Part shown: positions 1 to 64,000 of the stretch, piece after piece
How positions within the stretch are numbered: the first letter of the stretch is position 1
Layout: every line of letters begins with the position of its first letter
Assembly (NCBI RefSeq): GCF_004353825.1
Contig: NZ_SMNA01000001.1
Coordinates: 496,001 to 560,000, forward strand
Length of the DNA stretch: 64,000 nt
Source of the DNA: Occultella glacieicola
Lineage (GTDB): Bacteria > Actinomycetota > Actinomycetes > Actinomycetales > Beutenbergiaceae
Reading direction: 5' to 3'
The notes under the pieces: model-generated
Told to the model about the DNA's origin: nothing
Databases searched by the model: none
What the model saw: only the letters and a program-made list of their open reading frames with translations
Position numbers and translations under genes: made by a program

Positions 1-1
1 G

Positions 2-319
2 CGAGCCGCGGAACTGCTCGACGCCGTCGGGCTCGCCGCCCGGGCCGACCGCCGCCCGCACCAGCTCTCCGGCGGACAGCGCCAGCGGGTCACGATCGCC
101 CGTGGGCTCATGAACGACCCGTCCGTGCTCCTCGTCGACGAGCCCACCAGCGCGCTGGACACCGAGCGCGGGGCCGCGATCCTGGACCTGCTGCGCCGGC
201 TCACCACCGAGCGTGACCTGGCCACGATCGTGGTCACCCACGACCGGGACCACCTCGCCCACGCCGACCAGGTCGTCGAGATCACCGACGGCCGGGCCCG
301 CGTGCTCGCCGCGGCCTGA
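2..319 (+). CDS. ABC transporter ATP-binding protein, C-terminal part (LolD/MacB type)
   Basis: The 5' end lies outside the window. The visible 105 codons hold the second half of an ABC ATPase: signature LSGGQRQRV, Walker B VLLVDEP followed by the D-loop SALD, and the switch histidine in VTHD. The ending (repeated A/D/H residues, then VVEITDGRARVL) is typical of LolD/MacB-like ATPases that power export or lipoprotein-release complexes with a separate FtsX-like permease. That permease should lie upstream, outside the window. An inverted repeat follows 45 bp after the stop and may terminate this transcript. The family is sure; the substrate cannot be told. Confidence 0.9.
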   Translation, partial: RAAELLDAVGLAARADRRPHQLSGGQRQRVTIARGLMNDPSVLLVDEPTSALDTERGAAILDLLRRLTTERDLATIVVTHDRDHLAHADQVVEITDGRARVLAAA

Positions 320-363
320 GCACCGCGCCGAGCGTCCCACCGGAGCCGCCGAGGTAGTCACCT

Positions 364-405
364 GGCCCTCGATTCAGTCCCGAACACCTGGCTGACTCGA
401 GGGCC
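364..405 (+). terminator. Inverted repeat, possible terminator
   Basis: Perfect 9-bp arms GGCCCTCGA (364-372) and TCGAGGGCC (397-405) enclose 24 nt; pairing can extend by about two bases on the outer side. There is no T-run, as usual in high-GC actinobacteria. It lies between the ABC ATPase stop and the next gene. The rest of 320-562 shows no coding signal. Confidence 0.4.
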
Positions 406-562
406 GGCCGACGGTCTCGGCGCATGGTGCCGCCGCGGCAGTCAGGTCAGGTCCCGTCGCTGCGGTCGTGCCCGGTCCGCCCCGATCGACCCTCGGTGCT
501 ACCCGCCGCGGCGTCGTAGAGTGGAAACCCCACCCCAGCGGCCGAGATCGAGGTGAGTGCAG

Positions 563-1174
563 ATGCCCGCCGAGACGATCACCGCTGCCACCGAGTTCGT
601 CGTCACCACCCTCGCCGTGCTCGCCGGCACCGCTGCCGTGGGCGTCGCGGCCGTGGGCACCACGTTCTGGCTGGTGGTGCGTCGGGTGCGCCGCTCGAAG
701 GCGCTTCGCCGCGGCATGGACCGCGGGCTGCTGGGCGCCCGCAGTGTGATGTCCGACGGCGCAGGTCGCCACGGCGCACGGCTCCAGTTGACCATCGCAC
801 GGGAGCGGGAGGCGACCGCGAGGGCCCTCGCCGCGGCCGGGGCGCAGGGCCGTCCGGTCGGGGACCTGCCGGCCATCGCCGAGCAGTTGGAGTCGGTCGC
901 CGACGGTCTCGACGAACGGCTCCGGCTCGTCGAGCGGGAACCGGATCCGGCCCTGCGGGACCGGATCACCCGGCGGCTCGCGGGCGAGGTCGGCGAGTAC
1001 CAGCGGCTCGCCACCGGGCTGCGGGAGTCGGCGATGGGCAACCACAGCGCCGCCGCGGAACTGGGAGCGGCCGCCGATCGCCTGCAGATCGAGGGTGAGG
1101 CGCTGCGGACCTGGGACGTCCACCGCGCGGAGCGCGACGCCCTGCCGGACTCCGGGACGGGTGGTCGTGGCTGA
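563..1174 (+). CDS. Membrane-anchored helical protein, partner of the PspA-like gene
   Basis: 203 residues. ATG 563 is preferred over GTG 557 because GAGGTGAG (551-557 region) lies about 6 nt upstream of the ATG. Residues 12-37 form one hydrophobic segment, followed by a basic stop-transfer stretch (VRRVRRSKALRRG). The rest is a charged, Ala/Glu/Arg-rich helix. One membrane anchor with a long cytoplasmic helix is the likely topology. The stop overlaps the start region of the next gene (GTG 1161 or 1167), so the two are probably translated together. I do not recognise a named family; the function is inferred only from the PspA-like neighbour. Confidence 0.75.
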   Translation: MPAETITAATEFVVTTLAVLAGTAAVGVAAVGTTFWLVVRRVRRSKALRRGMDRGLLGARSVMSDGAGRHGARLQLTIAREREATARALAAAGAQGRPVGDLPAIAEQLESVADGLDERLRLVEREPDPALRDRITRRLAGEVGEYQRLATGLRESAMGNHSAAAELGAAADRLQIEGEALRTWDVHRAERDALPDSGTGGRG

Positions 1175-1838
1175 GGGAAGCATCCGGGCCCGGCTGGTCC
1201 GCCTGGTTCGGGTGCGCCGAGCCGGCACCCCCACGGGCGACCCCGCCGAGCGGCTCGCCGCGCACCTGTCCGAACAGCAGGCGCTGCTGGCCACCGCCCG
1301 GCGCTCGCTCGTGGAGCTGGCCGTGAGCAGGCGGCGCACGGATCTGCAGGCGGGACGCGCCGACGACGAGGCCCGCGCCGCCACCGAACGGGCTCGGCGG
1401 GCTGTGGCGGACGGGCAGGACACGATCGCCAGGCGGCACCTGAGCGACGCCGTCGACGCCGAACGGCGCCGGGACGCCCTGCGGCAGCGGTTCGGCGTCC
1501 TGGACGGCCAGGTCACCCACCTCGAGCAGCGTCTCGACCTGCTCGAGTCCCAGTTGGGACAGGCCACCGCGCAGCTGCACGACCTGCGCGCCGACCGGGA
1601 CGCGGCGACCGCCGCCCTGAACATCCAGTCCGCGCTCGGCGCCGCCGGTGGTCAGACCGATCAGACCGCGCAGGCGCGCGACCACCTGCGCCGGATCCAG
1701 GCCGAGACGGCCGCCCGGGACGAGATCGCCTGGGACGACCCTGACTCCCCGCAGGTGCGGGCCGCGTTCGCGGACCTGGAGCGGACCATCGCGGCGAACC
1801 AGCGGCTGATCACCGGGCTCGACCACCCGCAGGGCTAG
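1161..1838 (+). CDS. PspA/IM30-like coiled-coil protein
   Basis: About 225 residues with GTG 1161 (GTG 1167 also possible); both starts lie inside the end of the previous gene. Apart from a short N-terminus and an acidic tail it is one long helical, Ala/Arg/Gln/Glu-rich coiled coil. The spacing of features around residues 75-155 (ADGQDTIARRHL, then LDGQVTHLEQRLDLLESQL, then LRADRDAATAAL) follows the PspA/IM30 (phage-shock, ESCRT-III-like) pattern. Such proteins polymerise on stressed membranes. The membrane-anchored neighbour could recruit it. The assignment rests on pattern only; a generic coiled-coil protein is the alternative. It converges with the epimerase gene 5 bp downstream. Confidence 0.6.
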   Translation: MVVAEGSIRARLVRLVRVRRAGTPTGDPAERLAAHLSEQQALLATARRSLVELAVSRRRTDLQAGRADDEARAATERARRAVADGQDTIARRHLSDAVDAERRRDALRQRFGVLDGQVTHLEQRLDLLESQLGQATAQLHDLRADRDAATAALNIQSALGAAGGQTDQTAQARDHLRRIQAETAARDEIAWDDPDSPQVRAAFADLERTIAANQRLITGLDHPQG

Positions 1839-1843
1839 CCGCC

Positions 1844-2830
1844 TCAGGCGAGTTCGCGCAGCGCCGCGCCCAGGTCCGTGTGCCGGAACTCGAACCCGGC
1901 GGCGAGTAGCTTCTCGGGGGCGACCCACCGGCTCTTGAGCACGAGCTCGGACTCCTGGCGCAGCACGAGCATCCCGATCTCCAGCAGCCACCGCGGCGCC
2001 GGCAGCCCGACCGGCACGCCGACGGCGCCCCGCAGGCCCGCCATCAGGGTGGTGTTGTCGCTGGCCTCCGGTACGGCCAGGTTCACCGGGCCGGAGAGGT
2101 CCTCGCGGGTATCGATGAACTCGACCGCGCGGAGCACGTCCTCGATGTGGATCCAGCTGAACCGCTGTCGCCCACCGGTGTGGTGGTCCAACGGCTTCGA
2201 CGTCGTGGGGTGCGGCCCGATGCCGCGGTAGCGACGGTGCGGTAGCCACCACCCGTCGTACTCCGGGCCCCCGAGCCCGAAGCGGGCCGCGGTACGCAGC
2301 ATCGGCAGCGCCCCGTCGTCGCCGAGCACGATCGCCATCCGCAGCGCCACCCGGCGGGTCCGGGGCAGGTCGCCGTGGCCGAACACCCGCTCCCAGTTGC
2401 GCGCCACGTCCACCGAGAACCCGCCGCCGAGCTCGCCCTCCGCCTCGGTCTGCGGACGATCCATCGCGTGCCGGTAGATCGTGCCGGTGCTCGCGTTTAG
2501 CCACAGCCGGGGTGGCTGCGCCGCGCGGGCGACGGCCCGGTGCAGCGCCAGGGTGGTCGCGATCCGGGACCGGTAGATCTCGTTGCGGTTCCGGTCGTGG
2601 TAGCGGCAGCCGACGCTCTTGCCGGCCAGGTTCACCAGCAGGTCGGCGCCGTCGACGACGGCGTCGATCTCGTCGGGCGCATCCCAGCGGGCGTCCGGGC
2701 CGGACCGCCCGACCCGCCTCACGTCGTAGCCGCGGCGGCGCAGGTCGGCGATCAGGGCGCTCCCGATGAAGCCGGAGCTGCCTGCGACGACGGCGCGGGG
2801 CCGCTCCGGGGCGGGGGGCTGGTGGGTCAT
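1844..2830 (-). CDS. TIGR01777-type NAD(P)-dependent epimerase (YfcH-like SDR)
   Basis: 328 residues. The extended-SDR Rossmann start VVAGSSGFIGSALIADL lies at about residues 14-30. LVNLAGKSV and the string LNASTGTIYRHAMD are typical of TIGR01777 proteins, as is the C-terminal DUF1731-like end (ELVLKSRWVAPEKLLAAGFEFRHTDL). It is probably a soluble nucleotide-sugar-like epimerase or oxidoreductase with unknown substrate. Length and domain order are normal for the family. It converges with the PspA-like gene. Confidence 0.88.
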   Translation of the reverse strand: MTHQPPAPERPRAVVAGSSGFIGSALIADLRRRGYDVRRVGRSGPDARWDAPDEIDAVVDGADLLVNLAGKSVGCRYHDRNRNEIYRSRIATTLALHRAVARAAQPPRLWLNASTGTIYRHAMDRPQTEAEGELGGGFSVDVARNWERVFGHGDLPRTRRVALRMAIVLGDDGALPMLRTAARFGLGGPEYDGWWLPHRRYRGIGPHPTTSKPLDHHTGGRQRFSWIHIEDVLRAVEFIDTREDLSGPVNLAVPEASDNTTLMAGLRGAVGVPVGLPAPRWLLEIGMLVLRQESELVLKSRWVAPEKLLAAGFEFRHTDLGAALRELA

Positions 2831-2901
2831 GATGCCGACCCAACCATGCCGGGCCCCGCGCCGTCACCCCGGGACCCGGGGGACGCCGTCGGCCGTGGTG
2901 G

Positions 2902-3807
2902 TCAGGCCTCCTGCGCGGCCCCGTCGTCGGGAGGCTGCGGCGCCCCGGGGACGGCCGCCGTGGTGCGCCGGCGCCGGCGCCTGGTCAACCACACGATCGC
3001 GGTCACCGGGACCCCGACCACGAGCAGCCACGGTGCGATCACGCCGAGGAACACCAGCAGCCCGCTCGCGAAGGTGACGAGCGCCCGCCACCCTGTCTCG
3101 ATACCGCCGAGGAAGCCGCCGGCCTCGATCGTGGCCTCCTCCCGCGCCTCGAGCTGGAGCTGGAGCGTGGACATCGAGACCTGGTCCGCCAGGTAGGCGC
3201 GCTCGGCCTGCAGCGACTCGAGCTCGGCCTGCCGGTCGCTCAGCGCGGACTCCGCGGCGATCAGGTCCCCGCTGTCCTCGGCGTCGGCCATGATCTGCAG
3301 CAGCCGGTCGGTCGAGGCCTGCAGGGCGAGGATCCGGGCGTCCAGATCCACGGCCGTCTGGGTGACGTCCTGGGAGGTCTGGTTCAGGTCGCGAACGTCG
3401 CCGAGGTCGTCGAGGTCCTCGATCAGCCGGTTCAGTTCGTCCGCCGGCACCCGAATGGTCAGGCTCGCCCAGCCCGGCGAGTCCTGTCCCTGGGACCCGG
3501 CGGCCACCTCCGAACGCTGGTCCACCCGTCCTCCGGCCGTCTCCGCGAGCAGCGCCACCCGGTCCGCGGCCTCCGCCGGGTCGTCCACGACAACGGTCGC
3601 GTACCCGGTGGTGATGATCTGCCGGTTCTCGTCGCCGCCGAGGTCCCGGTCGGCCGCCTCCTGCTCGGCGACTCCGCCGCCACCGTCGCCGCCCGAGAGG
3701 TACCCGGGGTCGGCGCCGGAGTCGCCGGATCCGGAACCGGCGTTGCTGCAGCCGGCCAGCAGCATCGTTGCGAGAAGAAGAGCGAGGCCCCACCGCGGTC
3801 GTCTCAT
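2902..3807 (-). CDS. DUF4349 lipoprotein
   Basis: 301 residues. The N-terminus is a lipoprotein signal with lipobox LLAGC at about residues 16-20, so the mature protein is anchored outside the membrane. The middle (RQIITTGYATVVVDDP, then a long helical pair around QTAVDLDARILALQAS) is the DUF4349 domain. One C-terminal membrane segment (about residues 235-260) ends in a run of arginines. A TACGGT hexamer lies 8-13 nt before the ATG, which suggests a leaderless mRNA. The function of DUF4349 proteins is unknown; a cell-envelope role is inferred. The 137 bp to the divergent methyltransferase gene hold both promoters. Confidence 0.85.
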   Translation of the reverse strand: MRRPRWGLALLLATMLLAGCSNAGSGSGDSGADPGYLSGGDGGGGVAEQEAADRDLGGDENRQIITTGYATVVVDDPAEAADRVALLAETAGGRVDQRSEVAAGSQGQDSPGWASLTIRVPADELNRLIEDLDDLGDVRDLNQTSQDVTQTAVDLDARILALQASTDRLLQIMADAEDSGDLIAAESALSDRQAELESLQAERAYLADQVSMSTLQLQLEAREEATIEAGGFLGGIETGWRALVTFASGLLVFLGVIAPWLLVVGVPVTAIVWLTRRRRRRTTAAVPGAPQPPDDGAAQEA

Positions 3808-3944
3808 GCCCCGAACCGTAGGTGCGGATCGGTCCCAGCGGGCGGGTCGTTGCCAAGTTGTGGCCGAACCGTGCCACCAGCGTGACCGGTGGAGTCCTCG
3901 AAAACCTCTGGACGCCGTCGGGCCTCGGCGTGAGCATCGAGGAC

Positions 3945-4700
3945 ATGACGCGCATCGAGGACCTCAGCCAGTCCGACCTCTGGGACGCCACCGCGGCCGC
4001 CGAGTACGACACCCCGGGCGAGGGCATGTTCGCCCCGGAGGTGCTCGGACCGACCGTCGAGCGGCTCGCGGCGCTCGCCGACGGCGGCCCCGCCCTGGAG
4101 TTCGCGATCGGCACCGGCCGGGTTGCGGTCCCGCTCGCCCGGCGGGTGCCGGTCACCGGCATCGAGTTCTCGGAACCGATGGTCGCGCAGTTGCGCACGA
4201 AGGTCGGCGAGGCCGAGATCCCCGTGGTGCTCGGGGACATGGCGACGGCGCAGGCCGGCCCGGGTGAGTACGGTCTCGTCTATCTCGTGTTCAACACGAT
4301 CGCGAACCTGCTCACGCAGGACGAGCAGGTCGCCTGCTTCGCCAATGCGGCCCGCCACCTCCGGCCGGGTGGGGCGTTCGTGATCGAGCTGTGGGTGCCG
4401 ACGCTGCGCAGCCTCCCACCCGGGGCACCGGCGATGGTGTGGCAGGCCCGCGAGGACTACATCGGCCTGGACACCTACGACGTGCTGAACCAGCGGGTGG
4501 TCTCCCACCACTTCCGGTTCGGGGACGGTCGCGAGGCGACGCTCGGCCGCACCCCGCACCGCTACATCTGGCCGTCCGAGCTGGACCTGATGGCACGGCT
4601 GGCCGGCTTCGAGCTGGAGAGCCGGCACGCGGACTTCGCCGGTACGGAGTTCACGGCCGAGTCCCCGTCCCACGTGTCGGTGTACCGGCTGCCCGCGTAG
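3945..4700 (+). CDS. Class I SAM-dependent methyltransferase
   Basis: 251 residues from ATG 3945; in-frame GTG 3930 is an alternative. Motif I is ALEFAIGTGRVAVPLA at about residues 46-61, followed by the acidic VTGIEFSE. Motif IV region is YLVFNTIANL, then LRPGGAFVIELW, which is typical of methyltransferase type 11/25 small-molecule enzymes. The substrate is not evident. It stands alone, followed 56 bp later by a GNAT gene. Confidence 0.85.
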   Translation: MTRIEDLSQSDLWDATAAAEYDTPGEGMFAPEVLGPTVERLAALADGGPALEFAIGTGRVAVPLARRVPVTGIEFSEPMVAQLRTKVGEAEIPVVLGDMATAQAGPGEYGLVYLVFNTIANLLTQDEQVACFANAARHLRPGGAFVIELWVPTLRSLPPGAPAMVWQAREDYIGLDTYDVLNQRVVSHHFRFGDGREATLGRTPHRYIWPSELDLMARLAGFELESRHADFAGTEFTAESPSHVSVYRLPA

Positions 4701-4756
4701 GCTCGCCGGGAGCGGCCCCGGGGTTCGGGTCCGGTCCCGACGAGGGGAGCGGCGCG

Positions 4757-5368
4757 ATGGCACCGAGCGCGGCGATGACCGAACTACGGATCGTGCCGGC
4801 GAACGAGGCCACCTGGGACGACCTGGCGGCCATCTTCGGCAGTCGCGGGGAGGGCTCGCGGTGCCTGTGCCAGCGGTACCGGCTCGCCCCGGGGGAGGCG
4901 TTCGGGAACTTCCCGGTCGCCGAGCGCGCGGCCCGGCTCCGGGAGCAGACCGAGTGCGAGAACCCGACGTCCGACACCACGAGCGGCCTGGTCGCCTACG
5001 ACGGCGACGAGCCCGTCGGTTGGTGCGCGGTGGCGCCGCGTCCGCACCACGACGGTCTCGTGCGCGTGTACCGGGTGCCGTGGGACGGCCGCGAGGAGGA
5101 CCGCGCCGATGCCGGGATCTGGGCCGTGACGTGCGTGTTCGCCCGGGCCGGCCATCGCCGGATGGGGATCAGCCACGCCCTGGTGCGGGCCGCCGTCGAC
5201 CATGCGCGGGCGCGCGGCGCCCGCGCCCTCGAGGGGTACCCGACCCGGCCGGCGGGCGCGATCGAGCAGGATCTGCACGTCGGCACCATCGCCGCGTTCG
5301 CCGGGGCCGGATTCACGCAGGTGGCCGCGCCGAGCAAGCGACGCGTCGTCATGCGCATCGACTTCTGA
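4757..5368 (+). CDS. GNAT family N-acetyltransferase
   Basis: 203 residues. ATG 4757 is chosen because GAGGGGAG (4742-4749) sits 7 nt upstream; ATG 4775 is possible. The acetyl-CoA site reads VTCVFARAGHRRMGISHALVRA at about residues 120-141 (beta4 and the R/Q-x-x-G-x-G/A-like loop). The N-terminal cysteine-containing CLCQRYR stretch and the closing FTQVAAPSKRRVVMR are seen in a group of actinobacterial GNATs of unknown substrate. The frame is open further upstream, but the RBS and the family-like N-terminus support the start given. Confidence 0.85.
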   Translation: MAPSAAMTELRIVPANEATWDDLAAIFGSRGEGSRCLCQRYRLAPGEAFGNFPVAERAARLREQTECENPTSDTTSGLVAYDGDEPVGWCAVAPRPHHDGLVRVYRVPWDGREEDRADAGIWAVTCVFARAGHRRMGISHALVRAAVDHARARGARALEGYPTRPAGAIEQDLHVGTIAAFAGAGFTQVAAPSKRRVVMRIDF

Positions 5369-5370
5369 GA

Positions 5371-5550
5371 TCAGGGTGCCGGGGTCAGGGCGAAGACCGG
5401 GTGCCGCGACGCCTCGGCCGCGAACGCCTCCGGAGGGTCGCCCGGCTGGGCGACGAAGTACGGTCGGGTGACCGTCGCGCGATCCGGACCTACGCCCGTG
5501 GCAGTCCCGGTCGCCGTGGTCCATGGGCGCGGTACTGGCTCCGGGCGCAT
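5371..5550 (-). CDS. Possible 59-residue ORF or gene remnant
   Basis: An ATG (5550) opens a 59-codon frame on the minus strand, starting 6 bp after the stop of the reductase gene and ending 2 bp from the stop of the convergent GNAT. The second half (RPYFVAQPGDPPEAFAAEAS, then RHPVFALTPAP) has protein-like composition; the first half is Thr/Ala/Gly/Pro-rich. I see no Shine-Dalgarno site and recognise no family. It may be a small gene coupled to the reductase or the decayed 3' end of an older gene. Confidence 0.3.
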   Translation of the reverse strand: MRPEPVPRPWTTATGTATGVGPDRATVTRPYFVAQPGDPPEAFAAEASRHPVFALTPAP

Positions 5551-5556
5551 GGGTGG

Positions 5557-6363
5557 TCAGCCGGCCGGGCGCCGCTCGGCTCGGGACGACCCGGGCCTGC
5601 CGGCGACCCCCACCCGCTCGGCGAGGAAGTCCGCCCAGGTCTGCTCGCCGAAGGTCCCGGCGAAGACATTCAGGTTGGCGCCCTCCCGGTAGGCGCGGCC
5701 CACCTTGCCCGGGAGCCCGAAGCTGACCACCCGGCGGCGTGAGCCCCGCGCACGCAGGTAGGCCCGGACGGCATCGGGCGCGTCGTAGATCTCGGGACCG
5801 ACGAGGTCCGGGACGAGCCCGGCCGGTGCCCCGAGGGCGAGGTCCACGAGTCGCGCGGCCACCTCGTCGGCGTCGACCGACTGCAGCCGCATCCGCGGCA
5901 CGGGCACCACGGGTACTGCGGACAGCGACGTCGCGAGAATCAGCACGAAGTCGTGGAACTGGGCGGCGCGCAGGACCGTCCAGGGGACGCCGGCCGCAGC
6001 GATGGCCCGTTCCAGGCCATCCTTCTCGCGGAAGTAGCCCAGGGGCACCGCACCGGCGCCGACGACCGAGATCGCCACCAGGTGGCCGACCCCGGCGCGG
6101 CGCGCGTGGTCGGCGACCACACGGGCCGCCGCGGCGTCGCCCTTGGGACCGCCGGCCAGATGCAGCACCGTGTCGACGCCGTCGAACGCCGCGTCGAGGC
6201 CGGCGCCGGTGGCGACGTCGCCCACGACGTAGCGAGCGCCGGGCCCGTCGTCGTGGGGGCGGCGGCTGAGCACCCGGGTGTCGCGGCCGGCGGCGCGCAG
6301 CCGCGCCAGGACCAGCCGGCCGAGGGTGCCGGTACCGCCGGTGACGAGAATGGGGGAGGTCAT
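5557..6363 (-). CDS. NmrA-like SDR oxidoreductase, probable ECF41 target
   Basis: 268 residues. ATG 6363 has GGAG 8-11 nt upstream; the TTG four codons earlier overlaps that site and is not the start. The Rossmann motif ILVTGGTGTLGRLVLARL is at residues 5-22. TVLHLAGGPKGD and the lack of a YxxxK pair point to the atypical NmrA/HSCARG branch, which binds NAD(P) as sensor or reductase. It is divergent from a sigma factor with a SnoaL-like tail. In that sigma group (ECF41) the neighbouring oxidoreductase or epimerase is the known target gene. A TGTCACA-N16-TGTC promoter-like site lies about 65 nt upstream. Confidence 0.88.
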   Translation of the reverse strand: MTSPILVTGGTGTLGRLVLARLRAAGRDTRVLSRRPHDDGPGARYVVGDVATGAGLDAAFDGVDTVLHLAGGPKGDAAAARVVADHARRAGVGHLVAISVVGAGAVPLGYFREKDGLERAIAAAGVPWTVLRAAQFHDFVLILATSLSAVPVVPVPRMRLQSVDADEVAARLVDLALGAPAGLVPDLVGPEIYDAPDAVRAYLRARGSRRRVVSFGLPGKVGRAYREGANLNVFAGTFGEQTWADFLAERVGVAGRPGSSRAERRPAG

Positions 6364-6429
6364 GAAGTTCTCCAAAGGGTTGCGTCGGGGTCCCGGTCAC
6401 ACCAGGCCGGTGCGGCGGGTCACCCCTGT

Positions 6430-6456
6430 GACACCCACGGACGGAAGGATGTGACA
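6430..6456 (-). promoter_or_regulatory. Candidate ECF41-type promoter of the reductase gene
   Basis: Minus strand: TGTCACA (6456-6450), 16 nt, TGTC (6433-6430). The ECF41 consensus as I remember it is TGTCACA-N16-CGTC, so the match is 7/7 and 3/4. Predicted leader to ATG 6363 is about 60 nt. A second TGTCACA lies 23 bp further on (6433-6427), so the box is repeated. The first box overlaps the sigma gene's own start codon. Confidence 0.5.
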
Positions 6457-7346
6457 TGGACGACGGCGACGACCTCACCGCGCTGTTCGAGCGGGCCCGA
6501 CCGCGGCTGCGCGCGGTCGCCTACCGGATGCTCGGCTCGCTCGCCGAAGCGGACGACGCCCTGCAGGACGCCTGGCTCCGCGCCGACCGGGCCGGTCTGG
6601 ACGGGGTCGAGAATCCGGCGGGCTGGCTGACCACGGTGGTGGTGCGCACCTGCCTGAACCGGCTCCGGGCGCGGGCGAACCGTCGCGAGGACGAGCTGGA
6701 CGACGTCGTGCACGTGCCCGACCCGCTGCTCGGGCCGGCGGCCGGTCCGGACCCGGAGCAGGAGGCGGTGCTCGCCGACTCGGTCGGTCTGGCGCTGATG
6801 GTGGTGCTGGACACGCTGCCGCCGGCCGAGCGGCTGGCCTTCGTGCTGCACGACATGTTCGCGGTGCCCTTTGACGAGATCGCGCCAATGCTCCAGCGGT
6901 CTCCCACCGCCACCCGCCAGCTCGCCAGCCGGGGACGGCGGCGCGTGGCCGCCTCGGTCACCGAGCCGGACCCGGACGTGCGTGCCCAGCGCGAGGTCGT
7001 GGAGGCCTTCTTCGCGGCGTCCCGGGACGGCGACCTCGACGCGCTGGTCGCGGTGCTGCATCCCGACGTCGTACTCCGGTCCGACGGCGGCCGGTCCCGT
7101 CCGCAGATGTCGATGACCCTGCACGGGCCCGCTGCCGTATCGCGGCAGGCGTTCACCGCGGCGAGGCTGTCCCCGTTCGTGCACCCGGTCCTGGTCAACG
7201 GCGTCGCCGGCGTGGTGGTCGCACCACACGGGCGGGCGCAGTTCGTGATGGCGTTCACCGTGCGGACCGGGCGAATCCTGGCCATCGACGTCCTCGCCGA
7301 CACGGACCGGCTGGCCGAGCTCGATCTGCCGCCCCTCGGGGTGTGA
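6456..7346 (+). CDS. ECF sigma factor with SnoaL-like tail (ECF41/ECF56, SigJ-like)
   Basis: 296 residues. Sigma region 2 covers about residues 8-75 (LRAVAYRMLGSLAEADDALQ), region 4 about 110-165 (LPPAERLAFVLHD, then FDEIAPMLQRSPTATRQLASR). The C-terminal 120 residues form a SnoaL/NTF2-like domain ending VNGVAG ... GRILAIDVLADTDRL, equivalent to the NGxxG and NPDKL motifs of ECF41 proteins. In that group the tail controls sigma activity in place of an anti-sigma factor. The divergent reductase fits the usual ECF41 neighbourhood. Confidence 0.88.
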   Translation: MDDGDDLTALFERARPRLRAVAYRMLGSLAEADDALQDAWLRADRAGLDGVENPAGWLTTVVVRTCLNRLRARANRREDELDDVVHVPDPLLGPAAGPDPEQEAVLADSVGLALMVVLDTLPPAERLAFVLHDMFAVPFDEIAPMLQRSPTATRQLASRGRRRVAASVTEPDPDVRAQREVVEAFFAASRDGDLDALVAVLHPDVVLRSDGGRSRPQMSMTLHGPAAVSRQAFTAARLSPFVHPVLVNGVAGVVVAPHGRAQFVMAFTVRTGRILAIDVLADTDRLAELDLPPLGV

Positions 7347-7359
7347 GCGGACCGACGCC

Positions 7360-8214
7360 TCAGCCGGCCAGCCGTGCCTCGGCGCGCGCCACGACCCGGG
7401 CGAGCTCGTCCGCCGGTCGGTCGTTGAGCACGGCGAAGGCGACCACCTGCAGGGGGCCGCAACCGTGGAACACCTCGGCCCGGGCCACGCCGGCGGCATC
7501 GGCGAGCTGCGCGGCCAGCGCCCAGCCGTGCCAGGAGGCGAGGCTCGACAGATCCTCGGCCGGGTCGTCCAACGCGGTCAGGTCCCAGTCGAGGACACCA
7601 CTGACCCGGCCGTCGCGCCAGAGCACGTTCGAGCCGGCGAGGTCGCCGTGGTTGACGACCACCTCGACGGGTTCGAGACCTACGAGGGCGTCGATGCGCC
7701 GTCGGGCCTCGTCTCGGACGTTCGAACCCAACAACGGGACGACGCGATCGCGCAGTACCCGCTCCCAGTCCGCGCCGCCCATGAACGAGCGCGGCTCGGC
7801 CAGGTGCACCCGCACCGGCTCGGGGTCGATGCCGTGCACCGCCTCCAGCAGTGCCCGCAACGGTCCCGGCTCGCCCTGATGCGGCGGATGCGGCTCGCCC
7901 TCGACCCGCAGGGTCGGGATCGCGAGGTGGCCCTCGACGGTCACAGGTTCGCCGATGGACCTCGGCACCGCGAACGGCAGGTCCGGTAACGAGTCGACCA
8001 GCGCCTGGGCGCGCAGGAGTTCCGGCGCCCCGGACGGCTGGCGTGCCACCCGCAGCGCGGTCCGCCCGCCGAGCACCACGATCGAGGCGGAGCCGACCTC
8101 GATCCAGGTGACCGCCGAGGCCTCCGGGGACTCGCCGGCGGCCGCGAACCCCTCGGCGACCAGGGCGTCGAGGGCCTCCTGCGGTGGCCGGACGTACCGG
8201 GTCTCGAGCTCCAT
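7360..8214 (-). CDS. APH-family phosphotransferase
   Basis: 284 residues. A kinase fold of the aminoglycoside/macrolide phosphotransferase family: catalytic loop VVNHGDLAGSNVL at about residues 187-199 (catalytic Asp, metal Asn) and VLDWDLTALDDPAEDL for the DFG-equivalent. GGRTALRVARQP carries the ATP-site beta strand. The substrate could be an antibiotic or a metabolite; nothing nearby decides. A TACGGT hexamer lies exactly at -12 to -7, suggesting a leaderless transcript. Confidence 0.85.
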   Translation of the reverse strand: MELETRYVRPPQEALDALVAEGFAAAGESPEASAVTWIEVGSASIVVLGGRTALRVARQPSGAPELLRAQALVDSLPDLPFAVPRSIGEPVTVEGHLAIPTLRVEGEPHPPHQGEPGPLRALLEAVHGIDPEPVRVHLAEPRSFMGGADWERVLRDRVVPLLGSNVRDEARRRIDALVGLEPVEVVVNHGDLAGSNVLWRDGRVSGVLDWDLTALDDPAEDLSSLASWHGWALAAQLADAAGVARAEVFHGCGPLQVVAFAVLNDRPADELARVVARAEARLAG

Positions 8215-8279
8215 CGACCCACCGTATCCGGGTCCGCCCCCTGCTTCGGCTCGCCGGCCACCCGTGGGTCCCGCGCGGG

Positions 8280-9515
8280 TCAGCGTGCGCGGAGCCCGGC
8301 CGCGCGGTCAGCGAGGTAGCCCCGGGCAGCCGGATCGAGCGCGAGGGTGGCAGCCCGGTCGAACGCGGCCGCAGCCTCGGTGAAGCGGCCGGCCTCGGCG
8401 AGCAGGTGGGCACGGGCGGCCCAGGCCGGCTGGAAGTCGTCAACACCGTCGGGCAGCGCTGCCAGGCCGGCATCGGGGCCGTCCAGCCGGCCGACCGCTG
8501 CGGCGAGCGCGACCTGCGCGCCCAGGGTCGGGGCGAGCGTGACCAGCGCCGAGTACAGCGTGCGCAGCGCGCGGGTGTCCGTGATCCCGGTGCGCCGGCG
8601 GTCGCAGTGGACCGCCTGGATGGCCGCCTCGAGCTGGAACCGGCCGAGCCGGTCGGCGGCGGACGCCCGGCGCAGGTAGGCCTCACCCTCGGCGATCAGG
8701 TCCGCATCCCAGTCCGCCGGATCCTGTTCCGCGAGCGGCACATAGTCCGTGCCCCGACCGGGCGCCCGAGCCAGCGACAGTGCGATCAGCGCAGCGAGGC
8801 CGAGCGCCTCGGGCTCGTCCGGGAGCAGGGTCGCGAGCGTGGTGGCCAGGTAGTGGGCCTCGCCGGCGAGGGAGTCCGGGGATCGTCGGGGAGCCTCGTC
8901 CGGCCCGCCCGTGAGGGTGACCGCGTAGCACCCGTAGACGGCCTCGAGGACGCCGGGCAGCCGTTCGGACCTGGCCTCCCGTCCCGGGACGGTGAACGGG
9001 ATCCGGGTGCCTGCGATCCGGCGCTTGGCCCGCACCAGGCGTTTGGCCATGGCCTCCTTGCCAACCCCGTAGGCCCGCGCGATCCGGGCGGCATCGAGGC
9101 CGAGCACCGCCTGCAGCATCAGCGGGGTCCGGGACGCAGCATCGATCGCCGGGTGCGCGCACACGAACAACAGTTCCAGGCGGCGCTCGCCGATCGCGTC
9201 GGGGTCGACCGCGTCCAGGGGCGAGGTCGTCCGCGCCGCCTCGACGACCACCTCGCTGAGCGGCCGGGCGGTCCGGTGCGCGGCCGATCTCCAGACGTCC
9301 CGCTGGCGGTTGCGGGCGACCGTGAGCAGCCACCCCTCCGGGTTCGCCGGGACCCCCCGCTCGGGCCAGCTGCGCAGGGCGCGCTCGAGCGCGTCGGAGA
9401 GGGCGTCCTCGGCGAGCATGAGGTCCCCGGTCGGGGCCGCGAGGATCGCGACCAGCCGGCCGTAGGAGGCGCGGGCGGCACGCTCGGCCGCCGCCCGCGC
9501 CTCGGGCACGCTCAT
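8280..9515 (-). CDS. ECF sigma factor with TPR-like C-terminus (ECF42 type)
   Basis: 411 residues. ATG 9515 overlaps the stop of the upstream YCII gene (ATGA), which sets the start. Regions: sigma-2 about residues 10-75 (AEDALSDALERALRSW), DVWRSAAHRTARPLSE linker, sigma-4 about 115-175 (LMLQAVLGLDAARIARAYGVGKEAMAKRLVRAK), then a DUF6596/TPR-like helical region to the end (GRFQLEAAIQAVHC is diagnostic). This is the layout of ECF42 sigma factors, which are co-encoded with DGPF/YCII proteins and lack an anti-sigma factor. A paralogous pair lies at 45302-46985. Confidence 0.9.
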   Translation of the reverse strand: MSVPEARAAAERAARASYGRLVAILAAPTGDLMLAEDALSDALERALRSWPERGVPANPEGWLLTVARNRQRDVWRSAAHRTARPLSEVVVEAARTTSPLDAVDPDAIGERRLELLFVCAHPAIDAASRTPLMLQAVLGLDAARIARAYGVGKEAMAKRLVRAKRRIAGTRIPFTVPGREARSERLPGVLEAVYGCYAVTLTGGPDEAPRRSPDSLAGEAHYLATTLATLLPDEPEALGLAALIALSLARAPGRGTDYVPLAEQDPADWDADLIAEGEAYLRRASAADRLGRFQLEAAIQAVHCDRRRTGITDTRALRTLYSALVTLAPTLGAQVALAAAVGRLDGPDAGLAALPDGVDDFQPAWAARAHLLAEAGRFTEAAAAFDRAATLALDPAARGYLADRAAGLRAR

Positions 9516-9889
9516 GCGTTCGGTTCCCACCGGCCTTCCCGGACGTACGTCGCGCCCGGGCGGACCTCGACCCCGCCCCACGCGAGGGCGGGCGCCTGCT
9601 TCGCCCAGTCGAGGGCGGCGTCGAGATCGGGCACGTCGACGACGAACGTCCCGCCCAGCTGGTCCTTGGTGTCGGCGTACGGGCCGTCCTGGACCCGCAG
9701 CTCACCGTCGACCGTGGTCAGGGTGGTGGTGCTGGTGGAGGGCTGGAGCACCTCGCCGGAGAGCAGGACGCCCGCCTGATGCAGCGCCTTCGCGTAGGCA
9801 CTGAAGGCTCGTTCACCCTCCGCCCAGGCCTCCTCGCCGAGCGTCTCGGTGCTCTGCTCGGGGTAGTGCAGCATGATCGTGTACCGCAT
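9512..9889 (-). CDS. YCII/DGPF-domain protein, ECF42 partner
   Basis: 125 residues, beginning MRYTIMLHYPEQS. The RBS decides the start: GAGGAG lies 10 nt before ATG 9889 but only 1 nt before the in-frame ATG 9898. QDGPYADTKDQLGGTFVVDVPDLDAAL is the DGPF/YCII signature. These small ferredoxin-like-fold proteins always travel with ECF42 sigma factors; their reaction is unknown. The stop overlaps the sigma start by 4 bp. Confidence 0.9.
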   Translation of the reverse strand: MRYTIMLHYPEQSTETLGEEAWAEGERAFSAYAKALHQAGVLLSGEVLQPSTSTTTLTTVDGELRVQDGPYADTKDQLGGTFVVDVPDLDAALDWAKQAPALAWGGVEVRPGATYVREGRWEPNA

Positions 9890-9933
9890 GGCTCTCATAC
9901 TCCTCGTTCGTCATCGGGTGCGTACAGGGTGAT

Positions 9934-9960
9934 GACGATGACGCCGTCGCCGAATGGACA
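9934..9960 (-). promoter_or_regulatory. Candidate ECF42-type promoter of the YCII-sigma operon
   Basis: Minus strand: TGTCCA (9960-9955), 17 nt, CGTC (9937-9934), about 45 nt before ATG 9889. The ECF42 motif as I remember it is TGTCGA at -35 and CGA/TC at -10. The same arrangement, spacing 17, stands before the paralogous operon at 45227-45253. Confidence 0.5.
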
Positions 9961-9968
9961 CCGGAACG

Positions 9969-10008
9969 CCGATGGGGTCCCGAGCCGCGTGGCTCGGGAC
10001 CCCATCGG
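9969..10008 (-). terminator. Strong hairpin terminator after the DUF1540 gene
   Basis: An 18-bp perfect stem with loop GCGT: left arm 9969-9986 (core GATGGGGTCCCGAGCC), right arm 9991-10008. It starts 12 bp after the DUF1540 stop, between that gene and the YCII promoter, and insulates the two minus-strand units. Confidence 0.75.
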
Positions 10009-10019
10009 GTGAGGTTCGG

Positions 10020-10319
10020 TCAGGCGCGCGGTTCGAACGTGAGACAGTCGGCCAGGTCCGTGCCGGCGCCGATCCGGACGGCGGGTGCGCTGCACTCGAG
10101 GTCGACATTGTGCACGCAGTCCACGCGCTGGCAGGCGCCGACCGCGGCAAGCACCGTGGACAGCCCACCCTTCGTGGTGAGCGGGATGAAGGTGGCACAC
10201 TGCGCGTCGACGCCGGTGCCACCGATCGTCACGGCCGCGGCGTGGCAGCCGTCGTGGTTGTAGGAGCAGCCGGCCACCGTGCACTCGGTGACGGAGGGGA
10301 GATCGGCGAGCGAGGTCAT
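10020..10319 (-). CDS. DUF1540 protein, tandem cysteine-rich repeats
   Basis: 99 residues with two similar halves. First half: CTVAGCSYNHDGC followed by CATFIP; second: CQRVDCVHNVDLEC followed by CLTFEP. Eight Cys in two C-x4/5-C-x6/7-C-x-n-C groups suggest metal binding, as proposed for DUF1540; the role is unknown. GGAGG lies 6 nt before the ATG. The promoter region carries a palindrome (10393-10406) between likely -35 and -10 boxes, so a repressor probably controls it. Confidence 0.85.
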   Translation of the reverse strand: MTSLADLPSVTECTVAGCSYNHDGCHAAAVTIGGTGVDAQCATFIPLTTKGGLSTVLAAVGACQRVDCVHNVDLECSAPAVRIGAGTDLADCLTFEPRA

Positions 10320-10378
10320 GATGTCCTCCGTGTGGCGTAGGTCGAGGTAGGAATAGGCACACGGTAATCCTGAAATGC

Positions 10379-10406
10379 CGATGTGTATAGCAAGGCAGTA
10401 CTGCCT
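10379..10406 (-). promoter_or_regulatory. Promoter with central palindrome upstream of the DUF1540 gene
   Basis: The 14-bp perfect palindrome AGGCAGTACTGCCT (10393-10406) lies just upstream of a TATACA -10-like box on the minus strand, a usual repressor position. The core AGGC...GCCT recalls DtxR/IdeR/MntR-type metal boxes, but the match is partial. The surrounding 10340-10490 is distinctly AT-richer than its neighbours and holds no gene. Confidence 0.45.
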
Positions 10407-10488
10407 AACCGGATTCTCCGGAATAACGCGACGCGCGCAATGCGAAAGTAGTTCGTCAATAACGTGACGGCCGGAATGCGTTAATCAT

Positions 10489-11184
10489 TCAACCGTAGGA
10501 TTCGGCGGTCGGGCTCACGTCCTGGGTCATGATCGAGGCGCGGATCCGCTGTCGCACTGCGGCGTCGTGGACGGCGGGTTCGCCGCGACCGCCGGGGGTG
10601 TCCTCGAGCGGGCCCGCGGTGAGGATGCGGCGCATTCCGGTGCGCAGAACCCGCTGGTCGATGGCGCGGCTGCCGCCAAGGGAGAGCAGTGCCGCCCCCT
10701 GATCCAGCGCGGCAAGCAGCGCACCGAGCTCCGCGGTCGGCAGCACGTCGTCCGCACTCCCGGACTGCGTGGCCACGGCGCCGTAGCCGTCGACCAGGAG
10801 GTCCATCCGCTTGCCCATCTCCGCACTGAGTCGCGAGTCCCGAGCAGCGGTCGCGATGAACTCCAGGGTCGCCAGCGCGAATCCCTCGATCGCCGCCGAG
10901 AGGCCCTCGCCGTGTTCCGCTTCGATCGGGTCGTCCGTGGTGATGTTCCAACCGCCGTCCGCGAACGCAATCTCGACGTTCGCGTCGATCACCGCGAGGA
11001 ACAGGTCGGCCTTGCCGTCGAAGTTGGAATAGACGGCTCCCTTGGAGAAGCCCGCCTCGCGTGCGATCGCTTCCAGGTTCGCGGCGTGATAGCCATGTTC
11101 GGCGAACGCCTGCCGTGCGGCGACCACGAGCGCGTCGCGGGTCTGCTGCTGCTGTTCCCGGCGGGAGCGGGGGAGGGAGGCCAT
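10489..11184 (-). CDS. TetR-family repressor of the adjacent ABC exporter
   Basis: 231 residues from ATG 11184; the frame is open further but only through antisense of the ABC gene. HTH: TRDALVVAARQAFAEHGYHAANLEAIAREAGFSKGAVYSNF is split here as helix 1 (residues 14-30) and the recognition part GFSKGAVYSNF (about 42-52). The long ligand-binding domain has no special motif. It is divergent from an ABC ATPase/permease pair, with inverted repeats between them, so it most likely represses the exporter and itself. Confidence 0.88.
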   Translation of the reverse strand: MASLPRSRREQQQQTRDALVVAARQAFAEHGYHAANLEAIAREAGFSKGAVYSNFDGKADLFLAVIDANVEIAFADGGWNITTDDPIEAEHGEGLSAAIEGFALATLEFIATAARDSRLSAEMGKRMDLLVDGYGAVATQSGSADDVLPTAELGALLAALDQGAALLSLGGSRAIDQRVLRTGMRRILTAGPLEDTPGGRGEPAVHDAAVRQRIRASIMTQDVSPTAESYG

Positions 11185-11211
11185 CACGTCATCGTAGGTC
11201 GAACCCGAGCA

Positions 11212-11263
11212 TTGACGTACCGGCGGTACGCGAATACCGTGAGTATTCCAATACCAACGGTAT
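11212..11263 (+). promoter_or_regulatory. Promoter and TetR operators of the ABC exporter
   Basis: TTGACG (11212-11217), 17 nt, TACCGT (11235-11240) form a good promoter. Two inverted repeats overlap and follow the -10: GAATAC-N5-GTATTC (11232-11248) and ATACC-N3-GGTAT (11251-11263). AAGGAG (11266-11271) is the RBS for ATG 11276. The divergent TetR protein is the obvious candidate to bind here. Confidence 0.6.
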
Positions 11264-11275
11264 CTAAGGAGTGGC

Positions 11276-12274
11276 ATGAGCGACGACGTCCTACGCGTCG
11301 ACGGCGTCACCCGACGCTTCGGCTCGGTGGTCGCCAACGACGGTGTCTCACTTCGAGTTCGGTCCGGCACCGTGGTCGGGCTGCTCGGCCACAACGGCGC
11401 CGGCAAGACGACCCTCGTCTCCCAGGTCGTCGGTCTCCTCCGGCCCGACGACGGCTCGATCCGCGTCGGTGGCATCGACGCGGTGGCGGAACCGGCGACG
11501 GCCCGGCGGTACGTCGCCCTGCAGCCCCAGAGCCAGGCGCCCATCGACGGGCTGACCCCCCGGTCGGCCATCGAGATGGCCGGGCGGCTCCGCGGGCTGT
11601 CCACGAGGGCCGCGCGTGCCGCCGCCGAGAGTCTTGCCGAGGAACTCGACATCACCGAGTGGATCGACCGAAGGGCCCTGCCGGAGAATCGCGGCCTCTC
11701 CGGCGGGATCCGGAGGCTCACCGCCTTCGCGATGGCGATCGTCGCGCCCACGCCACTGGTGATCCTGGACGAGCCGACGAACGACATCGACGCCTCCCGC
11801 CGCCGGCTGCTCTGGCAGGCCGTGCGTGCCCGTGCCGACGCCGGCTCTGGCGTGCTGCTCGTCACCCACAACGTCGCCGAGGCGGAACGGATCGTCGACG
11901 ACCTCATCGTCCTGAACCATGGCCGGGTCGCCGCGACCGGCTCGCCCGCGCGCCTGCGCGGCGCGACCGGCACTGATCTGCGCCTCGAGCTGCAGTTCCC
12001 GCCCGATGCCGCCGACGTCGGGGCGCCCGACGGCGCAAGGGTGCCTTTCGCGGTTCGCCGCACGGTCCGCGTGGGCCGCCGGGTGCTGCACACCATCGGG
12101 ACCGAGGAGGCCGCGGCCGCCGTCACCTGGGCGGCGGCGCTCCGCGAGCGTGGTCGCGTGGACGGCTACGCCGTCGGACCGGTCACGCTTGAGGATGCCT
12201 ACCTCTCGCTGACCGCCGTCGAGGACGACACCGTGCCGGCCCCGGCCGGGACCGAGGCGGCCGCCCATGTCTGA
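11276..12274 (+). CDS. ABC-2 type exporter ATPase (DrrA-like)
   Basis: 332 residues. Walker A GLLGHNGAGKTT at about residues 35-46, Q-loop LQPQSQAP, signature LSGGIRRL at about 142-149 (Gly-Gly-Ile instead of the usual GGQ/GGM), Walker B LVILDEPTNDID, switch VTHN. The C-terminal extension of about 100 residues is as in drug or lipid exporters of the DrrA type. It overlaps the permease gene by 8 bp and is probably controlled by the divergent TetR protein. The substrate is unknown; a toxic hydrophobic compound is the usual guess for this layout. Confidence 0.9.
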   Translation: MSDDVLRVDGVTRRFGSVVANDGVSLRVRSGTVVGLLGHNGAGKTTLVSQVVGLLRPDDGSIRVGGIDAVAEPATARRYVALQPQSQAPIDGLTPRSAIEMAGRLRGLSTRAARAAAESLAEELDITEWIDRRALPENRGLSGGIRRLTAFAMAIVAPTPLVILDEPTNDIDASRRRLLWQAVRARADAGSGVLLVTHNVAEAERIVDDLIVLNHGRVAATGSPARLRGATGTDLRLELQFPPDAADVGAPDGARVPFAVRRTVRVGRRVLHTIGTEEAAAAVTWAAALRERGRVDGYAVGPVTLEDAYLSLTAVEDDTVPAPAGTEAAAHV

Positions 12275-13058
12275 CCTCGCGACTGCCGGCCGCCTCGAGC
12301 CCCGCCGGTCACCGATCCAGGTCGGGCTCTCTACGACCTACGTCACGCTGCTGCGCTGGACGTTCGCCGGCATCGGCGCGATGCTCCCGCTCATCGTCGT
12401 GGTCCAGGCGATGCTCGCGGCCGGGATCATCATCGGGTTCGGGTTCATCATCCCGAACATCGACGCGGCGACTGCGCTCTACCTGTCCACCGGCACTCCG
12501 ACCGTCCTGCTGCTCACCATCGGGTTCGTGATGGTGCCGCAGGGGGTCTCCCGGTCCCGCACCGACGGCACGTTCAGCTACATGAGAGGCCTGCCGATCG
12601 CGCGGCCGCTGCTGCTGGCGGCCGACCTGACCGTGTGGTTGATCATCGGGCTGCCGAGCGTCGCTGTCGGGGTCATGGTCGCGCAATTGCGCTATGGCAT
12701 CGCGCTCTCGGTCGACTGGCCGATCCTGGTCGTGGCGACGCTGCTCGCGACGTTGATGGCAACGGCGGTGGGCTATGCCATCGCGGTGAGCCTGCCACCG
12801 TTGCTCGCGCAACTGTCCACGCAGGTGCTCGTGTTCTTCGTGTTGCTGTTCTCGCCGATCACCTTCCGGGTCGAACAGCTGCCGGATTGGTTCCAGACCG
12901 TCCACGACGTGCTGCCGGTCCGGGCCGCGGCCGATCTGATCCGGGCGGGCCTGGCCTCGGACGTGTTCGAGGCGAGCCTGCGGGACCTGGCAGTGCTGAC
13001 GGTGTGGTGCGCGGCCGGCGTGGCGGTCTCGGTTCGGGCGCTGGTGCGCCGGCCGTGA
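12267..13058 (+). CDS. ABC-2 type permease
   Basis: 263 residues with six predicted membrane segments: about residues 35-55, 72-92, 112-132, 150-172, 180-200 and 238-258. The second half has FFVLLFSPITFRVEQLPDWFQTVHDVLPVRAAADLIRAGL, here in two parts, the hallmark end of ABC-2 permeases (residues about 190-230). It forms the exporter with the overlapping upstream ATPase. Confidence 0.88.
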   Translation: MSDLATAGRLEPRRSPIQVGLSTTYVTLLRWTFAGIGAMLPLIVVVQAMLAAGIIIGFGFIIPNIDAATALYLSTGTPTVLLLTIGFVMVPQGVSRSRTDGTFSYMRGLPIARPLLLAADLTVWLIIGLPSVAVGVMVAQLRYGIALSVDWPILVVATLLATLMATAVGYAIAVSLPPLLAQLSTQVLVFFVLLFSPITFRVEQLPDWFQTVHDVLPVRAAADLIRAGLASDVFEASLRDLAVLTVWCAAGVAVSVRALVRRP

Positions 13059-13106
13059 TGCGGTAATCGGCTGGGGTTCCCTCGTGGGAACCGGCACCAT
13101 GGGCGG

Positions 13107-13643
13107 GTGAGTGACGACGTGGCCAGGGTGCTCGTACTGATCGCCGGACCCATCGCGGCCGGGAAGTCGACCCTGGCCCGTGCCGTGGCCGACCGCCTGC
13201 GCGACCAGGGACGTTCCGTGGCCCTCGTCGACCTCGACACGGTGGCCGAGATGGCCCTCCCCACGCTGCCGGACTGGGCCTGGGCGCACGAGATCCACGC
13301 CCGGCTGGTCGGGCACTGGACGCGGGTGCCGCTCGAGGTCGTCGTGGACGAGGGCGCCTCGACCCGGGCGGAGGTGGACCAGGTGCTGGCGGGCGTGCCC
13401 GGTCCGACCGCGGTGATCACGGTGGTCCTGGTCGCCGACGTGCGGCGTTCGTGGGAGCGGGCGCAGGGCGACCCGACGCGTGGGATCAGCAAGGACCGGG
13501 GCTTCCTGGAGCGGGTCTACGCGCAGTTCGAGCGTGAGTTGCCCGCTCTCGACCATGACGTGCTCCTCGACGCCGAGTCGACCTCTCCCGAGCAGCGCCT
13601 TGCGCCGATCCTTGCGGAGGTCGAGCGCCATCTGGCCAGGTGA
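13107..13643 (+). CDS. P-loop kinase-like protein (AAA_33 type)
   Basis: 178 residues from GTG 13107. P-loop LIAGPIAAGKSTLARA at about residues 10-25, DLDTVAEM after the second strand, VVVDEGAST at about 78-86. The size and P-loop resemble adenylylsulfate/chloramphenicol-type small-molecule kinases of the AAA_33 family. The substrate is unknown. CACCAT at -12 to -7 and no clear RBS suggest a leaderless mRNA. It stands alone. Confidence 0.8.
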   Translation: MSDDVARVLVLIAGPIAAGKSTLARAVADRLRDQGRSVALVDLDTVAEMALPTLPDWAWAHEIHARLVGHWTRVPLEVVVDEGASTRAEVDQVLAGVPGPTAVITVVLVADVRRSWERAQGDPTRGISKDRGFLERVYAQFERELPALDHDVLLDAESTSPEQRLAPILAEVERHLAR

Positions 13644-13675
13644 CCTCGCGCCCCGCGGGTCACGGGGCCGGGCGG

Positions 13676-14269
13676 CTAGGAGTAGGCGCGGTACCGGCCC
13701 GGCTTGCCGGACTCCTCGATCTCGAAGCGCAGCTGCAGGTCGGTACGTTCGATCAGGTCGACCTGCTGGGTGAACCCCTCACTGGTGACGATGAGATGGC
13801 CGCCGAGGCTCCAGTCCCGGGCGAGCCATGCCCGGAGCTCGTCGAGCAGCACGCGATCGGTACCGGTCTCCAGGGCCGAGCGTCGGACCCAGAAGTAGAC
13901 GGCCGTGTCGTAATCCGACCACAGGTGGTTCCCGACCGCAGTGATGCGGGCGCCGTCGAACATGCTCGCGTCGGTCGGCATCAGGTAGACGCAGCCGAGA
14001 CACTCGGTCTCGTCCGGGTTCAGCACCGTGTAGGTGAATGCCCGACGGTCGACATGGCGTTCTTCGAGGCCCTCGAGATCCTTCCGGTTGGCGGCCACGG
14101 TGAAGCCGTCCTCGGGCCAGCTCGACTGCTCCCACGTGCGCAGGTAGTCCCGGCTCTCCATCACGGCTGCGTGGTCCAGCTCGGCGTCGGTGGCCAGGAT
14201 CGGCCGGAGGAGGAACGCCGCCGTCGTCAGGCGCTCCGGGATCTCCAGTTCCGGGTCCGTGCACGGCAC
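13676..14269 (-). CDS. GNAT-like N-acetyltransferase
   Basis: 197 residues from GTG 14269, which has AGGAG 7 nt upstream. LTTAAFLLRPILATDAELDHAA is a typical GNAT beginning; FTYTVLNPDETECLGCVYLMP is the central beta strand pair and YFWVRRSALETGTDRVLLDELRAWL the acetyl-CoA-binding helix region. It lacks the strict Q/RxxGxG loop, so it may be an atypical member. Convergent with the kinase-like gene. Confidence 0.75.
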   Translation of the reverse strand: MPCTDPELEIPERLTTAAFLLRPILATDAELDHAAVMESRDYLRTWEQSSWPEDGFTVAANRKDLEGLEERHVDRRAFTYTVLNPDETECLGCVYLMPTDASMFDGARITAVGNHLWSDYDTAVYFWVRRSALETGTDRVLLDELRAWLARDWSLGGHLIVTSEGFTQQVDLIERTDLQLRFEIEESGKPGRYRAYS

Positions 14270-14397
14270 GATCTGGCTCCTGGGTGGCTCGGCGGTGAAG
14301 GCGTGGCTCGGTTGCCGTTCTAGCAGTCGGCCCTCGACGCTGTCGCTCGAATTTGCCGGCCGGCGTGGTCGGCGCCTTCGCCTGGGAGGATTCGGAC

Positions 14398-14916
14398 ATG
14401 GACATCACGGTGGCGGTCCGCCCAGCCCGGCTCGAGGACGTCGGGGCCATGGCACGGGTGATCGTCCGCTCGTGGCAGGAGACCTATCGCGGTCTGATGG
14501 CAGACGGCGTACTCGACGATCCCGGACAGGTTGCCTTTCGCGAGCGGTTCTGGACGGCTGCCCTGGTCGACGAGCGCTACCGCGCGAACCGGGTCGCCGT
14601 GGCGGTCCGGGACGGCGCCGTGATCGGGGTCGCGATGGCGGGCCCGCCGGCCGCTGCCGAACCCGGCTGGAACCTGCACCTCTACGTGCTCTACGTGCTC
14701 GCCGAGCATCACGGATCCGGCGCCGGCGCGGCGCTGCTGGACGCCGTCGTCGGCACTCGCGAACCGGCCGCGCTCTGGGTGGCGGACCCGAATCCGCGGG
14801 CGCAGGCGTTCTACCGCAAGCACGGATTCGTTGCCGACGGCGCGGTGCAGGTGGAGGACGGTGTGCGCGAGATCCGCATGGTGCGCAGTGGCGTGCCGTT
14901 CCCCGCCTCGCGCTGA
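14398..14916 (+). CDS. GNAT family N-acetyltransferase
   Basis: 172 residues. ATG 14398 has GGGAGGA (14384-14390) 7 nt upstream. VRPARLEDVGAMARVIVRSWQETYRGLM at residues 6-33 (split by eye) is the common start of this GNAT subgroup; LHLYVLYVLAEHHGSGAGAALL holds the acetyl-CoA loop HHGSGAG; NPRAQAFYRKHGFVADG is the conserved C-terminal NxxAxxFYxxxGF motif. Substrate unknown. Confidence 0.9.
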   Translation: MDITVAVRPARLEDVGAMARVIVRSWQETYRGLMADGVLDDPGQVAFRERFWTAALVDERYRANRVAVAVRDGAVIGVAMAGPPAAAEPGWNLHLYVLYVLAEHHGSGAGAALLDAVVGTREPAALWVADPNPRAQAFYRKHGFVADGAVQVEDGVREIRMVRSGVPFPASR

Positions 14917-14919
14917 CCC

Positions 14920-15250
14920 CGGCCGGAGTAGAGTCCGGTCCCCTGAGCCATGAATCGGAACTGCTCGATCGTGCGCTGCGCCGGCGTGATCCGCCAGTTC
15001 GCACGCGCCCGACCGGGCCCGGCGTTCCACATCCGGTGCGGAGTTCGCGGCGTGATCGTGAGCTTCTGCCCCACTCCGAGGACGCGGGGTTCGGCCCGGC
15101 CGAGCTCGACCGTGAGTTCGCCCTCCAGCACCTCGGACTCCTCCCTCCGTGGCGGACCGATACCGTCGGACCAGCGGGACCCGACATCGCACATGGTCCA
15201 CCACGACGTCTCGGCCGTCGACAGTCGCGACCGCGGGCCGACGCCCCATC
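14920..15250 (-). pseudogene. Cupin-domain gene remnant
   Basis: On the minus strand one frame reads EESEVLEGELTVELG, then LTITPRTPHRMWNAGPG, then ITPAQRTIEQFRFMAQG: the two cupin motifs and the usual tail of a small cupin protein. The expected first part (PPH.H before EES) is missing or shifted: it reads SDGIGPPRR, and I see no start codon with an RBS. After MAQG the frame runs on into the antisense of the GNAT gene. This looks like a frameshifted, 5'-damaged copy. It is the only content of the 342-bp gap between the GNAT and CGNR genes. Confidence 0.5.
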
Positions 15251-15258
15251 CACTGCAC

Positions 15259-15783
15259 TCAGGAGGCGAGAGTTCGCTCGCGGTGCCGTCGAACGGCCGC
15301 GCGGTTGGCGCATCGCACGGAGCAGTAGCGCTGCCGCCCGTTGCGGGTGATGTCGACCACGACCGCGGTGCAGGGCTCCGACGCGCACCGGCCGAGCCTG
15401 TGCATCCCCCGCGTGACGAGGTGCAGGGAGGTCCCCACGCTGATCACGGCGCGCAGCACCGACGGGAGGGACTGGGGGTCGTCCCGATAGTGCAGGTGCC
15501 ATCCCTCGTCGTCGTGATCCGTCAGCCGCGGATAGGCCGCGGCCGCGGCCATCTCCGCGTTCAGCAGCACCGCACGCCGATCCGGATCGGCGGCATCGAC
15601 GACGCGGAGCCAGTCGTCGATGACCTGACGCACGGCCTTGTGGTCATCCGACGCCGTGGGAAATGCCATCGTCATGCCGAACTCTCGAGTCCTCGCCTCG
15701 ATCCCCGCGCGGTCGGCGGGCCAGGCGTTGGCGAGGGAGGCCGCGAGCAGGACCGCATACTCACCGTAAGGGTTGAGATGCAT
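15259..15783 (-). CDS. CGNR zinc-finger protein
   Basis: 174 residues from ATG 15783. The C-terminal 45 residues carry the zinc finger C-x4-C (CASEPC) followed by the treble-clef YCSVRCANRAAVRRHRER, with CSVRCANR in place of the strict CGNR motif. The N-terminal ABATE-like domain (NPYGEYAVLLAASLANAW) precedes it. Such proteins are putative transcription factors. TGTAAT at -12 to -7 suggests a leaderless mRNA. Only 14 bp separate its start from the divergent small protein gene. Confidence 0.85.
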   Translation of the reverse strand: MHLNPYGEYAVLLAASLANAWPADRAGIEARTREFGMTMAFPTASDDHKAVRQVIDDWLRVVDAADPDRRAVLLNAEMAAAAAYPRLTDHDDEGWHLHYRDDPQSLPSVLRAVISVGTSLHLVTRGMHRLGRCASEPCTAVVVDITRNGRQRYCSVRCANRAAVRRHRERTLAS

Positions 15784-15797
15784 AAGACCATTACAGC
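15784..15797. promoter_or_regulatory. 14-bp gap shared by two divergent starts
   Basis: The start codons of the CGNR gene (ATG 15783, minus) and the small zinc-type gene (ATG 15798, plus) are separated by only 14 bp. On the minus strand TGTAAT occupies -12 to -7; on the plus strand GACCAT does. Both genes can therefore be leaderless with -10 boxes overlapping in the same 14 bp, and their -35 regions must lie inside each other's coding sequence. Confidence 0.45.
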
Positions 15798-16019
15798 ATG
15801 GTGGACCCCATGACCACCAGCCACGTCCGACTCCCATCGCACGTGCGGGCCGAGCGCTCGCCGCACGAACACGCATGGTCGACCGAGTCCGGCCACCCGA
15901 CCTCGTCGGGTCACATCCTCTACGTGAGATGCGAGATCTGCGGAGTCCGCCGGGTGGATCTCCAGCAGCGCTACGACACGCCGCCCGCACCGCTCAGCAA
16001 ACTGCTCGTCAGCCGCTGA
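15798..16019 (+). CDS. Small putative zinc-binding protein
   Basis: 73 residues from ATG 15798 (69 from ATG 15810). EHAWSTESGHPTSSGHILY is followed by VRCEICGVRRVDL, giving His residues plus one CxxC, enough for a small zinc ribbon. Similar short actinobacterial proteins exist but have no assigned role that I know. No RBS is visible. The 3' end overlaps the convergent mraY by 11 bp. Confidence 0.7.
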   Translation: MVDPMTTSHVRLPSHVRAERSPHEHAWSTESGHPTSSGHILYVRCEICGVRRVDLQQRYDTPPAPLSKLLVSR

Positions 16020-17106
16020 TGAGCCACTCTGCGTAGAAGATCCCGAGTCCGGTCGCTACGCACAGTCCGCAGATGATCCAGAAGCGGATCGTGACGGTGA
16101 TCTGTTCCCAGCCGAGCAGTTCGAAGTGATGGTGGATCGGTGTCATCCGGAAGAGTCGCTTGCCTACGCCGCCATTGCGGCGCTTGGTGAGCTTGAAGTA
16201 GCTCACCTGAAGCATCACGGCGGTCGTCTGGATGACGAACAGTCCGCCGAGGATCACGAGGAGCAGTTCGGTGCGGGTCATGATGGCCAACCCGGCCAGT
16301 GCGGCGCCGAGGCCGAGAGCGCCGGTGTCACCCATGAACAGACGCGCCGGCGAGGCGTTCCACCACAGGAAACCGAAGCAGACGCCCGTGACGCATGCGG
16401 CTACGACGGCGAGATCGAGCGGGTCGCGGACCTCATAGCACTGGGCCGACGGGTCCAGTCGACAGCTCTGGTTGTACTGCCAGACCCCGATCAGCACGTA
16501 CGCGCCGAACACCATGGCCGAGGCGCCGGCCGCCAGGCCATCGAGTCCGTCCGTGAGGTTCACGCCGTTGCTCGCTCCGGCGATCATGAGGTTGGCCCAG
16601 ACGACGAACAGGGCCAGGCCGATGAGCGGACCGAAGTGTGCCAGATCGACCGCAGTGTCGCGGACGAAGGAGATGTTGTAGCTGGCGGGCGTGACGCCGT
16701 CACGCGCGAACGTGGAGGCCAGGATGGCGAAGATGACCGCGACGACCGTCTGTCCGACCAGCTTCTGCCACGACCGAAGCCCGAGCGAACGTTCGCGCCT
16801 GATCTTGGTCCAGTCGTCCAGGAACCCGACGAATCCGATACCGACCATCAGGAACAGGACGAGAAGACCTGAGGCCGTTGGCGGCGTCCACGTGAAGAGG
16901 TGCGCCGCCGCGTAGCTGATGAGAGCGCCACCGATGATGACGAGGCCGCCCATCTGAGGGGTGCCGCGTTTGGTGAGGTGGCTGGTCGGCCCGTCCTCGC
17001 GGATGAACTGGGCCCATCCCCGGCGGGTTGCGAGGGTGATGTAGAAGCGGGTGCCGAGCAGCCCGATCAAGAACGCCACGAGGGCGCCGATCACGACCAG
17101 CCTCAC
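16009..17106 (-). CDS. mraY: Phospho-MurNAc-pentapeptide transferase, isolated copy
   Basis: 365 residues from GTG 17106. It transfers phospho-MurNAc-pentapeptide to undecaprenyl phosphate (lipid I synthesis) in the membrane. Visible motifs: SHLTKRGTPQMGG (42-54), the Asp pair in FLDDWTKI (97-98), NLTDGLDGLA (183-192), FMGDTGALGLG, and MTPIHHHFEL near the C-terminus; about ten hydrophobic segments. All catalytic residues look intact. It is not next to murF/murD/ftsW as in the dcw cluster, so it may be a second copy. GC is low for this window (71 of 120 in 16021-16140). No RBS is evident. Confidence 0.92.
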   Translation of the reverse strand: MRLVVIGALVAFLIGLLGTRFYITLATRRGWAQFIREDGPTSHLTKRGTPQMGGLVIIGGALISYAAAHLFTWTPPTASGLLVLFLMVGIGFVGFLDDWTKIRRERSLGLRSWQKLVGQTVVAVIFAILASTFARDGVTPASYNISFVRDTAVDLAHFGPLIGLALFVVWANLMIAGASNGVNLTDGLDGLAAGASAMVFGAYVLIGVWQYNQSCRLDPSAQCYEVRDPLDLAVVAACVTGVCFGFLWWNASPARLFMGDTGALGLGAALAGLAIMTRTELLLVILGGLFVIQTTAVMLQVSYFKLTKRRNGGVGKRLFRMTPIHHHFELLGWEQITVTIRFWIICGLCVATGLGIFYAEWLISG

Positions 17107-17408
17107 GGGCGGAGCCCCCGGCAGGTCATCGACCTGTTCGTGAGGTGGTTCCGCTGGTCCCAGCGCATCGTTCCTCGGTCCCCTTGCTGTTCCTCGCGCC
17201 GTCGCGCTCCCGACGTCCGCAAGCAAGGGTAGGCGACGACGCGTTCCGATCCGGCGCAGACACACGGAACCCGACCCGACGTCAGGAGGGCTCTCGCCAG
17301 GCTCGGCGGGTACCTCCGGGGGCGCTGCACCAGCTCTGGTCGGGGGCGCCGTCTCGTCGGCAGCGGCGGTCACGTCTCCCGGACGGGAATACTCCACCGA
17401 CCACCATA
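17107..17408. other. Gene-free stretch upstream of mraY
   Basis: No convincing gene. The minus-strand frame of mraY stays open to 17418, but the translated stretch is Pro/Ala/Arg-rich without a recognisable domain or membrane segment, and MraY proteins begin at the GTG 17106 position. The mraY promoter should lie here. Confidence 0.5.
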
Positions 17409-17429
17409 GTTGAGCCAAGCAGACTCAAG
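17409..17429 (+). promoter_or_regulatory. Imperfect HAIR (HspR) operator
   Basis: GTTGAGC-N7-ACTCAAG: the right half-site is perfect, the left matches 5 of 7. It lies 62 bp upstream of the perfect HAIR, before the -35 TTGACA (17445-17450). Confidence 0.7.
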
Positions 17430-17444
17430 TTCTGATGTCTTGGT

Positions 17445-17491
17445 TTGACATCGTCAGGTCAGCGAGGAAACTTGAGTGCGGAAGACTCAAG
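17445..17491 (+). promoter_or_regulatory. dnaK promoter with perfect HAIR operator
   Basis: TTGACA (17445-17450) and AAACTT about 17 nt later form the promoter. CTTGAGT-N7-ACTCAAG (17471-17491) is a perfect HspR-associated inverted repeat covering the -10/+1 area. HspR, encoded last in the operon, should bind here with DnaK as co-repressor, giving the known feedback loop. Confidence 0.9.
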
Positions 17492-17538
17492 CAGATGCGG
17501 TCGTACCCACCGGGGCGGCCCGGAAGGAGCACACGAAC

Positions 17539-19407
17539 ATGGCTCGATCGGTCGGAATCGACCTGGGCACCACCAACTCCGTGGTCGCCGTCCTGGAGGG
17601 TGGCGAGCCCACCGTCATCGCCAACGCGGAGGGTGCGCGCACCACGCCGTCCGTCGTGGCGTTCAGCAAGACCGGCGAGGTGCTCGTCGGTGAGGTGGCC
17701 AAGCGCCAGGCGGTCACCAACGTGGACCGCACGGTCAGTTCCGTGAAGCGTCACATGGGCACGGACTGGTCCGTGGCCATCGACGACAAGACCTACACCG
17801 CACAGGAGATCTCGGCGCGGGTGCTGGGCAAGTTGAAGAAGGACGCCGAGGCCTACCTCGGTGAGCCGGTCACCGACGCCGTGATCACGGTGCCGGCGTA
17901 CTTCAACGACGCCGAGCGCCAGGCCACGAAGGACGCCGGACAGATCGCCGGGCTGAACGTGCAGCGCATCATCAACGAGCCCACCGCGGCCGCGCTCGCC
18001 TACGGCCTGGAGAAGGGCAAGGAGGACGAGCTCATCCTGGTCTTCGACCTCGGTGGCGGCACGTTCGACGTGTCCCTGCTCGAGGTGGGCAAGGACGACG
18101 ACGGGTTCTCCACCATCCAGGTGCGCGCCACCAACGGTGACAACCGCCTCGGTGGTGACGACTGGGACCAGCGGATCGTCGAGTGGCTGGTTACGCAGGT
18201 CAAGAACGGCACGGGCGTGGACCTGTCCAAGGACAAGATCGCTCTCCAGCGACTGCGGGAGGCCGCCGAGCAGGCCAAGAAGGAGCTCTCCTCGGCCACC
18301 AGCACGAACATCTCCCTGCAGTACCTGTCGATGTCCGAGAACGGACCGATCCACCTGGACGAGAAGCTCACCCGGGCCCAGTTCCAGCAGATGACGTCGG
18401 ATCTGCTCGACCGCACCAAGGAGCCGTTCCACAACGTCATCAAGGACGCCGGCATCAGCCTGTCCGAGATCGACCACGTGGTGCTCGTCGGTGGGTCCAC
18501 CCGGATGCCCGCCGTGACCGATGTGGTCAAGGAGCTGACCGGTGGCAAGGAGCCCAACAAGGGCGTCAACCCGGACGAGGTCGTGGCCGTCGGCGCCGCA
18601 CTGCAGGCCGGCGTGCTCCAGGGTGAGCGCACCGACGTGCTGCTGATCGACGTCACCCCGCTGTCCCTCGGCATCGAGACCAAGGGCGGTGTGATGACCA
18701 ACATGATCGAGCGCAACACGGCCATCCCGACCAAGGGCTCCGCGGTGTTCTCGACCGCCGAGGACAACCAGCCGAGCGTGCTCATCCAGGTGTTCCAGGG
18801 CGAGCGTGACTTCGTCAAGGACAACAAGCCGCTGGGCACCTTCGAGCTGACCGGCATCGCACCGGCTCCCCGTGGCGTCCCGCAGATCGAGGTCACCTTC
18901 GACATCGACGCGAACGGGATCGTGCACGTGTCCGCCAAGGACCGCGGTACGAACCAGGAGCAGTCGATGACGATCACCGGCGGGTCCGCCCTCCCGAAGG
19001 ACGAGATCGACCGGATGATCAAGGAGGCCGAGGCGCACGCCGCCGAGGACGCCGCCCGGCGCGAGGAGGCCGAGACCCGCAACTCCGCGGAGCAGCTCGC
19101 CTACTCCACCGAGAAGCTCCTCACGGACAACGCCGAGAAGCTGCCCGAGGACGTCTCCACCGAGGTGCGGGCCGCCGTCGACAAGCTCAAGACCGCGCTC
19201 GCGGGCGATGACATCGAGGCGGTCAAGACGGCCCAGTCCGAACTGGCCGCGGTGAGCCAGAAGATCGGCGAGGCGCTCTACGCCCAGCCGGACGCCGCCG
19301 CGGCTCCGGGCGCGGACGCGCCGGCTGCCGAGGAGGCGGCCCCCGCCGCCGACGAGGACGACATCGTGGACGCCGAGATCGTGGACGAGGAGGACGAGAA
19401 GAAGTGA
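17539..19407 (+). CDS. dnaK: Molecular chaperone DnaK
   Basis: 622 residues; GGAAGGAG lies 9 nt before ATG 17539. The ATPase domain starts [18 protein letters not shown], with phosphate-loop [15 protein letters not shown] and the [13 protein letters not shown] adenosine motif; the linker and substrate domain follow ([14 protein letters not shown]). The tail is acidic ([16 protein letters not shown]), as in actinobacterial DnaK. It folds and refolds proteins with GrpE and DnaJ and serves as HspR co-repressor. First gene of the HspR operon; its stop overlaps grpE by 4 bp. Confidence 0.99.
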
Positions 19408-20072
19408 CGCCGACCGACAACGAGTCCGAGCCGATCATCCGCGACAAGCGGCGACTCGACCCGAACACGGGCGAGTTGCGTCCCGAGGGGGGTGCCGCCG
19501 TCGAGCCCGACGGCGGCCCCGCCCGGGCGGGCGGCTCGCCCCAGGAGCCGGTCGCCTCGGGAGGCGCCGCCGATGGCGAGCAGGTCGCCGAGGGCGATGA
19601 TGCGCCGTCGCCCGACGACGAGCTCGCCAGGGCGAAGGCGGAGGCGTTGGATCTTGCCGACCAGGTGGCCCGCGGCAAGGCGGACCTGTACAACCTGGAC
19701 CAGCGGTTCAACAACTTCGTCAAGCGGTCCCGCGCCGAGGCCGAGACCGAGAAGGTCCGCGGCGCACACTCCGTGATCGAGGCACTGATCCCGGTGCTCG
19801 ACGACATCGCCGCGGCCCGTCAGCACGAGGCGCTCGAGGGTCCGTTCGCGTCCATCGCGGACAAGCTCGAGACCACCCTGACCGCCCGGTTCGGGGTGGA
19901 GCGGTTCGGCGCAGAGGGGGAGGAGTTCGACCCCAACGTGCACGAGGCCCTCATGCACAGCCAGAGCCCGGACGTCACGGTGGACACCATCACCACCGTG
20001 CTCCAGCCGGGCTACCGTGCCGGTGACGTCATCATCCGCCCCGCGCGGGTAGGGGTCACCGGCCCAGAATGA
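19404..20072 (+). CDS. grpE: Nucleotide exchange factor GrpE
   Basis: 222 residues from GTG 19404, which overlaps the dnaK stop (GTGA). About 70 disordered, Gly/Pro/Ala/acidic residues precede the coiled coil ([22 protein letters not shown], shown in part) and the beta domain ([17 protein letters not shown], then [12 protein letters not shown]). It releases ADP from DnaK. Confidence 0.97.
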
Positions 20073-20097
20073 CAGCACACGATCGAGGAGGTGAGGC

Positions 20098-21111
20098 ATG
20101 ACCGGACAGGACTGGCTCGAGAAGGACTTCTACACGATGCTCGGCGTGTCCAAGGACGCCGACGCCGCCGAGATCAAGAAGGCCTACCGCAAGCTCGCCC
20201 GCACCTGGCACCCGGACCAGAATCCGGGTGACGCCAAGGCTGAGGCGAAGTTCAAGGAGATCGGCGAGGCGTACGGTGTGCTCTCCGACGCCGAGCAGCG
20301 CAAGCAGTACGACGCGCTGCGGGCCATGGCCGGAGGCGGACCCCGGTTCGCCTCCGGCGCCGGGGGCCCGGGCACCGGTGGCTTCGAGGACCTCTTCGGC
20401 GGGATGTTCAGCGGCGGCGGCGCCGGTGCCGGCGGCGGCACTCGGGTGCGGTACTCGACAACGGACGGCGGCATGCCCGGCGGCGGCTTCGAAGACATCC
20501 TCGGAGGCCTGTTCGGCGGCGGAATGCCGGGCGGCGGGGGTGCTGGCTTCCGGGCGCCGCAGAAGGGCGGGGACATCACCACGTCCGCTTCGCTGCCGTT
20601 CCGCACGGCGGTGCAGGGCGCCACGGTGTCCCTGACCATCGAGGGTGGTCGGTCGATGAACGTGCGGATCCCGGCCGGCGTGACCGACGGTCAGAAGATC
20701 CGGCTGCCCGGCAAGGGGCAGGCCTCCATCAACGGTGGCAGCCCCGGCGACCTGGTCGTGACCGTGCGCGTCGAACCACACCCGGTGTTCGGCATCAACG
20801 GCCGCAACCTGACCATCACGGTGCCGATCACGTTCCCGGAGGCCGTCAACGGGGCCACCATCTCGGTGCCCACGCTGGACGGGTCCACCGTGAAGCTGAA
20901 GGTCCCGGCGGGCACCCAGTCCGGCGCGCGACTGCGCGCCAAGGGCAAGGGTGTGGCCACGAAGAGCGGCACCGGGGACCTGATCGTCACCCTCGAGGTC
21001 GCCGTCCCGCGCAACCTCAACAAGGACGCCCGCGCCGCGCTCGAGCAGTTCGAGGCGGCCAGCGACGGTACCGACCCGAGGGCCGGGCTCGCCGCAGCAG
21101 CCAGGAGTTGA
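20098..21111 (+). CDS. dnaJ: Co-chaperone DnaJ without zinc domain (class B)
   Basis: 337 residues. J-domain at residues 9-75 with the HPD motif in RTWHPDQNPGD; then a Gly/Phe-rich region with two similar GGGFED stretches; then the two C-terminal beta domains from about residue 155 (KGGDITTSASLPFRTAVQGA). There are no CxxCxGxG repeats, so it is a CbpA-like class B protein in the usual DnaJ slot of the operon. It stimulates the DnaK ATPase and delivers clients. Confidence 0.95.
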   Translation: MTGQDWLEKDFYTMLGVSKDADAAEIKKAYRKLARTWHPDQNPGDAKAEAKFKEIGEAYGVLSDAEQRKQYDALRAMAGGGPRFASGAGGPGTGGFEDLFGGMFSGGGAGAGGGTRVRYSTTDGGMPGGGFEDILGGLFGGGMPGGGGAGFRAPQKGGDITTSASLPFRTAVQGATVSLTIEGGRSMNVRIPAGVTDGQKIRLPGKGQASINGGSPGDLVVTVRVEPHPVFGINGRNLTITVPITFPEAVNGATISVPTLDGSTVKLKVPAGTQSGARLRAKGKGVATKSGTGDLIVTLEVAVPRNLNKDARAALEQFEAASDGTDPRAGLAAAARS

Positions 21112-21117
21112 TCGGTC

Positions 21118-21534
21118 ATGGCCGCGACGTACGACGCACCGGTGCTGGCGATCTCGATAGCGGCCGAGGCCGCAGGGATGCACCCGCAGACGTTGCGTCA
21201 GTACGACCGACTGGGCCTGGTGGTCCCGCGCCGCACGAGCGGGCGGGGCCGCCGGTACTCCCAGCGTGACGTCGACGTGCTCCGCGAGGTGCAGCGCCTG
21301 TCCCAGGAGGAGGGCATCAACCTCGCCGGCATCAAGCGGATCCTCGAGCTGGCCGCCGAGAACGAGCGGCTCGAGGGTGAGGTCGACCGTCTCAGCCAAC
21401 TCCTCGGAGGCGGCCGGCGGGTGTTCCACGCCAGCCCCGGCGGCGACGTGGTCGCCGTGCCGCTCGGGACCCGGCTGCGCCGGGTGCGCTCCTCTGCGGG
21501 TGCCCTCGTGGTCTGGCAGCCGCCGCGCCGCTGA
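21118..21534 (+). CDS. hspR: Heat-shock repressor HspR (MerR family)
   Basis: 138 residues. MerR-type winged helix: ISIAAEAAGMHPQTLRQYDRLGLVVPRRT at about residues 13-41 (read in two parts) and the wing GRGRRYSQRDVDVLREVQRLSQ; then a short coiled coil (AAENERLEGEVDRLSQLL). Fourth gene of the operon, 6 bp after dnaJ. It should bind the HAIR sites upstream of dnaK. Confidence 0.96.
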   Translation: MAATYDAPVLAISIAAEAAGMHPQTLRQYDRLGLVVPRRTSGRGRRYSQRDVDVLREVQRLSQEEGINLAGIKRILELAAENERLEGEVDRLSQLLGGGRRVFHASPGGDVVAVPLGTRLRRVRSSAGALVVWQPPRR

Positions 21535-21558
21535 GCGAGGCGGGCCTCGACCTCGGTT

Positions 21559-21580
21559 CACGCCCGGGTGGCCGGGCGTG
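21559..21580 (+). terminator. Terminator of the dnaK operon
   Basis: Perfect 9-bp stem CACGCCCGG / CCGGGCGTG with loop GTGG, 24 bp after the hspR stop. No T-run follows. Confidence 0.65.
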
Positions 21581-21677
21581 GGAATCCCCTCCGAGCGGCG
21601 GCCCGGCCGGCACGTCGCTAGCGTGGGGCCTGATGCCTCCGATCCGCCAGGGTCGGGCGAGCCGAAGGGGAACTGAG

Positions 21678-22328
21678 ATGTCGCAGCAGCCACCGAGCGG
21701 ATTCGATCAGCCCGACGAACAGCCGGGTCAGGCCGAACAGCAGCAGTCGCCGTCCGGCTCACCGCCCCAGCACAACCAGCCGATCCAGCCGCCTTATGGG
21801 CAGCCTGCCCAGCAGCCGCCCGCGCAGCAGCCGCCCGCCCAGCCGGGCCAGAGCGGTCAGCAGTTCGCACCGCAGGGTGCTCCGAGCGGGCAGCCGACTT
21901 CTTATGGGCAGTACCAGGGCCAGGGGCAGGCCTACGGCCAGGGCCAGGTCTACGGCAATGCCCCGGCCGGGGCCGCGGCCCAATGGGGCGCACCGCAGCA
22001 GCGCGACCCCGGATTCTTCGGGTCGCTGTTCGACCTGACCTTCTCCCACTACGTCACGCTCCGGTTCGCGAAGGTCCTGTTCATCGTCGCGATCGTCTTC
22101 GTCGCGCTCGGCTGGCTCGGCGCCGTGGTGTCAGCCTTCAACTTCGACCCCTACGGCGGTTTCTACGACGACGACGGCGGTGCCGGAGCGATGCTCGGCG
22201 TGCTCACGCTGCTGTTCGGCTGGATCCCCGGGTTCATCACCCTGCTCCTGGTGCGGGTGGGCCTGGAGTTCGCGGTCGCGACGATCAAGACCGCCCAGAA
22301 CACCTCGAAACTGGCTGAGCGCGCCTGA
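21678..22328 (+). CDS. DUF4282 membrane protein with Gln/Pro-rich N-terminus
   Basis: 216 residues. The first 105 are low complexity (Q, P, G, Y; repeated QPPAQQPP and YGQ units), probably disordered in the cytoplasm. GFFGSLFDLTFSHYVTLRF then starts the DUF4282 domain with two membrane segments (about residues 132-155 and 172-195) around the loop DPYGGFYDDDGG. Function unknown. GGGG followed by AACTGAG precedes ATG 21678. It is followed by a 15-bp inverted repeat. Confidence 0.85.
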   Translation: MSQQPPSGFDQPDEQPGQAEQQQSPSGSPPQHNQPIQPPYGQPAQQPPAQQPPAQPGQSGQQFAPQGAPSGQPTSYGQYQGQGQAYGQGQVYGNAPAGAAAQWGAPQQRDPGFFGSLFDLTFSHYVTLRFAKVLFIVAIVFVALGWLGAVVSAFNFDPYGGFYDDDGGAGAMLGVLTLLFGWIPGFITLLLVRVGLEFAVATIKTAQNTSKLAERA

Positions 22329-22351
22329 GTCGACGTGCCGTCGGGCACGGC

Positions 22352-22398
22352 GGACACGGGCACCGCGCTATCGTCGAATGGCTGCGGTGCCCGTGTCC
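22352..22398 (+). terminator. 15-bp inverted repeat between the DUF4282 gene and lacI
   Basis: Left arm GGACACGGGCACCGC (22352-22366), right arm GCGGTGCCCGTGTCC (22384-22398), perfect, with a 17-nt loop. It sits 24 bp after the DUF4282 stop, as a terminator would. The loop contains TATCGT, a possible -10 box for the LacI gene that starts 25 bp later, so it could also act in regulation. Confidence 0.55.
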
Positions 22399-22423
22399 TG
22401 GCTCAAGGGGGTGATGGTGCCCG

Positions 22424-23536
22424 ATGGTCGAGAAGACCCCGACGGTCTACGACGTTGCCGAGATGGCGGGCGTGTCCATCGCGACCGTCTCGCGCTACTT
22501 CCGTAACCCCGACGCGGTGCGCGAGTCCACCAGGGAACGCGTCGGGCAGGTGGTCCGGGACCTGGGCTACGTGCCCTCGGGCAGTGCCCGCGGCCTCGCG
22601 GCCCGGCGCACCGGCACCGTCGGGGTGTGCTTTCCCAGCTTCGACGACGTCGACCGCATCGACGCGCGCCGCCTCGGAGCCGGGCCGCCGGTCCGGGTAC
22701 GGGTGGATACCGACGCCCACCAGGACACCGGGAGTGACCTGTACATAGCCGAGGTGGTCCGCGGCACCGAGATCGAGGCCTGGCGGCACGGGTTCGCCGT
22801 GATGATCGCGGTCCCCCGGGGTGCCGCCGCGCACAACGTCGTCGAGGGCCTCGCCGGTCGGGTGGACGGCCTGGTCACGCTCGCCCGCGCGATCGACCCG
22901 GACCAGCTCGCCCACATCTCCCGCCGGATCCCGGTGGTCATGGTCGCCGGACCGCGCGACGGCGACGTCTACGACCACGTGACCGCGAACAACCACGGCG
23001 GCATGGTCGCGCTCACCGACCACCTGATCACCGAACACCGGCTGACCCGGCTCGAGTTCGTGGGCGGACCCGAGGACTCGCCGGACGCCCAGGTCCGGTT
23101 CGAGGGCTTCACCGAGGCCATGCTGCTGGCCGGCCTCGGCGTCCCCGAACGCCCGATCGCCCGCAGCGACTTCACCCGGGTCGGTGGCCGCGAGACGGGT
23201 CGGCTGCTCCTGGCCGAGCGACGTCTCGAGGGCATCGACGGGCTCGTCTGCGCGAATGACCAGAGTGCGCTCGGCATCCTCGACGAACTCACGGCCGCCG
23301 GAGTGCGGGTGCCGCAGGACCTGGCCGTGACCGGGTTCGACGGGATCGAGGCAAGCAACGTCTCGACACCCCGGCTGAGCACTGTGCGCCAGCCCATGGT
23401 CGAGCTGGGCCGCCTCGCGGTGGCCCAGTTGCTGCGGCGGCTCGCCGAACCGATGACCGAGCCGAGCACGCGCGTGCTCGGCGTCGAGGTGCTGCTCCGG
23501 GACAGCTGCGGCGCGCACGCCACCTCAACGCCCTGA
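22424..23536 (+). CDS. LacI-family regulator of the glycan locus
   Basis: 370 residues. HTH TVYDVAEMAGVSIATVSRYF at residues 6-25 with the hinge LGYVPSGSARGLAARRTGTVG at about 46-66. The periplasmic-binding-like core ends with the LacI pattern LVCANDQSALGILDEL, then DLAVTGFDGIEASN, then STVRQPMVELGRLAV. An extra stretch of about 20 residues near 85-105 (ARRLGAGPPVRVRVDTDAH) is longer than usual. It lies directly upstream of the transporter operon, which carries a CpG-centred palindrome, and probably represses it until a sugar binds. Confidence 0.92.
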   Translation: MVEKTPTVYDVAEMAGVSIATVSRYFRNPDAVRESTRERVGQVVRDLGYVPSGSARGLAARRTGTVGVCFPSFDDVDRIDARRLGAGPPVRVRVDTDAHQDTGSDLYIAEVVRGTEIEAWRHGFAVMIAVPRGAAAHNVVEGLAGRVDGLVTLARAIDPDQLAHISRRIPVVMVAGPRDGDVYDHVTANNHGGMVALTDHLITEHRLTRLEFVGGPEDSPDAQVRFEGFTEAMLLAGLGVPERPIARSDFTRVGGRETGRLLLAERRLEGIDGLVCANDQSALGILDELTAAGVRVPQDLAVTGFDGIEASNVSTPRLSTVRQPMVELGRLAVAQLLRRLAEPMTEPSTRVLGVEVLLRDSCGAHATSTP

Positions 23537-23560
23537 CCGGACAGCACCTCCGCCCAGCCC

Positions 23561-23599
23561 TCGAGAGTGCTGTAGTGGCGACCACTTCAGCACTCTCGA
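23561..23599 (+). terminator. Terminator after lacI
   Basis: A near-perfect 39-nt hairpin: TCGAGAGTGCTG (23561-23572) pairs with CAGCACTCTCGA (23588-23599); inside it AGTGG-CGA-CCACT extends the stem after a single T/T mismatch. It begins 25 bp after the lacI stop and separates the regulator from the operon promoter. Confidence 0.75.
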
Positions 23600-23644
23600 C
23601 GGCGGTGGGCGGGTCGAGCGGGCGCCTCGGGTTGCGCACCGAAA

Positions 23645-23658
23645 TGTATGCGCATACA
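23645..23658 (+). promoter_or_regulatory. LacI-type operator upstream of the transporter operon
   Basis: The perfect palindrome TGTATGCGCATACA with a central CG lies 64 bp before the solute-binding protein ATG. LacI-family operators typically are even palindromes centred on CpG. The adjacent LacI regulator is the likely binder. Confidence 0.7.
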
Positions 23659-23721
23659 GTCGAAACTGGCGGCTGGGTGCCCTCCCGCCACGTGACGATG
23701 AAGACACGAATGGAGACCACC

Positions 23722-25386
23722 ATGCAACGCCGACGCGGGTCCCGCTGGGGACTGTTCGGATCGGCCCTCGGGGTGGCCGCACTGCTGGCCACGAGCGCCT
23801 GCACCGTGGACGTGCCGACCGACGACGGCAACAACGACGGCGGCGGCGGAGATGGCACGTCGATGCTGCTCGCCGCGGACAACGGCTCGCCGACGTTCGA
23901 CCGCAACTTCAACCCGTACTCGCCGGGCAAACGGCAGACCAGCACGCTGATCTACGAGCCGCTGTTCGTCACCAACACCCTCGACGGCACCGAGACGCCG
24001 TTCCTGGCCAGCGCGAAGGAGCAGCCGGACCCGGCCACGGTGGTCTTCACGATCCGTGAGGACGTGGTCTGGACCGACGGCGAGGAGTTCACCCCCGAGG
24101 ACGTGACCTTCACGTTCGACCTGCTCAAGGAGTTCCCGGCCCTGGACACGAACGGAGTCTGGGCGCTGATCGACTCCATCGAGGTGGACGGACAGGACGT
24201 GATCGTCCACCTCACCGGGGACAACGTGCCCGCCGCCGCGATCATCCAGAAGACGATCATCGTGCCCGAGCACCTGTGGGCCGACGTCGAGGACCCCACC
24301 ACTTACACGAACGAGGACCCGGTCGGCACCGGACCGTACATGCTCGGTGAGTTCACCCCGAACGAGTACACCCTCGACCGCAACGAGGACTACTGGCAGG
24401 TGGAGAACGTGGCCGCGGAGGAACTGATCCTGCCCGCCTCGAACACCCAGCTGGACATCGTGAACAACGGCTACGACTGGGCGTACTCGTTCATGTCCGA
24501 CGTCGAGAACACCTGGGTCAGCGCGGCCGAGGGCAACACCTTCTGGTTCCCGCCGGGCGGCACCATCGCCATGTTCCCGAACCTGACCATGGCCCCGTTC
24601 GACAACCCGGAGTTCCGGCTCGGCCTCTCGGCCGCCCTGGACCGGGACCGTATCGCCGACGTCGCCGAGGAGGGCTACGTGGAGGCGGCCGGGATGTCCG
24701 GCCTGCTGCTGCCGAACCAGGAGGCCTGGCTCAACCCGGACCTGCCCGACGGCGGAGCCGTCAGCCAGGACGTGGATGCCGCCCTCACCCACTTCGAGGC
24801 GGCCGGCTACACGATGTCCGGCGACCAGCTCGTGGACTCCGCAGGAACGGCCGTGGCCCTGACCCTGACCACCCCGAACGGCTGGACCGACTGGTTGCGC
24901 GGTGCCACCGAGGTCCAGAGCCAGCTCGCCGAGGTCGGCATCACCGTCACCCTCAACCAACCCCAGCCCGCCGCGTACCAACAGGAACTCCAGAACGGGA
25001 ACTTCCAGCTCTCGATGGGGTCCTTCGGCGGGACCGGGTCGATCTACGAGGACTTCAACCGGCTCCTCTCGAGCGAGTTCCTCCAGCCCGTCGGCACCAC
25101 GACCACGGCGAACTTCCAGCGGTACTCCGACCCGGAGACCGACGCCCTGCTCGCCGAACTCCGGGTCACCCTGGACGAGGGCCGGCAGATGGAGATCGCG
25201 CACGAGCTGCAGACCGTCGTCTTCGAACAGGCTCCGGTCATCCCGATGTTCTACGGCGGCCTGTGGGGCCTGTTCTCCGAGGCGAACTTCACCGGCTGGC
25301 CGAGCGCGGACGATCCGTACGCCTCGCCGGCGACCTGGGACGCGAACCCGCTGCTGGTGCTGACGAACGTCGAGGTCGCGGACTGA
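23722..25386 (+). CDS. Solute-binding lipoprotein, SBP_bac_5 (Opp/Dpp type)
   Basis: 554 residues from ATG 23722, with GGAG 9 nt upstream; ATGs at 23698 and 23710 are less likely. Signal peptide with Arg-rich start and LLATSAC at about residues 22-28, which could be a lipobox with Thr at -3. Family 5 features: RQTSTLIYEPLF, the EDVVWTDGEEFTPEDVTFTF signature (read in parts), DPVGTGPYMLGEF, and PVIPMFYGGLWGLF near the end. Such proteins bind peptides or, in glycan loci, beta-linked oligosaccharides. Neighbouring glycosidases favour an oligosaccharide. Confidence 0.92.
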   Translation: MQRRRGSRWGLFGSALGVAALLATSACTVDVPTDDGNNDGGGGDGTSMLLAADNGSPTFDRNFNPYSPGKRQTSTLIYEPLFVTNTLDGTETPFLASAKEQPDPATVVFTIREDVVWTDGEEFTPEDVTFTFDLLKEFPALDTNGVWALIDSIEVDGQDVIVHLTGDNVPAAAIIQKTIIVPEHLWADVEDPTTYTNEDPVGTGPYMLGEFTPNEYTLDRNEDYWQVENVAAEELILPASNTQLDIVNNGYDWAYSFMSDVENTWVSAAEGNTFWFPPGGTIAMFPNLTMAPFDNPEFRLGLSAALDRDRIADVAEEGYVEAAGMSGLLLPNQEAWLNPDLPDGGAVSQDVDAALTHFEAAGYTMSGDQLVDSAGTAVALTLTTPNGWTDWLRGATEVQSQLAEVGITVTLNQPQPAAYQQELQNGNFQLSMGSFGGTGSIYEDFNRLLSSEFLQPVGTTTTANFQRYSDPETDALLAELRVTLDEGRQMEIAHELQTVVFEQAPVIPMFYGGLWGLFSEANFTGWPSADDPYASPATWDANPLLVLTNVEVAD

Positions 25387-25390
25387 CCCG

Positions 25391-26371
25391 ATGCGCTACC
25401 TGCTCCGCAAGATCGGTCTGCTGCTGCTGACCCTGTGGGCCGCGGTGACGCTGAACTTCTTCCTGCCCCGGATGATGCCCGGCTCACCCACCGACGCCGC
25501 GATCGCCAAGCTCGCGCAGAACGGTCCGGTGAGCCCGGCCACCCGGGCCGCGATCGAGGCCCAGCTCGGGGTGCCGACCGGCAACATCTGGGACCAGTAC
25601 GTCGCCTACCTCGGCAACGTGCTGACCCTGGACTTCGGCATCTCGTACACCTTCTTTCCGCAGTCGGTCTCCGAACTGGTGCTCACCGCACTCCCGTGGA
25701 CGCTGGTGATGGTCGGGGTGGTCACGATCGTGGCGTTCGTCCTCGGCACCCTGCTCGGGGTCCTCGCCGCCTGGAAGCGGGGCACGTTCCTGGACTCGCT
25801 GCCGACCCTGACGGGCACGTTCACGTCGGCGTTCCCGTACTTCTGGACCGCACTGCTGCTGCTGTTCTTCCTCGGCTACGTGCTGCAGTGGTTCCCGACA
25901 TCGGGCGCGTACTCCCCGCGCGCCACCCCGAACCTGTCCCCGGAGTTCATCGCCGACGCCGCCTACCACGCCGTGCTGCCGGCCGTGACGATCCTGATCA
26001 CCTCCCTGGGTGGATGGATCCTCGGCATGCGCAACACGATGATCAACACCCTCGGCGACGACTACGTCACCTTCGCGGAGGCGAACGGGCTCAAGCCGCG
26101 GGCCGTGGCCCTGAAGTACGCGGCCCGGAACGCGATCCTGCCGAACCTCACCGGCTTCGGACTCGCCCTCGGTGGCGTGGTCGGCGGGTCCCTGCTCGTG
26201 GAGCGGGTGTTCGCCTACCCGGGCGTCGGGTACCTGCTCTACAACGCCGTGACGAACCAGGACTTCCCGCTGATGCAGGCACTGTTCCTGATGATCACCG
26301 TCAGCGTGCTGGTCGCGAACTTCATCGTCGACGTGCTCTACGGCTACCTGGACCCGAGGACGAGGCGATGA
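25391..26371 (+). CDS. ABC permease, DppB/OppB type
   Basis: 326 residues, six membrane segments. The N-terminal segment and TLNFFLPRMMPGSP are typical of DppB proteins; the EAA loop is FAEANGLKPRAVALKYAARNAILP at about residues 228-251 (abbreviated) and GGSLLVERVFAYPGVGYLL follows. It begins 4 bp after the binding-protein stop and overlaps the next permease by ATGA. Confidence 0.95.
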   Translation: MRYLLRKIGLLLLTLWAAVTLNFFLPRMMPGSPTDAAIAKLAQNGPVSPATRAAIEAQLGVPTGNIWDQYVAYLGNVLTLDFGISYTFFPQSVSELVLTALPWTLVMVGVVTIVAFVLGTLLGVLAAWKRGTFLDSLPTLTGTFTSAFPYFWTALLLLFFLGYVLQWFPTSGAYSPRATPNLSPEFIADAAYHAVLPAVTILITSLGGWILGMRNTMINTLGDDYVTFAEANGLKPRAVALKYAARNAILPNLTGFGLALGGVVGGSLLVERVFAYPGVGYLLYNAVTNQDFPLMQALFLMITVSVLVANFIVDVLYGYLDPRTRR

Positions 26372-27351
26372 CCGAGAAGCAGGCCACCACGCGTGGCGAG
26401 ACCGCGGGACCGACCGAGCCGGCGCCGTCGGGCCGGGACGAGGTGCCCGACGGCGGTGCGGACGTCGCGCGGGTCGCGGCAGCCGCGAGTCCGCTCACCG
26501 TGCTCGGCCGTGCGGCCGGGACGATCTGGTCGGTCCCGAAGGCGCGGGTCGGGCTGATCCTGCTCGCCGTGTTCGTGCTGACGGCGATCTTCGCGCCGCT
26601 GCTCGCGCCGTACGCGCCGACCGACAACAGCTTCGGCCGGGCCGAGGGCGGCAGCGCCGCCCACCCGCTCGGCACCACGACCGCCGGCGAGGACGTCCTC
26701 TCCCAACTGATCTACGGGTCCCGGGTGTCTGTGCTGGTGGGTCTGGTGGCCGGCTTCGGGGCCACCCTGATAGCGGTGCTGCTCGGGATGTCCTGGGGGT
26801 ACACCCGCGGGTTCGCCGCCGACGTCATCAACTTCTTCGTGAACCTGTTCCTGGTCATCCCGGGACTGCCGCTGATGATCGTGCTCGCCGCGTACCTGCA
26901 AGGTGGCGGGCTGTCGATGATCATCTTCGTCGTCGTGATCACCGGCTGGGCGTGGGGTGCCAGGGTGCTGCGCTCGCAGACCCAGTCCCTGCGCAGCCGC
27001 GACTTCATCACGGCCGCGCAGTTCAGCGGCGAGTCCTCGTTCCGGGTCGTGTTCCGGGAGATCCTGCCGAACATGACGTCGCTGATCACCGGCAGCTTCT
27101 TCGGGGCGGCCACCGCGGCGATCCTGGCCGAGTCCGGCCTGTCCTTCCTCGGCCTGGGCAACACCGCCATGGTCAGTTGGGGATCGATGCTGTTCTGGGC
27201 GCAGAACTCCAACGCGATCCTCACCGGGCAGTGGGTGCTGCTGTTCGCGCCCGGGCTGTGCATCGCGTTGCTGGCCACGTCGCTGACGCTGATCAACTTC
27301 GGGGTGGACGGACTGTCCAACCCGCGCCTGAGGGAGGGCAAGGGCCGATGA
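26368..27351 (+). CDS. ABC permease, DppC/OppC type
   Basis: 327 residues from ATG 26368, overlapping the upstream stop by 4 bp. An unusually long polar N-terminus (about 60 residues) precedes the first membrane segment (VGLILLAVFVLTAIFAPLLAPYAP). HPLGTTTAGEDVLSQLIYGSRVS is the DppC hallmark; the EAA loop is FSGESSFRVVFREILPNM. It overlaps the ATPase gene by ATGA. Confidence 0.94.
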   Translation: MTEKQATTRGETAGPTEPAPSGRDEVPDGGADVARVAAAASPLTVLGRAAGTIWSVPKARVGLILLAVFVLTAIFAPLLAPYAPTDNSFGRAEGGSAAHPLGTTTAGEDVLSQLIYGSRVSVLVGLVAGFGATLIAVLLGMSWGYTRGFAADVINFFVNLFLVIPGLPLMIVLAAYLQGGGLSMIIFVVVITGWAWGARVLRSQTQSLRSRDFITAAQFSGESSFRVVFREILPNMTSLITGSFFGAATAAILAESGLSFLGLGNTAMVSWGSMLFWAQNSNAILTGQWVLLFAPGLCIALLATSLTLINFGVDGLSNPRLREGKGR

Positions 27352-29048
27352 CGCTGCTCGACGTCGACGACGTCTCGATCGTCTACGAACCCCGCGGCGC
27401 GGAGCCGGTCACCGCCGTGCGCGGCGCCACGTTCAGCCTCGAGCAGGGCGAGTTCGTGGGGCTGGTCGGTGAGTCCGGATCGGGGAAGTCGACCCTCGGG
27501 TTCGCGCTCACCGGTCTCGCGAAGGCGCCGGCCCGGATCAGCTCCGGGCGGATCGCCTTCGACGGCACCGACATCGCCCACCTCGACGGTGAGGACCTGC
27601 GCCGCCAGCGCCGCGGCGGCTTCGCCATGGTGCTGCAGTCCGGGATGAACGCCCTCAACCCGGTGCGCACCATCGCCAACCACTTCGCGGACATCTTCGC
27701 CGCGCACGAGCACGTGCCGCGGGGCCGGCGCCGCGAACGCGCGGTCGAGCTCGTGGAGAAGGTGGAACTGCCCGCCTCCGTGCTCGACCGGTACCCAGGT
27801 GAGCTCTCCGGCGGTATGCGGCAGCGGGTCGCGATCGCGCTCGCGATGTCGCTCGATCCCCGGCTGCTGGTGTTCGACGAGCCCACCACCGCCCTGGACG
27901 TGCTCGTCCAGCGGGCGGTGATGGACACCATCATCGAGCTGCAGCGGGAGGAGAACTTCACCGCGATCCTGGTCAGTCACGACCTCGGCGTGGTTCTGGA
28001 GTCGACGGCCAGGGTGCTCGTCATGCACGACGGGGTCATCGTCGAGGACGGCCCGTCCGCCCGGATCCTCACGGATCCGCAGGACGACTACACCAGGATG
28101 CTGTTGTCCCACTACGCGGATCCGCGCGCCGAGGTGGTCGAACTGCCCGGGCTGCGCGTCGCCGGTTCGCAGATCAGCACCACCGGCGAACCGCCGGCCG
28201 AGCCTGCGACGGACGCGGCGCCGTCGGGCCGGGCCGGCACCCGCACCGGGCGGACCCGTGCGGCCGTGGTGCTCGACGGCGTCAGCAAGGTCTACCCGCC
28301 GCCGCGCCGCGGCGAGGACCCGGTGACCGCCGTCGACGACGTCTCGTTCACGATCGAGCCGGGCGACGCCCTCGCCCTGGTCGGGGCGAGCGGGTCCGGG
28401 AAATCGACGATCGCGAAGCTGATCACCGGCGTGGAGAGGCCGACCGCGGGCACCGTCCGGCTCGGCGACACCGACGTCGGGTCCCTGCGCCGGGCCGGGT
28501 TGCGACGGCTGCGTCGCGACGTGCAGATGGTCTTCCAGGACCCGTACTCGGCGTTGAACCCGCTGCACTCCGTGGAATACACGCTGATGCGGCCGGTCGT
28601 GAACTTCGGCGGGCTGCGCGGACGCGAGGCCCGACGGCGGATGCTGGAGCTGCTCGAGATCGTCGGCCTGACGCCGGTGGAACAGTTCGCGGCGAAGCTG
28701 CCGCACCAGCTCTCCGGCGGGCAGCGGCAGCGCGTCGTGATCGCGCGGGCGCTCGCCTGCGACCCGCAGGTGATCATCGCCGACGAGCCGGTCTCGATGC
28801 TGGACGTGTCGCTGCGGGCCGGCGTCCTCGCCCTCATCGAGGACCTGCGTGAGCAGTGGGGCGTCAGCCTGCTGTTCATCACCCACGACCTGCTCAGCGC
28901 GCGGGTGGTCACGGACAAGATCCTGGTGCTGAACCGTGGCCGCGTCGTCGAGCGTGGCGAGACCGCCCAGGTGCTGCGGTTCCCCGAGGACGACTACACC
29001 GTCGAACTCCTCGACGCGGTGCCCCAGCCCGGTCGCGCCGCCGACTGA
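27348..29048 (+). CDS. Fused double ABC ATPase (DppD-DppF type)
   Basis: 566 residues with two complete ATPase domains in one chain. Domain 1: Walker A GESGSGKST (about residue 42), LSGGMRQRV, LVFDEPTTALD, VSHD. A Pro/Ala/Thr linker of about 50 residues follows. Domain 2: GASGSGKST (about residue 345), LSGGQRQRV, IIADEPVSMLD, ITHD. OppD/OppF partners are normally separate; fusions are common in actinobacteria. It powers the importer. Overlaps the upstream permease by 4 bp. Confidence 0.95.
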   Translation: MTLLDVDDVSIVYEPRGAEPVTAVRGATFSLEQGEFVGLVGESGSGKSTLGFALTGLAKAPARISSGRIAFDGTDIAHLDGEDLRRQRRGGFAMVLQSGMNALNPVRTIANHFADIFAAHEHVPRGRRRERAVELVEKVELPASVLDRYPGELSGGMRQRVAIALAMSLDPRLLVFDEPTTALDVLVQRAVMDTIIELQREENFTAILVSHDLGVVLESTARVLVMHDGVIVEDGPSARILTDPQDDYTRMLLSHYADPRAEVVELPGLRVAGSQISTTGEPPAEPATDAAPSGRAGTRTGRTRAAVVLDGVSKVYPPPRRGEDPVTAVDDVSFTIEPGDALALVGASGSGKSTIAKLITGVERPTAGTVRLGDTDVGSLRRAGLRRLRRDVQMVFQDPYSALNPLHSVEYTLMRPVVNFGGLRGREARRRMLELLEIVGLTPVEQFAAKLPHQLSGGQRQRVVIARALACDPQVIIADEPVSMLDVSLRAGVLALIEDLREQWGVSLLFITHDLLSARVVTDKILVLNRGRVVERGETAQVLRFPEDDYTVELLDAVPQPGRAAD

Positions 29049-29084
29049 CCCGCTCCGAAATCCCCGATCCTGGAGGACCAGAAC

Positions 29085-30305
29085 ATGACCGCAGCAACCG
29101 GCACCCAGGCGCTGACGTTTCCGGACGGGTTCCGCTGGGGCGCGGCCACGGCCGCCCACCAGATCGAGGGCAACAACCTCAACAACGACTGGTGGCCGCG
29201 TGAACACGCCCCGGGCACCTCGATCACCGAACCGAGTGGCGACGCCTGCGACTCCTACCACCGCTACCGCGAGGACATCGCGCTACTCGCCGAACTCGGC
29301 CTGGACACCTACCGCTTCTCGATCGAGTGGAGCCGGATCGAACCCGAGCCGGGGTTCGTCTCCCGCGCCGAGATCGCCCACTACCGACGGATGGTCGAGG
29401 CCTGCCACGAGGCCGGGCTGACCCCGATGGTCACCCTGATGCACTTCACGGTGCCGCGCTGGTTCGCGGACGAGGGCGGCTGGCGGGCCGATCGGGCCGT
29501 GGACCGGTTCCGCCGGTTCACCGAACTCGCGCTGCCGATCGTGGCCGACGGCGTCCCGTGGGTGTGCACGATCAACGAGCCGAACATCGCGGCCATGATC
29601 GCCGGCGGCGAGGACCCGGCGAACCTGGTCGCCTACGGGCTGCCGGCACCGGACCTCGCGGTCGCGGACACGCTGCTCGCCTGCCACCGGGCCTCGCGTG
29701 AGGTCCTCGCCGAGCACACCTCGGTCGCGTCCGGATGGACCGTGGCCACCCAGGCGTTCCAGCCCGAGCCGGGCTGCGAGGAGGTCGCCCGCGCCTACGG
29801 CCACCAGCGCGACGACTGGTACCTGGAGGCCGTCCGCGGAGACGACTGGGTGGGCGTGCAGGCCTACACCCGCACCATCATCGGGCCGGACGGGCCCCGG
29901 CAGGTGCCCGACGGCGTCGAGACCACCCTGACCGGGTGGGAGTACTACCCGCCCGCGCTGGAGATCGGGGTTCGCTCCGCCTGGGAGCTCACCGGCGGCG
30001 TTCCGGTGTTCGTCACCGAGAACGGGATCGCGACCGCGGACGACGCCCGTCGCATCGACTACACCGCCGGCGCCCTCGCCGGGCTGCACGCCGCCATCGC
30101 CGATGGCGTGGACGTCTGGGGCTACCTGCACTGGAGCGCCCTCGACAACTTCGAGTGGGCCAGCGGCTATCGGCCCACGTTCGGACTGATCGGGGTGGAC
30201 CGCGAGACCTTCGAGCGCACCCCGAAGCCGAGCGCCGCCTGGCTGGGGGAGGTGGCCCGCACCAACATCCTCAAGCTCGGTAACCAGATGGGAGAGAACG
30301 CATGA
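29085..30305 (+). CDS. Glycoside hydrolase family 1 beta-glucosidase
   Basis: 406 residues, intracellular (no signal peptide). FPDGFRWGAATAAHQIEGN at about residues 12-30 is the GH1 start; acid/base Glu165 in TINEPN; nucleophile Glu312 in VTENGIA; WSALDNFEWASGY closes the sugar pocket. It is somewhat shorter than the usual 440-470 residues. It would cleave imported beta-linked oligosaccharides to glucose. It lies in the transporter operon (36 bp after the ATPase) and overlaps the secreted hydrolase by ATGA. Confidence 0.95.
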   Translation: MTAATGTQALTFPDGFRWGAATAAHQIEGNNLNNDWWPREHAPGTSITEPSGDACDSYHRYREDIALLAELGLDTYRFSIEWSRIEPEPGFVSRAEIAHYRRMVEACHEAGLTPMVTLMHFTVPRWFADEGGWRADRAVDRFRRFTELALPIVADGVPWVCTINEPNIAAMIAGGEDPANLVAYGLPAPDLAVADTLLACHRASREVLAEHTSVASGWTVATQAFQPEPGCEEVARAYGHQRDDWYLEAVRGDDWVGVQAYTRTIIGPDGPRQVPDGVETTLTGWEYYPPALEIGVRSAWELTGGVPVFVTENGIATADDARRIDYTAGALAGLHAAIADGVDVWGYLHWSALDNFEWASGYRPTFGLIGVDRETFERTPKPSAAWLGEVARTNILKLGNQMGENA

Positions 30306-31888
30306 GAAAGCGACTTGTCGCCGCCGTCACCGGCGTGCTCCTCGCGGCCGCGCCGGCGGCCGCAGCACCCCTGCCGACCGGACCGGAGGGACCGGCCGGG
30401 ACCGCGCCGTCGGGCCTCGACCGTGACCTGACCCGCGCGGACCGCGAGGAACTGCGCCGCTGGGCCGCGGACACGTGGACGTCGTTCGTGGCCATGACCG
30501 ACGAGACCACCGGCCTGCCGGCGGACAACATCGAGGGCGACCTCGACCCGGCGACCCGATCCGGGTACACCTCGCCGACGAACATCGGCGCCTACCTGTG
30601 GAGTACCGTGGCCGCCCGGGACATGGGCCTGATCTCCCGGACCGAGGCGCGGCAGCGGATGGCCCTGACCCTGGGGACGCTCGCCGGGATGGAGCGCCAC
30701 GAGCCCAGCGGCATGTTCTACAACTGGTACGACGAGGCCACCGGCGCCAAGCTCATCGAGTTCCCCGGCAGCGGTGAGGTGATCAACCCGTTCGTGTCCA
30801 CGGTGGACAACGGGTGGTTCGCCGCCGCCCTGATGGTGGTCCGTAACGCCGAGCCGCGGCTGCGGCACCAGGCGCAGGACCTCCTCGACGGCATGGACTT
30901 CGGGTTCTTCCACAACCCGGACGCGCGCGGCGGGGAGCTGCCCGGCTGGAACCGGGGCGGGTTCTGGGTGGAGCAGCCACCGCCGGAGCAGTGCAACGTC
31001 GCGGGCAACTACGGCGACCCGCAGGGGGAGCCGCTGTACTACACCTGTCACCATTACGACCTGCTGAACTCCGAGACCCGGATCGCCGTGTACGTGGGCA
31101 TCGCCCTCGGGCAGATCCCGGCCGAGGCCTACTACTCGCTGTGGCGCACGTTCCCGGACTCCTGTGACTGGTCCTGGCCGGAGCAGCAACCGATCGGGAC
31201 CACCCGCACCTACCTCGGCATCGACGTCTACGAGGGCACATTCGCCTACGAGGACCTGCACATGGTGCCCACCTGGGGCGGGTCGATGTTCGAGGAGCTG
31301 ATGCCGGATCTGTTCGTCCCCGAGTCGCGGTGGGCCCCGGACAGCTGGGGCGCGAACCACCCGCTCGCCGTGCAGGCCCACATCCGGCACGGGCTGGACG
31401 AGGCCGACTACGGGTACTGGGGCTTCTCACCCGCGTCGAACCCGTTCGGCGGGTACAACGCCTACGGCGTGGACGCCATCGGCATGCAGTCGGACGGGTA
31501 CTTCTCCGACGTCGAGGGCACCGACGTGGACCTCGGCTTCGGTGACTGCCGGGAGGCCACCAACCCCGAGCCGGAGTTCGGCGACGGTGTGGTCACTCCG
31601 CACGCGGCCTTCCTCGCGATCCCGTACGCACCGCGGGAGGCGGTCGACAACCTCGCCGGCATCGAGGATGAGCTCGGTGCCTACGGGCCCGGGGGGTTCT
31701 TCGACTCCGTGGCCGTGAGCGGGACGGCCGCCGAGCGGTACCTCTCGCTCGACCAGGGCATGATCCTGGGCGCGCTCGGCAACGTGCTCGGTCACGACTC
31801 GCTGCACCGACACTTCGCCCGCGGCGAGGTACGGCAGGTGCTGCAGCCCCTGATCGAGATGGAGGAGTTCTCCTCCGGCGTGTTCTGA
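30302..31888 (+). CDS. Secreted glucoamylase-like glycoside hydrolase (PF10091, GH144-related)
   Basis: 528 residues. Signal peptide MRKRLVAAVTGVLLAAAPAAA. The (alpha/alpha)6-type domain starts SGYTSPTNIGAYLWSTVAA, then MERHEPSGMFYNWYDEATG and NPFVSTVDNGWFAAALM: the signature of the Glycoamylase (PF10091) family, found also in cyclic beta-1,2-glucan synthases and GH144 endo-beta-1,2-glucanases. HHYDLLNSETRIAVYVGIALGQIP and GGYNAYGVDAIGMQSDGY are further conserved blocks. Likely acts outside the cell on a beta-glucan, releasing oligomers for the importer. Substrate is inference. The gene ends the operon and is followed by an inverted repeat. Confidence 0.85.
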   Translation: MRKRLVAAVTGVLLAAAPAAAAPLPTGPEGPAGTAPSGLDRDLTRADREELRRWAADTWTSFVAMTDETTGLPADNIEGDLDPATRSGYTSPTNIGAYLWSTVAARDMGLISRTEARQRMALTLGTLAGMERHEPSGMFYNWYDEATGAKLIEFPGSGEVINPFVSTVDNGWFAAALMVVRNAEPRLRHQAQDLLDGMDFGFFHNPDARGGELPGWNRGGFWVEQPPPEQCNVAGNYGDPQGEPLYYTCHHYDLLNSETRIAVYVGIALGQIPAEAYYSLWRTFPDSCDWSWPEQQPIGTTRTYLGIDVYEGTFAYEDLHMVPTWGGSMFEELMPDLFVPESRWAPDSWGANHPLAVQAHIRHGLDEADYGYWGFSPASNPFGGYNAYGVDAIGMQSDGYFSDVEGTDVDLGFGDCREATNPEPEFGDGVVTPHAAFLAIPYAPREAVDNLAGIEDELGAYGPGGFFDSVAVSGTAAERYLSLDQGMILGALGNVLGHDSLHRHFARGEVRQVLQPLIEMEEFSSGVF

Positions 31889-31900
31889 GCTTCGTCGGGT

Positions 31901-31946
31901 GCGACATTGTTGGTCCCTCGCGCGACGTTGAGGCCAACGATGTCGC
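31901..31946. terminator. Bidirectional terminator between convergent genes
   Basis: GCGACATTGTTGG (31901-31913) and CCAACGATGTCGC (31934-31946) pair over 13 bp with one G-T wobble and a 20-nt loop. It lies between the end of the glycan operon and the convergent AraC-type gene. Confidence 0.55.
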
Positions 31947-32001
31947 GCTCGCGACAGCGCGGCTGCTGTGGCTGGGTCGGGCGCGAGCCCGACGGCGGAG
32001 G

Positions 32002-32994
32002 TCAGGCCGGCAGGCCGGGCTCGCTTCCGCGGAACGTGCGTCGGTAGGCGCTCGGGGAGACCCCGAGGCTCGCCTGCAGGTGGGCGCGCAGCGACGTGGC
32101 GGTGCCGAACCCGGCGGCGCCGGCGATCCGGTCGACCGGCAGGTCGCTGTGTTCGAGCAGGTGCCGGGCGTGCTCGAGGCGCTGCCGGGTCACCCATTGG
32201 CCGGGGGAAAGGCCGAACTCGGCCCGGAACGCCCGGGTCAGGGTGCGCACACTCACGGCCGAGCGCTCGGCGAGCTCGGGCAGCGGAAGCGGCTGGGCCA
32301 GGTGGGCCAATGCCCAGTCCCGCGCGCCGCTCGTGACGGAACGGGGCCCGACCGGGACCGGCCGCTCGATGAACTGGGCCTGGCCGCCGTCGCGGTGTGG
32401 TGGGACCACGAGGTGCCGGGCGGCGGCGTTCGCGACCGCGACGCCGTGGTCGCGGCGGACCAGGTGCAGGCACAGGTCCAGTCCGGACGCCTCACCCGCG
32501 GACGTGAGCACGTCCCCGCTGTCCACGTAGAGCACGTTCGGGTCCAGGTCCACGGCCGGGAACCAGGCCCGGAACTGCGCCGCGGACTTCCAGTGCGTGG
32601 TGGCCTTGCGCCCGTCCAGCAGGCCGGCCGCGGCGAGCACGAACGAGCCCGTGCAGATCGAGGCGATCCGGGTACCGGGACGGATCCGGGCCATCGCGGA
32701 CGCCAGCTCCGGCCCGAGACGGCCGGTGCTGTCCGTCTCGTCAGACGCGTGGGAGGCCGGCACGATCACCGTGTCGGCCCAGGCGAGTGCGGCCGGGCCG
32801 TGGGCCACCGTGATCGGGAAGTCGGCGTCGGTGCGGACCTCGCCGGGCACCGGCGCCACCGTGCGGACGTCGTAGAGCGGCTCGCCGTCGGGGGTCTTGG
32901 CTTCGGCGAACACCTGGTGCACGAGGCCGAGCTCCATCGGGAGCACGCCGTCCCGGACGAGCACGGCGACCCGGTGGAGAGCAGGAGCAGGCAT
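32002..32994 (-). CDS. GlxA-family AraC-type regulator (DJ-1/PfpI plus HTH)
   Basis: 330 residues from ATG 32994. N-terminal DJ-1/PfpI-like domain (VAVLVRDGVLPMELGLVHQVF, and ASICTGSFVLAAAGLLDGR with the nucleophile-elbow Cys). C-terminal AraC double HTH: LPELAERSAVSVRTLTRAFRAEFG and DRIAGAAGFGTATSLRAHLQ. Divergent from a quinone-reductase-like gene 94 bp away, its probable target. Confidence 0.93.
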   Translation of the reverse strand: MPAPALHRVAVLVRDGVLPMELGLVHQVFAEAKTPDGEPLYDVRTVAPVPGEVRTDADFPITVAHGPAALAWADTVIVPASHASDETDSTGRLGPELASAMARIRPGTRIASICTGSFVLAAAGLLDGRKATTHWKSAAQFRAWFPAVDLDPNVLYVDSGDVLTSAGEASGLDLCLHLVRRDHGVAVANAAARHLVVPPHRDGGQAQFIERPVPVGPRSVTSGARDWALAHLAQPLPLPELAERSAVSVRTLTRAFRAEFGLSPGQWVTRQRLEHARHLLEHSDLPVDRIAGAAGFGTATSLRAHLQASLGVSPSAYRRTFRGSEPGLPA

Positions 32995-33088
32995 GGCCCG
33001 ATTCTTGCGCACCTCGTCCAAAAGGTCACTGGTGGGTCCGCCGGCGAACCGGCACCGTGGATGGTCCACGACGAAAGGGACCGACCAG

Positions 33089-33853
33089 ATGAACGTGCTG
33101 TGGGTACTCGCCCATCCCGAACAACGCTCGCTCGCGGGTGCGCTGCACGCCGACGGCTTCGCCACCCTGCGGGCCGCCGGCCATGCCGTGGAGGTCGACG
33201 ATCTGTACGCGATGAAGTGGAAGGCGGTCCTCGACGCCGACGACTACCCGGAGGTGGCGCGGGGGTCGGTGCTGGAGGCGTCCGGGGAGGCCTACGCGCG
33301 TGGTGGGCTCAGCCCGGACATCCTCGCCGAGCACGAGAAGATCGCACGGGCGGACGCGATCGTGCTGCAGTTCCCGCTCTGGTGGTTCGGCATGCCCGCG
33401 ATCCTGAAGGGCTGGTTCGACCGGGTCTTCGTGCGCGGCTACGCCTACGACATGCCCGACCCGGACCGGCCCGGGCACACGATGCGCTACGGCCGCGGCA
33501 ACCTGGCCGGCAAGCGGGCGCTCGTGGTCGTGACCACGGGTGCGGGGGCCGGGCCGTTCGGGCCGCGCGGCATCCACGGCGACCTCGACGAGGTGCTCTT
33601 CCCACTGCTGCACGGCACCCTCTGGTACGCGGGGATCTCCGCGCTGCCGCCCGTCGCGATCCACGGCACGTCGGCGTACGGCGAGGCGGACCATGCCGCC
33701 GCGGTCGAGCTCCTGCGGACCCGGCTCGGCGAGCTGGCGACGGCCGAGCCGATCCCGTTCCGGCTCCAGGGGCCCGAGGACTACGACCGCGACCTCGCGC
33801 TCCGGCCGGAACTCGCCCCCGGCCGGACCGGGCTGAGCGTGCACCGTCACTGA
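33089..33853 (+). CDS. NAD(P)H dehydrogenase (quinone), flavodoxin-fold
   Basis: 254 residues from ATG 33089. NVLWVLAHPEQRSLAGALH is the FMN/FAD phosphate-binding start, FPLWWFGMPAILKGWFDRVF the conserved substrate/flavin segment, TTGAGAGPFGPRGIHGD the second flavin loop. Two-electron reductase of quinones or similar electrophiles; likely induced through the divergent AraC-type regulator. Confidence 0.92.
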   Translation: MNVLWVLAHPEQRSLAGALHADGFATLRAAGHAVEVDDLYAMKWKAVLDADDYPEVARGSVLEASGEAYARGGLSPDILAEHEKIARADAIVLQFPLWWFGMPAILKGWFDRVFVRGYAYDMPDPDRPGHTMRYGRGNLAGKRALVVVTTGAGAGPFGPRGIHGDLDEVLFPLLHGTLWYAGISALPPVAIHGTSAYGEADHAAAVELLRTRLGELATAEPIPFRLQGPEDYDRDLALRPELAPGRTGLSVHRH

Positions 33854-33964
33854 CGGGTCGTTCGAGCGGTTTCATCCGAATCGGGTGAATGGTGCCCGGG
33901 CCCGTTGGCGGGCGAGGCGTCCGTGCGTACTGTCGAATACACGTCAATCAAGGGAGGGCACGCC

Positions 33965-34495
33965 ATGTCGTTGGACACATTCTTCGCCTACGTCGGGGTG
34001 TACGGCAGCGTCGACGATGCGGAGTCGGACTACGCCGCCATCAAGGAACTCCACACCGAGGTGGGGCTCATCGACGCCTACGACGCCGCGGTCATCGAGC
34101 GCACGTCCTCCGGCAAGGTCAAGATCGCGAAGAAGCACGAGACGCCCACCCGTGTCGGCGGAGTCTTCGGCGCCGGTGTGGGCCTCGCGACCGGCCTGGT
34201 CGTGGCCCTGTTCCCGTTCGCGGCCGTCGGCGGCGGCCTGCTCGCCGCCACGGCCGGCGGCGGGGCGGTGCTCGGAGCCGTGGCCGGGCACGCCGCGGCC
34301 GGGATGAGCCGTAGCGATCTCAAGGAGCTGGGGGAGGCCCTCGACGAGGGTCAGGCCGGGCTCGTCGTCGTCGCCGTGTCGGACCTGGAGGGCAAGGTCG
34401 AGCGGGCGCTCAAGCGGGCCGAGAAGATCGAGAAGAAGGAGCTGAAGGCCGAACAGGCGGCCATCGAGAAGGACGCCAACGACGCCAAGGGCTGA
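33965..34495 (+). CDS. DUF1269-like membrane-associated protein
   Basis: 176 residues; GGGAGGG lies about 7 nt before ATG 33965. Begins with a ferredoxin-like stretch (FAYVGVYGSVDDAESDYAAIKEL), then a Gly/Ala-rich hydrophobic hairpin at about residues 65-105 (GLATGLVVALFPFAAVGGG), then a basic/acidic helix full of Lys and Glu. The DUF1269 family is of unknown function, often stress-related. Confidence 0.8.
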   Translation: MSLDTFFAYVGVYGSVDDAESDYAAIKELHTEVGLIDAYDAAVIERTSSGKVKIAKKHETPTRVGGVFGAGVGLATGLVVALFPFAAVGGGLLAATAGGGAVLGAVAGHAAAGMSRSDLKELGEALDEGQAGLVVVAVSDLEGKVERALKRAEKIEKKELKAEQAAIEKDANDAKG

Positions 34496-34498
34496 GTC

Positions 34499-34530
34499 TT
34501 GTCACCATACCTAGAGGTAGGTATGGTGAC
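34499..34530 (+). promoter_or_regulatory. TetR operator spanning a leaderless promoter
   Basis: TTGTCA (34499-34504), 17 nt, TATGGT (34522-34527), with the GTG start at 34534, so +1 is the start codon. The 30-bp palindrome GTCACCATACCTA-GAGG-TAGGTATGGTGAC (34501-34530, 13-bp perfect arms) covers the whole promoter. A bound repressor would block it completely. The TetR gene it precedes is the natural binder (autoregulation). Confidence 0.85.
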
Positions 34531-34533
34531 GTC

Positions 34534-35103
34534 GTGTCCACCACGAACGAGAGTCGCGAACGGCTCGTGGCCGCCGCCCGCGACCTCTATGCGAGCCAGG
34601 GCGTCGGCGCGACCAGTCCCCGCCAGGTCCTCGCGGCCAGCGGCGTCGGCCAGGGCAGCCTCTATCACCACTTCCCGGCCAAGCACGACCTCGCCCTGGC
34701 CGCGGTCTCGGCCACGGTCGCCGACTCGCTGGCTGCCGCGACCGGCGAGCTCGGCGGCGACCGGCCGGCGCTGGACCGGCTGCGCGCCTACCTCGAACGG
34801 CCCCGGGACACGGCCAACGGGTGCCGCATCGGCCGGCTCACCAGCGACCAGACCGTGATGTCCGACGCCGAACTGGCCGCCCAGGTCGGGTCCTATTTCT
34901 CCGGCCTGGTCGAGTGCCTCACCGAAGTCTTCGTCGAGGCAGGAGTGCCCGACGGCGCAGCGTCCGATCGCGCGTACGCCGCCCTGGCCATCGTGCAGGG
35001 CGGGTACGTGCTCGCGCGGGCGCTCGCCGACCCGACCGCGATGCAGCGGGCCGTGCGCGGCTTCGTGTCCATGCTCGCGCCGGCCCCCGAGGAGACCGCG
35101 TGA
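34534..35103 (+). CDS. TetR-family regulator, leaderless, autoregulated
   Basis: 189 residues from GTG 34534. HTH: SRERLVAAARDLYASQGVGATSP helix 1 region and VLAASGVGQGSLYHHFPAKHDL recognition region (residues about 6-28 and 31-52). NGCRIGRLTSDQTVMSD is typical of the LmrA/YxaF-like C-terminal domain. The stop overlaps the PNPOx gene start (GTGA), so the two form an operon under the upstream operator. Confidence 0.92.
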   Translation: MSTTNESRERLVAAARDLYASQGVGATSPRQVLAASGVGQGSLYHHFPAKHDLALAAVSATVADSLAAATGELGGDRPALDRLRAYLERPRDTANGCRIGRLTSDQTVMSDAELAAQVGSYFSGLVECLTEVFVEAGVPDGAASDRAYAALAIVQGGYVLARALADPTAMQRAVRGFVSMLAPAPEETA

Positions 35104-35768
35104 GCGCCGACCCGACCGAGTTGCGCACCTGGCTGCGCGGCCTGCCCAGCTTCGAACGCGACCAACTGCCGCCGTTCGACCCCGAGGACGCCCCGGCGGA
35201 CCCGGCCGACCTGTTCCTGGCCTGGCTCCGCGACGCCGTCGAGGCAGGGTCCCCGGCGCCGCACGCGATGAACCTCGCCACCGCGGACGCCGCCGGAGTC
35301 GTGACCGCTCGGACGCTCATCCTCAAGGACCTGGACGAGCGCGGCTGGCACTTCGCCACCGGCTCGCACAGCCCCAAGGCCGTCGCACTCGCCCAGAACC
35401 CGAATGCCGCGATGACGTCGTTCTGGCCGGCCCTCGGGAGACAGGTCCGACTCGCCGGCACGGTGAGTGATCTCGGTGAGCCCACCGGTGCCGCGGACTT
35501 CCGGGCCCGTCCGCCTGGCTCCAGGGCCGCCGCACTGGTCGGTCGACAGAGCGAACCACTCGACTCGCGGCAGGAGTACTGGGACGCCTACGCGGCGTCG
35601 CTCGCGCGGGTAGAGGCGAACCCGGACCTGGTGGCACCCGAGTGGAGGGCGTATGCCCTCCGTCCGCACACCGTCGAGTTCTGGACGGCAACGCCCGACG
35701 CGGGCCAGATCCGGCTGCGGTTCCGGCGCGACACCGACACCTGGACCAGGGGTCTGGTCTGGCCGTGA
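35100..35768 (+). CDS. Pyridoxamine 5'-phosphate oxidase family protein
   Basis: 222 residues from GTG 35100, overlapping the TetR stop. PNPOx features: MNLATADAAGVVTARTLILKDLDERGWHF (FMN-binding strand pair, residues about 57-85), SPKAVALAQNPNAAMTSFWPALGRQVRLAGTV, EPLDSRQEYWDAYAAS, and the C-terminal dimer segment PHTVEFWTATPDAGQIRLRF. It would oxidise pyridoxamine/pyridoxine phosphate to PLP, or be a related flavin reductase. Co-transcription with a TetR repressor is unusual for pdxH and suggests an inducible role. Confidence 0.85.
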   Translation: MSADPTELRTWLRGLPSFERDQLPPFDPEDAPADPADLFLAWLRDAVEAGSPAPHAMNLATADAAGVVTARTLILKDLDERGWHFATGSHSPKAVALAQNPNAAMTSFWPALGRQVRLAGTVSDLGEPTGAADFRARPPGSRAAALVGRQSEPLDSRQEYWDAYAASLARVEANPDLVAPEWRAYALRPHTVEFWTATPDAGQIRLRFRRDTDTWTRGLVWP

Positions 35769-35797
35769 CCGTGCAGCGCGCCGCCGGGCTGAGGGGG

Positions 35798-36382
35798 TCA
35801 GGCCGGGGACCACGCCGGATCGCGCCCGGCGAACCCGAGCACGCGGTCGAAGGGTGGGGCGTCCGCCGCGACGGGAACCGGCGGGCCGAACATGCCCTCG
35901 CGCTCGGCGGCTGCGACCTCCGGATCCGGGTCCGGGGTGACGATCGGCAGCACCGCCTCCGCCTCGGTGTCGGTGGGCCGGTAGTCCTGGCCGGTGGCGC
36001 GGGCGAGGTCCCAGCCGTGCAGCAGCACCTCGTCGAGCGCGACCAGCCCGCATGCCTGCGCCGGGAACCGGACCGAACCGGCCATGGTCATCCCGTCCCA
36101 GGCGGCCGGGTCCTGCCAGGCTCCGGCGAGCTGGCCGAGCCGGATGGTGAGGGTCTCGCGCCAACCGTCGGGCAGGGGGTCCAGGACCGGGGCGGGCGGG
36201 GTCGACGTGGTGGGTCCTTCGATCTTCGCGGCCGCGTCTCGGAACGCCACGGTCAGGCCGAGGAGGTGGTTCAGGAGTTGCACCACGGGCGCGCCCATCG
36301 GTGTGGGCGCGTCGAGGTGCTCCTCGCGCACGGCCGGGATCAGTGCGGCCACGCGGGTGGTGCTCGGGGTGAGGTCGATCAT
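35798..36382 (-). CDS. TIGR03086 family protein (mycothiol-dependent maleylpyruvate isomerase fold)
   Basis: 194 residues from ATG 36382, with AGGAGA 7 nt upstream. Starts IDLTPSTTRVAALIPAVREEHLDAPTPMG; QLLNHLLGLTVAFRDAAAK carries the first His of the DinB-like metal site, and DEVLLHGWDLARATGQ the second, as in TIGR03086/MDMPI proteins. These use mycothiol or a divalent metal. Substrate unknown. Confidence 0.88.
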   Translation of the reverse strand: MIDLTPSTTRVAALIPAVREEHLDAPTPMGAPVVQLLNHLLGLTVAFRDAAAKIEGPTTSTPPAPVLDPLPDGWRETLTIRLGQLAGAWQDPAAWDGMTMAGSVRFPAQACGLVALDEVLLHGWDLARATGQDYRPTDTEAEAVLPIVTPDPDPEVAAAEREGMFGPPVPVAADAPPFDRVLGFAGRDPAWSPA

Positions 36383-36504
36383 CGGGCTCTCCTGGCTCGG
36401 GGTCATCGCACCGGTACCGACCACGCCGGGCACGGGAAGTCATCGGTCCGGCACCGACCGCAGCCGGGGCGAGGACTGTCGCACGTGGCTGGCACCATGG
36501 TTCG

Positions 36505-36927
36505 ATGACCAGGACCGGCGCGTGGGCGCAGGCCGCCGAGTGGTGCCACAGCGTGTGTCTGGAGTTGCCGTCCGCCACGCTCGACCACCCCTTCGGCCCG
36601 GACTCGGACGTGTTGCGCGTGCACGGCAAGATGTTCGCGCTTATCACGGGCGTCCCCCACGTCAGCGAGCACCTGCTCGTCAACCTCAAGGCCGACCCGG
36701 TCGAGGTACCGCTGCTGATCGGCACCCACGACTTCGTGCTCCCGGCCTGGCACATGAACAAGAAGCACTGGATCAGCGTCGCGCTCGGGCCGGACGCGGA
36801 TCGTGGCCTCGTGGCCGGGCTGATCGAGGACTCCTATGACACCGTGGTCTCCGCGCTGCCGGCCAATACGCGGCGGTCGCTGAACTGGGCGCGAGACCGC
36901 TCGGCGGCGGAACCCTCCGGCCGGTGA
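36505..36927 (+). CDS. MmcQ/YjbR family protein
   Basis: 140 residues. Begins with the helix AEWCHSVCLELPSATLDHPFGPDSDVLRVHGKMF (residues about 11-44, in parts) and ends HMNKKHWISVALGPDAD ... LIEDSYDTVVSALP, the MmcQ/YjbR 'double-wing' fold often annotated as DNA-binding. Its real role is unknown. CACCAT at -12 to -7 suggests a leaderless mRNA. 30 bp before the DUF402 gene. Confidence 0.88.
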   Translation: MTRTGAWAQAAEWCHSVCLELPSATLDHPFGPDSDVLRVHGKMFALITGVPHVSEHLLVNLKADPVEVPLLIGTHDFVLPAWHMNKKHWISVALGPDADRGLVAGLIEDSYDTVVSALPANTRRSLNWARDRSAAEPSGR

Positions 36928-36957
36928 GGTCCGAGTCGGCGGGCAGAATGGGCGTTC

Positions 36958-37518
36958 GTGAGCCAGCAGCGGCCGGAACCCGGCACCCCGATGATCCTCC
37001 AGTGGCGCAAGTGGGACGGCGCGCTGCACTGGCGCCACGAGTGCGTCTACCTGGGTGCCGACGAGTGGGGCGACTGGATCGGCCAGCCGACTGGTTGGCA
37101 CAGTGTGCGTCCCGGCGCCGAGTTCTTCGCGGAGACGCCGAACGTCGCGCTCCTGCCCACGGGCGAACCGGCCGGGGACCACGCCCTCACGGTCAACCGC
37201 GACCATCTGCGCGGGGTGCGTATCTACATCGACCTCGGCTGGGACGTGCGCTGGACGGATGACCCGTTGCTGGCCGCGGGCATCGACATGGACCTCGACG
37301 TCGTCCGGGTCGAGGGACCCCGCGGCACCTGGGTCGACGACCGTGACGAGTGGGCCGAGCACCGGCAGCGATACGGCTACCCGCCCGAGATCGTCACCCA
37401 CCTGGAGGAACTCGCGCTCGACCTCGAGCACCACGTGCGCGCCCAGACCCCGCCGTTCGACGGTGCCACCGCCGACGCGTGGTTGGACCGCCTGGAGGGG
37501 CTCGGTCTCGAACGCTGA
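36958..37518 (+). CDS. DUF402 protein
   Basis: 186 residues from GTG 36958. The DUF402 core is IYIDLGWDVRWTDDPLLAAG then DMDLDVVRVEGPRGTWVDDRDEW and HRQRYGYPPEIVTHLE. The family includes nucleoside diphosphate/triphosphate phosphatases (Ntdp) and RNA-binding-linked domains; acidic residues DMDLD and the DDRDE group would bind metal. A phosphatase role is plausible, not shown. Confidence 0.85.
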   Translation: MSQQRPEPGTPMILQWRKWDGALHWRHECVYLGADEWGDWIGQPTGWHSVRPGAEFFAETPNVALLPTGEPAGDHALTVNRDHLRGVRIYIDLGWDVRWTDDPLLAAGIDMDLDVVRVEGPRGTWVDDRDEWAEHRQRYGYPPEIVTHLEELALDLEHHVRAQTPPFDGATADAWLDRLEGLGLER

Positions 37519-37570
37519 CCGGTCGCCCGGGCGAACGCCTCCAGACGGCGGGGAAGAGTTCGCCTGCCGA

Positions 37571-38890
37571 TCAGTCCAGGATGCCGAAGTTGCCCCGGAT
37601 GATGCGGTTCGGGTCGCGTTCGGCTTTGAGCTGACGAAGCCGTCGCATGGACGAACCCGGCAGCGCGTCGGACAGGCGTTCGCCCGGGTTCAGGAACGTG
37701 ATCGGCTTGCGCCCGCTGGTCGGCAGGGCGCCGGCGAGCGCTGCCTGCCTTCCTGCGATCGACTGCGCCACCCGAGTGGTTGCCGGAACCCCGAACATGT
37801 AGACGGCGTACGGTTCGGTGAGCGCCCCGTGCGGGCTGTCGCTGGGCTGGGCCAGCGCGCCGCCGAGGTGGCGGATCTGCAGCGTCATCAACGGTGCGAT
37901 CTCCTCGTCCAGCAGCGCCGCCAGGGCGTTGTCGTCGAGGTGGGTGAGGAGTTCGCCGCGCGAGGCACCGGGGCCCGGGTCGGTGGGTTCTGCGGTGATC
38001 GTGCCGAGGTCGGCGACGCTGATCGGTGCTCGAGTGTCGGACAGCGGAGTCGGCAGCAGGCTGGTCTCGTGCAGGAGACTGCGGGCGGTCGCCTCGTCGC
38101 CGAGGAAGGTCGAGTCGATCGCGACCAGCGGTTCGGCCCCGGGGAAACTGAGCAGTTCGAGCCACAGGGTGAGCGCGTCGGGGGCCGTTTCGGTCACCGA
38201 CCGGAAGACCTCCGCGACCTGGCGCGCGTGGGTGGCGGGCCAGAGCTGGCGGCCGCCGAAGACGCTGGGCGCCGGGCGCAGCTGCAACTCGAGAGCGGTG
38301 ACGATGGCGAGGTCGCCTCCTCCGCCCCGCAGGGCCCAGAACAGGTCGGGGTCGGTAGCGGGCGTGACGCGGTGGGTCGTGCCGTCGGCCGCGACGATCT
38401 CGACGGCGAGGATGCTGTCGGCCATCCACCCGAACGCTCGTCCGAACCAGCTCAGGCCACCGCCGAGCGCGGCGCCGGTCACCGTGACGGCGGGGGAACT
38501 GCCCGGGAGGGCGGTGAGGCCGTGCGTGGCGGTAGCGCGTTGCAGTTCACCCGAACGCACACCGGCGCCGATCCTCGCCGTCATGCGGAGCGGGTCGATA
38601 GCGATGGCGTTCAGGCCGGCGGTGCGCAGCAGGATGGCGCCGCTCGCGCGTCCGGTCGCGCCGTGGCCGCTGGGCTGGGTGGCGATCGGGACGTTCCTCG
38701 CCTGGGCGAATCGCACGAGGTGGGCGACATCTGCGGCATCGGCGACCTCCACGACGGCGCGCACGCGCTGTTCGATGGCGCGGTTCCAGGGGCGGTGCAC
38801 CGCGTCGAAGCCGGCATCGGCGGGCAGCCAGACGCGCCCGCGGACGTTCGCGCGAACGTCGTCGATGGTGGTCTGCGGGAGAATGGTCAC
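37571..38890 (-). CDS. FAD-linked oxidoreductase (BBE-like), probable ECF41 target
   Basis: 439 residues from GTG 38890 (AAGGAG 5 nt upstream). PCMH-type FAD domain: VAHLVRFAQARNVPIATQPSGHGATGRASG at about residues 55-84 (in parts), whose His in PSGHGA matches the usual FAD-linking histidine; GLTALPGSSPAVTVTGAALGGGLSWFGRAFG follows. Ends RDPNRIIRGNFGILD like berberine-bridge-type enzymes. No signal peptide. Divergent from a sigma factor of ECF41 type, for which such oxidoreductases are known partners. CGTCACA-N16-CGAC lies about 60 nt upstream. Confidence 0.9.
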   Translation of the reverse strand: MTILPQTTIDDVRANVRGRVWLPADAGFDAVHRPWNRAIEQRVRAVVEVADAADVAHLVRFAQARNVPIATQPSGHGATGRASGAILLRTAGLNAIAIDPLRMTARIGAGVRSGELQRATATHGLTALPGSSPAVTVTGAALGGGLSWFGRAFGWMADSILAVEIVAADGTTHRVTPATDPDLFWALRGGGGDLAIVTALELQLRPAPSVFGGRQLWPATHARQVAEVFRSVTETAPDALTLWLELLSFPGAEPLVAIDSTFLGDEATARSLLHETSLLPTPLSDTRAPISVADLGTITAEPTDPGPGASRGELLTHLDDNALAALLDEEIAPLMTLQIRHLGGALAQPSDSPHGALTEPYAVYMFGVPATTRVAQSIAGRQAALAGALPTSGRKPITFLNPGERLSDALPGSSMRRLRQLKAERDPNRIIRGNFGILD

Positions 38891-38951
38891 AGGGACTCCT
38901 TCACATCGGTGAGGCGGGGGAGACCGACGGGAACGTCCGTCTCATCCATGA

Positions 38952-38978
38952 GTCGGACGAGCCGGCCGAAATGTGACG
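38952..38978 (-). promoter_or_regulatory. Candidate ECF41-type promoter of the FAD oxidoreductase gene
   Basis: Minus strand: CGTCACA (38978-38972), 16 nt, CGAC (38955-38952). It matches the remembered TGTCACA-N16-CGTC consensus at 6 of 7 and 3 of 4 positions, with the same spacing and leader length as the site at 6430-6456. Confidence 0.5.
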
Positions 38979-39000
38979 AACGCTCGCACGAAGGGGGCCC

Positions 39001-39912
39001 ATGGCAGTCCAACCGTCCGGCACACTCGACGACGTGGCGCAGCAGTTCGTCACCCATCGCCCGAAGCTGTACGCGATCGCCCACCGCGCCCTGGGTTCGC
39101 CCTGGGGCGCCGACGACGCGGTCCAGGAGGCGTGGCTGCGGCTGCAGCGCACCGACATCGCCACCATCAAGAACCTCGAAGCCTGGCTGACCACGGTCAT
39201 CTCCCGGGTCTGCATCGACACGATCCGGCAGCAGGCGAGCCGGCGCGAGGATCTGGACGGTGGTGCCACCCCGGAGGCCGAACGATCGGTCCGAACGCCT
39301 GCCGGAGGCGACCCATCTGAGAGCCTCATTCGTATCGATGATCTCGGTCTGGCGATGCAGGTCGTGCTGGACCGCCTCGGACCGCTCGAACGCCTCGCTC
39401 TCGTCCTGCATGACGTCTTCGCGCTGTCCTTCGACGACATCGCCCCTATCGTCGAACGCACCCCCGCTGCCGCCCGCCAACTCGCGTCCCGCGCCCGGGC
39501 CCGGCTGCGAGCCGTTGACGTCGGCAGCGTCCGCGAGCGCCAGGAGGCTGCGATCGGTGCGTTCCTCGATGCGGCCAGGCACGGTGACTTCGGCAGGCTC
39601 CTACAGCTCCTCGACCCGGAGATCGAACTGCGCAGCGACGGCGCGGCGGTGGAGCTCGCCGCCGCAGGCGCCGACCACGGAGCCCCGCTCCTCGCCGGCC
39701 ACGTCCGTGGGGTCGACGCGGTGGCGCGGGTCTTCGCCGGACGCGCCGAGCTCACCCGCCTCGTGTTCGTCGACGGCATCCCGGCGGCCGCCTATGTCGC
39801 CGACGGCACGGTGCACGCGGTCTACCTGATCACGTTCGCCGACGACCGGATCGCCACCCTGGATGTCCTCGCTGACGTCGAACGGCTGGCAGGCCTTCGG
39901 ACGGTCGTCTGA
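39001..39912 (+). CDS. ECF sigma factor with SnoaL-like tail (ECF41/ECF56, SigJ-like)
   Basis: 303 residues; a G-rich run (GGGGG) lies 6-10 nt before ATG 39001. Sigma-2: HRPKLYAIAHRALGSPWGADDAVQEAWLRL; sigma-4: LGPLERLALVLHDVFALSF then DIAPIVERTPAAARQLASRARARL; SnoaL-like tail from about residue 180 ending VDGIPAAAYVAD ... DRIATLDVLADVERLAGL. Paralogous to the sigma factor at 6456. Divergent from the FAD oxidoreductase. Confidence 0.88.
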   Translation: MAVQPSGTLDDVAQQFVTHRPKLYAIAHRALGSPWGADDAVQEAWLRLQRTDIATIKNLEAWLTTVISRVCIDTIRQQASRREDLDGGATPEAERSVRTPAGGDPSESLIRIDDLGLAMQVVLDRLGPLERLALVLHDVFALSFDDIAPIVERTPAAARQLASRARARLRAVDVGSVRERQEAAIGAFLDAARHGDFGRLLQLLDPEIELRSDGAAVELAAAGADHGAPLLAGHVRGVDAVARVFAGRAELTRLVFVDGIPAAAYVADGTVHAVYLITFADDRIATLDVLADVERLAGLRTVV

Positions 39913-39919
39913 ACGGGGC

Positions 39920-40825
39920 TCACACCGGTGCGAACGCCTCCAGCAGCCGGACGCACCGCGGTGGGTCCTCGGTGAGCCCGTGCGCTAGGCCCCAGAGCAG
40001 GTAGTCGAACGACCGGTACGTGATCCACGCGTGCGCGCGTTCGGCCTCCAGCCCGGCCGCGGCGATGACCCGGTCGGCGTGCCGGTGCATCGCGGCTGCG
40101 TCGTCCATCTCGTCCACGCGCGTCCAGAGCACCCGGGCCAGGTCGTAGCAGGCGTCCCCGCGCAGCAGCACCGGGTCGAACACGAGCCACGGCTCCCGGG
40201 TGGCCCGGTGCACCTGCGCACCGTGCAGGTCACCGTCGACGGCAGTGCTCGCCGTGGTCTGCCCACATACCTCGGCCGCGGCGAGCGCCGCGCGCAGGAA
40301 CTCCTCGCCGACGACTCGCCCGAGTCGGTCCCACTCGCCGGGGAGCTCGCCGGCCCGGCGCCGTGCGATCTCGTCGGTGCCCGGCACGTCCGGCGGCGCC
40401 GGGACGGCGAGCCGGCGCATGAGGTCGCCCATCACGGTGGCCGCCTCGTCCAGCGGCACGGTCTCCAGCGAGTCGCCGGTGAGCCGCTCCAGCAGAGTGA
40501 CCCGGCGCGGCACGTCCGCGTCGAACAGGCGGACCATGCCGCGCCCGTCCCAGAACGTCAGCGCCCTGACCTCGGCGGCCACGTCGTCACCCGGCGGGCC
40601 GAGCCGCAGGATCAGTCGTTCGCCCTCCCGGCGCACCGGCACGGCGAGCGCGTTCGACCCGTGGCGAGCACCGCCGTCCGGCTCCAGACCCCACGCCCGG
40701 CACGCCCGGGCGACCTGTTCCGGCAACTCGTCGAGCCACTGCACCAGCGGTGCCTCGGCGTGCCAGAACCGCGGCATCGACCGCAGGGACTCCGCAGCTG
40801 CGGCGACGCCGTCGGGGTCCGGCAC
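39920..40825 (-). CDS. APH(6)/Hur-like kinase with altered catalytic loop
   Basis: 301 residues from GTG 40825, 3 bp after the peptidase stop. Layout of the streptomycin 6-/hydroxyurea kinase family (PF04655): ARHGSNALAVPVRREGERLILRLGPPGDD, VTLLERLTGDSLETVPLDEAA, WLVFDPVLLRGDACYDLARVLW. The catalytic loop reads AVDGDLHGAQV where the family has HGDLHxxN: the Asp is kept, the preceding His is Asp, and the metal-binding Asn is Gln. Activity is therefore uncertain. Confidence 0.82.
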   Translation of the reverse strand: MPDPDGVAAAAESLRSMPRFWHAEAPLVQWLDELPEQVARACRAWGLEPDGGARHGSNALAVPVRREGERLILRLGPPGDDVAAEVRALTFWDGRGMVRLFDADVPRRVTLLERLTGDSLETVPLDEAATVMGDLMRRLAVPAPPDVPGTDEIARRRAGELPGEWDRLGRVVGEEFLRAALAAAEVCGQTTASTAVDGDLHGAQVHRATREPWLVFDPVLLRGDACYDLARVLWTRVDEMDDAAAMHRHADRVIAAAGLEAERAHAWITYRSFDYLLWGLAHGLTEDPPRCVRLLEAFAPV

Positions 40826-40828
40826 GGC

Positions 40829-42859
40829 TCAGGTGAGGCGCTCGGCGAGGAACCGGTACGCGAGCGAGGTCATGTGGGCGGCCTGATCGTTGGTGGCCGC
40901 ACCGCCGTGGCCGCCCTCGATGTTCTCGTAGTAGGTCACGTCCTTGCCGGCCGCGATCATCTGGGCCGCCATCTTCCGCGCGTGCCCGGGGTGCACCCGG
41001 TCGTCGCGGGTGGACGTCGTGAACAGCACCGGCGGGTAGTCGGCGCCGGCGTCGAAGAGGTGATAGGGGGAGAAGGCCTGGATGTACTCCCACTGCTCCG
41101 GGTCGTCCGGGTCGCCGTACTCGGCCATCCAGGACGCACCTGCGAGCAGGTGCGAGTAGCGCTTCATGTCCAGCAGCGGCACCTGGATCACCACCGCCCC
41201 GAACAGGTCCGGGTACTGGGTGAGCATGTTCCCGGTGAGCAGGCCACCGTTCGAACCCCCCTGCACGCCCAGGTGCGCACTGGAGGTGATGCCCCGCTCC
41301 ACGACGTCCTTGGCCACCGCCGCCATATCCTCGTAGGCGCGGTGCCGGTTCTCCTTCAGCGCCAACTGGTGCCAGCGCGGGCCGTACTCACCGCCGCCGC
41401 GGATGTTCGCGAGGGCGTACACCCCACCCTGCTCCAGCCACGCGCTGCCGAGGACCCCCGAGTAGGTGGGGGTCAGCGAGATCTCGAACCCGCCGTACCC
41501 GTACAGCAGGGTGGGTGCGGTGCCGTCGAAGGCGAGGTCCTCGCGGTGGACGAGGAAGTACGGCACCCGGGTGCCGTCGTCGGAGATGACGAAGTGCTGT
41601 TCGGCGACGAGGCCGGCGGCGTTGAAGAAGACCGGCATCGACTTCAGCGGCTCCGGCGCCGAACCGATCTCCGCGATCGAGAGGGTGGTGGGGGACAGGA
41701 AGTCCGTCGCGTACAGCCAGACGGCGTCCGAGAGCCGGGCGTCGACGGCACCGACGGCGACCGTGCCCACCTTCGGTGCACCCACGAACGCCGACCGCGC
41801 GAACGTGCCCTCCGCCGTCGGGGTCAGCACCTCGAGGCGGTTCTTGACGTCCTCGAGGATGTTCAGGACCAGGTGCGAACGGGTCCACGTGGCCGAGGCG
41901 AGCGAACTCGTCTCGGTCGGGGTGTAGAGCACCTGCAGGTCACGTGAACCGGCGAGGAACTCCTCGAGCCGGATCGCCAGCAGGGCGCCGGCCGGGTAGG
42001 TGACGTCCGCCGGGGCCCACTCCTCGCGCAGTTCGACGGTGAGCCACTCCCGCTTGACGTCCGGCTCCGCGGAGTTCGGCACGTCGAGCTTCGTGAGCTC
42101 GTCGTCGGCGCCGAGCAGGTAGAGCTCGTGGTTGTAGAACGCGATGGAACGACTCACGAAGTCCCGCTCGTACCCGGGCGTGGAGTCGTGGTACGCGGCG
42201 ATGTACATGTCCTGTTCCGTGCCCTCGTACACGGTCTCGGCCGCCTCGAGCGGGGTGCCGCGGTGCCAGCGCTTGGCGATCCGCGGGTAACCCGACGGCG
42301 TCATCGTGCCCTCGCCGAAGTCGGTGAACACGAACAGGGTGTCCGCGTCGATCCAGGACGTCCCGCCCTTGGACTCGGGGCGGAAGAACCCGCCGTCGAC
42401 GAACGACTTGGTGTGCAGGTCGAACTCGCGGGAGACGTCGGCGTCCGCGCCGCCGCGGGACAGGTCGACGATCGCGAGCCGGTACTCCTCGTCGCCGCGC
42501 AGCACGCTCGCGCCGTGCCAGACCCAGTTCTCACCCTCGGCCTCGTTGAGGGCATCCAGGTCCAGGACCGTCTCCCAGGCCGGCTCGACGGTGCGGTAGG
42601 ACTCGAGCGTGGTGCGGCGCCACAGGCCGCGCTCGTGGTCGGCGTCCTTCCAGAAGTTGTAGTAGAAGTCCCCGATCTTGGACACGTCCGGGATCTTCTC
42701 CTCGGAGTCGAGGATCCCGAGCGTGCGGGCCTTCATGGCGGCGAACTCGGGCGTGCCGGCCAGGGTGGCGGCCTGTTCGGAGTTGCGGGCGCGAACCCAG
42801 TCCAGCTGCTGCTCGCCCTCGACGTCCTCCAGCCAGGCGTACGGGTCCTCGTGGCTCAC
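40829..42859 (-). CDS. Prolyl oligopeptidase family S9A peptidase
   Basis: 676 residues. GTG 42859 is chosen: AAGGA sits 6 nt upstream and the protein then begins SHEDPYAWLEDVEGE, the normal family start; ATG 42874 and 42988 have no RBS. Seven-bladed propeller, then the hydrolase domain (YGYGGFEISLTPTYS, ANIRGGGEYG). Catalytic Ser536 in GGSNGG, Asp in TSTRDDRVHPGHARKM, His in EGGHGGA. No signal peptide, so a cytosolic cleaver of short Pro-containing peptides. Confidence 0.93.
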   Translation of the reverse strand: MSHEDPYAWLEDVEGEQQLDWVRARNSEQAATLAGTPEFAAMKARTLGILDSEEKIPDVSKIGDFYYNFWKDADHERGLWRRTTLESYRTVEPAWETVLDLDALNEAEGENWVWHGASVLRGDEEYRLAIVDLSRGGADADVSREFDLHTKSFVDGGFFRPESKGGTSWIDADTLFVFTDFGEGTMTPSGYPRIAKRWHRGTPLEAAETVYEGTEQDMYIAAYHDSTPGYERDFVSRSIAFYNHELYLLGADDELTKLDVPNSAEPDVKREWLTVELREEWAPADVTYPAGALLAIRLEEFLAGSRDLQVLYTPTETSSLASATWTRSHLVLNILEDVKNRLEVLTPTAEGTFARSAFVGAPKVGTVAVGAVDARLSDAVWLYATDFLSPTTLSIAEIGSAPEPLKSMPVFFNAAGLVAEQHFVISDDGTRVPYFLVHREDLAFDGTAPTLLYGYGGFEISLTPTYSGVLGSAWLEQGGVYALANIRGGGEYGPRWHQLALKENRHRAYEDMAAVAKDVVERGITSSAHLGVQGGSNGGLLTGNMLTQYPDLFGAVVIQVPLLDMKRYSHLLAGASWMAEYGDPDDPEQWEYIQAFSPYHLFDAGADYPPVLFTTSTRDDRVHPGHARKMAAQMIAAGKDVTYYENIEGGHGGAATNDQAAHMTSLAYRFLAERLT

Positions 42860-42947
42860 GCGCGTTCCTTCCATCGTCGGTGGTGTCAAGAACCCTAACC
42901 CGGCAAAACCCTCGACGGCGGGGAGCGGGTCCAGCATCGTGGTCGCC

Positions 42948-43355
42948 ATGACCTCTCGCCTGTCCCACACCAGCGTCGACGCCCGCAATGCCTACGCCCA
43001 GGCCGCGTGGTGGGCCCAGGTCCTCGGCTACGCCGGGGATCCGCAGGACCCGGACCAGGTCGGCGACGAGGAGTGCCTGATCGTCTCGCCCGACGGTCGA
43101 ACCAGGATCCTGTTCATCGAGGTGCCCGAGGGCAAGAGCGTGAAGAACCGCCTGCACTTCGACCTCGCCCCGGCCGATCTCACCCGTGATGAGGAGGTCG
43201 CCAGGCTGCTCGACCTCGGCGCCACGGTGGTGGCCGACCGTCGGGTCGCCGACGGCAAGGGCTGGGTCACGCTCGCCGACCCGGAGGGCAACGAGTTCTG
43301 CGTGCTCCGCGGCGACCTCGAACGCCCCGACCCGTGGGCGCACCTGGTCCGCTGA
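42948..43355 (+). CDS. VOC-family (glyoxalase-like) protein 1
   Basis: 135 residues from ATG 42948. SVDARNAYAQAAWWAQVLGY is the first beta-alpha unit; KNRLHFDLAPADLTRDEEVARLLDLGATVV and LADPEGNEFCVLRGD form the second half of a VOC fold, with His and Glu that could hold metal. No substrate known. Paralogous to the VOC gene at 43746 with a dodecin gene between them. Confidence 0.88.
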   Translation: MTSRLSHTSVDARNAYAQAAWWAQVLGYAGDPQDPDQVGDEECLIVSPDGRTRILFIEVPEGKSVKNRLHFDLAPADLTRDEEVARLLDLGATVVADRRVADGKGWVTLADPEGNEFCVLRGDLERPDPWAHLVR

Positions 43356-43442
43356 GCCCGGCGCTGTTGCGGCGGCCCATGGCCGGGGCCACCATGGCAG
43401 GGCTGCATCGGCAGCGGATCGACTTCAACGAGGAGGACGAAC

Positions 43443-43652
43443 ATGGCCGCATCTGTCGCTCGGGTCACCACGATCACCGCACGCTCGGACACCAGTTTCG
43501 AGGACGCCGTGAAGGCGGGCGTGGAGCGTTCCGCGAAGACCCTGCGCAACGTCTCCGGCGCCTGGGTCAAGGACCAGAAGGTCGAACTCACCGACGGTGT
43601 GGTGACCTCATGGCAGGTCGTGCTCGAGGTCACCTTCGTCCTCGAGGACTGA
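43443..43652 (+). CDS. Dodecin
   Basis: 69 residues; GAGGA 6-10 nt before ATG 43443. VARVTTITARSDTSFEDAVKAGVERSAKTLRNVSGAWVKDQKVEL in parts and VVTSWQVVLEVTFVLED match the dodecin pattern (beta strand, helix A-V-x-x-x-V-x-R-x-x-x-T-L-R, two strands ending VxxED). Dodecins form hollow dodecamers storing flavin. The usual Trp stacking on flavin corresponds to W in SGAW. Confidence 0.92.
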   Translation: MAASVARVTTITARSDTSFEDAVKAGVERSAKTLRNVSGAWVKDQKVELTDGVVTSWQVVLEVTFVLED

Positions 43653-43745
43653 TCAGCTGCCCGACGGCGGCGCGGGGCCGGGCCATGCCGGACAGGTGAC
43701 CTGCTCGTCGCCGGACGCGCGGCCTGTGGGAGGGGTGGGTACTCG

Positions 43746-44165
43746 ATGGCTGTTCGCTGGCACAGCGTGGTGGTGGACTGTTTCGACCCGGCGTCGCTGT
43801 CGCGGTGGTGGGCCGAGGTGCTCGACTGGACGATCGTCCACGAGTCCGAGGACGAGGTGTTCCTGGTGCCGCACGCTCTCGACCGCTCGCCGACGATGCC
43901 GCACCACCCGGTCGCCGGTCCCGGGCTCCTGTTCGGTCGGAGTACCGACGAGAAGACGGTCAAGAACCGTCTGCATCTGGACCTGGCGCCGGGCATGGCG
44001 CCGGGCATCGTGTCGGGCATGGCACCGGGCTCGCGGGACGCGGAGGTGGAGCGCCTGATCGGGCTCGGCGCGACCCGGGTGGACATCGGTCAGAAGGACG
44101 TCCCGTGGGTGGTGCTCGCCGATCCCGAGGGCAACGAGTTCTGCGTGCTCGGCGACCGTCCGTAG
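43746..44165 (+). CDS. VOC-family protein 2 with tandem APGM insertion
   Basis: 139 residues. WHSVVVDCFDPASLSRWWAEVLDW and KNRLHLDLAPGM ... VERLIGLGATRVDIGQ, then LADPEGNEFCVLGDRP make a VOC fold closely related to the gene at 42948. Between LDLAPG and DAEVERL four 4-residue units (APGM, APGI, VSGM, APGS) are encoded by a 12-bp tandem repeat. Substrate unknown. Confidence 0.88.
   Translation: MAVRWHSVVVDCFDPASLSRWWAEVLDWTIVHESEDEVFLVPHALDRSPTMPHHPVAGPGLLFGRSTDEKTVKNRLHLDLAPGMAPGIVSGMAPGSRDAEVERLIGLGATRVDIGQKDVPWVVLADPEGNEFCVLGDRP
43985..44032 (+). repeat. 12-bp in-frame tandem repeat, 4 units
   Basis: Unit GGCGCCGGGCAT: 43985-43996 and 43997-44008 identical, 44009-44020 and 44021-44032 diverged. 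It lengthens a loop of the VOC protein in 4-residue steps without breaking the frame. Confidence 0.85.
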
Positions 44166-44322
44166 TCTCGGCGGGAAACCGGAGCGGATCCGACCGCCGA
44201 TCGCGATCGCTTGCGGCGGACGTGACTGCCGGGGTAGGAGTGGGGTGGGTGCTGGGGGCGGTGCGCCTGGCATCCAGGCGGTGAGAACCGCGAATCACAA
44301 CTCAACGGATAGGAGAAGACCG

Positions 44323-45231
44323 ATGACTGCCACAGACGTGCAGAACAGAATCGACGCCTACCCCACCCGGAACAACGGTGAGGTCAAGGTCATGCCCCGT
44401 AAGGACCCGGTGGTCTGGGGGACGGCCGCAGAGGGTCCGATGGACCAGGCCACCCTCGACGGCTACGACGCCAAGGGGTACCTGTCGATCGACCGGCTGG
44501 TCTCGGACGAGGAGGTCGCCGAGTTCCACCGCGAGCTCGAGCGCCTCTCCAGCGACCCGGAGGTCCGGGCGGACGAGCGGTGCGTCATCGAGTCGAGCAG
44601 CCAGGAGGTCCGCTCGGTCTTCGACGTGCACCGGATCAGCCCGGTGTTCAAGAAGATCGCGAACGACCCCCGCGTGGTGGACCGGGCCCGGCAGCTGCTG
44701 GGCTCGGAGGTCTACATCCACCAGTCGCGGGTGAACTTCAAGCCCGGCTTCGAGGGCAAGGAGTTCATGTGGCACTCGGACTTCGAGACCTGGCACGCCG
44801 AGGACGGCATGCCGCGGCTGCGTGCCGTGAGCATCTCGATCGCGATGACGGACAACTACTCCTACAACGGCCCGCTGATGATCATGCCCGGGTCGCACCA
44901 GGAGTACATCTCGTGCGACGGCGCGACCCCGGAGGACAACTACCGCAAGTCGCTGGTCATGCAGGGCGCGGGCACCCCGAGCAAGGAGGTCCTGCGGGAC
45001 TTCTACGACCGCTACGGCATCGACGTGCTCGAGGGTGCCGCCGGTGGGGCGGTGATGTTCGACAGCAACTGCATGCACGCGTCCAACGGCAACGTGACGC
45101 CGATGCCGCGATCGAACGTGTTCATCGTCTACAACTCGGTGGAGAACACCCTCGAGGAGCCGTTCTCCGCGTCGAAGCCGCGCCCGGAGTTCGCCGGATC
45201 GACCGACTTCACTCCGGCTGGACGGGTGTAG
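44323..45231 (+). CDS. ectD: Ectoine hydroxylase (Fe(II)/2-oxoglutarate dioxygenase)
   Basis: 302 residues; AGGAGA about 8 nt before ATG 44323. Converts ectoine to 5-hydroxyectoine. EctD signature EFMWHSDFETWHAEDGMPRL at about residues 146-165, containing the HxD iron ligands; distal His in MFDSNCMHASNGN; GPLMIMPGSHQEYISC and the Arg in TPMPRSNVF that holds 2-oxoglutarate. No ectABC genes are adjacent or elsewhere in the window, so ectoine must come from another locus or from uptake. Its stop codon overlaps the promoter-like box of the following YCII gene. Confidence 0.93.
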   Translation: MTATDVQNRIDAYPTRNNGEVKVMPRKDPVVWGTAAEGPMDQATLDGYDAKGYLSIDRLVSDEEVAEFHRELERLSSDPEVRADERCVIESSSQEVRSVFDVHRISPVFKKIANDPRVVDRARQLLGSEVYIHQSRVNFKPGFEGKEFMWHSDFETWHAEDGMPRLRAVSISIAMTDNYSYNGPLMIMPGSHQEYISCDGATPEDNYRKSLVMQGAGTPSKEVLRDFYDRYGIDVLEGAAGGAVMFDSNCMHASNGNVTPMPRSNVFIVYNSVENTLEEPFSASKPRPEFAGSTDFTPAGRV

Positions 45232-45253
45232 AAATACTCCTCGTGGCTCCGAC
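45227..45253 (+). promoter_or_regulatory. Candidate ECF42-type promoter of the second YCII-sigma operon
   Basis: TGTAGA (45227-45232), 17 nt, CGAC (45250-45253), about 48 nt before ATG 45302. One mismatch to the remembered TGTCGA -35; spacing equals that of the first pair. The -35 box overlaps the ectD stop. Confidence 0.5.
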
Positions 45254-45301
45254 GTCTCCTGTGACGGACCCGAACCGGGGCCTGCAGACGAAGGAGATGC
45301 C

Positions 45302-45694
45302 ATGAAGTACGTCATCCTGATCCACTCCAACCCGCAGCCGTGGGGCCACCCGACCAGCGACTTCATCGCCGAGCAGCAGACGCAGTCACCCGAGCAGCGT
45401 GAGCAGATGAACGCCGAGTTCGAGGCCGTGCTCACGCAGATGCAGGAGTCCGGGGAACTCGTCCACGGTGAGGCGCTCGCGGACCCGAACACGTCGCGAC
45501 TGTTCCGGTGGAAGGCGGGCGAAGCGGTGGTCACGGACGGCCCGTACTCGGAGTTCAAGGAGCACCTCGCGGGGTTCTTCCTGATCGACGTCGCGGACCA
45601 GGCCCGGGCCGAGGAGATCACCGCGAAGTTCTCCGGGCCCGGCGAGACCGTCGAGCTCCGGCCCGCGATGTGGCCCGGCGGTGACGATCAGTGA
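45302..45694 (+). CDS. YCII/DGPF-domain protein, ECF42 partner 2
   Basis: 130 residues; AAGGAG (45291-45296) precedes ATG 45302. KYVILIHSNPQPWG, FRWKAGEAVVTDGPYSEFKEHLAGFFLIDV holds the DGPF signature. Paralogue of the protein at 9512. The stop lies 14 bp inside the following sigma gene. Confidence 0.92.
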   Translation: MKYVILIHSNPQPWGHPTSDFIAEQQTQSPEQREQMNAEFEAVLTQMQESGELVHGEALADPNTSRLFRWKAGEAVVTDGPYSEFKEHLAGFFLIDVADQARAEEITAKFSGPGETVELRPAMWPGGDDQ

Positions 45695-46985
45695 CCCGTT
45701 CGAGGACGTGTGGCGCCGGGAGGTGCCGCACGTCCTCGGGGCGCTGGTCCGCCGCTACGGAGACTTCGGGGCCGGTGAGGACGCCGTCCAGGAGGCCCTC
45801 CTGGCGGCGTCGCAGCAGTGGCCGCCCGGCACCGGCCCGGACAACCCGCGTGGCTGGCTGCTGCGGGTGGCCTCCCGCCGGCTGATCGACGCCCGCCGGT
45901 CAGAGCACGCCCGCACGGCCCGTGAACTGCGCGTGGCCGTGCGGGACCGCGTCGACACCGACCACGCCCCGGCCGCCGACAGTGTCGGACCGGCCGGACC
46001 GGCCGGACCGGCCGGACCGGCCGGAGCCATCGAGGCCGACGACAGTGCCGAGTCTGCCGACGACACCCTGAACCTGCTCCTGCTGTGCGCGCACCCGGCC
46101 CTGACCCCCGCCGCGCAGGTCGCCCTCACCCTGCGGGCGGTCGGTGGGCTCACCACCACCCAGATCGCGTCCGCCTTCCTGGTGCCCTCGGCCACCATGG
46201 GCCAGCGGATCACCCGCGCGAAGGCGACCCTCTCGGGGCTCTCACCGGCCGGCGCCAGGTTCGCACCGCCCTCGGCGAGCGACCTGCCGGACCGGCTCAC
46301 CGCCGTCGGGCAGGTGCTCTACCTGATCTTCAACGAGGGCTACACCGCCAGCGGGGGTGAGCGGCTCATGGATGTGCCCCTCGCGCGCGAGGCGATCCGG
46401 CTGACCCGGGAGCTACGGACGATGGTGCCGGACCACGCCGAGACGTCCGGGCTGCTCGCGCTGATGCTGCTCACCCAGGCGCGGGCAGCCGCGCGCGCGG
46501 ACGCCGCCGGGGACCTGGTGCCGCTCGAGCACCAGGACCGTGCGCTCTGGGACCGCGCCATGATCGCCGAGGCGACGTCGATCCTGGAGGTCCTGCTGCC
46601 GCACGCGAGGGTCGGCCCCTACCAACTGCAGGCCGCCATCGCGGCAGTGCACGCCGAGGCACCGACCTGGGCGGACACGGACTGGCTGCAGATCACCGTC
46701 CTCTACCGGATGCTCGACGGGATCGCCCCGAGCCCGACGGTCCGGCTGAACCTGGCCGTCGCCGTCGGGATGGCCCACGGGCCTGCCGCCGGCCTGGAGG
46801 TGCTCGAGCCGCTGCGCGAGGAGCCGGCCCTGGCCCGCGGCCACCGGATCCACGCCGTGCGGGCGCACCTGCTGGAGATGGTCGGGGACCCGGCCGCACG
46901 GGAGGAGTACCTCACCGCCGCCCGGTTGAGCACGAGCGTCCCGGAGCAGCGGTACCTGAACGCGCGCGCGGAACGTTTGGCCTGA
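45681..46985 (+). CDS. ECF sigma factor with TPR-like C-terminus (ECF42 type) 2
   Basis: 434 residues from GTG 45681, overlapping the YCII gene by 14 bp. Sigma-2: FGAGEDAVQEALLAASQQW, RGWLLRVASRRLIDARR; sigma-4: QVALTLRAVGGLTTTQIASAFLVPSATMGQRITRAKATL; then FNEGYTASGGERLMDVPLAREAIRLTREL and GPYQLQAAIAAVHAEAPTW, typical of the ECF42 tail. The linker between sigma-2 and sigma-4 contains a GPA repeat absent from the paralogue at 8280. Confidence 0.92.
   Translation: MTISDPFEDVWRREVPHVLGALVRRYGDFGAGEDAVQEALLAASQQWPPGTGPDNPRGWLLRVASRRLIDARRSEHARTARELRVAVRDRVDTDHAPAADSVGPAGPAGPAGPAGAIEADDSAESADDTLNLLLLCAHPALTPAAQVALTLRAVGGLTTTQIASAFLVPSATMGQRITRAKATLSGLSPAGARFAPPSASDLPDRLTAVGQVLYLIFNEGYTASGGERLMDVPLAREAIRLTRELRTMVPDHAETSGLLALMLLTQARAAARADAAGDLVPLEHQDRALWDRAMIAEATSILEVLLPHARVGPYQLQAAIAAVHAEAPTWADTDWLQITVLYRMLDGIAPSPTVRLNLAVAVGMAHGPAAGLEVLEPLREEPALARGHRIHAVRAHLLEMVGDPAAREEYLTAARLSTSVPEQRYLNARAERLA
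45987..46022 (+). repeat. 9-bp in-frame tandem repeat (GPA codons), 4 units
   Basis: GGACCGGCC repeated four times without change, encoding GPA repeats in the interdomain linker of the sigma factor. Length changes here would keep the frame. Confidence 0.9.
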
Positions 46986-47025
46986 TCCAGCCGGGCGGGG
47001 CGCGGGCCGGCGAGTGGCGGCGGGT

Positions 47026-48240
47026 TCAGTCCGTCACGGCGGCGCGGGCGGCGACGAACGCGGCCACGCACGCCTCGACGTCCTCGGGGGTGTGCGCCGC
47101 CGAGAGCTGCACCCGGATCCGGGCCCGCCCGCGCGGCACCACCGGGAAGCTGAACGCGGTGACGTAGACGCCGTGCTCCAGCATCTCGGCGGCGACCCGG
47201 CCGGCCAGCGCGGCGTCGCCGAACATGACCGGCACGATCGGGTGCTCGCCGTCGAGGAGGTCGAAGCCCTCCTCGGTCATCCGGCGTCGGAACGCCTCGG
47301 CATTGGCGAACAACTGCGTCCGCAGGTCGGCGCTGCCGGCGACCAGGTCCAGGGCCCGCAGCGTCGCCGCCACGATCGACGGCGCCAGCGAGTTCGAGAA
47401 CAGGTACGGACGGGCGCGCTGGCGGAGCAGGTCGACGATCTCGGCGCGGCCGGAGACGTACCCGCCGGACGCGCCGCCGAGGGCCTTGCCGAACGTGCCC
47501 GTGTAGATGTCGATCCGCCCTCCCACGCCCGCGTGCTCGGGGGTGCCGGCGCCGGTGTCGCCCATGAACCCGACGGCGTGGGAGTCGTCGACCATGACCA
47601 GCGCGCCGTAGGCGTCGGCGAGGTCGCAGATCGCCGCCAGCGGGGCCAGGTAGCCGTCCATGGAGAACACCCCGTCGGTCACGATGACGGTCCGGCGGGC
47701 ACCCGCCCGGCCCGGCCCGCCCTGGGCCCCGGCCGCCCGCAGCTGGGCCTCGAGGTCGGCCAGGTCGCGGTTGCGGTAGCGGTAGCGCACGGCCTTGGAC
47801 AGGCGGATCCCGTCGATGATCGAGGCGTGGTTCAACTCGTCCGAGATGATCGCGTCCTCGGGCCCGAACAGCGACTCGAACACGCCGCCGTTGGCGTCGA
47901 AGCAGGAGGAGAACAGGATCGTGGCCTCGGTGCCGAGGAACTCCGAGACCCGGCGCTCCAGGGTGAGGTGGGTGTCCTGGGTGCCGCAGATGAACCGCAC
48001 CGAGGCCATCCCGAAGCCTCGATCGTCCAGCGCCTGCTTCGCGGCCGCGATGATCGCCGGGTGGTCGGCCAGGCCGAGGTAGTTGTTCGCGCAGAAGTTC
48101 AGGACCTCGCGCGGCGGCCCGCCGGCGGCGGCGCTGATGTGCGCCGCCTGCGGGCTGGAGATCTCCCGTTCCTGCTTGTACAGGCCTCCCTCGCGCAGCT
48201 CGGCGAGCTCACCGGCCAGGTCATCGGCGAACGTGAACAT
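47026..48240 (-). CDS. kbl: Glycine C-acetyltransferase (2-amino-3-ketobutyrate CoA ligase)
   Basis: 404 residues. PLP enzyme of the alpha-oxoamine synthase family: [57 protein letters not shown], and PLP-lysine in [14 protein letters not shown]. Splits 2-amino-3-oxobutyrate with CoA to glycine and acetyl-CoA. It follows tdh by 47 bp on the same strand; together they form the threonine-to-glycine pathway. Confidence 0.95.
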
Positions 48241-48287
48241 CTATCCTCCTGTTGCTCCTGCGTCTGCGTGCCGGTGCGCCCGGTCGC

Positions 48288-49340
48288 CTAGTCGAACACG
48301 GTCCAGTCGAGCACGACCTTGCCGGACGTGCCGGCGGCGGCGGTCTCGAAGCCGCGCTCCCACTCGGTGGCCGGGAGCCGATCGGTGATCACGCTCGAGA
48401 TGGCGTTGTGCAACCACGGGCTCGAGGACAGCATCGCGGCCATCATGTTCCAGGTCTCGAACATCTCCCGGCCATAGATGCCCTGCAGGGTGAGCATGTG
48501 GGTGACCACGATGGACCAGTCGATGTCGATCGGGGTGCTCGGCAGCCCGAGCATCGCGATCCGGCCACCGTGGTTCATGTTCCGGATCATCTCCGGCAGC
48601 GCCTGCGCGTGACCGGACATCTCCAGCCCCACGTCGAAGCCCTCCTTCAGGCGCAGCTGGCGCTGGGCGTCGGCGATCGGTGTGGTCGCGACGTTGACGG
48701 CCAGGTCCACGCCCATGTGCCGGGCCAGCTCGAGGCGGGGCTCGGACACGTCGGTGATCGCGATGTACCGAGCCCCCACGTGCCGCACCACCGCCGCGGC
48801 CATCAGCCCGATCGGGCCGGCCCCGGTGATCAGCACGTCCTCGCCGACCACCGAGAACTTCAGGGCCGTGTGCACCGCGTTGCCGAACGGGTCGAAGATC
48901 GCGCCGAGGTCGGGCCCGATCACCTCCGGTCCCGGGTGCACCCAGACGTTCTCCTCGGGGATCACCACGTACTGGGCGAACGCGCCGTCGCGCTGCACCC
49001 CGACGCCGGCCGTGTGGATGCACAACTGGCGCCGACCGGCCCGGCAGTTCCGGCAGATCCCGCACACCACGTGCCCCTCGCCGGAGACCCGGTCCCCGGG
49101 GCGGACCTCGCGCACGTCAGCGCCGACCTCGACCACCTCACCGTAGAACTCGTGCCCGGGGACGATCGGCGCGGCGACGGTGGCCGCGGCCCAGGCGTCC
49201 CAGTTCAGGATGTGCAGGTCGGTGCCGCAGATCCCGGTCGTCAGCACCCGGATCTTCACGTCCCGGGAGCCCGGCTCGGGCTCGGGCGCGTCCACCAGGT
49301 CCAGTCCTGCGTGCGGTCCGGCCTTGAGCAGCGCCTTCAT
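48288..49340 (-). CDS. tdh: L-threonine 3-dehydrogenase
   Basis: 350 residues from ATG 49340. Zinc MDR dehydrogenase: catalytic-zinc Cys in [23 protein letters not shown], structural-zinc Cys run ([15 protein letters not shown]), cofactor site [30 protein letters not shown] and [11 protein letters not shown] are Tdh-specific. Oxidises threonine to 2-amino-3-oxobutyrate for the adjacent Kbl. Confidence 0.95.
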
Positions 49341-49418
49341 CAGCGGCTGATCCCTTCGCATCGGTCGTCTCGGATGGTGGAACGGTAACAGGGGCGCCGG
49401 GTCCGATAGATTCGAGTC

Positions 49419-50093
49419 GTGACGTATCAGGGAGCCGGCGGGCCGGGTGTTCCGGGGGCCCACCCGCCGCCGGTCGTGAAGACGTCGACCAAGGGACCCA
49501 GGATCCTCACGTTCGTAGGGATCGGCCTCGTCGTGGCGGCGACCGCGCTCGTCGCCATCGTGGTCTTCGCCTTCAACTGGGACCAGTCGGTGCTGAGCCC
49601 CGACGGTTCGCCCGGGCCCACCGTCGCGGTCGTCGTCGACGTTCCCGGCGAGGGCGTCGTGGAGGTCTCCTCGAGCGCCGACCATGCCGTCTACCTCACC
49701 CATCCCACCGGCGATCCGGTGCCCGAACTGGCCGGCCGGGTCCTCGTCCATGCGCCGAGCGGAGAGGTCCTCGAGCTCGAGTCCCTCGCCGTTGGCGAGA
49801 CCAGCGAGGGTGGCGTCAGCGCCGAGTTCCTGGGGGTCTTCCACCCGAGCACCACCGGCGAGTACCGCATCGAGGTCCCGGCGACCCTCGACGGCTCGGC
49901 GGCCACGGTCCTGGTACGGGCCGTCCCCGGCGACTACGACGGCCTCGGCCAGGTCGTCTTCGCCGCGATCGCGGTCCCGGCCGCGATCGGTCTGGGTGCG
50001 ATCGGGTTCGCCATGGGCGTCGGAGGCGGGATCTGGTGGAGCCAACGGGCCGCCGCCGGCCGGCGGGCCAGCCACCTGCGCTTGAGATCATGA
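49419..50093 (+). CDS. Two-TM membrane protein, paralogue trio member 1
   Basis: 224 residues from GTG 49419. Short Pro/Gly tail, then [28 protein letters not shown] (first TM, residues about 25-52), an exported domain of about 120 residues rich in Val/Glu/Gly with beta-strand character, and a second TM ending [21 protein letters not shown] at -12 to -7 suggests a leaderless mRNA. No named family recognised. Overlaps the next gene by ATGA. Confidence 0.8.
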
Positions 50094-50806
50094 GCACCCC
50101 ACCGACCAGGACGTCCCTGCGCGGTCCCGTCATCCTGACGGCGGCCGGCGCGCTCGTGCTGGTTGCGGCGATCGTGGTGGCCGTCCTCGTGGTGCGGCTG
50201 TTCCTGTCGGTGCTGCCGGTGGGACTCGTCGGCGCCGACGGTGTTCCCGGGCCGGAAGCGGTCGGCGGCACCGACGTCCCCGGCACCCTGACCCTCGAGC
50301 TCGAGGCGGACACCACCTACACGATCCTGCTCGCCCACCCGAGCAACGCGCAGGCTGTTGCGCTCGGTGACGCGATCACCGTGACCGGACCGGACGGTCG
50401 ACCCGCCACATCGACGATCGGGCCGTCCACGACCGTCGACAACAACGGGGTCAGCGCGCGTTCCATCGACGTCTTCACGACCGCTGCCGCCGGCGCCTAC
50501 GCGATCGTCGTGCCCCCGCTCGACAATCCCGCGGCCACAGCCTGGGCCACCGTGGTCGTCGCCGAGGGCGATGAACTACCAGGCTTCATCGGCGGCATCT
50601 TCGGCACCATCTTCGGGGTCTTCCTCGCGCTCGGCCTCGGCGTCGCCGGGGTGGCCATGATCGTCGGAGGGGCGGTGTGGTGGCACATCCACTCGCGGGC
50701 CCGGCGCTCCTTCGGCGCCGGTGGCGGACCCGGCGGGTACCCGGGCCAGTACCCGCAGCCCGGCCAGTACCCGCCCAACGGCCAGTACCCGCCGCCCGGT
50801 CGCTGA
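50090..50806 (+). CDS. Two-TM membrane protein, paralogue trio member 2
   Basis: 238 residues from ATG 50090, coupled to member 1. Same plan: TM1 at about residues 12-38, an extracytoplasmic beta-type domain (TYTILLAHPSNAQAV, AAGAYAIVVPPL), TM2 ending GVAMIVGGAVWWHIHSRARRS, then a cytoplasmic Gly/Tyr/Pro/Gln tail with repeated GQYP units. The exported domain resembles that of member 1 in size and in the GTxx/AGAY positions. Unknown function. Confidence 0.8.
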   Translation: MSTPPTRTSLRGPVILTAAGALVLVAAIVVAVLVVRLFLSVLPVGLVGADGVPGPEAVGGTDVPGTLTLELEADTTYTILLAHPSNAQAVALGDAITVTGPDGRPATSTIGPSTTVDNNGVSARSIDVFTTAAAGAYAIVVPPLDNPAATAWATVVVAEGDELPGFIGGIFGTIFGVFLALGLGVAGVAMIVGGAVWWHIHSRARRSFGAGGGPGGYPGQYPQPGQYPPNGQYPPPGR

Positions 50807-50901
50807 CCCGGCCGCACGCCGGAACGGGCGCGACCCGGAGACGGGCAGACCTCACCACGGCGATCCGTGCGTCGGACCGACGGCACGGGTAGGTTCGGCC
50901 C

Positions 50902-51273
50902 ATGTCCCAGCCCTGGCCGGGCCCCTACTCCCCGGAGCCCTACCTCCCGCCCCCGCCGAACACCTCGACCACGGGCCCGAAGCTGGTCACCTTCATCGGG
51001 ATCGGCTGCCTGGTCCTCACGATCGTGATCGTGGCGCTGCTGGTGTTCGCGTTCGCGAACCTCCCCACCGTCGGCGAGACCGAGTTCTACTGGTGGCTCG
51101 GGATCTCCGGCGCCGCCTTTGTGATCCCGGCCGCGCTCATGCTCGGGCTCACCGGGCTCGGCATGAGCATCGGCGGCGGCATCATGTGGGCGATCCGGGC
51201 CCAGGCCCGCAGCGTGTACGGCGACCGGGCGCCGAACCCGGGCCCGCCGCCCCACGGGTACCCGCCGCTGTAG
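50902..51273 (+). CDS. Two-TM membrane protein, short paralogue trio member 3
   Basis: 123 residues. Pro-rich start, then TTGPKLVTFIGIGCLVLTIVIVALLVFAF (TM1, almost the same as in member 1), only about 15 residues outside, then TM2 ending GLGMSIGGGIMWAIRAQARS. The large exported domain of members 1 and 2 is missing. TAGGTT at -12 to -7: probably leaderless. Confidence 0.8.
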   Translation: MSQPWPGPYSPEPYLPPPPNTSTTGPKLVTFIGIGCLVLTIVIVALLVFAFANLPTVGETEFYWWLGISGAAFVIPAALMLGLTGLGMSIGGGIMWAIRAQARSVYGDRAPNPGPPPHGYPPL

Positions 51274-51295
51274 GGGTCCCCGATACGCTCGGGCC

Positions 51296-52747
51296 ATGGC
51301 CGACCTGCATGACCTGACCGCGCTCGAGCTGGCCGCCGCCATCCGGTCCGGCCAGACGTCCCCCATCGACGTCCTCGACCACACCCTCGACCGGATCTCG
51401 GCCCTCGACGAGAGGGTCGGGGCGTTCATCACCCGCACGCCGGACCTCGCCGGCGAGCAGGCGCGGGCGGCGCAGTCGCTCCTGGCCGAGCACGGCGACG
51501 ATCCCGCGTCGCTCCCGCCGCTGCTCGGGGTGCCGTGCCCGATCAAGGACCTGAACCTGGTGGCCGGGGTACCGACCAGTTTCGGCAGCGCCGCTCTCGC
51601 CGGGTACGTCCCGGACGTCGACGACGGCGTCGTCATCCGCCTGCGCGAGGCCGGCACCGTCATGGTCGGCAAGACGAACACCCCCGAGATCGGCCTGCCC
51701 AGCTACACCGAGTCGGACATCGCGCCGCCGGCGCGCACGCCGTGGGACCTGACCCGCAACGCGGGTGGGTCCTCGGGCGGTGCGGCCGCGGCGGTCGCCT
51801 CCCGGATCGTGCCGATCGCGCAAGCCTCCGACGGCGGTGGCTCGATCCGTATTCCGGCGGCGGCCTGCGGGTTGGTCGGCCTGAAACCCAGCCGGGGCCG
51901 GATCAGCACCGGACCCCACGGCGTGGCCGGCCCGGGGCTCGGCACCAGCGGGGTGCTCACCCGGGACGTGCGGGACACCGCCGCGGCCCTTGACGTCCTC
52001 TCCGTCGGGTGGCCCGGCGACACCTACTCGCTGCCGTTGCCTCAGGGCGGCTTCCTCGCGGCCTGCGACACCGACCCGGGACCGGTGCGGGTCGGTGTCC
52101 TCACCCGGCCGATCATCGCGCCGGACGCCCCCGTGCACGCCGAGGCGCTGCGCGCCGTCGACCATGCCGTCCGGGTCCTCGAAGGGCTGGGCCACCACAC
52201 CGACACCGCACCGGTGCCGTTCCCGGCCGAGGCCTGGGAGCCGTTCCGGGACCTGTGGTCGGTGCTCGCGGCGAGCGCGCCGATCCCGCCGGACCGCGAG
52301 CACCTGCTCGTCCCGCTGAGCCGGTGGATGCGCGAGCGCGGCCGCGGCGTCGACGGCATCACCTACGCGAACGCGGTCAGCGCCGGCCAACGGCTCACCC
52401 GGGACGCGGCCCGCGCCTGGGCGGACTTCGACGTCATCCTGATGCCGTCCCTGGCGCAGCCCGCCGAGGTGGTCGGTACCTCCCGCATCGACGACGACCC
52501 GGCTGCGGACTTCGAGGCCCAGATGGCCTTCACCCCGTGGACCAGCACGTGGAACATCATCGGGGCGCCGGCGATCTCGGTGCCGCTGCACTGGGCGCCG
52601 GCTGTGCCGGATCTGCCCGGCGGGCCGGTGCTGCCCTTCGGCGTCACGCTCGGCGCGCGCACGGGACGCGAGGACCTCCTGCTCGCGCTCGCGGCGACGA
52701 TCGAGCGCGCCGAGCCGTGGCTGGACCGGCGACCACCGACCGGCTGA
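51296..52747 (+). CDS. Amidase signature family enzyme
   Basis: 483 residues. Catalytic triad Lys in VPCPIKDLN (about residue 83), cis-Ser and Ser in NAGGSSGGAAAAVASR and ASDGGGSIRIPAA. ITYANAVSAGQRLTRDAARAW and PAISVPLHW are further family blocks. No GatA-type partners nearby, so probably a stand-alone amide hydrolase of unknown substrate. TACGCT at -12 to -7 suggests a leaderless mRNA. Confidence 0.92.
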   Translation: MADLHDLTALELAAAIRSGQTSPIDVLDHTLDRISALDERVGAFITRTPDLAGEQARAAQSLLAEHGDDPASLPPLLGVPCPIKDLNLVAGVPTSFGSAALAGYVPDVDDGVVIRLREAGTVMVGKTNTPEIGLPSYTESDIAPPARTPWDLTRNAGGSSGGAAAAVASRIVPIAQASDGGGSIRIPAAACGLVGLKPSRGRISTGPHGVAGPGLGTSGVLTRDVRDTAAALDVLSVGWPGDTYSLPLPQGGFLAACDTDPGPVRVGVLTRPIIAPDAPVHAEALRAVDHAVRVLEGLGHHTDTAPVPFPAEAWEPFRDLWSVLAASAPIPPDREHLLVPLSRWMRERGRGVDGITYANAVSAGQRLTRDAARAWADFDVILMPSLAQPAEVVGTSRIDDDPAADFEAQMAFTPWTSTWNIIGAPAISVPLHWAPAVPDLPGGPVLPFGVTLGARTGREDLLLALAATIERAEPWLDRRPPTG

Positions 52748-52868
52748 ACCCGACCGCCGAACCCGCCCTCCGCCGTCGGGCAGGAGTGCCCATGCCCACG
52801 CGCTCGGGCGATTCCCATTCCTGGGTAAACTCCGTCCAAAGCATCCTCCAGAACCCAAGGCAGCGCAC

Positions 52869-53393
52869 ATGCTCGTATTCCTGATCATCGGCGGGGTCGG
52901 TATCGCCCTGCTCGTGGTCTCCCTCCTCCTCGGCGAGGTCCTGGACGGGCTCTTCGAGGGGATCGGCGGGGACCTGTTCTCGGGTGCCGCGCTGGCCGGG
53001 TTCCTCGGGGTGTTCGGCTTCGCCGGCGCGCTCACGCTCAGCCTGACCGACTCGGTCGGACTGGCCATCCTGTTCGGCCTGCTCTCCGGCGGTGTCGTCG
53101 GTGCCCTGACCGGCTGGGCCACCCTCAAGCTCCGGGAGGGTGGCGACGAGGCGAACGTGCGCACCGGCGACCTCGTGGGGTCGAAGGCCTCGGTGGTCAC
53201 CGCCATCCCGGACGGAGGGTACGGCGAGATCACCATGGTCGCCTCGGGGCACATCACCCGCCTGAACGCCCGGTCCGCGGGGCCGGTCCCGTCCGGGGCC
53301 TCGGTCACGATCACCGGGGTGCTGTCCGCGACCTCCGTGATGGTGGAGGCGGACCTGCCCGCGAACCCCTACCCCTACCCTCAGCACCCCTAG
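52869..53393 (+). CDS. NfeD-like membrane protein, flotillin partner
   Basis: 174 residues. Three or four membrane segments in the first 95 residues (LVFLIIGGVGIALLVVSLLLG, then GFLGVFGFAGALTLSL, then VGLAILFGLLSGGVVGALTGW), then an OB-fold-like domain (VRTGDLVGSKASVVTAIPDGGYGEITMVASGHI, in parts) and a Pro/Tyr tail. The combination and its position before a flotillin gene identify the NfeD/YqiJ type, which pairs with SPFH proteins in membrane microdomains. Confidence 0.85.
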   Translation: MLVFLIIGGVGIALLVVSLLLGEVLDGLFEGIGGDLFSGAALAGFLGVFGFAGALTLSLTDSVGLAILFGLLSGGVVGALTGWATLKLREGGDEANVRTGDLVGSKASVVTAIPDGGYGEITMVASGHITRLNARSAGPVPSGASVTITGVLSATSVMVEADLPANPYPYPQHP

Positions 53394-53489
53394 TTCCCCG
53401 AGCACGCACGTAGTTCCGACCAGAGACATCCACCCGGCCGGGCGGGCAGATACGCCGGGCCTCCGCAGACGACCAGAAGGAAGATTCGT

Positions 53490-55055
53490 ATGGACTTGGC
53501 GTCCCCCATCGTTCTCGTGATCGCCATCGTGGTGGTGATCGTGCTCATCGGTGGCCTCATCAGCTCGCGCTACAAGGTCGCCGGGCCGGACCAGGCGTTC
53601 ATCGTCACCGGCCGTAAGGGCAAGGCGGTCAAGAACCCCGAGACGGGCCAGATCTCCACCGACCTGTCCGGCCAGAAGGTCGTCATGGGTGGCGGTGTGT
53701 TCGTGTGGCCGTTCGTGCAGCGGATCCACATCCTTGACCTGTCCAGCCGCCGCATCATGGTCCAGATCCGCGGCGCGGTCTCCGGCCAGGGCATCAAGCT
53801 GAACCTCGACGGCGTCGCGATCGTGAAGGTCGGCGGCAACGAGGACTCCATCCGGGCGGCCGCCCAGCGGTTCCTCTCCCAGCAGGACGAGATCGACATC
53901 TTCACGCAGGAGACCCTCGCCGGTTCGCTGCGGTCGATCGTGGGATCCCTGTCGGTGGAGCAGATCATCCGCGACCGTGCCGCGTTCGCGCAGCGGGTCG
54001 CCGACGAGTCCGAGTCCTCCCTCACCGGTCAGGGGCTCGTGCTGGACACCTTCCAGATCCAGGACATCACCGACGACGGCTCCTACCTCGCCGACCTCGG
54101 GCGGCCCGAGTCCGCGAAGCTGCAGCGGATCGCGTCCGTGGCCGAGGCCGAGGCCCGCCAGGCGGCCGAACAGGCTCGGATCAAGGCCGAGGAGGAGATC
54201 GCGATCGCGCAGCGGACGCTGGCCCTGAAGCAGGCCGAGATCCGCTCCGAGACCGACGCCGCCCAGGCGCAGGCGGCCGCGTCCGGCCCTCTCGCCCAGG
54301 CCGACCGGGACCAGGCCATCCTGCTCGAGCAGGAGAAGGTCGCCGTCCGGCAGGCCGCGCTGAAGGAGCGTCAGCTCGACACGGAGGTCCGCAAGCCGGC
54401 CGACGCCGAGCGGTACCGCGTCGAGACGGCCGCCGAGGCGAACCGGAACGCGGAGATCTTCGAGGCCGAGGCCAACAAGGCCGCCGCGATCGCCGCCGCC
54501 GAGGCCCAGGCCGAGAAGGACCGCCTGACCGGTGTCGGTGAGCAGTCCCGCCGGTCCGCGCTGGCCGAGGCCGAGGCGATCGAGGGGCACAAGCGCGGTG
54601 AGGCCGAGAAGGCCCGCCGTGTGGCCGAGGCCGAGGCGACCCGCGCCGAGGGTGAGGCCGAGGCCGCCGCGATCCTCGCCAAGGGTCAGGCCGAGGCCGA
54701 GGCGATGGACAAGCGGGCGGAGGCGTTCGCGCGTTACAACGACGCCGCCGTGCTGCAGATGCTCGTCGAGGTGCTCCCGCAGATCGCCCACGAGGTCGCC
54801 GCCCCGATGGCCGCGATCGACAAGCTGACCGTGGTCTCGACCGACGGCGCCGGCGCGCTGCCGAAGCAGGTCACCGACAACATGGTGCAGACCATGGAAC
54901 TACTGAAGAACACGACCGGCATCGACATCGAGGCGATCCTCGAGTCGTTCGCCGTGAAGATCACGCCGGAGGGCGTGGAGCCGGCGGACGAGGCGCCCTC
55001 GCGGGGCATCGTTCGGCAGGTTCAGCCGGAGACGGACGGCGTCGGATCCGCCTGA
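53490..55055 (+). CDS. Flotillin-like SPFH/band-7 protein
   Basis: 521 residues; AGAAGGAAG before ATG 53490. One N-terminal membrane segment (residues 6-26), SPFH domain to about residue 200 (YKVAGPDQAFIVTGRKGK, GIKLNLDGVAIVKVGG), then a long Ala/Glu-rich coiled coil with repeated EAEAxxxEG units, then a C-terminal cap (LQMLVEVLPQIAHEVAAPM). Forms oligomeric scaffolds of functional membrane microdomains. The NfeD-like gene upstream is its usual partner. Confidence 0.93.
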   Translation: MDLASPIVLVIAIVVVIVLIGGLISSRYKVAGPDQAFIVTGRKGKAVKNPETGQISTDLSGQKVVMGGGVFVWPFVQRIHILDLSSRRIMVQIRGAVSGQGIKLNLDGVAIVKVGGNEDSIRAAAQRFLSQQDEIDIFTQETLAGSLRSIVGSLSVEQIIRDRAAFAQRVADESESSLTGQGLVLDTFQIQDITDDGSYLADLGRPESAKLQRIASVAEAEARQAAEQARIKAEEEIAIAQRTLALKQAEIRSETDAAQAQAAASGPLAQADRDQAILLEQEKVAVRQAALKERQLDTEVRKPADAERYRVETAAEANRNAEIFEAEANKAAAIAAAEAQAEKDRLTGVGEQSRRSALAEAEAIEGHKRGEAEKARRVAEAEATRAEGEAEAAAILAKGQAEAEAMDKRAEAFARYNDAAVLQMLVEVLPQIAHEVAAPMAAIDKLTVVSTDGAGALPKQVTDNMVQTMELLKNTTGIDIEAILESFAVKITPEGVEPADEAPSRGIVRQVQPETDGVGSA

Positions 55056-55088
55056 TCGGCCGGAACGGGCCGATCACGGGCTGACCGG

Positions 55089-55119
55089 AGGGGCGGGCAC
55101 CACCACGGTGCCCGCCCCT
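55089..55119. terminator. Terminator after the flotillin gene
   Basis: GGGGCGGGCACC (55090-55101) pairs perfectly with GGTGCCCGCCCC (55107-55118), loop ACCAC, plus one A-T pair outside. It lies 34 bp after the flotillin stop and 8 bp from the stop of the convergent LppM gene, so it may serve both. Confidence 0.8.
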
Positions 55120-55126
55120 TCCCTGT

Positions 55127-55927
55127 CTATGTGCGGTCGTCGGGCTTCGCCGCCCCCGGCTCGGTCCGGGACTCCTCCGAACCGCCGAACATGTTCTCCA
55201 CGTCGGTGCTGGCGGGTTCCCGGGCGGCCGCACGCCGGGCCCGGAACCCCGGCTCCCGGCCGGCAGCCTCATCCGCGCGGTGTCGGCGCCGGCTCCACCG
55301 CCAGAGCAACAGCCCCGCTGCCACCACGATCACGATGATCGCGAGCACGAGGAACCCGCCCCGCTGCAGGAACGGGGTCTGCGGGCCAGGTCCCACCGCG
55401 TGCATCGAGGTGTTTCCCGGGCCCAGTTCCCAGGTGACGGTGTCCCCGGAGAGGGTGCCGTCATGCTCGGTCACGCCGTTCGGGAACGTCACCGAGAGGT
55501 GGACCGACCACGGCACCTCACTGGGCAGTTCGCCTCCGATCGTCGGGTCGAGCTCGGAGAAGTCGCCGGTCACCTCATAGTTGCCGCCGACCCGCTCGAT
55601 CCGCAGGACGTCGGACGTGGCGGACCGGACCCGGTCGATCGGGACCTCGGTCAGCGTCAGCTGCATCCCGGAGAACTCACCGTCGTCGTAGCGTTCGCCC
55701 GTGACCCCGGAGTCCGGCGCCGCCGTGAGTTCGTCCTCGATCGTGTCGACCAGACCCTCCGGATCCTCACCCTGGGAGATCGCCCACGCGGTGCTGAACG
55801 CCACGAGGACCTCGCCGGAGATGGTGTCGTCGGTGTTGATGCGGATGTCACCGTCGATCTTCAGGCAACCCGTCAGCAGGGCCAGGCCGCCGAGGGCCAC
55901 GAGCAGGCGCAGGAGGTTCTTCTTCAC
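55127..55927 (-). CDS. LppM-domain lipoprotein
   Basis: 266 residues from GTG 55927. Lipoprotein signal KKNLLRLLVALGGLALLTGC; the mature protein starts CLKIDGDIRINTDDTISGEVLVAFS, the beginning of the LppM (DUF3153-like) domain. A membrane segment at about residues 195-216 (GFLVLAIIVIVVAAGLLLW) is followed by a basic, disordered tail. In mycobacteria LppM affects lipoglycan handling; the role here is unknown. CAGACT at -12 to -7 may be a leaderless -10 box. Confidence 0.85.
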   Translation of the reverse strand: MKKNLLRLLVALGGLALLTGCLKIDGDIRINTDDTISGEVLVAFSTAWAISQGEDPEGLVDTIEDELTAAPDSGVTGERYDDGEFSGMQLTLTEVPIDRVRSATSDVLRIERVGGNYEVTGDFSELDPTIGGELPSEVPWSVHLSVTFPNGVTEHDGTLSGDTVTWELGPGNTSMHAVGPGPQTPFLQRGGFLVLAIIVIVVAAGLLLWRWSRRRHRADEAAGREPGFRARRAAAREPASTDVENMFGGSEESRTEPGAAKPDDRT

Positions 55928-56414
55928 CGTACGAGTCTGGCACCCATGGGCGAGTGAGCGAGTCACGGCAAGCCACGCCGTACCGGAGGTGCCATCGGCC
56001 CTCGTGCCGTGTGGCCGAAAACAAGGAGAGTCGCACTCGGCTCGGCGACTCGGGTCACGTTCTGATCGGGCCCTTGACGCTCGCCTGCGTGCTCGACATC
56101 GGCTGACCTCCGAACCGCTGCAACTGGTGAACCACGACATCGGAGTCTTCCAGGCCTCCGGCCCGTACCCGGACAGGTTCGTGGCGGCGATCTACCGGGC
56201 CATGACCTCCGCCGACGGCAGTGAGGCACACCCGATGGTGTCCGCGACGGCGTGATCGACGCGGCCACGACGATCGCCATCGGGGTGGTGGCGCTGCGCT
56301 CGTGAGCCCGACCCACCCGGTCGCCCGCGTGCCGGGCCCACGGGAGGACGCCTGAGTGAGCCCCGGTGCGGGCGTGTGCGTGTTCGCACCCGCCCGCACA
56401 CCGGTCAGGGCCAT
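55928..56414. other. Gene-free stretch with possible gene remnants
   Basis: No intact gene. On the plus strand 56100-56255 reads PLQLVNHDIGVFQASGPYP then DRFVAAIYRAMTSADGSEAH before a stop, and another frame at 56253-56304 reads VIDAATTIAIGVVALRS. Both look like coding fragments of a decayed gene I cannot name. A 7-bp inverted repeat GAGTCGC / GCGACTC (56028-56034, 56045-56051) is also present. Confidence 0.35.
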
Positions 56415-56909
56415 TCAGGACCCAGTGCTGCCCGAGCCGGCCACCGCCTCGCGCAACGTCCGCGCATACGCCGCGGCCTCGCCGTCGTCGGCGTAGGTCG
56501 TCCGCGGCCAGAAGAATCCCCGCAGCCCGTCCCCCTTCGTACGCGGCACCACGTGCGCGTGCAGGTGCGGGACGGACTGGCTGACCACGTTGTTCACGGC
56601 CACGAAGGTGCCCTGCGCACCGAGGGCGACCGGCACCGCGGCCGCGACCCGCTGCACGGCCGTCAGGAACGGCCCAGCCAACGCCGTCGGGAGGTTTGTC
56701 AACGTGACCACGTGCCGGGTCGGGACCACGAGGGTGTGCCCCTTGAAGAGGGGACGGATGTCGAGGAAGGCGACCGTCTCCTCGGTGCGGGCGACCACGT
56801 GCGCGGCCTCCGCGCCGGCCACGATCCGGCAGAACAGGCAGTCGCGGTCGGGCAGCGCGCCGACGGGTCGATCCGCCCCGGTCCCCGTGACGCTCACCGG
56901 GCGTGCCAC
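56415..56909 (-). CDS. HIT-family protein
   Basis: 164 residues from GTG 56909 (an internal GTG 12 bp later is possible). CLFCRIVAGAEAAHVVARTEETVAFLDIRPLFKGHTLVVPTRH, read in parts, and the histidine triad HLHAHVV at about residues 118-124 are diagnostic. A nucleotide hydrolase/transferase of Hint or Ap4A type. Starts within the last 16 bp of the upstream GNAT gene, so translation is coupled. Confidence 0.92.
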   Translation of the reverse strand: MARPVSVTGTGADRPVGALPDRDCLFCRIVAGAEAAHVVARTEETVAFLDIRPLFKGHTLVVPTRHVVTLTNLPTALAGPFLTAVQRVAAAVPVALGAQGTFVAVNNVVSQSVPHLHAHVVPRTKGDGLRGFFWPRTTYADDGEAAAYARTLREAVAGSGSTGS

Positions 56910-57466
56910 TCCTCGGCCAGCAGGGCGTAGCCGTAGCCGTCCATCCAGCCGCCGGTGCGGTGCAACGAGTCGCGCACGCTGTGACTCTCGCGGCGCATGC
57001 CGACCCGTTCCATCAGCCGCCAGGACGGCGTGTTGTCCGCGAAGCAGAGCGCGGTGACCCGCCGCAGGCCGAGCCCGTCGAAGCAGATCCGGATCAGCGC
57101 GGTCACGGCCTCGGTGGCGTACCCGTGGCCCTGGTGGGCCGGGTCCATGCTCCAGCCGAGCTCCGCCTGGGTCTCCTTGGCTCCGGCGGCCACCTCGGTC
57201 TGGGCCCAGGCGTCCTCGGGAGCGAGCATCAGGTCGCCGATGACCTGCCCGTCACGCTCGATCATCAGCGTCCTGGCGAGACGGCCCGGATCGACGAAGG
57301 ACGCGGTGAAGGCCTCCTTGTCGGCGTGCTGGGTGGTCATCCAGCGGGCCACGTCACCGAGGCGACGGTACGCCCAGGCGCTCGGGGCATCCGTGGCAGT
57401 GGCCGGCCGGATGCTCAGCCGGTCGGTCCGGACCGGCCAGGTGAGGCGATCGAACGTGGAACCCAT
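56894..57466 (-). CDS. GNAT family N-acetyltransferase (RimJ/RimL type)
   Basis: 190 residues from ATG 57466. VRTDRLSIRPATATDAPSAWAYRR is the RimJ/L-type start; LGWSMDPAHQGHGYATEAVTALIRICFDGLGLRRVTAL holds the acetyl-CoA loop HQGHGYA; NTPSWRLMERVGMRRE the conserved C-terminal motif. CAGTAT at -12 to -7 suggests a leaderless start. Overlaps the HIT gene. Confidence 0.92.
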   Translation of the reverse strand: MGSTFDRLTWPVRTDRLSIRPATATDAPSAWAYRRLGDVARWMTTQHADKEAFTASFVDPGRLARTLMIERDGQVIGDLMLAPEDAWAQTEVAAGAKETQAELGWSMDPAHQGHGYATEAVTALIRICFDGLGLRRVTALCFADNTPSWRLMERVGMRRESHSVRDSLHRTGGWMDGYGYALLAEEWHAR

Positions 57467-57515
57467 GCCCCCATACTGCCGCAGCACGCCCGTCCCCAGG
57501 TGTCCCCACCTGCTG

Positions 57516-58340
57516 CTAACCGGTGGGCTCCTGGAGCAGCTCGGCGATCGCCCGGCCCTGGACCGGGGTGATCTCGTGCGGGCCGAGCAGGGTCTGGTAG
57601 CGGATGTGGCGCCGGTTTCGGCGCGCGATCGACTTCAGGTTCCGCTTGATCACGAAGACGTCGAGGCGCCCGTAGACGAGCAGGGTCGGCACCCGCAGTC
57701 TGGTCAGGTCGCGGTAGGTGCGGGTCTGCATGACCGTGTGTTCCAGGCTGGAGCGGAACGCGGGCCAGGTCTCCTCGGTGATCTCCATACCCTTGACCAG
57801 CGGCGCGAAGACGTCGAGTCCCTTGGCGGCGGCGATGGTCAGGTCCGGGCTGTCGGCGATCAGGTTGAAGATCGCCGAGTAGCGGTCCTCGGCCGCCCGC
57901 GCGCCGAACCACCGCGGCCGGTTGCGCCGGATGCGGCGGAACGTCGGTGCCCCGAGCAGCACCAGTCGGGTGACCAGATCCGGTCGCTTGCGGGCCACCT
58001 CCCCGGCCACGATGCAGCCCATCGAGTGGCCGGCCACCACGGACTCGCGCACGCCCAGCCCGTCCAGGGTCGCGATGACAGCGTCCGCGTGCTGCTCGAC
58101 CGTGTAGTCGACCCGGGGTTTCGGGGCGTCGCCGAACCCGAGGAGGTCCAGCGCGAGGATCCGGTTGCAGGCTTCGTCGAGCTCGCGGAGCACGTACGTC
58201 CAGCTCTCATGGTTGTTGCCGAGTCCGTGCAGCAGCACGAGCGCCGGTCCGGAGCCCCGATCGACCTTCACGGGGAGGGTGGCAACGGACATCGCGGGCT
58301 TTCTCGAGACGGGAGGCGGTGCGGGCACAGGGACCGTCAT
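57516..58340 (-). CDS. Alpha/beta hydrolase
   Basis: 274 residues from ATG 58340 (ATG 58292 also possible). LVLLHGLGNNHESW (oxyanion HG), nucleophile elbow VAGHSMGCIVAG, acid Asp in YGRLDVFV, His in LLGPHEITP. The His is followed by EIT where many relatives have a wider loop. Reaction unknown. Confidence 0.9.
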   Translation of the reverse strand: MTVPVPAPPPVSRKPAMSVATLPVKVDRGSGPALVLLHGLGNNHESWTYVLRELDEACNRILALDLLGFGDAPKPRVDYTVEQHADAVIATLDGLGVRESVVAGHSMGCIVAGEVARKRPDLVTRLVLLGAPTFRRIRRNRPRWFGARAAEDRYSAIFNLIADSPDLTIAAAKGLDVFAPLVKGMEITEETWPAFRSSLEHTVMQTRTYRDLTRLRVPTLLVYGRLDVFVIKRNLKSIARRNRRHIRYQTLLGPHEITPVQGRAIAELLQEPTG

Positions 58341-58403
58341 CCTACGGGCCGCCGGTTACGCTGGGCCGATCGGGTGAGGGTGCCCGGGCAGGGAAGTGGA
58401 CTC

Positions 58404-59669
58404 GTGGATCGAAGCGCGTGGGCCGCATGGCCGAGCGGCTCCGACCCGCGCACGCTCGAGCGGGATCTGCACCTGGCTCGGGAGGTGTTCCTGACCACGG
58501 GAGCCCCGACCCCGGGCGTGCGTCGGCTCGTTCTGGAGTCCTGGCGTCGGTCCCTGGAGTCCGGCGTCGACCCGGAACGGTCGGTCCCGCGCTCGGACAT
58601 CGCGGCGGCGGACCTGGCCGGTTATCGGCGTGAGCACCGGCTCTCCCTTGCGATACCGGTGATCCGCCGGCTATTGCTGGACGGACTCGGCTCCGACGGG
58701 ATGGTCGTCGCCCTCGGGGACACCCGGGGACGGTTGCTCTGGATCGAGGGCGACCGGGTGGCGAGGGCGGCCCTGGAGGGGATCGGCTTCGCCGAGGGCT
58801 CGAACTGGGCTGAGAACGCGACTGGGACGAGCGCACCGGGGATCGCCCTGGCCCTGGACCACGAGGTGCAGGTGTTCGGGGCCGAGCACTTCGCCGCACC
58901 GATCCAGCCGTGGAGCTGTACCGCCGCGCCGGTGCATGACCCGCTCACCGGGCGCACTCTCGGCCTGCTGGACATCACCGGCGGCCCCTCCGTGGCAGCG
59001 CCGCACATGTTGGCGCTGATCCGCGCCACGGTCGCCGCGATCGAGGCAGAACTGTGGGCGGCACCGCTGCCGGCGGCGCAGGCCCGCGAGGCGGATCTGC
59101 GGGTGCTCGGGCGACGCCGGGCCGGCCTGCGCCGCGGGCACGAGTGGACGGACCTGTCCGCCCGGCACGGCGAGATCCTGCTCGTGCTCAGCGAGACCCC
59201 GGAGCCGCTCGGGGCCGCGGAGCTCGCTGCCGCCGTGTACCTCGAGGACACCGCCGAGGTCACCGTGCGCGCCGAGATCTCGCGGCTCCGCCGGGGGATG
59301 CCCGGACTCCTGGGCGACGGCGGCCCGTACCGACTGCGCACGTCGGTGCGTTCCGACGTGGCACAGGTCCGTGACGCGGTCCGCGCCGGGGACCTGACCG
59401 CGGCGCTGGCCGCCTACGGCGGACCCGTGCTGCCCGCGTCGGTGGCCCCGGCCGTGGAGGACCTGCGCGCGGACCTCACGAACGAGATCCGCGCCGCGGT
59501 CCTCGCGAGCGCGGACCTGGCTGCCCTGGACCACTGGACCTCGGACCCGTTCGGGCGCGACGACTGGGAAGCCTGGGCGCGTCTGCGGGACCTCGCGCCG
59601 ACCGGCAGCGCCACCCGCCTGCGTGCGGACCTGCGCCTGGCAACTCTCGACCTCGAGTACGGTCCCTGA
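58404..59669 (+). CDS. GAF-domain transcriptional regulator of the aldehyde dehydrogenase locus
   Basis: 421 residues from GTG 58404 (GGGAAG 7 nt upstream). [20 protein letters not shown] is the common start of AcoR-type regulators; [20 protein letters not shown] to [21 protein letters not shown] is a GAF domain (about residues 88-200). There is no AAA+ sigma-54 domain; the C-terminal half carries a winged-helix-like [25 protein letters not shown] followed by helical repeats. Such proteins commonly stand before an aldehyde dehydrogenase and a DUF779 gene, as here. Confidence 0.88.
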
Positions 59670-59793
59670 CCCACCCGGGCGGGTGCGGCCGGCGCCCCTC
59701 CCACCCAGCATCACCCGTTGCGGTGTGGTTCCGAGGTACCCGGTGCGTCGGAATCGCACCATTGACGATGAGCGGCGCAGCACGAGGGCAGCC

Positions 59794-59816
59794 GGGTTGC
59801 AACGTGGATGCAACCC
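59794..59816 (+). promoter_or_regulatory. Candidate operator of the aldehyde dehydrogenase gene
   Basis: GGGTTGCA-N7-TGCAACCC: perfect 8-bp arms, 71 bp upstream of the GTG start. No other gene lies between the GAF regulator and the dehydrogenase, so the regulator is the likely binder. Confidence 0.6.
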
Positions 59817-59886
59817 CCGGATTCGTAACGTGGCTCACACGACCACCCGATGGCGGGTGGCGACCAGAACGCAAGGAGGCGCAGGG

Positions 59887-61413
59887 GTGACCATCTACAG
59901 CGCACCCGGTCGAGAGGGCAGCCTGATGAGCTACCGCGACCGCTACGACCACTGGATCGGTGGCGAGTACGTGCCGCCCACCGGGGGCGAATACTTCGAG
60001 AACGTCACACCGGTGACCGGGCAACCGTTCACGCAGGTGGCCCGCGGCAGCGCCGAGGACATCGAGAGGGCCCTCGACGCCGCCCACGCGGCGGCCAGGA
60101 CCTGGAACAGGACGACCGCCGCCGAGCGCGCCGGGGTGCTGAACGCGATCGCGGACCGGATGGAGGAGAACCTCGAGAAGATCGCCGTCGCCGAGAGCTG
60201 GGAGAACGGCAAGCCGGTCCGGGAGACCCTGGCCGCGGACATCCCGCTCGCGATCGACCACTTCCGCTACTTCGCGGCGGCCATCCGGGCGCAGGAGGAG
60301 CACGCCACCCAGATCGACAACGACACGGTCGCGTACCACTTCAAGGAGCCCCTGGGCGTGGTCGGCCAGATCATCCCGTGGAACTTCCCGATCCTGATGG
60401 CCGTGTGGAAGCTCGCCCCGGCGCTCGCGGCCGGGAACGCCGTGGTGCTCAAGCCGGCCGAGCAGACCCCGACCTCGATCCTGTACCTGATCGAACTGCT
60501 CGGCGACATCCTGCCGAAGGGCGTCGTCAACGTCGTGAACGGGTTCGGCGCGGAGGCCGGCAAGCCGCTCGCGTCCAACCCGCGGATCGCGAAGATCGCG
60601 TTCACCGGCGAGACCACCACCGGCCGGCTGATCATGCAGTACGCCAGCCAGAACCTGATCCCGGTCACCCTCGAGCTCGGCGGCAAGAGCCCGAACGTGT
60701 TCTTCGAGGACGTGGCCGCCCGGACCGACGACCCCTACTACGACAAGGCGCTCGAGGGCTTCACGCTGTTCGCGCTGAACCAGGGCGAGGTCTGCACCTG
60801 CCCGTCCCGAGCGCTGATCCAGGACTCCATCTACGACTCCTTCCTCGGCGACGCCATCGCACGCACCGAGGCGATCGTCGCCGGCAACCCCCTGGACACC
60901 ACCACGATGATCGGGGCGCAGGCCTCCAACGACCAGCTCGAGAAGATCCTCTCCTACATCGACATCGGCAAGGCGGAGGGCGCGAAGCTGCTCACCGGCG
61001 GCGGCCGCGCTGACCTCGGCGGCGACCTCAGCGGTGGCTTCTACGTGCAGCCGACGATCTTCGAGGGCAAGAACTCGATGCGGATCTTCCAGGAGGAGAT
61101 CTTCGGCCCGGTGGTGTCGGTGACCTCGTTCGCCGACTACGACGACGCGATCGCGACAGCGAACGACACCCTGTACGGCCTCGGCGCCGGCGTCTGGAGC
61201 CGCAACGGCAACGTCGCCTACCGGGCCGGCCGGGATATCCAGGCCGGCCGGGTCTGGACGAACAACTACCACGCCTACCCCGCGGGGGCCGCGTTCGGTG
61301 GCTACAAGAACTCGGGCATCGGGCGGGAGAACCACCAGATGATGCTCGACCACTACCAGCAGACGAAGAACCTGCTGGTGTCCTACAGCGAGAACAAGCT
61401 CGGATTCTTCTGA
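59887..61413 (+). CDS. NAD(P)-dependent aldehyde dehydrogenase
   Basis: 508 residues from GTG 59887, with AAGGAGG (59872-59878) 8 nt upstream. [32 protein letters not shown], read in parts, is the cofactor site; general base Glu263 in TLELGGKSP; nucleophile Cys303 in [11 protein letters not shown], with a second Cys two residues on, typical of the ExaC/AldDH group paired with DUF779. [21 protein letters not shown] near the end. Oxidises an aldehyde (acetaldehyde or similar) to the acid; induction through the upstream GAF regulator is likely. Confidence 0.95.
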
Positions 61414-61496
61414 GTCGACCCGCTGCGCCCCACGTCCGGGCACCGGGGTCCCGTCCCTCGGTGCCCGGGCGGCACGCACGTCGAGAGGAGAGGTCG

Positions 61497-61907
61497 ATGT
61501 CCCGGACGATCGAGCCCGCCGAACGGGTGGCGCTGACCCCGGCAGCCGCCGAGTTGCTCACCTCCCTGCGCCGCCGCCACGGCGAACTGATGTTCCACCA
61601 GTCCGGAGGTTGCTGCGACGGGTCCTCCCCGATGTGCTTCGCCGACGGCGAGTTCATCACCTCCGACGCCGACGTGCACCTGGGTGACCTGGCCGTGAGC
61701 GCGGCGGACGGCGACTTCACGGTGCCGGTGTGGATGAGCCGGTTCCAGTTCGACTACTGGCAGCACACCCACCTGACCATCGACGTGGTCCCCGGGCGCG
61801 GCGCCGGGTTCTCCCTCGAGGCGCCCGAGGGCGTGCGGTTCCTGATCCGGTCCCGGCTGCTCAGCGATGACGAGCTGGAGCGGCTCGAGGCCGCCACGAC
61901 GAACTGA
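61497..61907 (+). CDS. DUF779 protein
   Basis: 136 residues; GAGAGGAGAGG precedes ATG 61497. ELLTSLRRRHGELMFHQSGGCCDGSSPMC is the DUF779 signature with three Cys; YWQHTHLTIDVVPGRGAGFSLE follows. Nearly always next to an aldehyde dehydrogenase of this type; its function is unknown, possibly metal-dependent assistance. Last gene of the locus. Confidence 0.93.
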   Translation: MSRTIEPAERVALTPAAAELLTSLRRRHGELMFHQSGGCCDGSSPMCFADGEFITSDADVHLGDLAVSAADGDFTVPVWMSRFQFDYWQHTHLTIDVVPGRGAGFSLEAPEGVRFLIRSRLLSDDELERLEAATTN

Positions 61908-61917
61908 GCGTGGTTGC

Positions 61918-62328
61918 CTACTCCTGGCCGCGCGCTTCCGCGACGGCCCGCTCCACGAGCGTGCGCAGGACCTCGACGTCCACGTCCGCCAGCCGCTTGA
62001 CGTACAGGCAGCCCTTCCCGGTGCTGTGCGGGCCGAGCTCGGCGAGCAGGTCCGTCGAGTTCACGGCCCCGTCCAGGTAGAGGGTGCTGGCCGCCTTGCG
62101 CGGGGAGAATCCGATCTCGAACCAGTCGATCTCCCGCCCGCTCTCGTAGACCAGGTGCCGGTCCCCGAAACCGACGATGCTCGGTCCCCAGAGCACCGGC
62201 TCGGCGCCGCTCGCCGAGCGCATGAGCCCGACGAGTCGCTCGGCGTCGGCACGCCGGACCTGATCGGGGATCGAGGCGATGAAGGCGTGCACGTCCCCCG
62301 CACCAGGGCGGGTCTTCAACTCGGCCAT
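61918..62328 (-). CDS. DUF1801 protein
   Basis: 136 residues from ATG 62328. KTRPGAGDVHAFIASIPDQVRRADAERLVGLMRSASG and PVLWGPSIVGFGDRHLVYESG are the DUF1801 (YdhG-like) start; FSPRKAASTLYLDG and STGKGCLYVKRLADVDVEVL the end. Function unknown. Convergent with the DUF779 gene. Confidence 0.9.
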   Translation of the reverse strand: MAELKTRPGAGDVHAFIASIPDQVRRADAERLVGLMRSASGAEPVLWGPSIVGFGDRHLVYESGREIDWFEIGFSPRKAASTLYLDGAVNSTDLLAELGPHSTGKGCLYVKRLADVDVEVLRTLVERAVAEARGQE

Positions 62329-62428
62329 GCCGCAGATCCTGCCACCGGGCGCCGACATCCGCGCGGGCTTGGTGGACAAGCAGGGCGGCCGGGCCCGTGG
62401 CGGGGCCGACCGTCCTGAGGAACCGCGG

Positions 62429-62608
62429 TCAGGCGTTCTCGTCGCCGACCTTGCCGTCCGCGAAGTCGCGCCCCTGCTGCACCTTGTCCGCGTACTTGCC
62501 ACCGGTCTTGTCGTTGGCGAAGTCCGCGGCCCGGTCGAGGGCACTGTCCGTCCGTTCCTCGTTGCCGAGCAACTCGCCGGCCTTCTTCTTCAACTCGTCG
62601 AAACCCAT
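62429..62608 (-). CDS. MT0933-like antitoxin-type small protein
   Basis: 59 residues. The RBS decides the start: GGGAGGG is directly against ATG 62614 but 6 nt before ATG 62608, so translation begins MGFDELKKKAGELLG. A charged helix followed by DKTGGKYADKVQQGRDFADGK matches the MT0933 (Rv0909) antitoxin family. No toxin gene is adjacent, as is common for this family, so the antitoxin label is only by family name. Confidence 0.8.
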   Translation of the reverse strand: MGFDELKKKAGELLGNEERTDSALDRAADFANDKTGGKYADKVQQGRDFADGKVGDENA

Positions 62609-62759
62609 CTGCATCCCTCCCGAACCCGAGCCGGGCGAGTGCCCGGTCAGGGCTGAGTCTCGACCAGGGCGGCTCGATCCGCACCCCGGATCGAGGCTCA
62701 GGCTCGTGGTCGCCGGGTCCGGCGGACGGGACGACGTCGGTGTCCAGAGGCCACGGCAC

Positions 62760-63974
62760 TCACCTCCCCGCGAGTACCAGCCGGCTGGCCGAGCCGGAAC
62801 CCGGGTCCGCCACGGCGGTCAGGGCGAGGGCGGTCCCGGCGATGCCCGAGAGCAGCCCGGGGCCGTCGTGGTCGCCCTGGTCGGGCGCGGCGGCTGGGCT
62901 GGCACAGCGGGCCGCGAGGGCCTCATGCGCCAGGCCGACGGCGGCGCTGCGGTGGTCGGCGGAGTCCAGTTGGGTGGCGGTCGAGGCGAGCAGGTCCCAG
63001 GTTCCCGCGGCACCGTGGCCGAGGCTCAGGTCGGTGGTGGCGCGTGCGGCCCCGGTGGCCGAGCGTACGGCGGCATGCACGTCGGCGAGCAGGTTGTTCC
63101 TGGGGGTCGCCAGGGCCAGACCCTGATCGCGCAGGGCGAGCAGGCGCAGCCTGGTGAGCCCGATGCCGATGGGGCCGGTCCACGGGTCGTCGGAGGGTCG
63201 GCCATCGAGTGGCGCCGAGGCGATGCCGGGTCCCGCCCCGGGGGTGGCCCAGGTGTCGGTTTCGGGCACGAACCAGGCCGACTCCCAACGCAGTCCGCCG
63301 TCGATGAGGGGGACCAGGTCCGTCGCGAGCACCGGATAGCGGGCGGCCGCCTCGGCCAGGGCGAGGATGACGCCCGAGGTTCCGTGGACGAGCCCGGTCC
63401 GGGCGCGACCGTCGGTGCCGGGCCAACACACGGTCCCGGATGGCAGGCGCCGGGCGCCGGCGCGCAGGCGCCGGGTGGCGGCCGAGACGGCGGTGGCGGG
63501 AGCGTCACAGACGAGCAACCCGAGCAGGTGACCGGCCGTGCCGGAGGCGAGATCGTGCCGCCCCGGCGCGGTCCGCACGGCGCCCGCGGCACGGCGGGCC
63601 CGCTGCCGCAGCTCGGGGGAGTCGGCAGCCGTGCCGACCCGGTGGGCGGCGCAGGCAACACCGGCCAGCCCGGTGAGCAGGCCCGGGGCGCCGTCCCGGA
63701 TGGCACCTTCCAGGGCTCGGGTCGAGGCATCCACCGCGAGGTCGAGCAGGTCGGACCGGTCGAGCGTGCGGCCCAGCTCGGCCAGGGCCCAGGCGGTCCC
63801 GGCGTCGCCGTCGTCGACGGCGTGGGGTGAGGCGCCGCGGACGGTCCGGCCCCGTGGCGAGGACCGGTGCCAGGTGGGTCCGGAGCCGCCGCGCACCACA
63901 CCGGCGTGCAGTTCGTCGGCGAGACCCCGCGCGTACGCCAGGAGGTCCGGTTCGTCGAGCGCGGTCACAGCCAT
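62760..63974 (-). CDS. LanC-like cyclase-fold protein lacking zinc cysteines
   Basis: 404 residues from ATG 63974 (GTG 63968 possible). Six or seven Gly-rich repeats of the LanC toroid are visible: GLLTGLAG, GTAGHLLG, GLVHGTSG, GPIGIG, GHGAAG, GLLSGIAG, spaced about 45-70 residues. In active cyclases zinc is held by Cys in WCxG and Cys-His in CHG. Here these read PWTGPIGIG and SLGHGAAG: both Cys are absent, only the His remains. So it is either a non-catalytic relative or one with another metal site. It is stand-alone, not fused to a LanM dehydratase. Its partners would be upstream, beyond the window. Confidence 0.82.
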   Translation of the reverse strand: MAVTALDEPDLLAYARGLADELHAGVVRGGSGPTWHRSSPRGRTVRGASPHAVDDGDAGTAWALAELGRTLDRSDLLDLAVDASTRALEGAIRDGAPGLLTGLAGVACAAHRVGTAADSPELRQRARRAAGAVRTAPGRHDLASGTAGHLLGLLVCDAPATAVSAATRRLRAGARRLPSGTVCWPGTDGRARTGLVHGTSGVILALAEAAARYPVLATDLVPLIDGGLRWESAWFVPETDTWATPGAGPGIASAPLDGRPSDDPWTGPIGIGLTRLRLLALRDQGLALATPRNNLLADVHAAVRSATGAARATTDLSLGHGAAGTWDLLASTATQLDSADHRSAAVGLAHEALAARCASPAAAPDQGDHDGPGLLSGIAGTALALTAVADPGSGSASRLVLAGR

Positions 63975-64000
63975 GGTTCGTCCCAATCTGCGCTGTCGCG
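63965..64000 (-). CDS. 3' end of an unknown upstream gene
   Basis: A minus-strand frame enters from the window edge and reads RDSADWDEPWL then stop (TGA 63967-63965), overlapping the LanC-like start (ATG by 10 bp, GTG 63968 by 4 bp, as GTGA). The overlap and the protein-like end suggest a co-transcribed gene, but 11 residues cannot be assigned. Confidence 0.4.
   Translation of the reverse strand, partial: RDSADWDEPWL

Follow-up and report, generated by a model that had tools for sequence, protein, structure and literature searches.

Genes of the locus

The window, meaning the whole stretch of 64,000 nucleotides of Occultella glacieicola (Ruaniaceae) that was analysed, ends within a pair of overlapping genes. 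The sequence was therefore followed beyond position 64,000, and the additional features are numbered in the frame of the window, with the coordinates of the extended locus (L002) in brackets.

62429-62614, downstream of the LanC-like gene and in the window: small MT0933-like antitoxin gene
62760..63974, minus strand: LanC-fold protein P0001, 404 aa, without two zinc cysteines
63015..63020, minus strand: codons of Gly319-His320, the second zinc-cysteine and the zinc-histidine positions (equivalents of NisC C330 and H331, by alignment)
63177..63179, minus strand: codon of Thr266, the first zinc-cysteine position (equivalent of NisC C284, by alignment)
63384..63386, minus strand: codon of His197, the conserved toroid-motif histidine, retained (by alignment)
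63965..64000, minus strand: 3' end, inside the window, of the HopA1/LanY-like gene P0002 (310 aa)
63965-64897 (L002:1466-2398), minus strand: whole HopA1/LanY-like gene
65153-66802 (L002:2654-4303), plus strand: S8 subtilase
66799-67410 (L002:4300-4911), plus strand: ECF-type sigma factor
67407-67910 (L002:4908-5411), plus strand: CpdR-like small protein, a name given on a weak sub-threshold match (E 0.063)
67937-70528 (L002:5438-8029), plus strand: TPR-CHAT protein

The last four genes form a cassette that is divergent from the HopA1-LanC pair, and its S8 subtilase bears the Asp, His, and Ser motifs. The intergenic stretch between the divergent genes (64898-65152; L002:2399-2653) contains an inverted repeat, CTGATAC...GTATCAG, a possible operator that is conserved in all four Occultella genomes (L002, L024, L025, and L031). 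Further downstream genes in the window are a DUF779 gene and an aldehyde dehydrogenase gene, the latter named by eye. Two of the Occultella loci carry urease-operon-like genes, likewise assigned by eye, between the LanC-like and the antitoxin-like genes (L025:12293-16829 and L031:11168-15704); this gene set was not seen in the O. glacieicola genome or in O. gossypii.

The LanC-like protein

P0001 has the (alpha,alpha)6 toroid fold of LanC proteins, and a protein of this fold that has lost its zinc cysteines, as the preliminary description had proposed, is confirmed at the level of sequence. By alignment with relatives the two zinc-cysteine positions are taken by Thr266 and Gly319, while His320 remains, and no other cysteine, which that description had named as a possible refuter, stands at the aligned zinc positions. 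The same Thr and Gly are found in all four Occultella LanC-like proteins, and the third ligand position, His in the others, is Arg in O. gossypii. The toroid residue His197, which we take to be the equivalent of NisC H212, is retained. The family profile aligns its WCHG and CHG motifs with the cysteine motifs of GCR2, LanCL1, and LicM2, and P0001 is without the cysteines of these motifs; it also differs from the LanCL/GCR2 proteins in being encoded together with a LanY-like gene in a bacterial operon. The complete Cys, Cys, His set is present in each of the 16 readable LanC proteins encoded beside the same cassette in 17 relatives, the LanC of the remaining one (L130) being interrupted by a contig end and left out of this count. 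Three other cysteines (Cys108, Cys156, and Cys183), which lie outside the aligned zinc positions, are kept in all four Occultella proteins.

The HopA1/LanY-like partner

The HopA1/LanY-like gene overlaps the LanC-like start by 10 nt, and the overlap is also retained in O. gossypii, O. aeris, and a further Occultella genome (G010); the probable operon with an overlapping upstream frame, suspected from the window, is supported and turns out to include a RiPP-type partner. P0002 belongs to the HopA1 family (PF17914, E 5.4e-13). The best structural match to its predicted model (pLDDT 82.8) is LxmY (9dk3_B) of the lexapeptide dehydratase LxmKY (E 1.7e-13, TM 0.59, rmsd 7.0), followed by the Pseudomonas effector entries 4rsx and 4rsw, so that family and model together assign to P0002 a HopA1/LanY fold.

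In the class V enzyme CaoY the K219A replacement abolished lyase activity, R187A almost eliminated activity, R229Q left the lyase inefficient, and Y236 is conserved (PMC9486802). In the alignment the equivalents of K219 and Y236 are absent from all five Ruaniaceae HopA1-like proteins: the lysine is replaced by Glu in O. glacieicola, by Asp in the three other Occultella, and by Arg in G003, a genome of another genus, and the tyrosine by Thr, Ile, or His. The R187 equivalent is retained in four of the five and the R229 equivalent in all. A pattern search agreed with the alignment, since the K...R.D...Y run was missing in these five proteins and found in all nine other HopA1 proteins tried. All 17 cassette-linked HopA1 relatives carry the R, K, R, and Y lyase residues. 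With a lyase-like partner that has itself lost catalytic residues, a working dehydratase partnership, one of the roles offered in the preliminary description for a cyclase relative that had kept its fold, is unlikely, and among those roles that of a scaffold fits best.

Distribution and selection in Ruaniaceae

Among 24 genomes of the family the LanC-like gene was found in four, all of them Occultella, and the HopA1-like gene in five, the fifth being G003. The completeness of this genome is 89%; it carries the HopA1-like gene together with the cassette, and the LanC-like gene was absent from both its locus and the genome search. In the four Occultella genomes both reading frames are intact.

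Pairwise dN/dS was estimated by the Nei-Gojobori method with our own script for the four Occultella genomes, in all of which the residues have been lost, and was 0.17-0.31 for the LanC-like and 0.14-0.34 for the HopA1-like gene. Purifying selection thus acts on the pair; it is weaker than on the cassette (S8 0.06-0.12, sigma 0.05-0.12, CpdR-like 0-0.03, CHAT 0.09-0.13) and resembles that on some ordinary neighbours (DUF779 0.17-0.30, DUF1801 0.26-0.41). Of the other neighbours the HTH gene has 0.10-0.18 and the aldehyde dehydrogenase gene 0.07 in one pair. Because the values lie above the 0-0.13 of the cassette genes, some relaxation is possible. Synonymous divergence of O. glacieicola from the other Occultella is 0.51-0.62 in the LanC-like and HopA1-like genes and 0.41-0.48 in the DUF1801 gene, and about half of the LanC/HopA1 value, 0.21-0.33, in the S8, sigma, CpdR-like, and CHAT genes; the raised dS hints at recombination or replacement in this stretch.

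Intact relatives

A HopA1 alignment search of 186 genomes of the family of Knoellia aerolata gave 20 matches, and the neighbourhoods of 19 fetched loci and of L026 were examined. In 17 genomes (L026 and L130-L145) the S8 gene stands divergent from a row of genes for a Nal1-like protein, an APH kinase, HopA1, and LanC, so that the divergent placement of the HopA1-LanC pair beside S8 is common to these genomes and Ruaniaceae. The sigma, CpdR-like, and CHAT genes follow behind S8 in 16 of the 17, the contig of L132 ending inside S8; several of these loci are near duplicates, and they do not represent 17 independent events. All 17 APH proteins have the H/D/N/D catalytic residues, and the Knoellia-family relatives accordingly combine a LanK, a LanY, and a zinc LanC with catalytic residues in place. 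Of the other matches L146 and L147 encode an S8 protein with a tail, APH, HopA1, and LanC, and L148 has HopA1 in a different context.

A wider search of 386 genomes of the order resulted in 19 matches, namely, the five Ruaniaceae, eight known loci, and six new ones. Among the latter L173 has Nal1-APH-HopA1-LanC with no cassette adjoining, L174, L175, and L176 have S8 with tail, APH, HopA1, and LanC, L177 has HopA1 and APH, and L178 shows no S8-tail, Nal1, APH, HopA1, or LanC gene. At the level of the class the CpdR-like protein had a match in 89 of 394 genomes. Forty other CpdR-like loci were fetched, including L101, where gene calling missed the CpdR-like gene; S8 and CHAT genes lie nearby in 29 of them, and in none was HopA1, LanC, APH, or Nal1 detected within about seven genes on either side. 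It follows that the cassette can do without the pair, and among the loci read the addition of HopA1 and LanC to such S8/ECF sigma/CpdR-like/CHAT cassettes of Actinobacteria was met in Ruaniaceae and Knoellia-family loci alone.

In a PADLOC search (E up to 0.01) the O. glacieicola S8 protein weakly matched IetS (0.0038) and the S8-tail protein of L175 matched a subtilase model (8.7e-28) and IetS (1e-5); LanC, HopA1, CpdR-like, CHAT, Nal1, and APH had no match at that threshold. In plasmids the S8 protein had no tblastn match at E 1e-10.

The five Ruaniaceae proteins group in the HopA1 tree as one clade (100/99) apart from the Nal1-linked clade (85/89), and the four Occultella proteins of the LanC tree form a single clade on a branch of 1.68; both trees are midpoint-rooted, with no outside root and with long branches that raised warnings. 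Since these catalytic residues are present in the remaining HopA1 and LanC sequences that were checked, loss of these residues in Ruaniaceae would be the simpler account, a direction that we infer by parsimony.

Cysteine-rich protease tails

The Nal1-like proteins keep the trypsin-type His and Ser motifs (NFHV or NYHV; GDSGSV) and carry a tail with 7-9 cysteines and a conserved end (consensus YWAGYLAALEEV). The tail contains units of the form [S/T]R-x(1-6)-C with a non-Cys spacer, which were counted over the stretch that starts 12 residues ahead of the first tail cysteine and ends at the last one. In 15 of 18 Nal1-type tails the number of units equals the number of cysteines, and in the other three the ratios are 7/8, 6/9, and 8/9; in L133 and L134 TK replaces TR in some units. 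Each tail has 6-9 units at a shuffled expectation of 0.5-1.1, and in none of the 18 was the observed number matched by any of 2000 shuffles. A row of (methyl)lanthionines would require one Ser/Thr per cysteine together with a kinase, a lyase, and a zinc cyclase, as found here, and the tail may therefore be modified. The five S8-type tails are also rich in cysteine, and their unit numbers are 0 in L146 and L147, 2 in L174, and 4 in L175 and L176; the pairing with Ser/Thr-Arg is thus weak or missing there, and the stapled reading is weaker for them.

A repeat also occurs in S8 proteins. A linker before the subtilase domain is made of a tandem short unit in L026, L130, L131, and L133-L137 (L138-L145 lay outside the scope of the script), as well as in 12 of 18 other cassettes (L069-L072, L076, L080-L082, L085, L086, L092, and L104), the remaining six having no linker repeat. 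The unit is near-perfect within most proteins and differs across species (GYGDGI, GWGQGV, NPYGRT, NPFHAS, and HPITGG, among others), as if it were homogenised and replaced, and in Ruaniaceae the repeat is degenerate (PYTIPH). The Nal1-type tail of L136 (L136:6892-8400) has GWGDGI units resembling the adjacent S8 linker. The linker, which contains Ser/Thr in Ruaniaceae, was considered as a substrate of the pair and dropped, because cassettes without HopA1 and LanC also carry linker Ser/Thr.

Interpretation

Probably, in the Knoellia-type relatives a class Vb-type lanthionine machinery staples protease tails. The LanK would phosphorylate Ser/Thr of the tail, the LanY would eliminate the phosphate to give Dha/Dhb, and the zinc LanC would add the tail cysteines, so that several (methyl)lanthionines would staple the tail. 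The Ruaniaceae locus is without genes for the kinase and the substrate, and other residues stand in place of the Lys and Tyr of the lyase and of the cysteines of the zinc site. The Occultella LanC-like and HopA1-like proteins are accordingly read as a pseudoenzyme pair from a class Vb-type module, retained as non-catalytic partners of the protease cassette, to which we give a probability of roughly 0.55. Selection keeps both folds, which are translationally coupled, and the pair is probably non-catalytic and tied to the adjacent protease cassette. At the weakest step of the proposal, argued from position and selection, the two proteins would probably act as binding or regulatory partners of the subtilase/ECF/CHAT cassette. 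Against this stand a partnership argued from position in two lineages, the tail operon of L173 with no cassette adjoining, the 40 CpdR-like loci devoid of the module, the possible relaxation seen in dN/dS, and the three conserved cysteines, which could serve another chemistry.

Another explanation is a slowly decaying relic, in which both genes became functionless after the loss of substrate and kinase and persist for want of time. The lost catalytic residues, the excess of dN/dS over the cassette genes, and the missing LanC-like gene of the 89% complete G003 agree with it. Nevertheless, the frames are intact in all four Occultella at pairwise dS up to 0.62, dN/dS has stayed at 0.14-0.34 after the shared loss, and the 10-nt overlap has been retained in O. 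gossypii, O. aeris, and G010, which makes a relic unlikely.

It is quite improbable that P0001 is an active metal-independent cyclase, comparable to the class III LanKC domain and served by a kinase and a substrate encoded elsewhere. The general statement of the preliminary description that LanC and LanM cyclases need Cys-Cys-His zinc is not the whole story, as class III cyclase domains form rings without the zinc ligands (PMC10604976). ThurKC, a three-domain synthetase with a LanC fold that, like P0001, lacks the Cys-Cys-His set, has Ser, Phe, and Asp at the ligand positions, of which Phe770 and Asp771 matter for cyclization (PMC10604976). P0001 is a stand-alone protein with Thr, Gly, and His/Arg there, so that Gly and His/Arg replace the two important residues, and its third position varies within Occultella. 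The toroid His is retained, and a LanK profile gave APH-family matches elsewhere in the five Ruaniaceae genomes, all of them weak (best 34.5 bits in O. glacieicola and 40.6 in G003). On the other hand, the partner lyase is without Lys and Tyr, and dehydro residues are therefore probably not made. A Nal1-like substrate elsewhere was also considered: such a protein is encoded in each of the four Occultella genomes, with no match in the G003 genome, and was rejected, having no cysteine in any of the four; the S8 proteins of the four Occultella have none either.

An altered pair performing new chemistry through other residues of the old pockets, for example Cys108, Cys156, and Cys183, which are kept throughout Occultella under the selection described, is very doubtful, as no co-encoded substrate was recognised. 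Finally, the original proposal of a RiPP cluster that the window just touches, its genes for a precursor, a dehydratase, a protease, and a transporter lying upstream, is hardly credible and found no support in the extended sequence, where the upstream gene is indeed of the LanY family, but is followed by S8, sigma, CpdR-like, and CHAT genes, with no APH kinase or transporter gene recognised in the locus including the extension beyond 64,000 and no convincing precursor, the 39-aa TTG frame with 4 Cys just upstream of the HopA1-like gene being a doubtful candidate that we do not accept, because in the three other Occultella the same DNA belongs to reading frames of 102, 101, and 80 aa whose ends differ.

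Relation to known systems and significance

Returning to the reading of a retained pseudoenzyme pair, the closest known system is class Vb. Pei et al. (2022) reportedly described class Vb lanthipeptide synthesis for SmoA with LanK, LanY, and LanC. Two other sources likewise define class Vb by LanK, LanY, and LanC (PMC12291118; PMC12328550). The Knoellia-type relatives resemble class Vb in a separate APH-type kinase, a HopA1-type lyase, and a zinc LanC, and they differ in the substrate: class Vb has a short precursor, while the presumed substrate is a trypsin-like protein of 438-502 aa with a Cys-rich tail in the Knoellia-type loci and a subtilase of 584-720 aa with a Cys-rich tail in the related operons. 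Occultella departs further, in that its locus has neither a kinase nor a substrate gene and the two proteins that are left lack catalytic residues. HopA1 and phosphotransferase genes beside precursor genes are listed in the decRiPPter paper (PMC7794033). In the literature, the titles and abstract openings among the matches listed mention neither a lanthionine module acting on a protease tail nor a HopA1-LanC pair beside a CHAT cassette.

The known products of lanthionine enzymes are small peptides. Tentatively, and with a little less than an even chance, we suggest that in Actinobacteria class V-type enzymes staple the tails of full-length proteases with up to nine (methyl)lanthionines, often within a protease/CHAT system, and that in Occultella these enzymes have become non-catalytic regulators, remaining with the cassette once substrate and kinase had gone. 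If true, lanthionine chemistry would reach large proteins as well and would be connected with CHAT/subtilase systems. Occultella would then offer a natural example of a pathway whose lyase and cyclase turned into pseudoenzymes together, and with its pair the idea that the LanY and LanC folds can act without catalysis could be tested directly.
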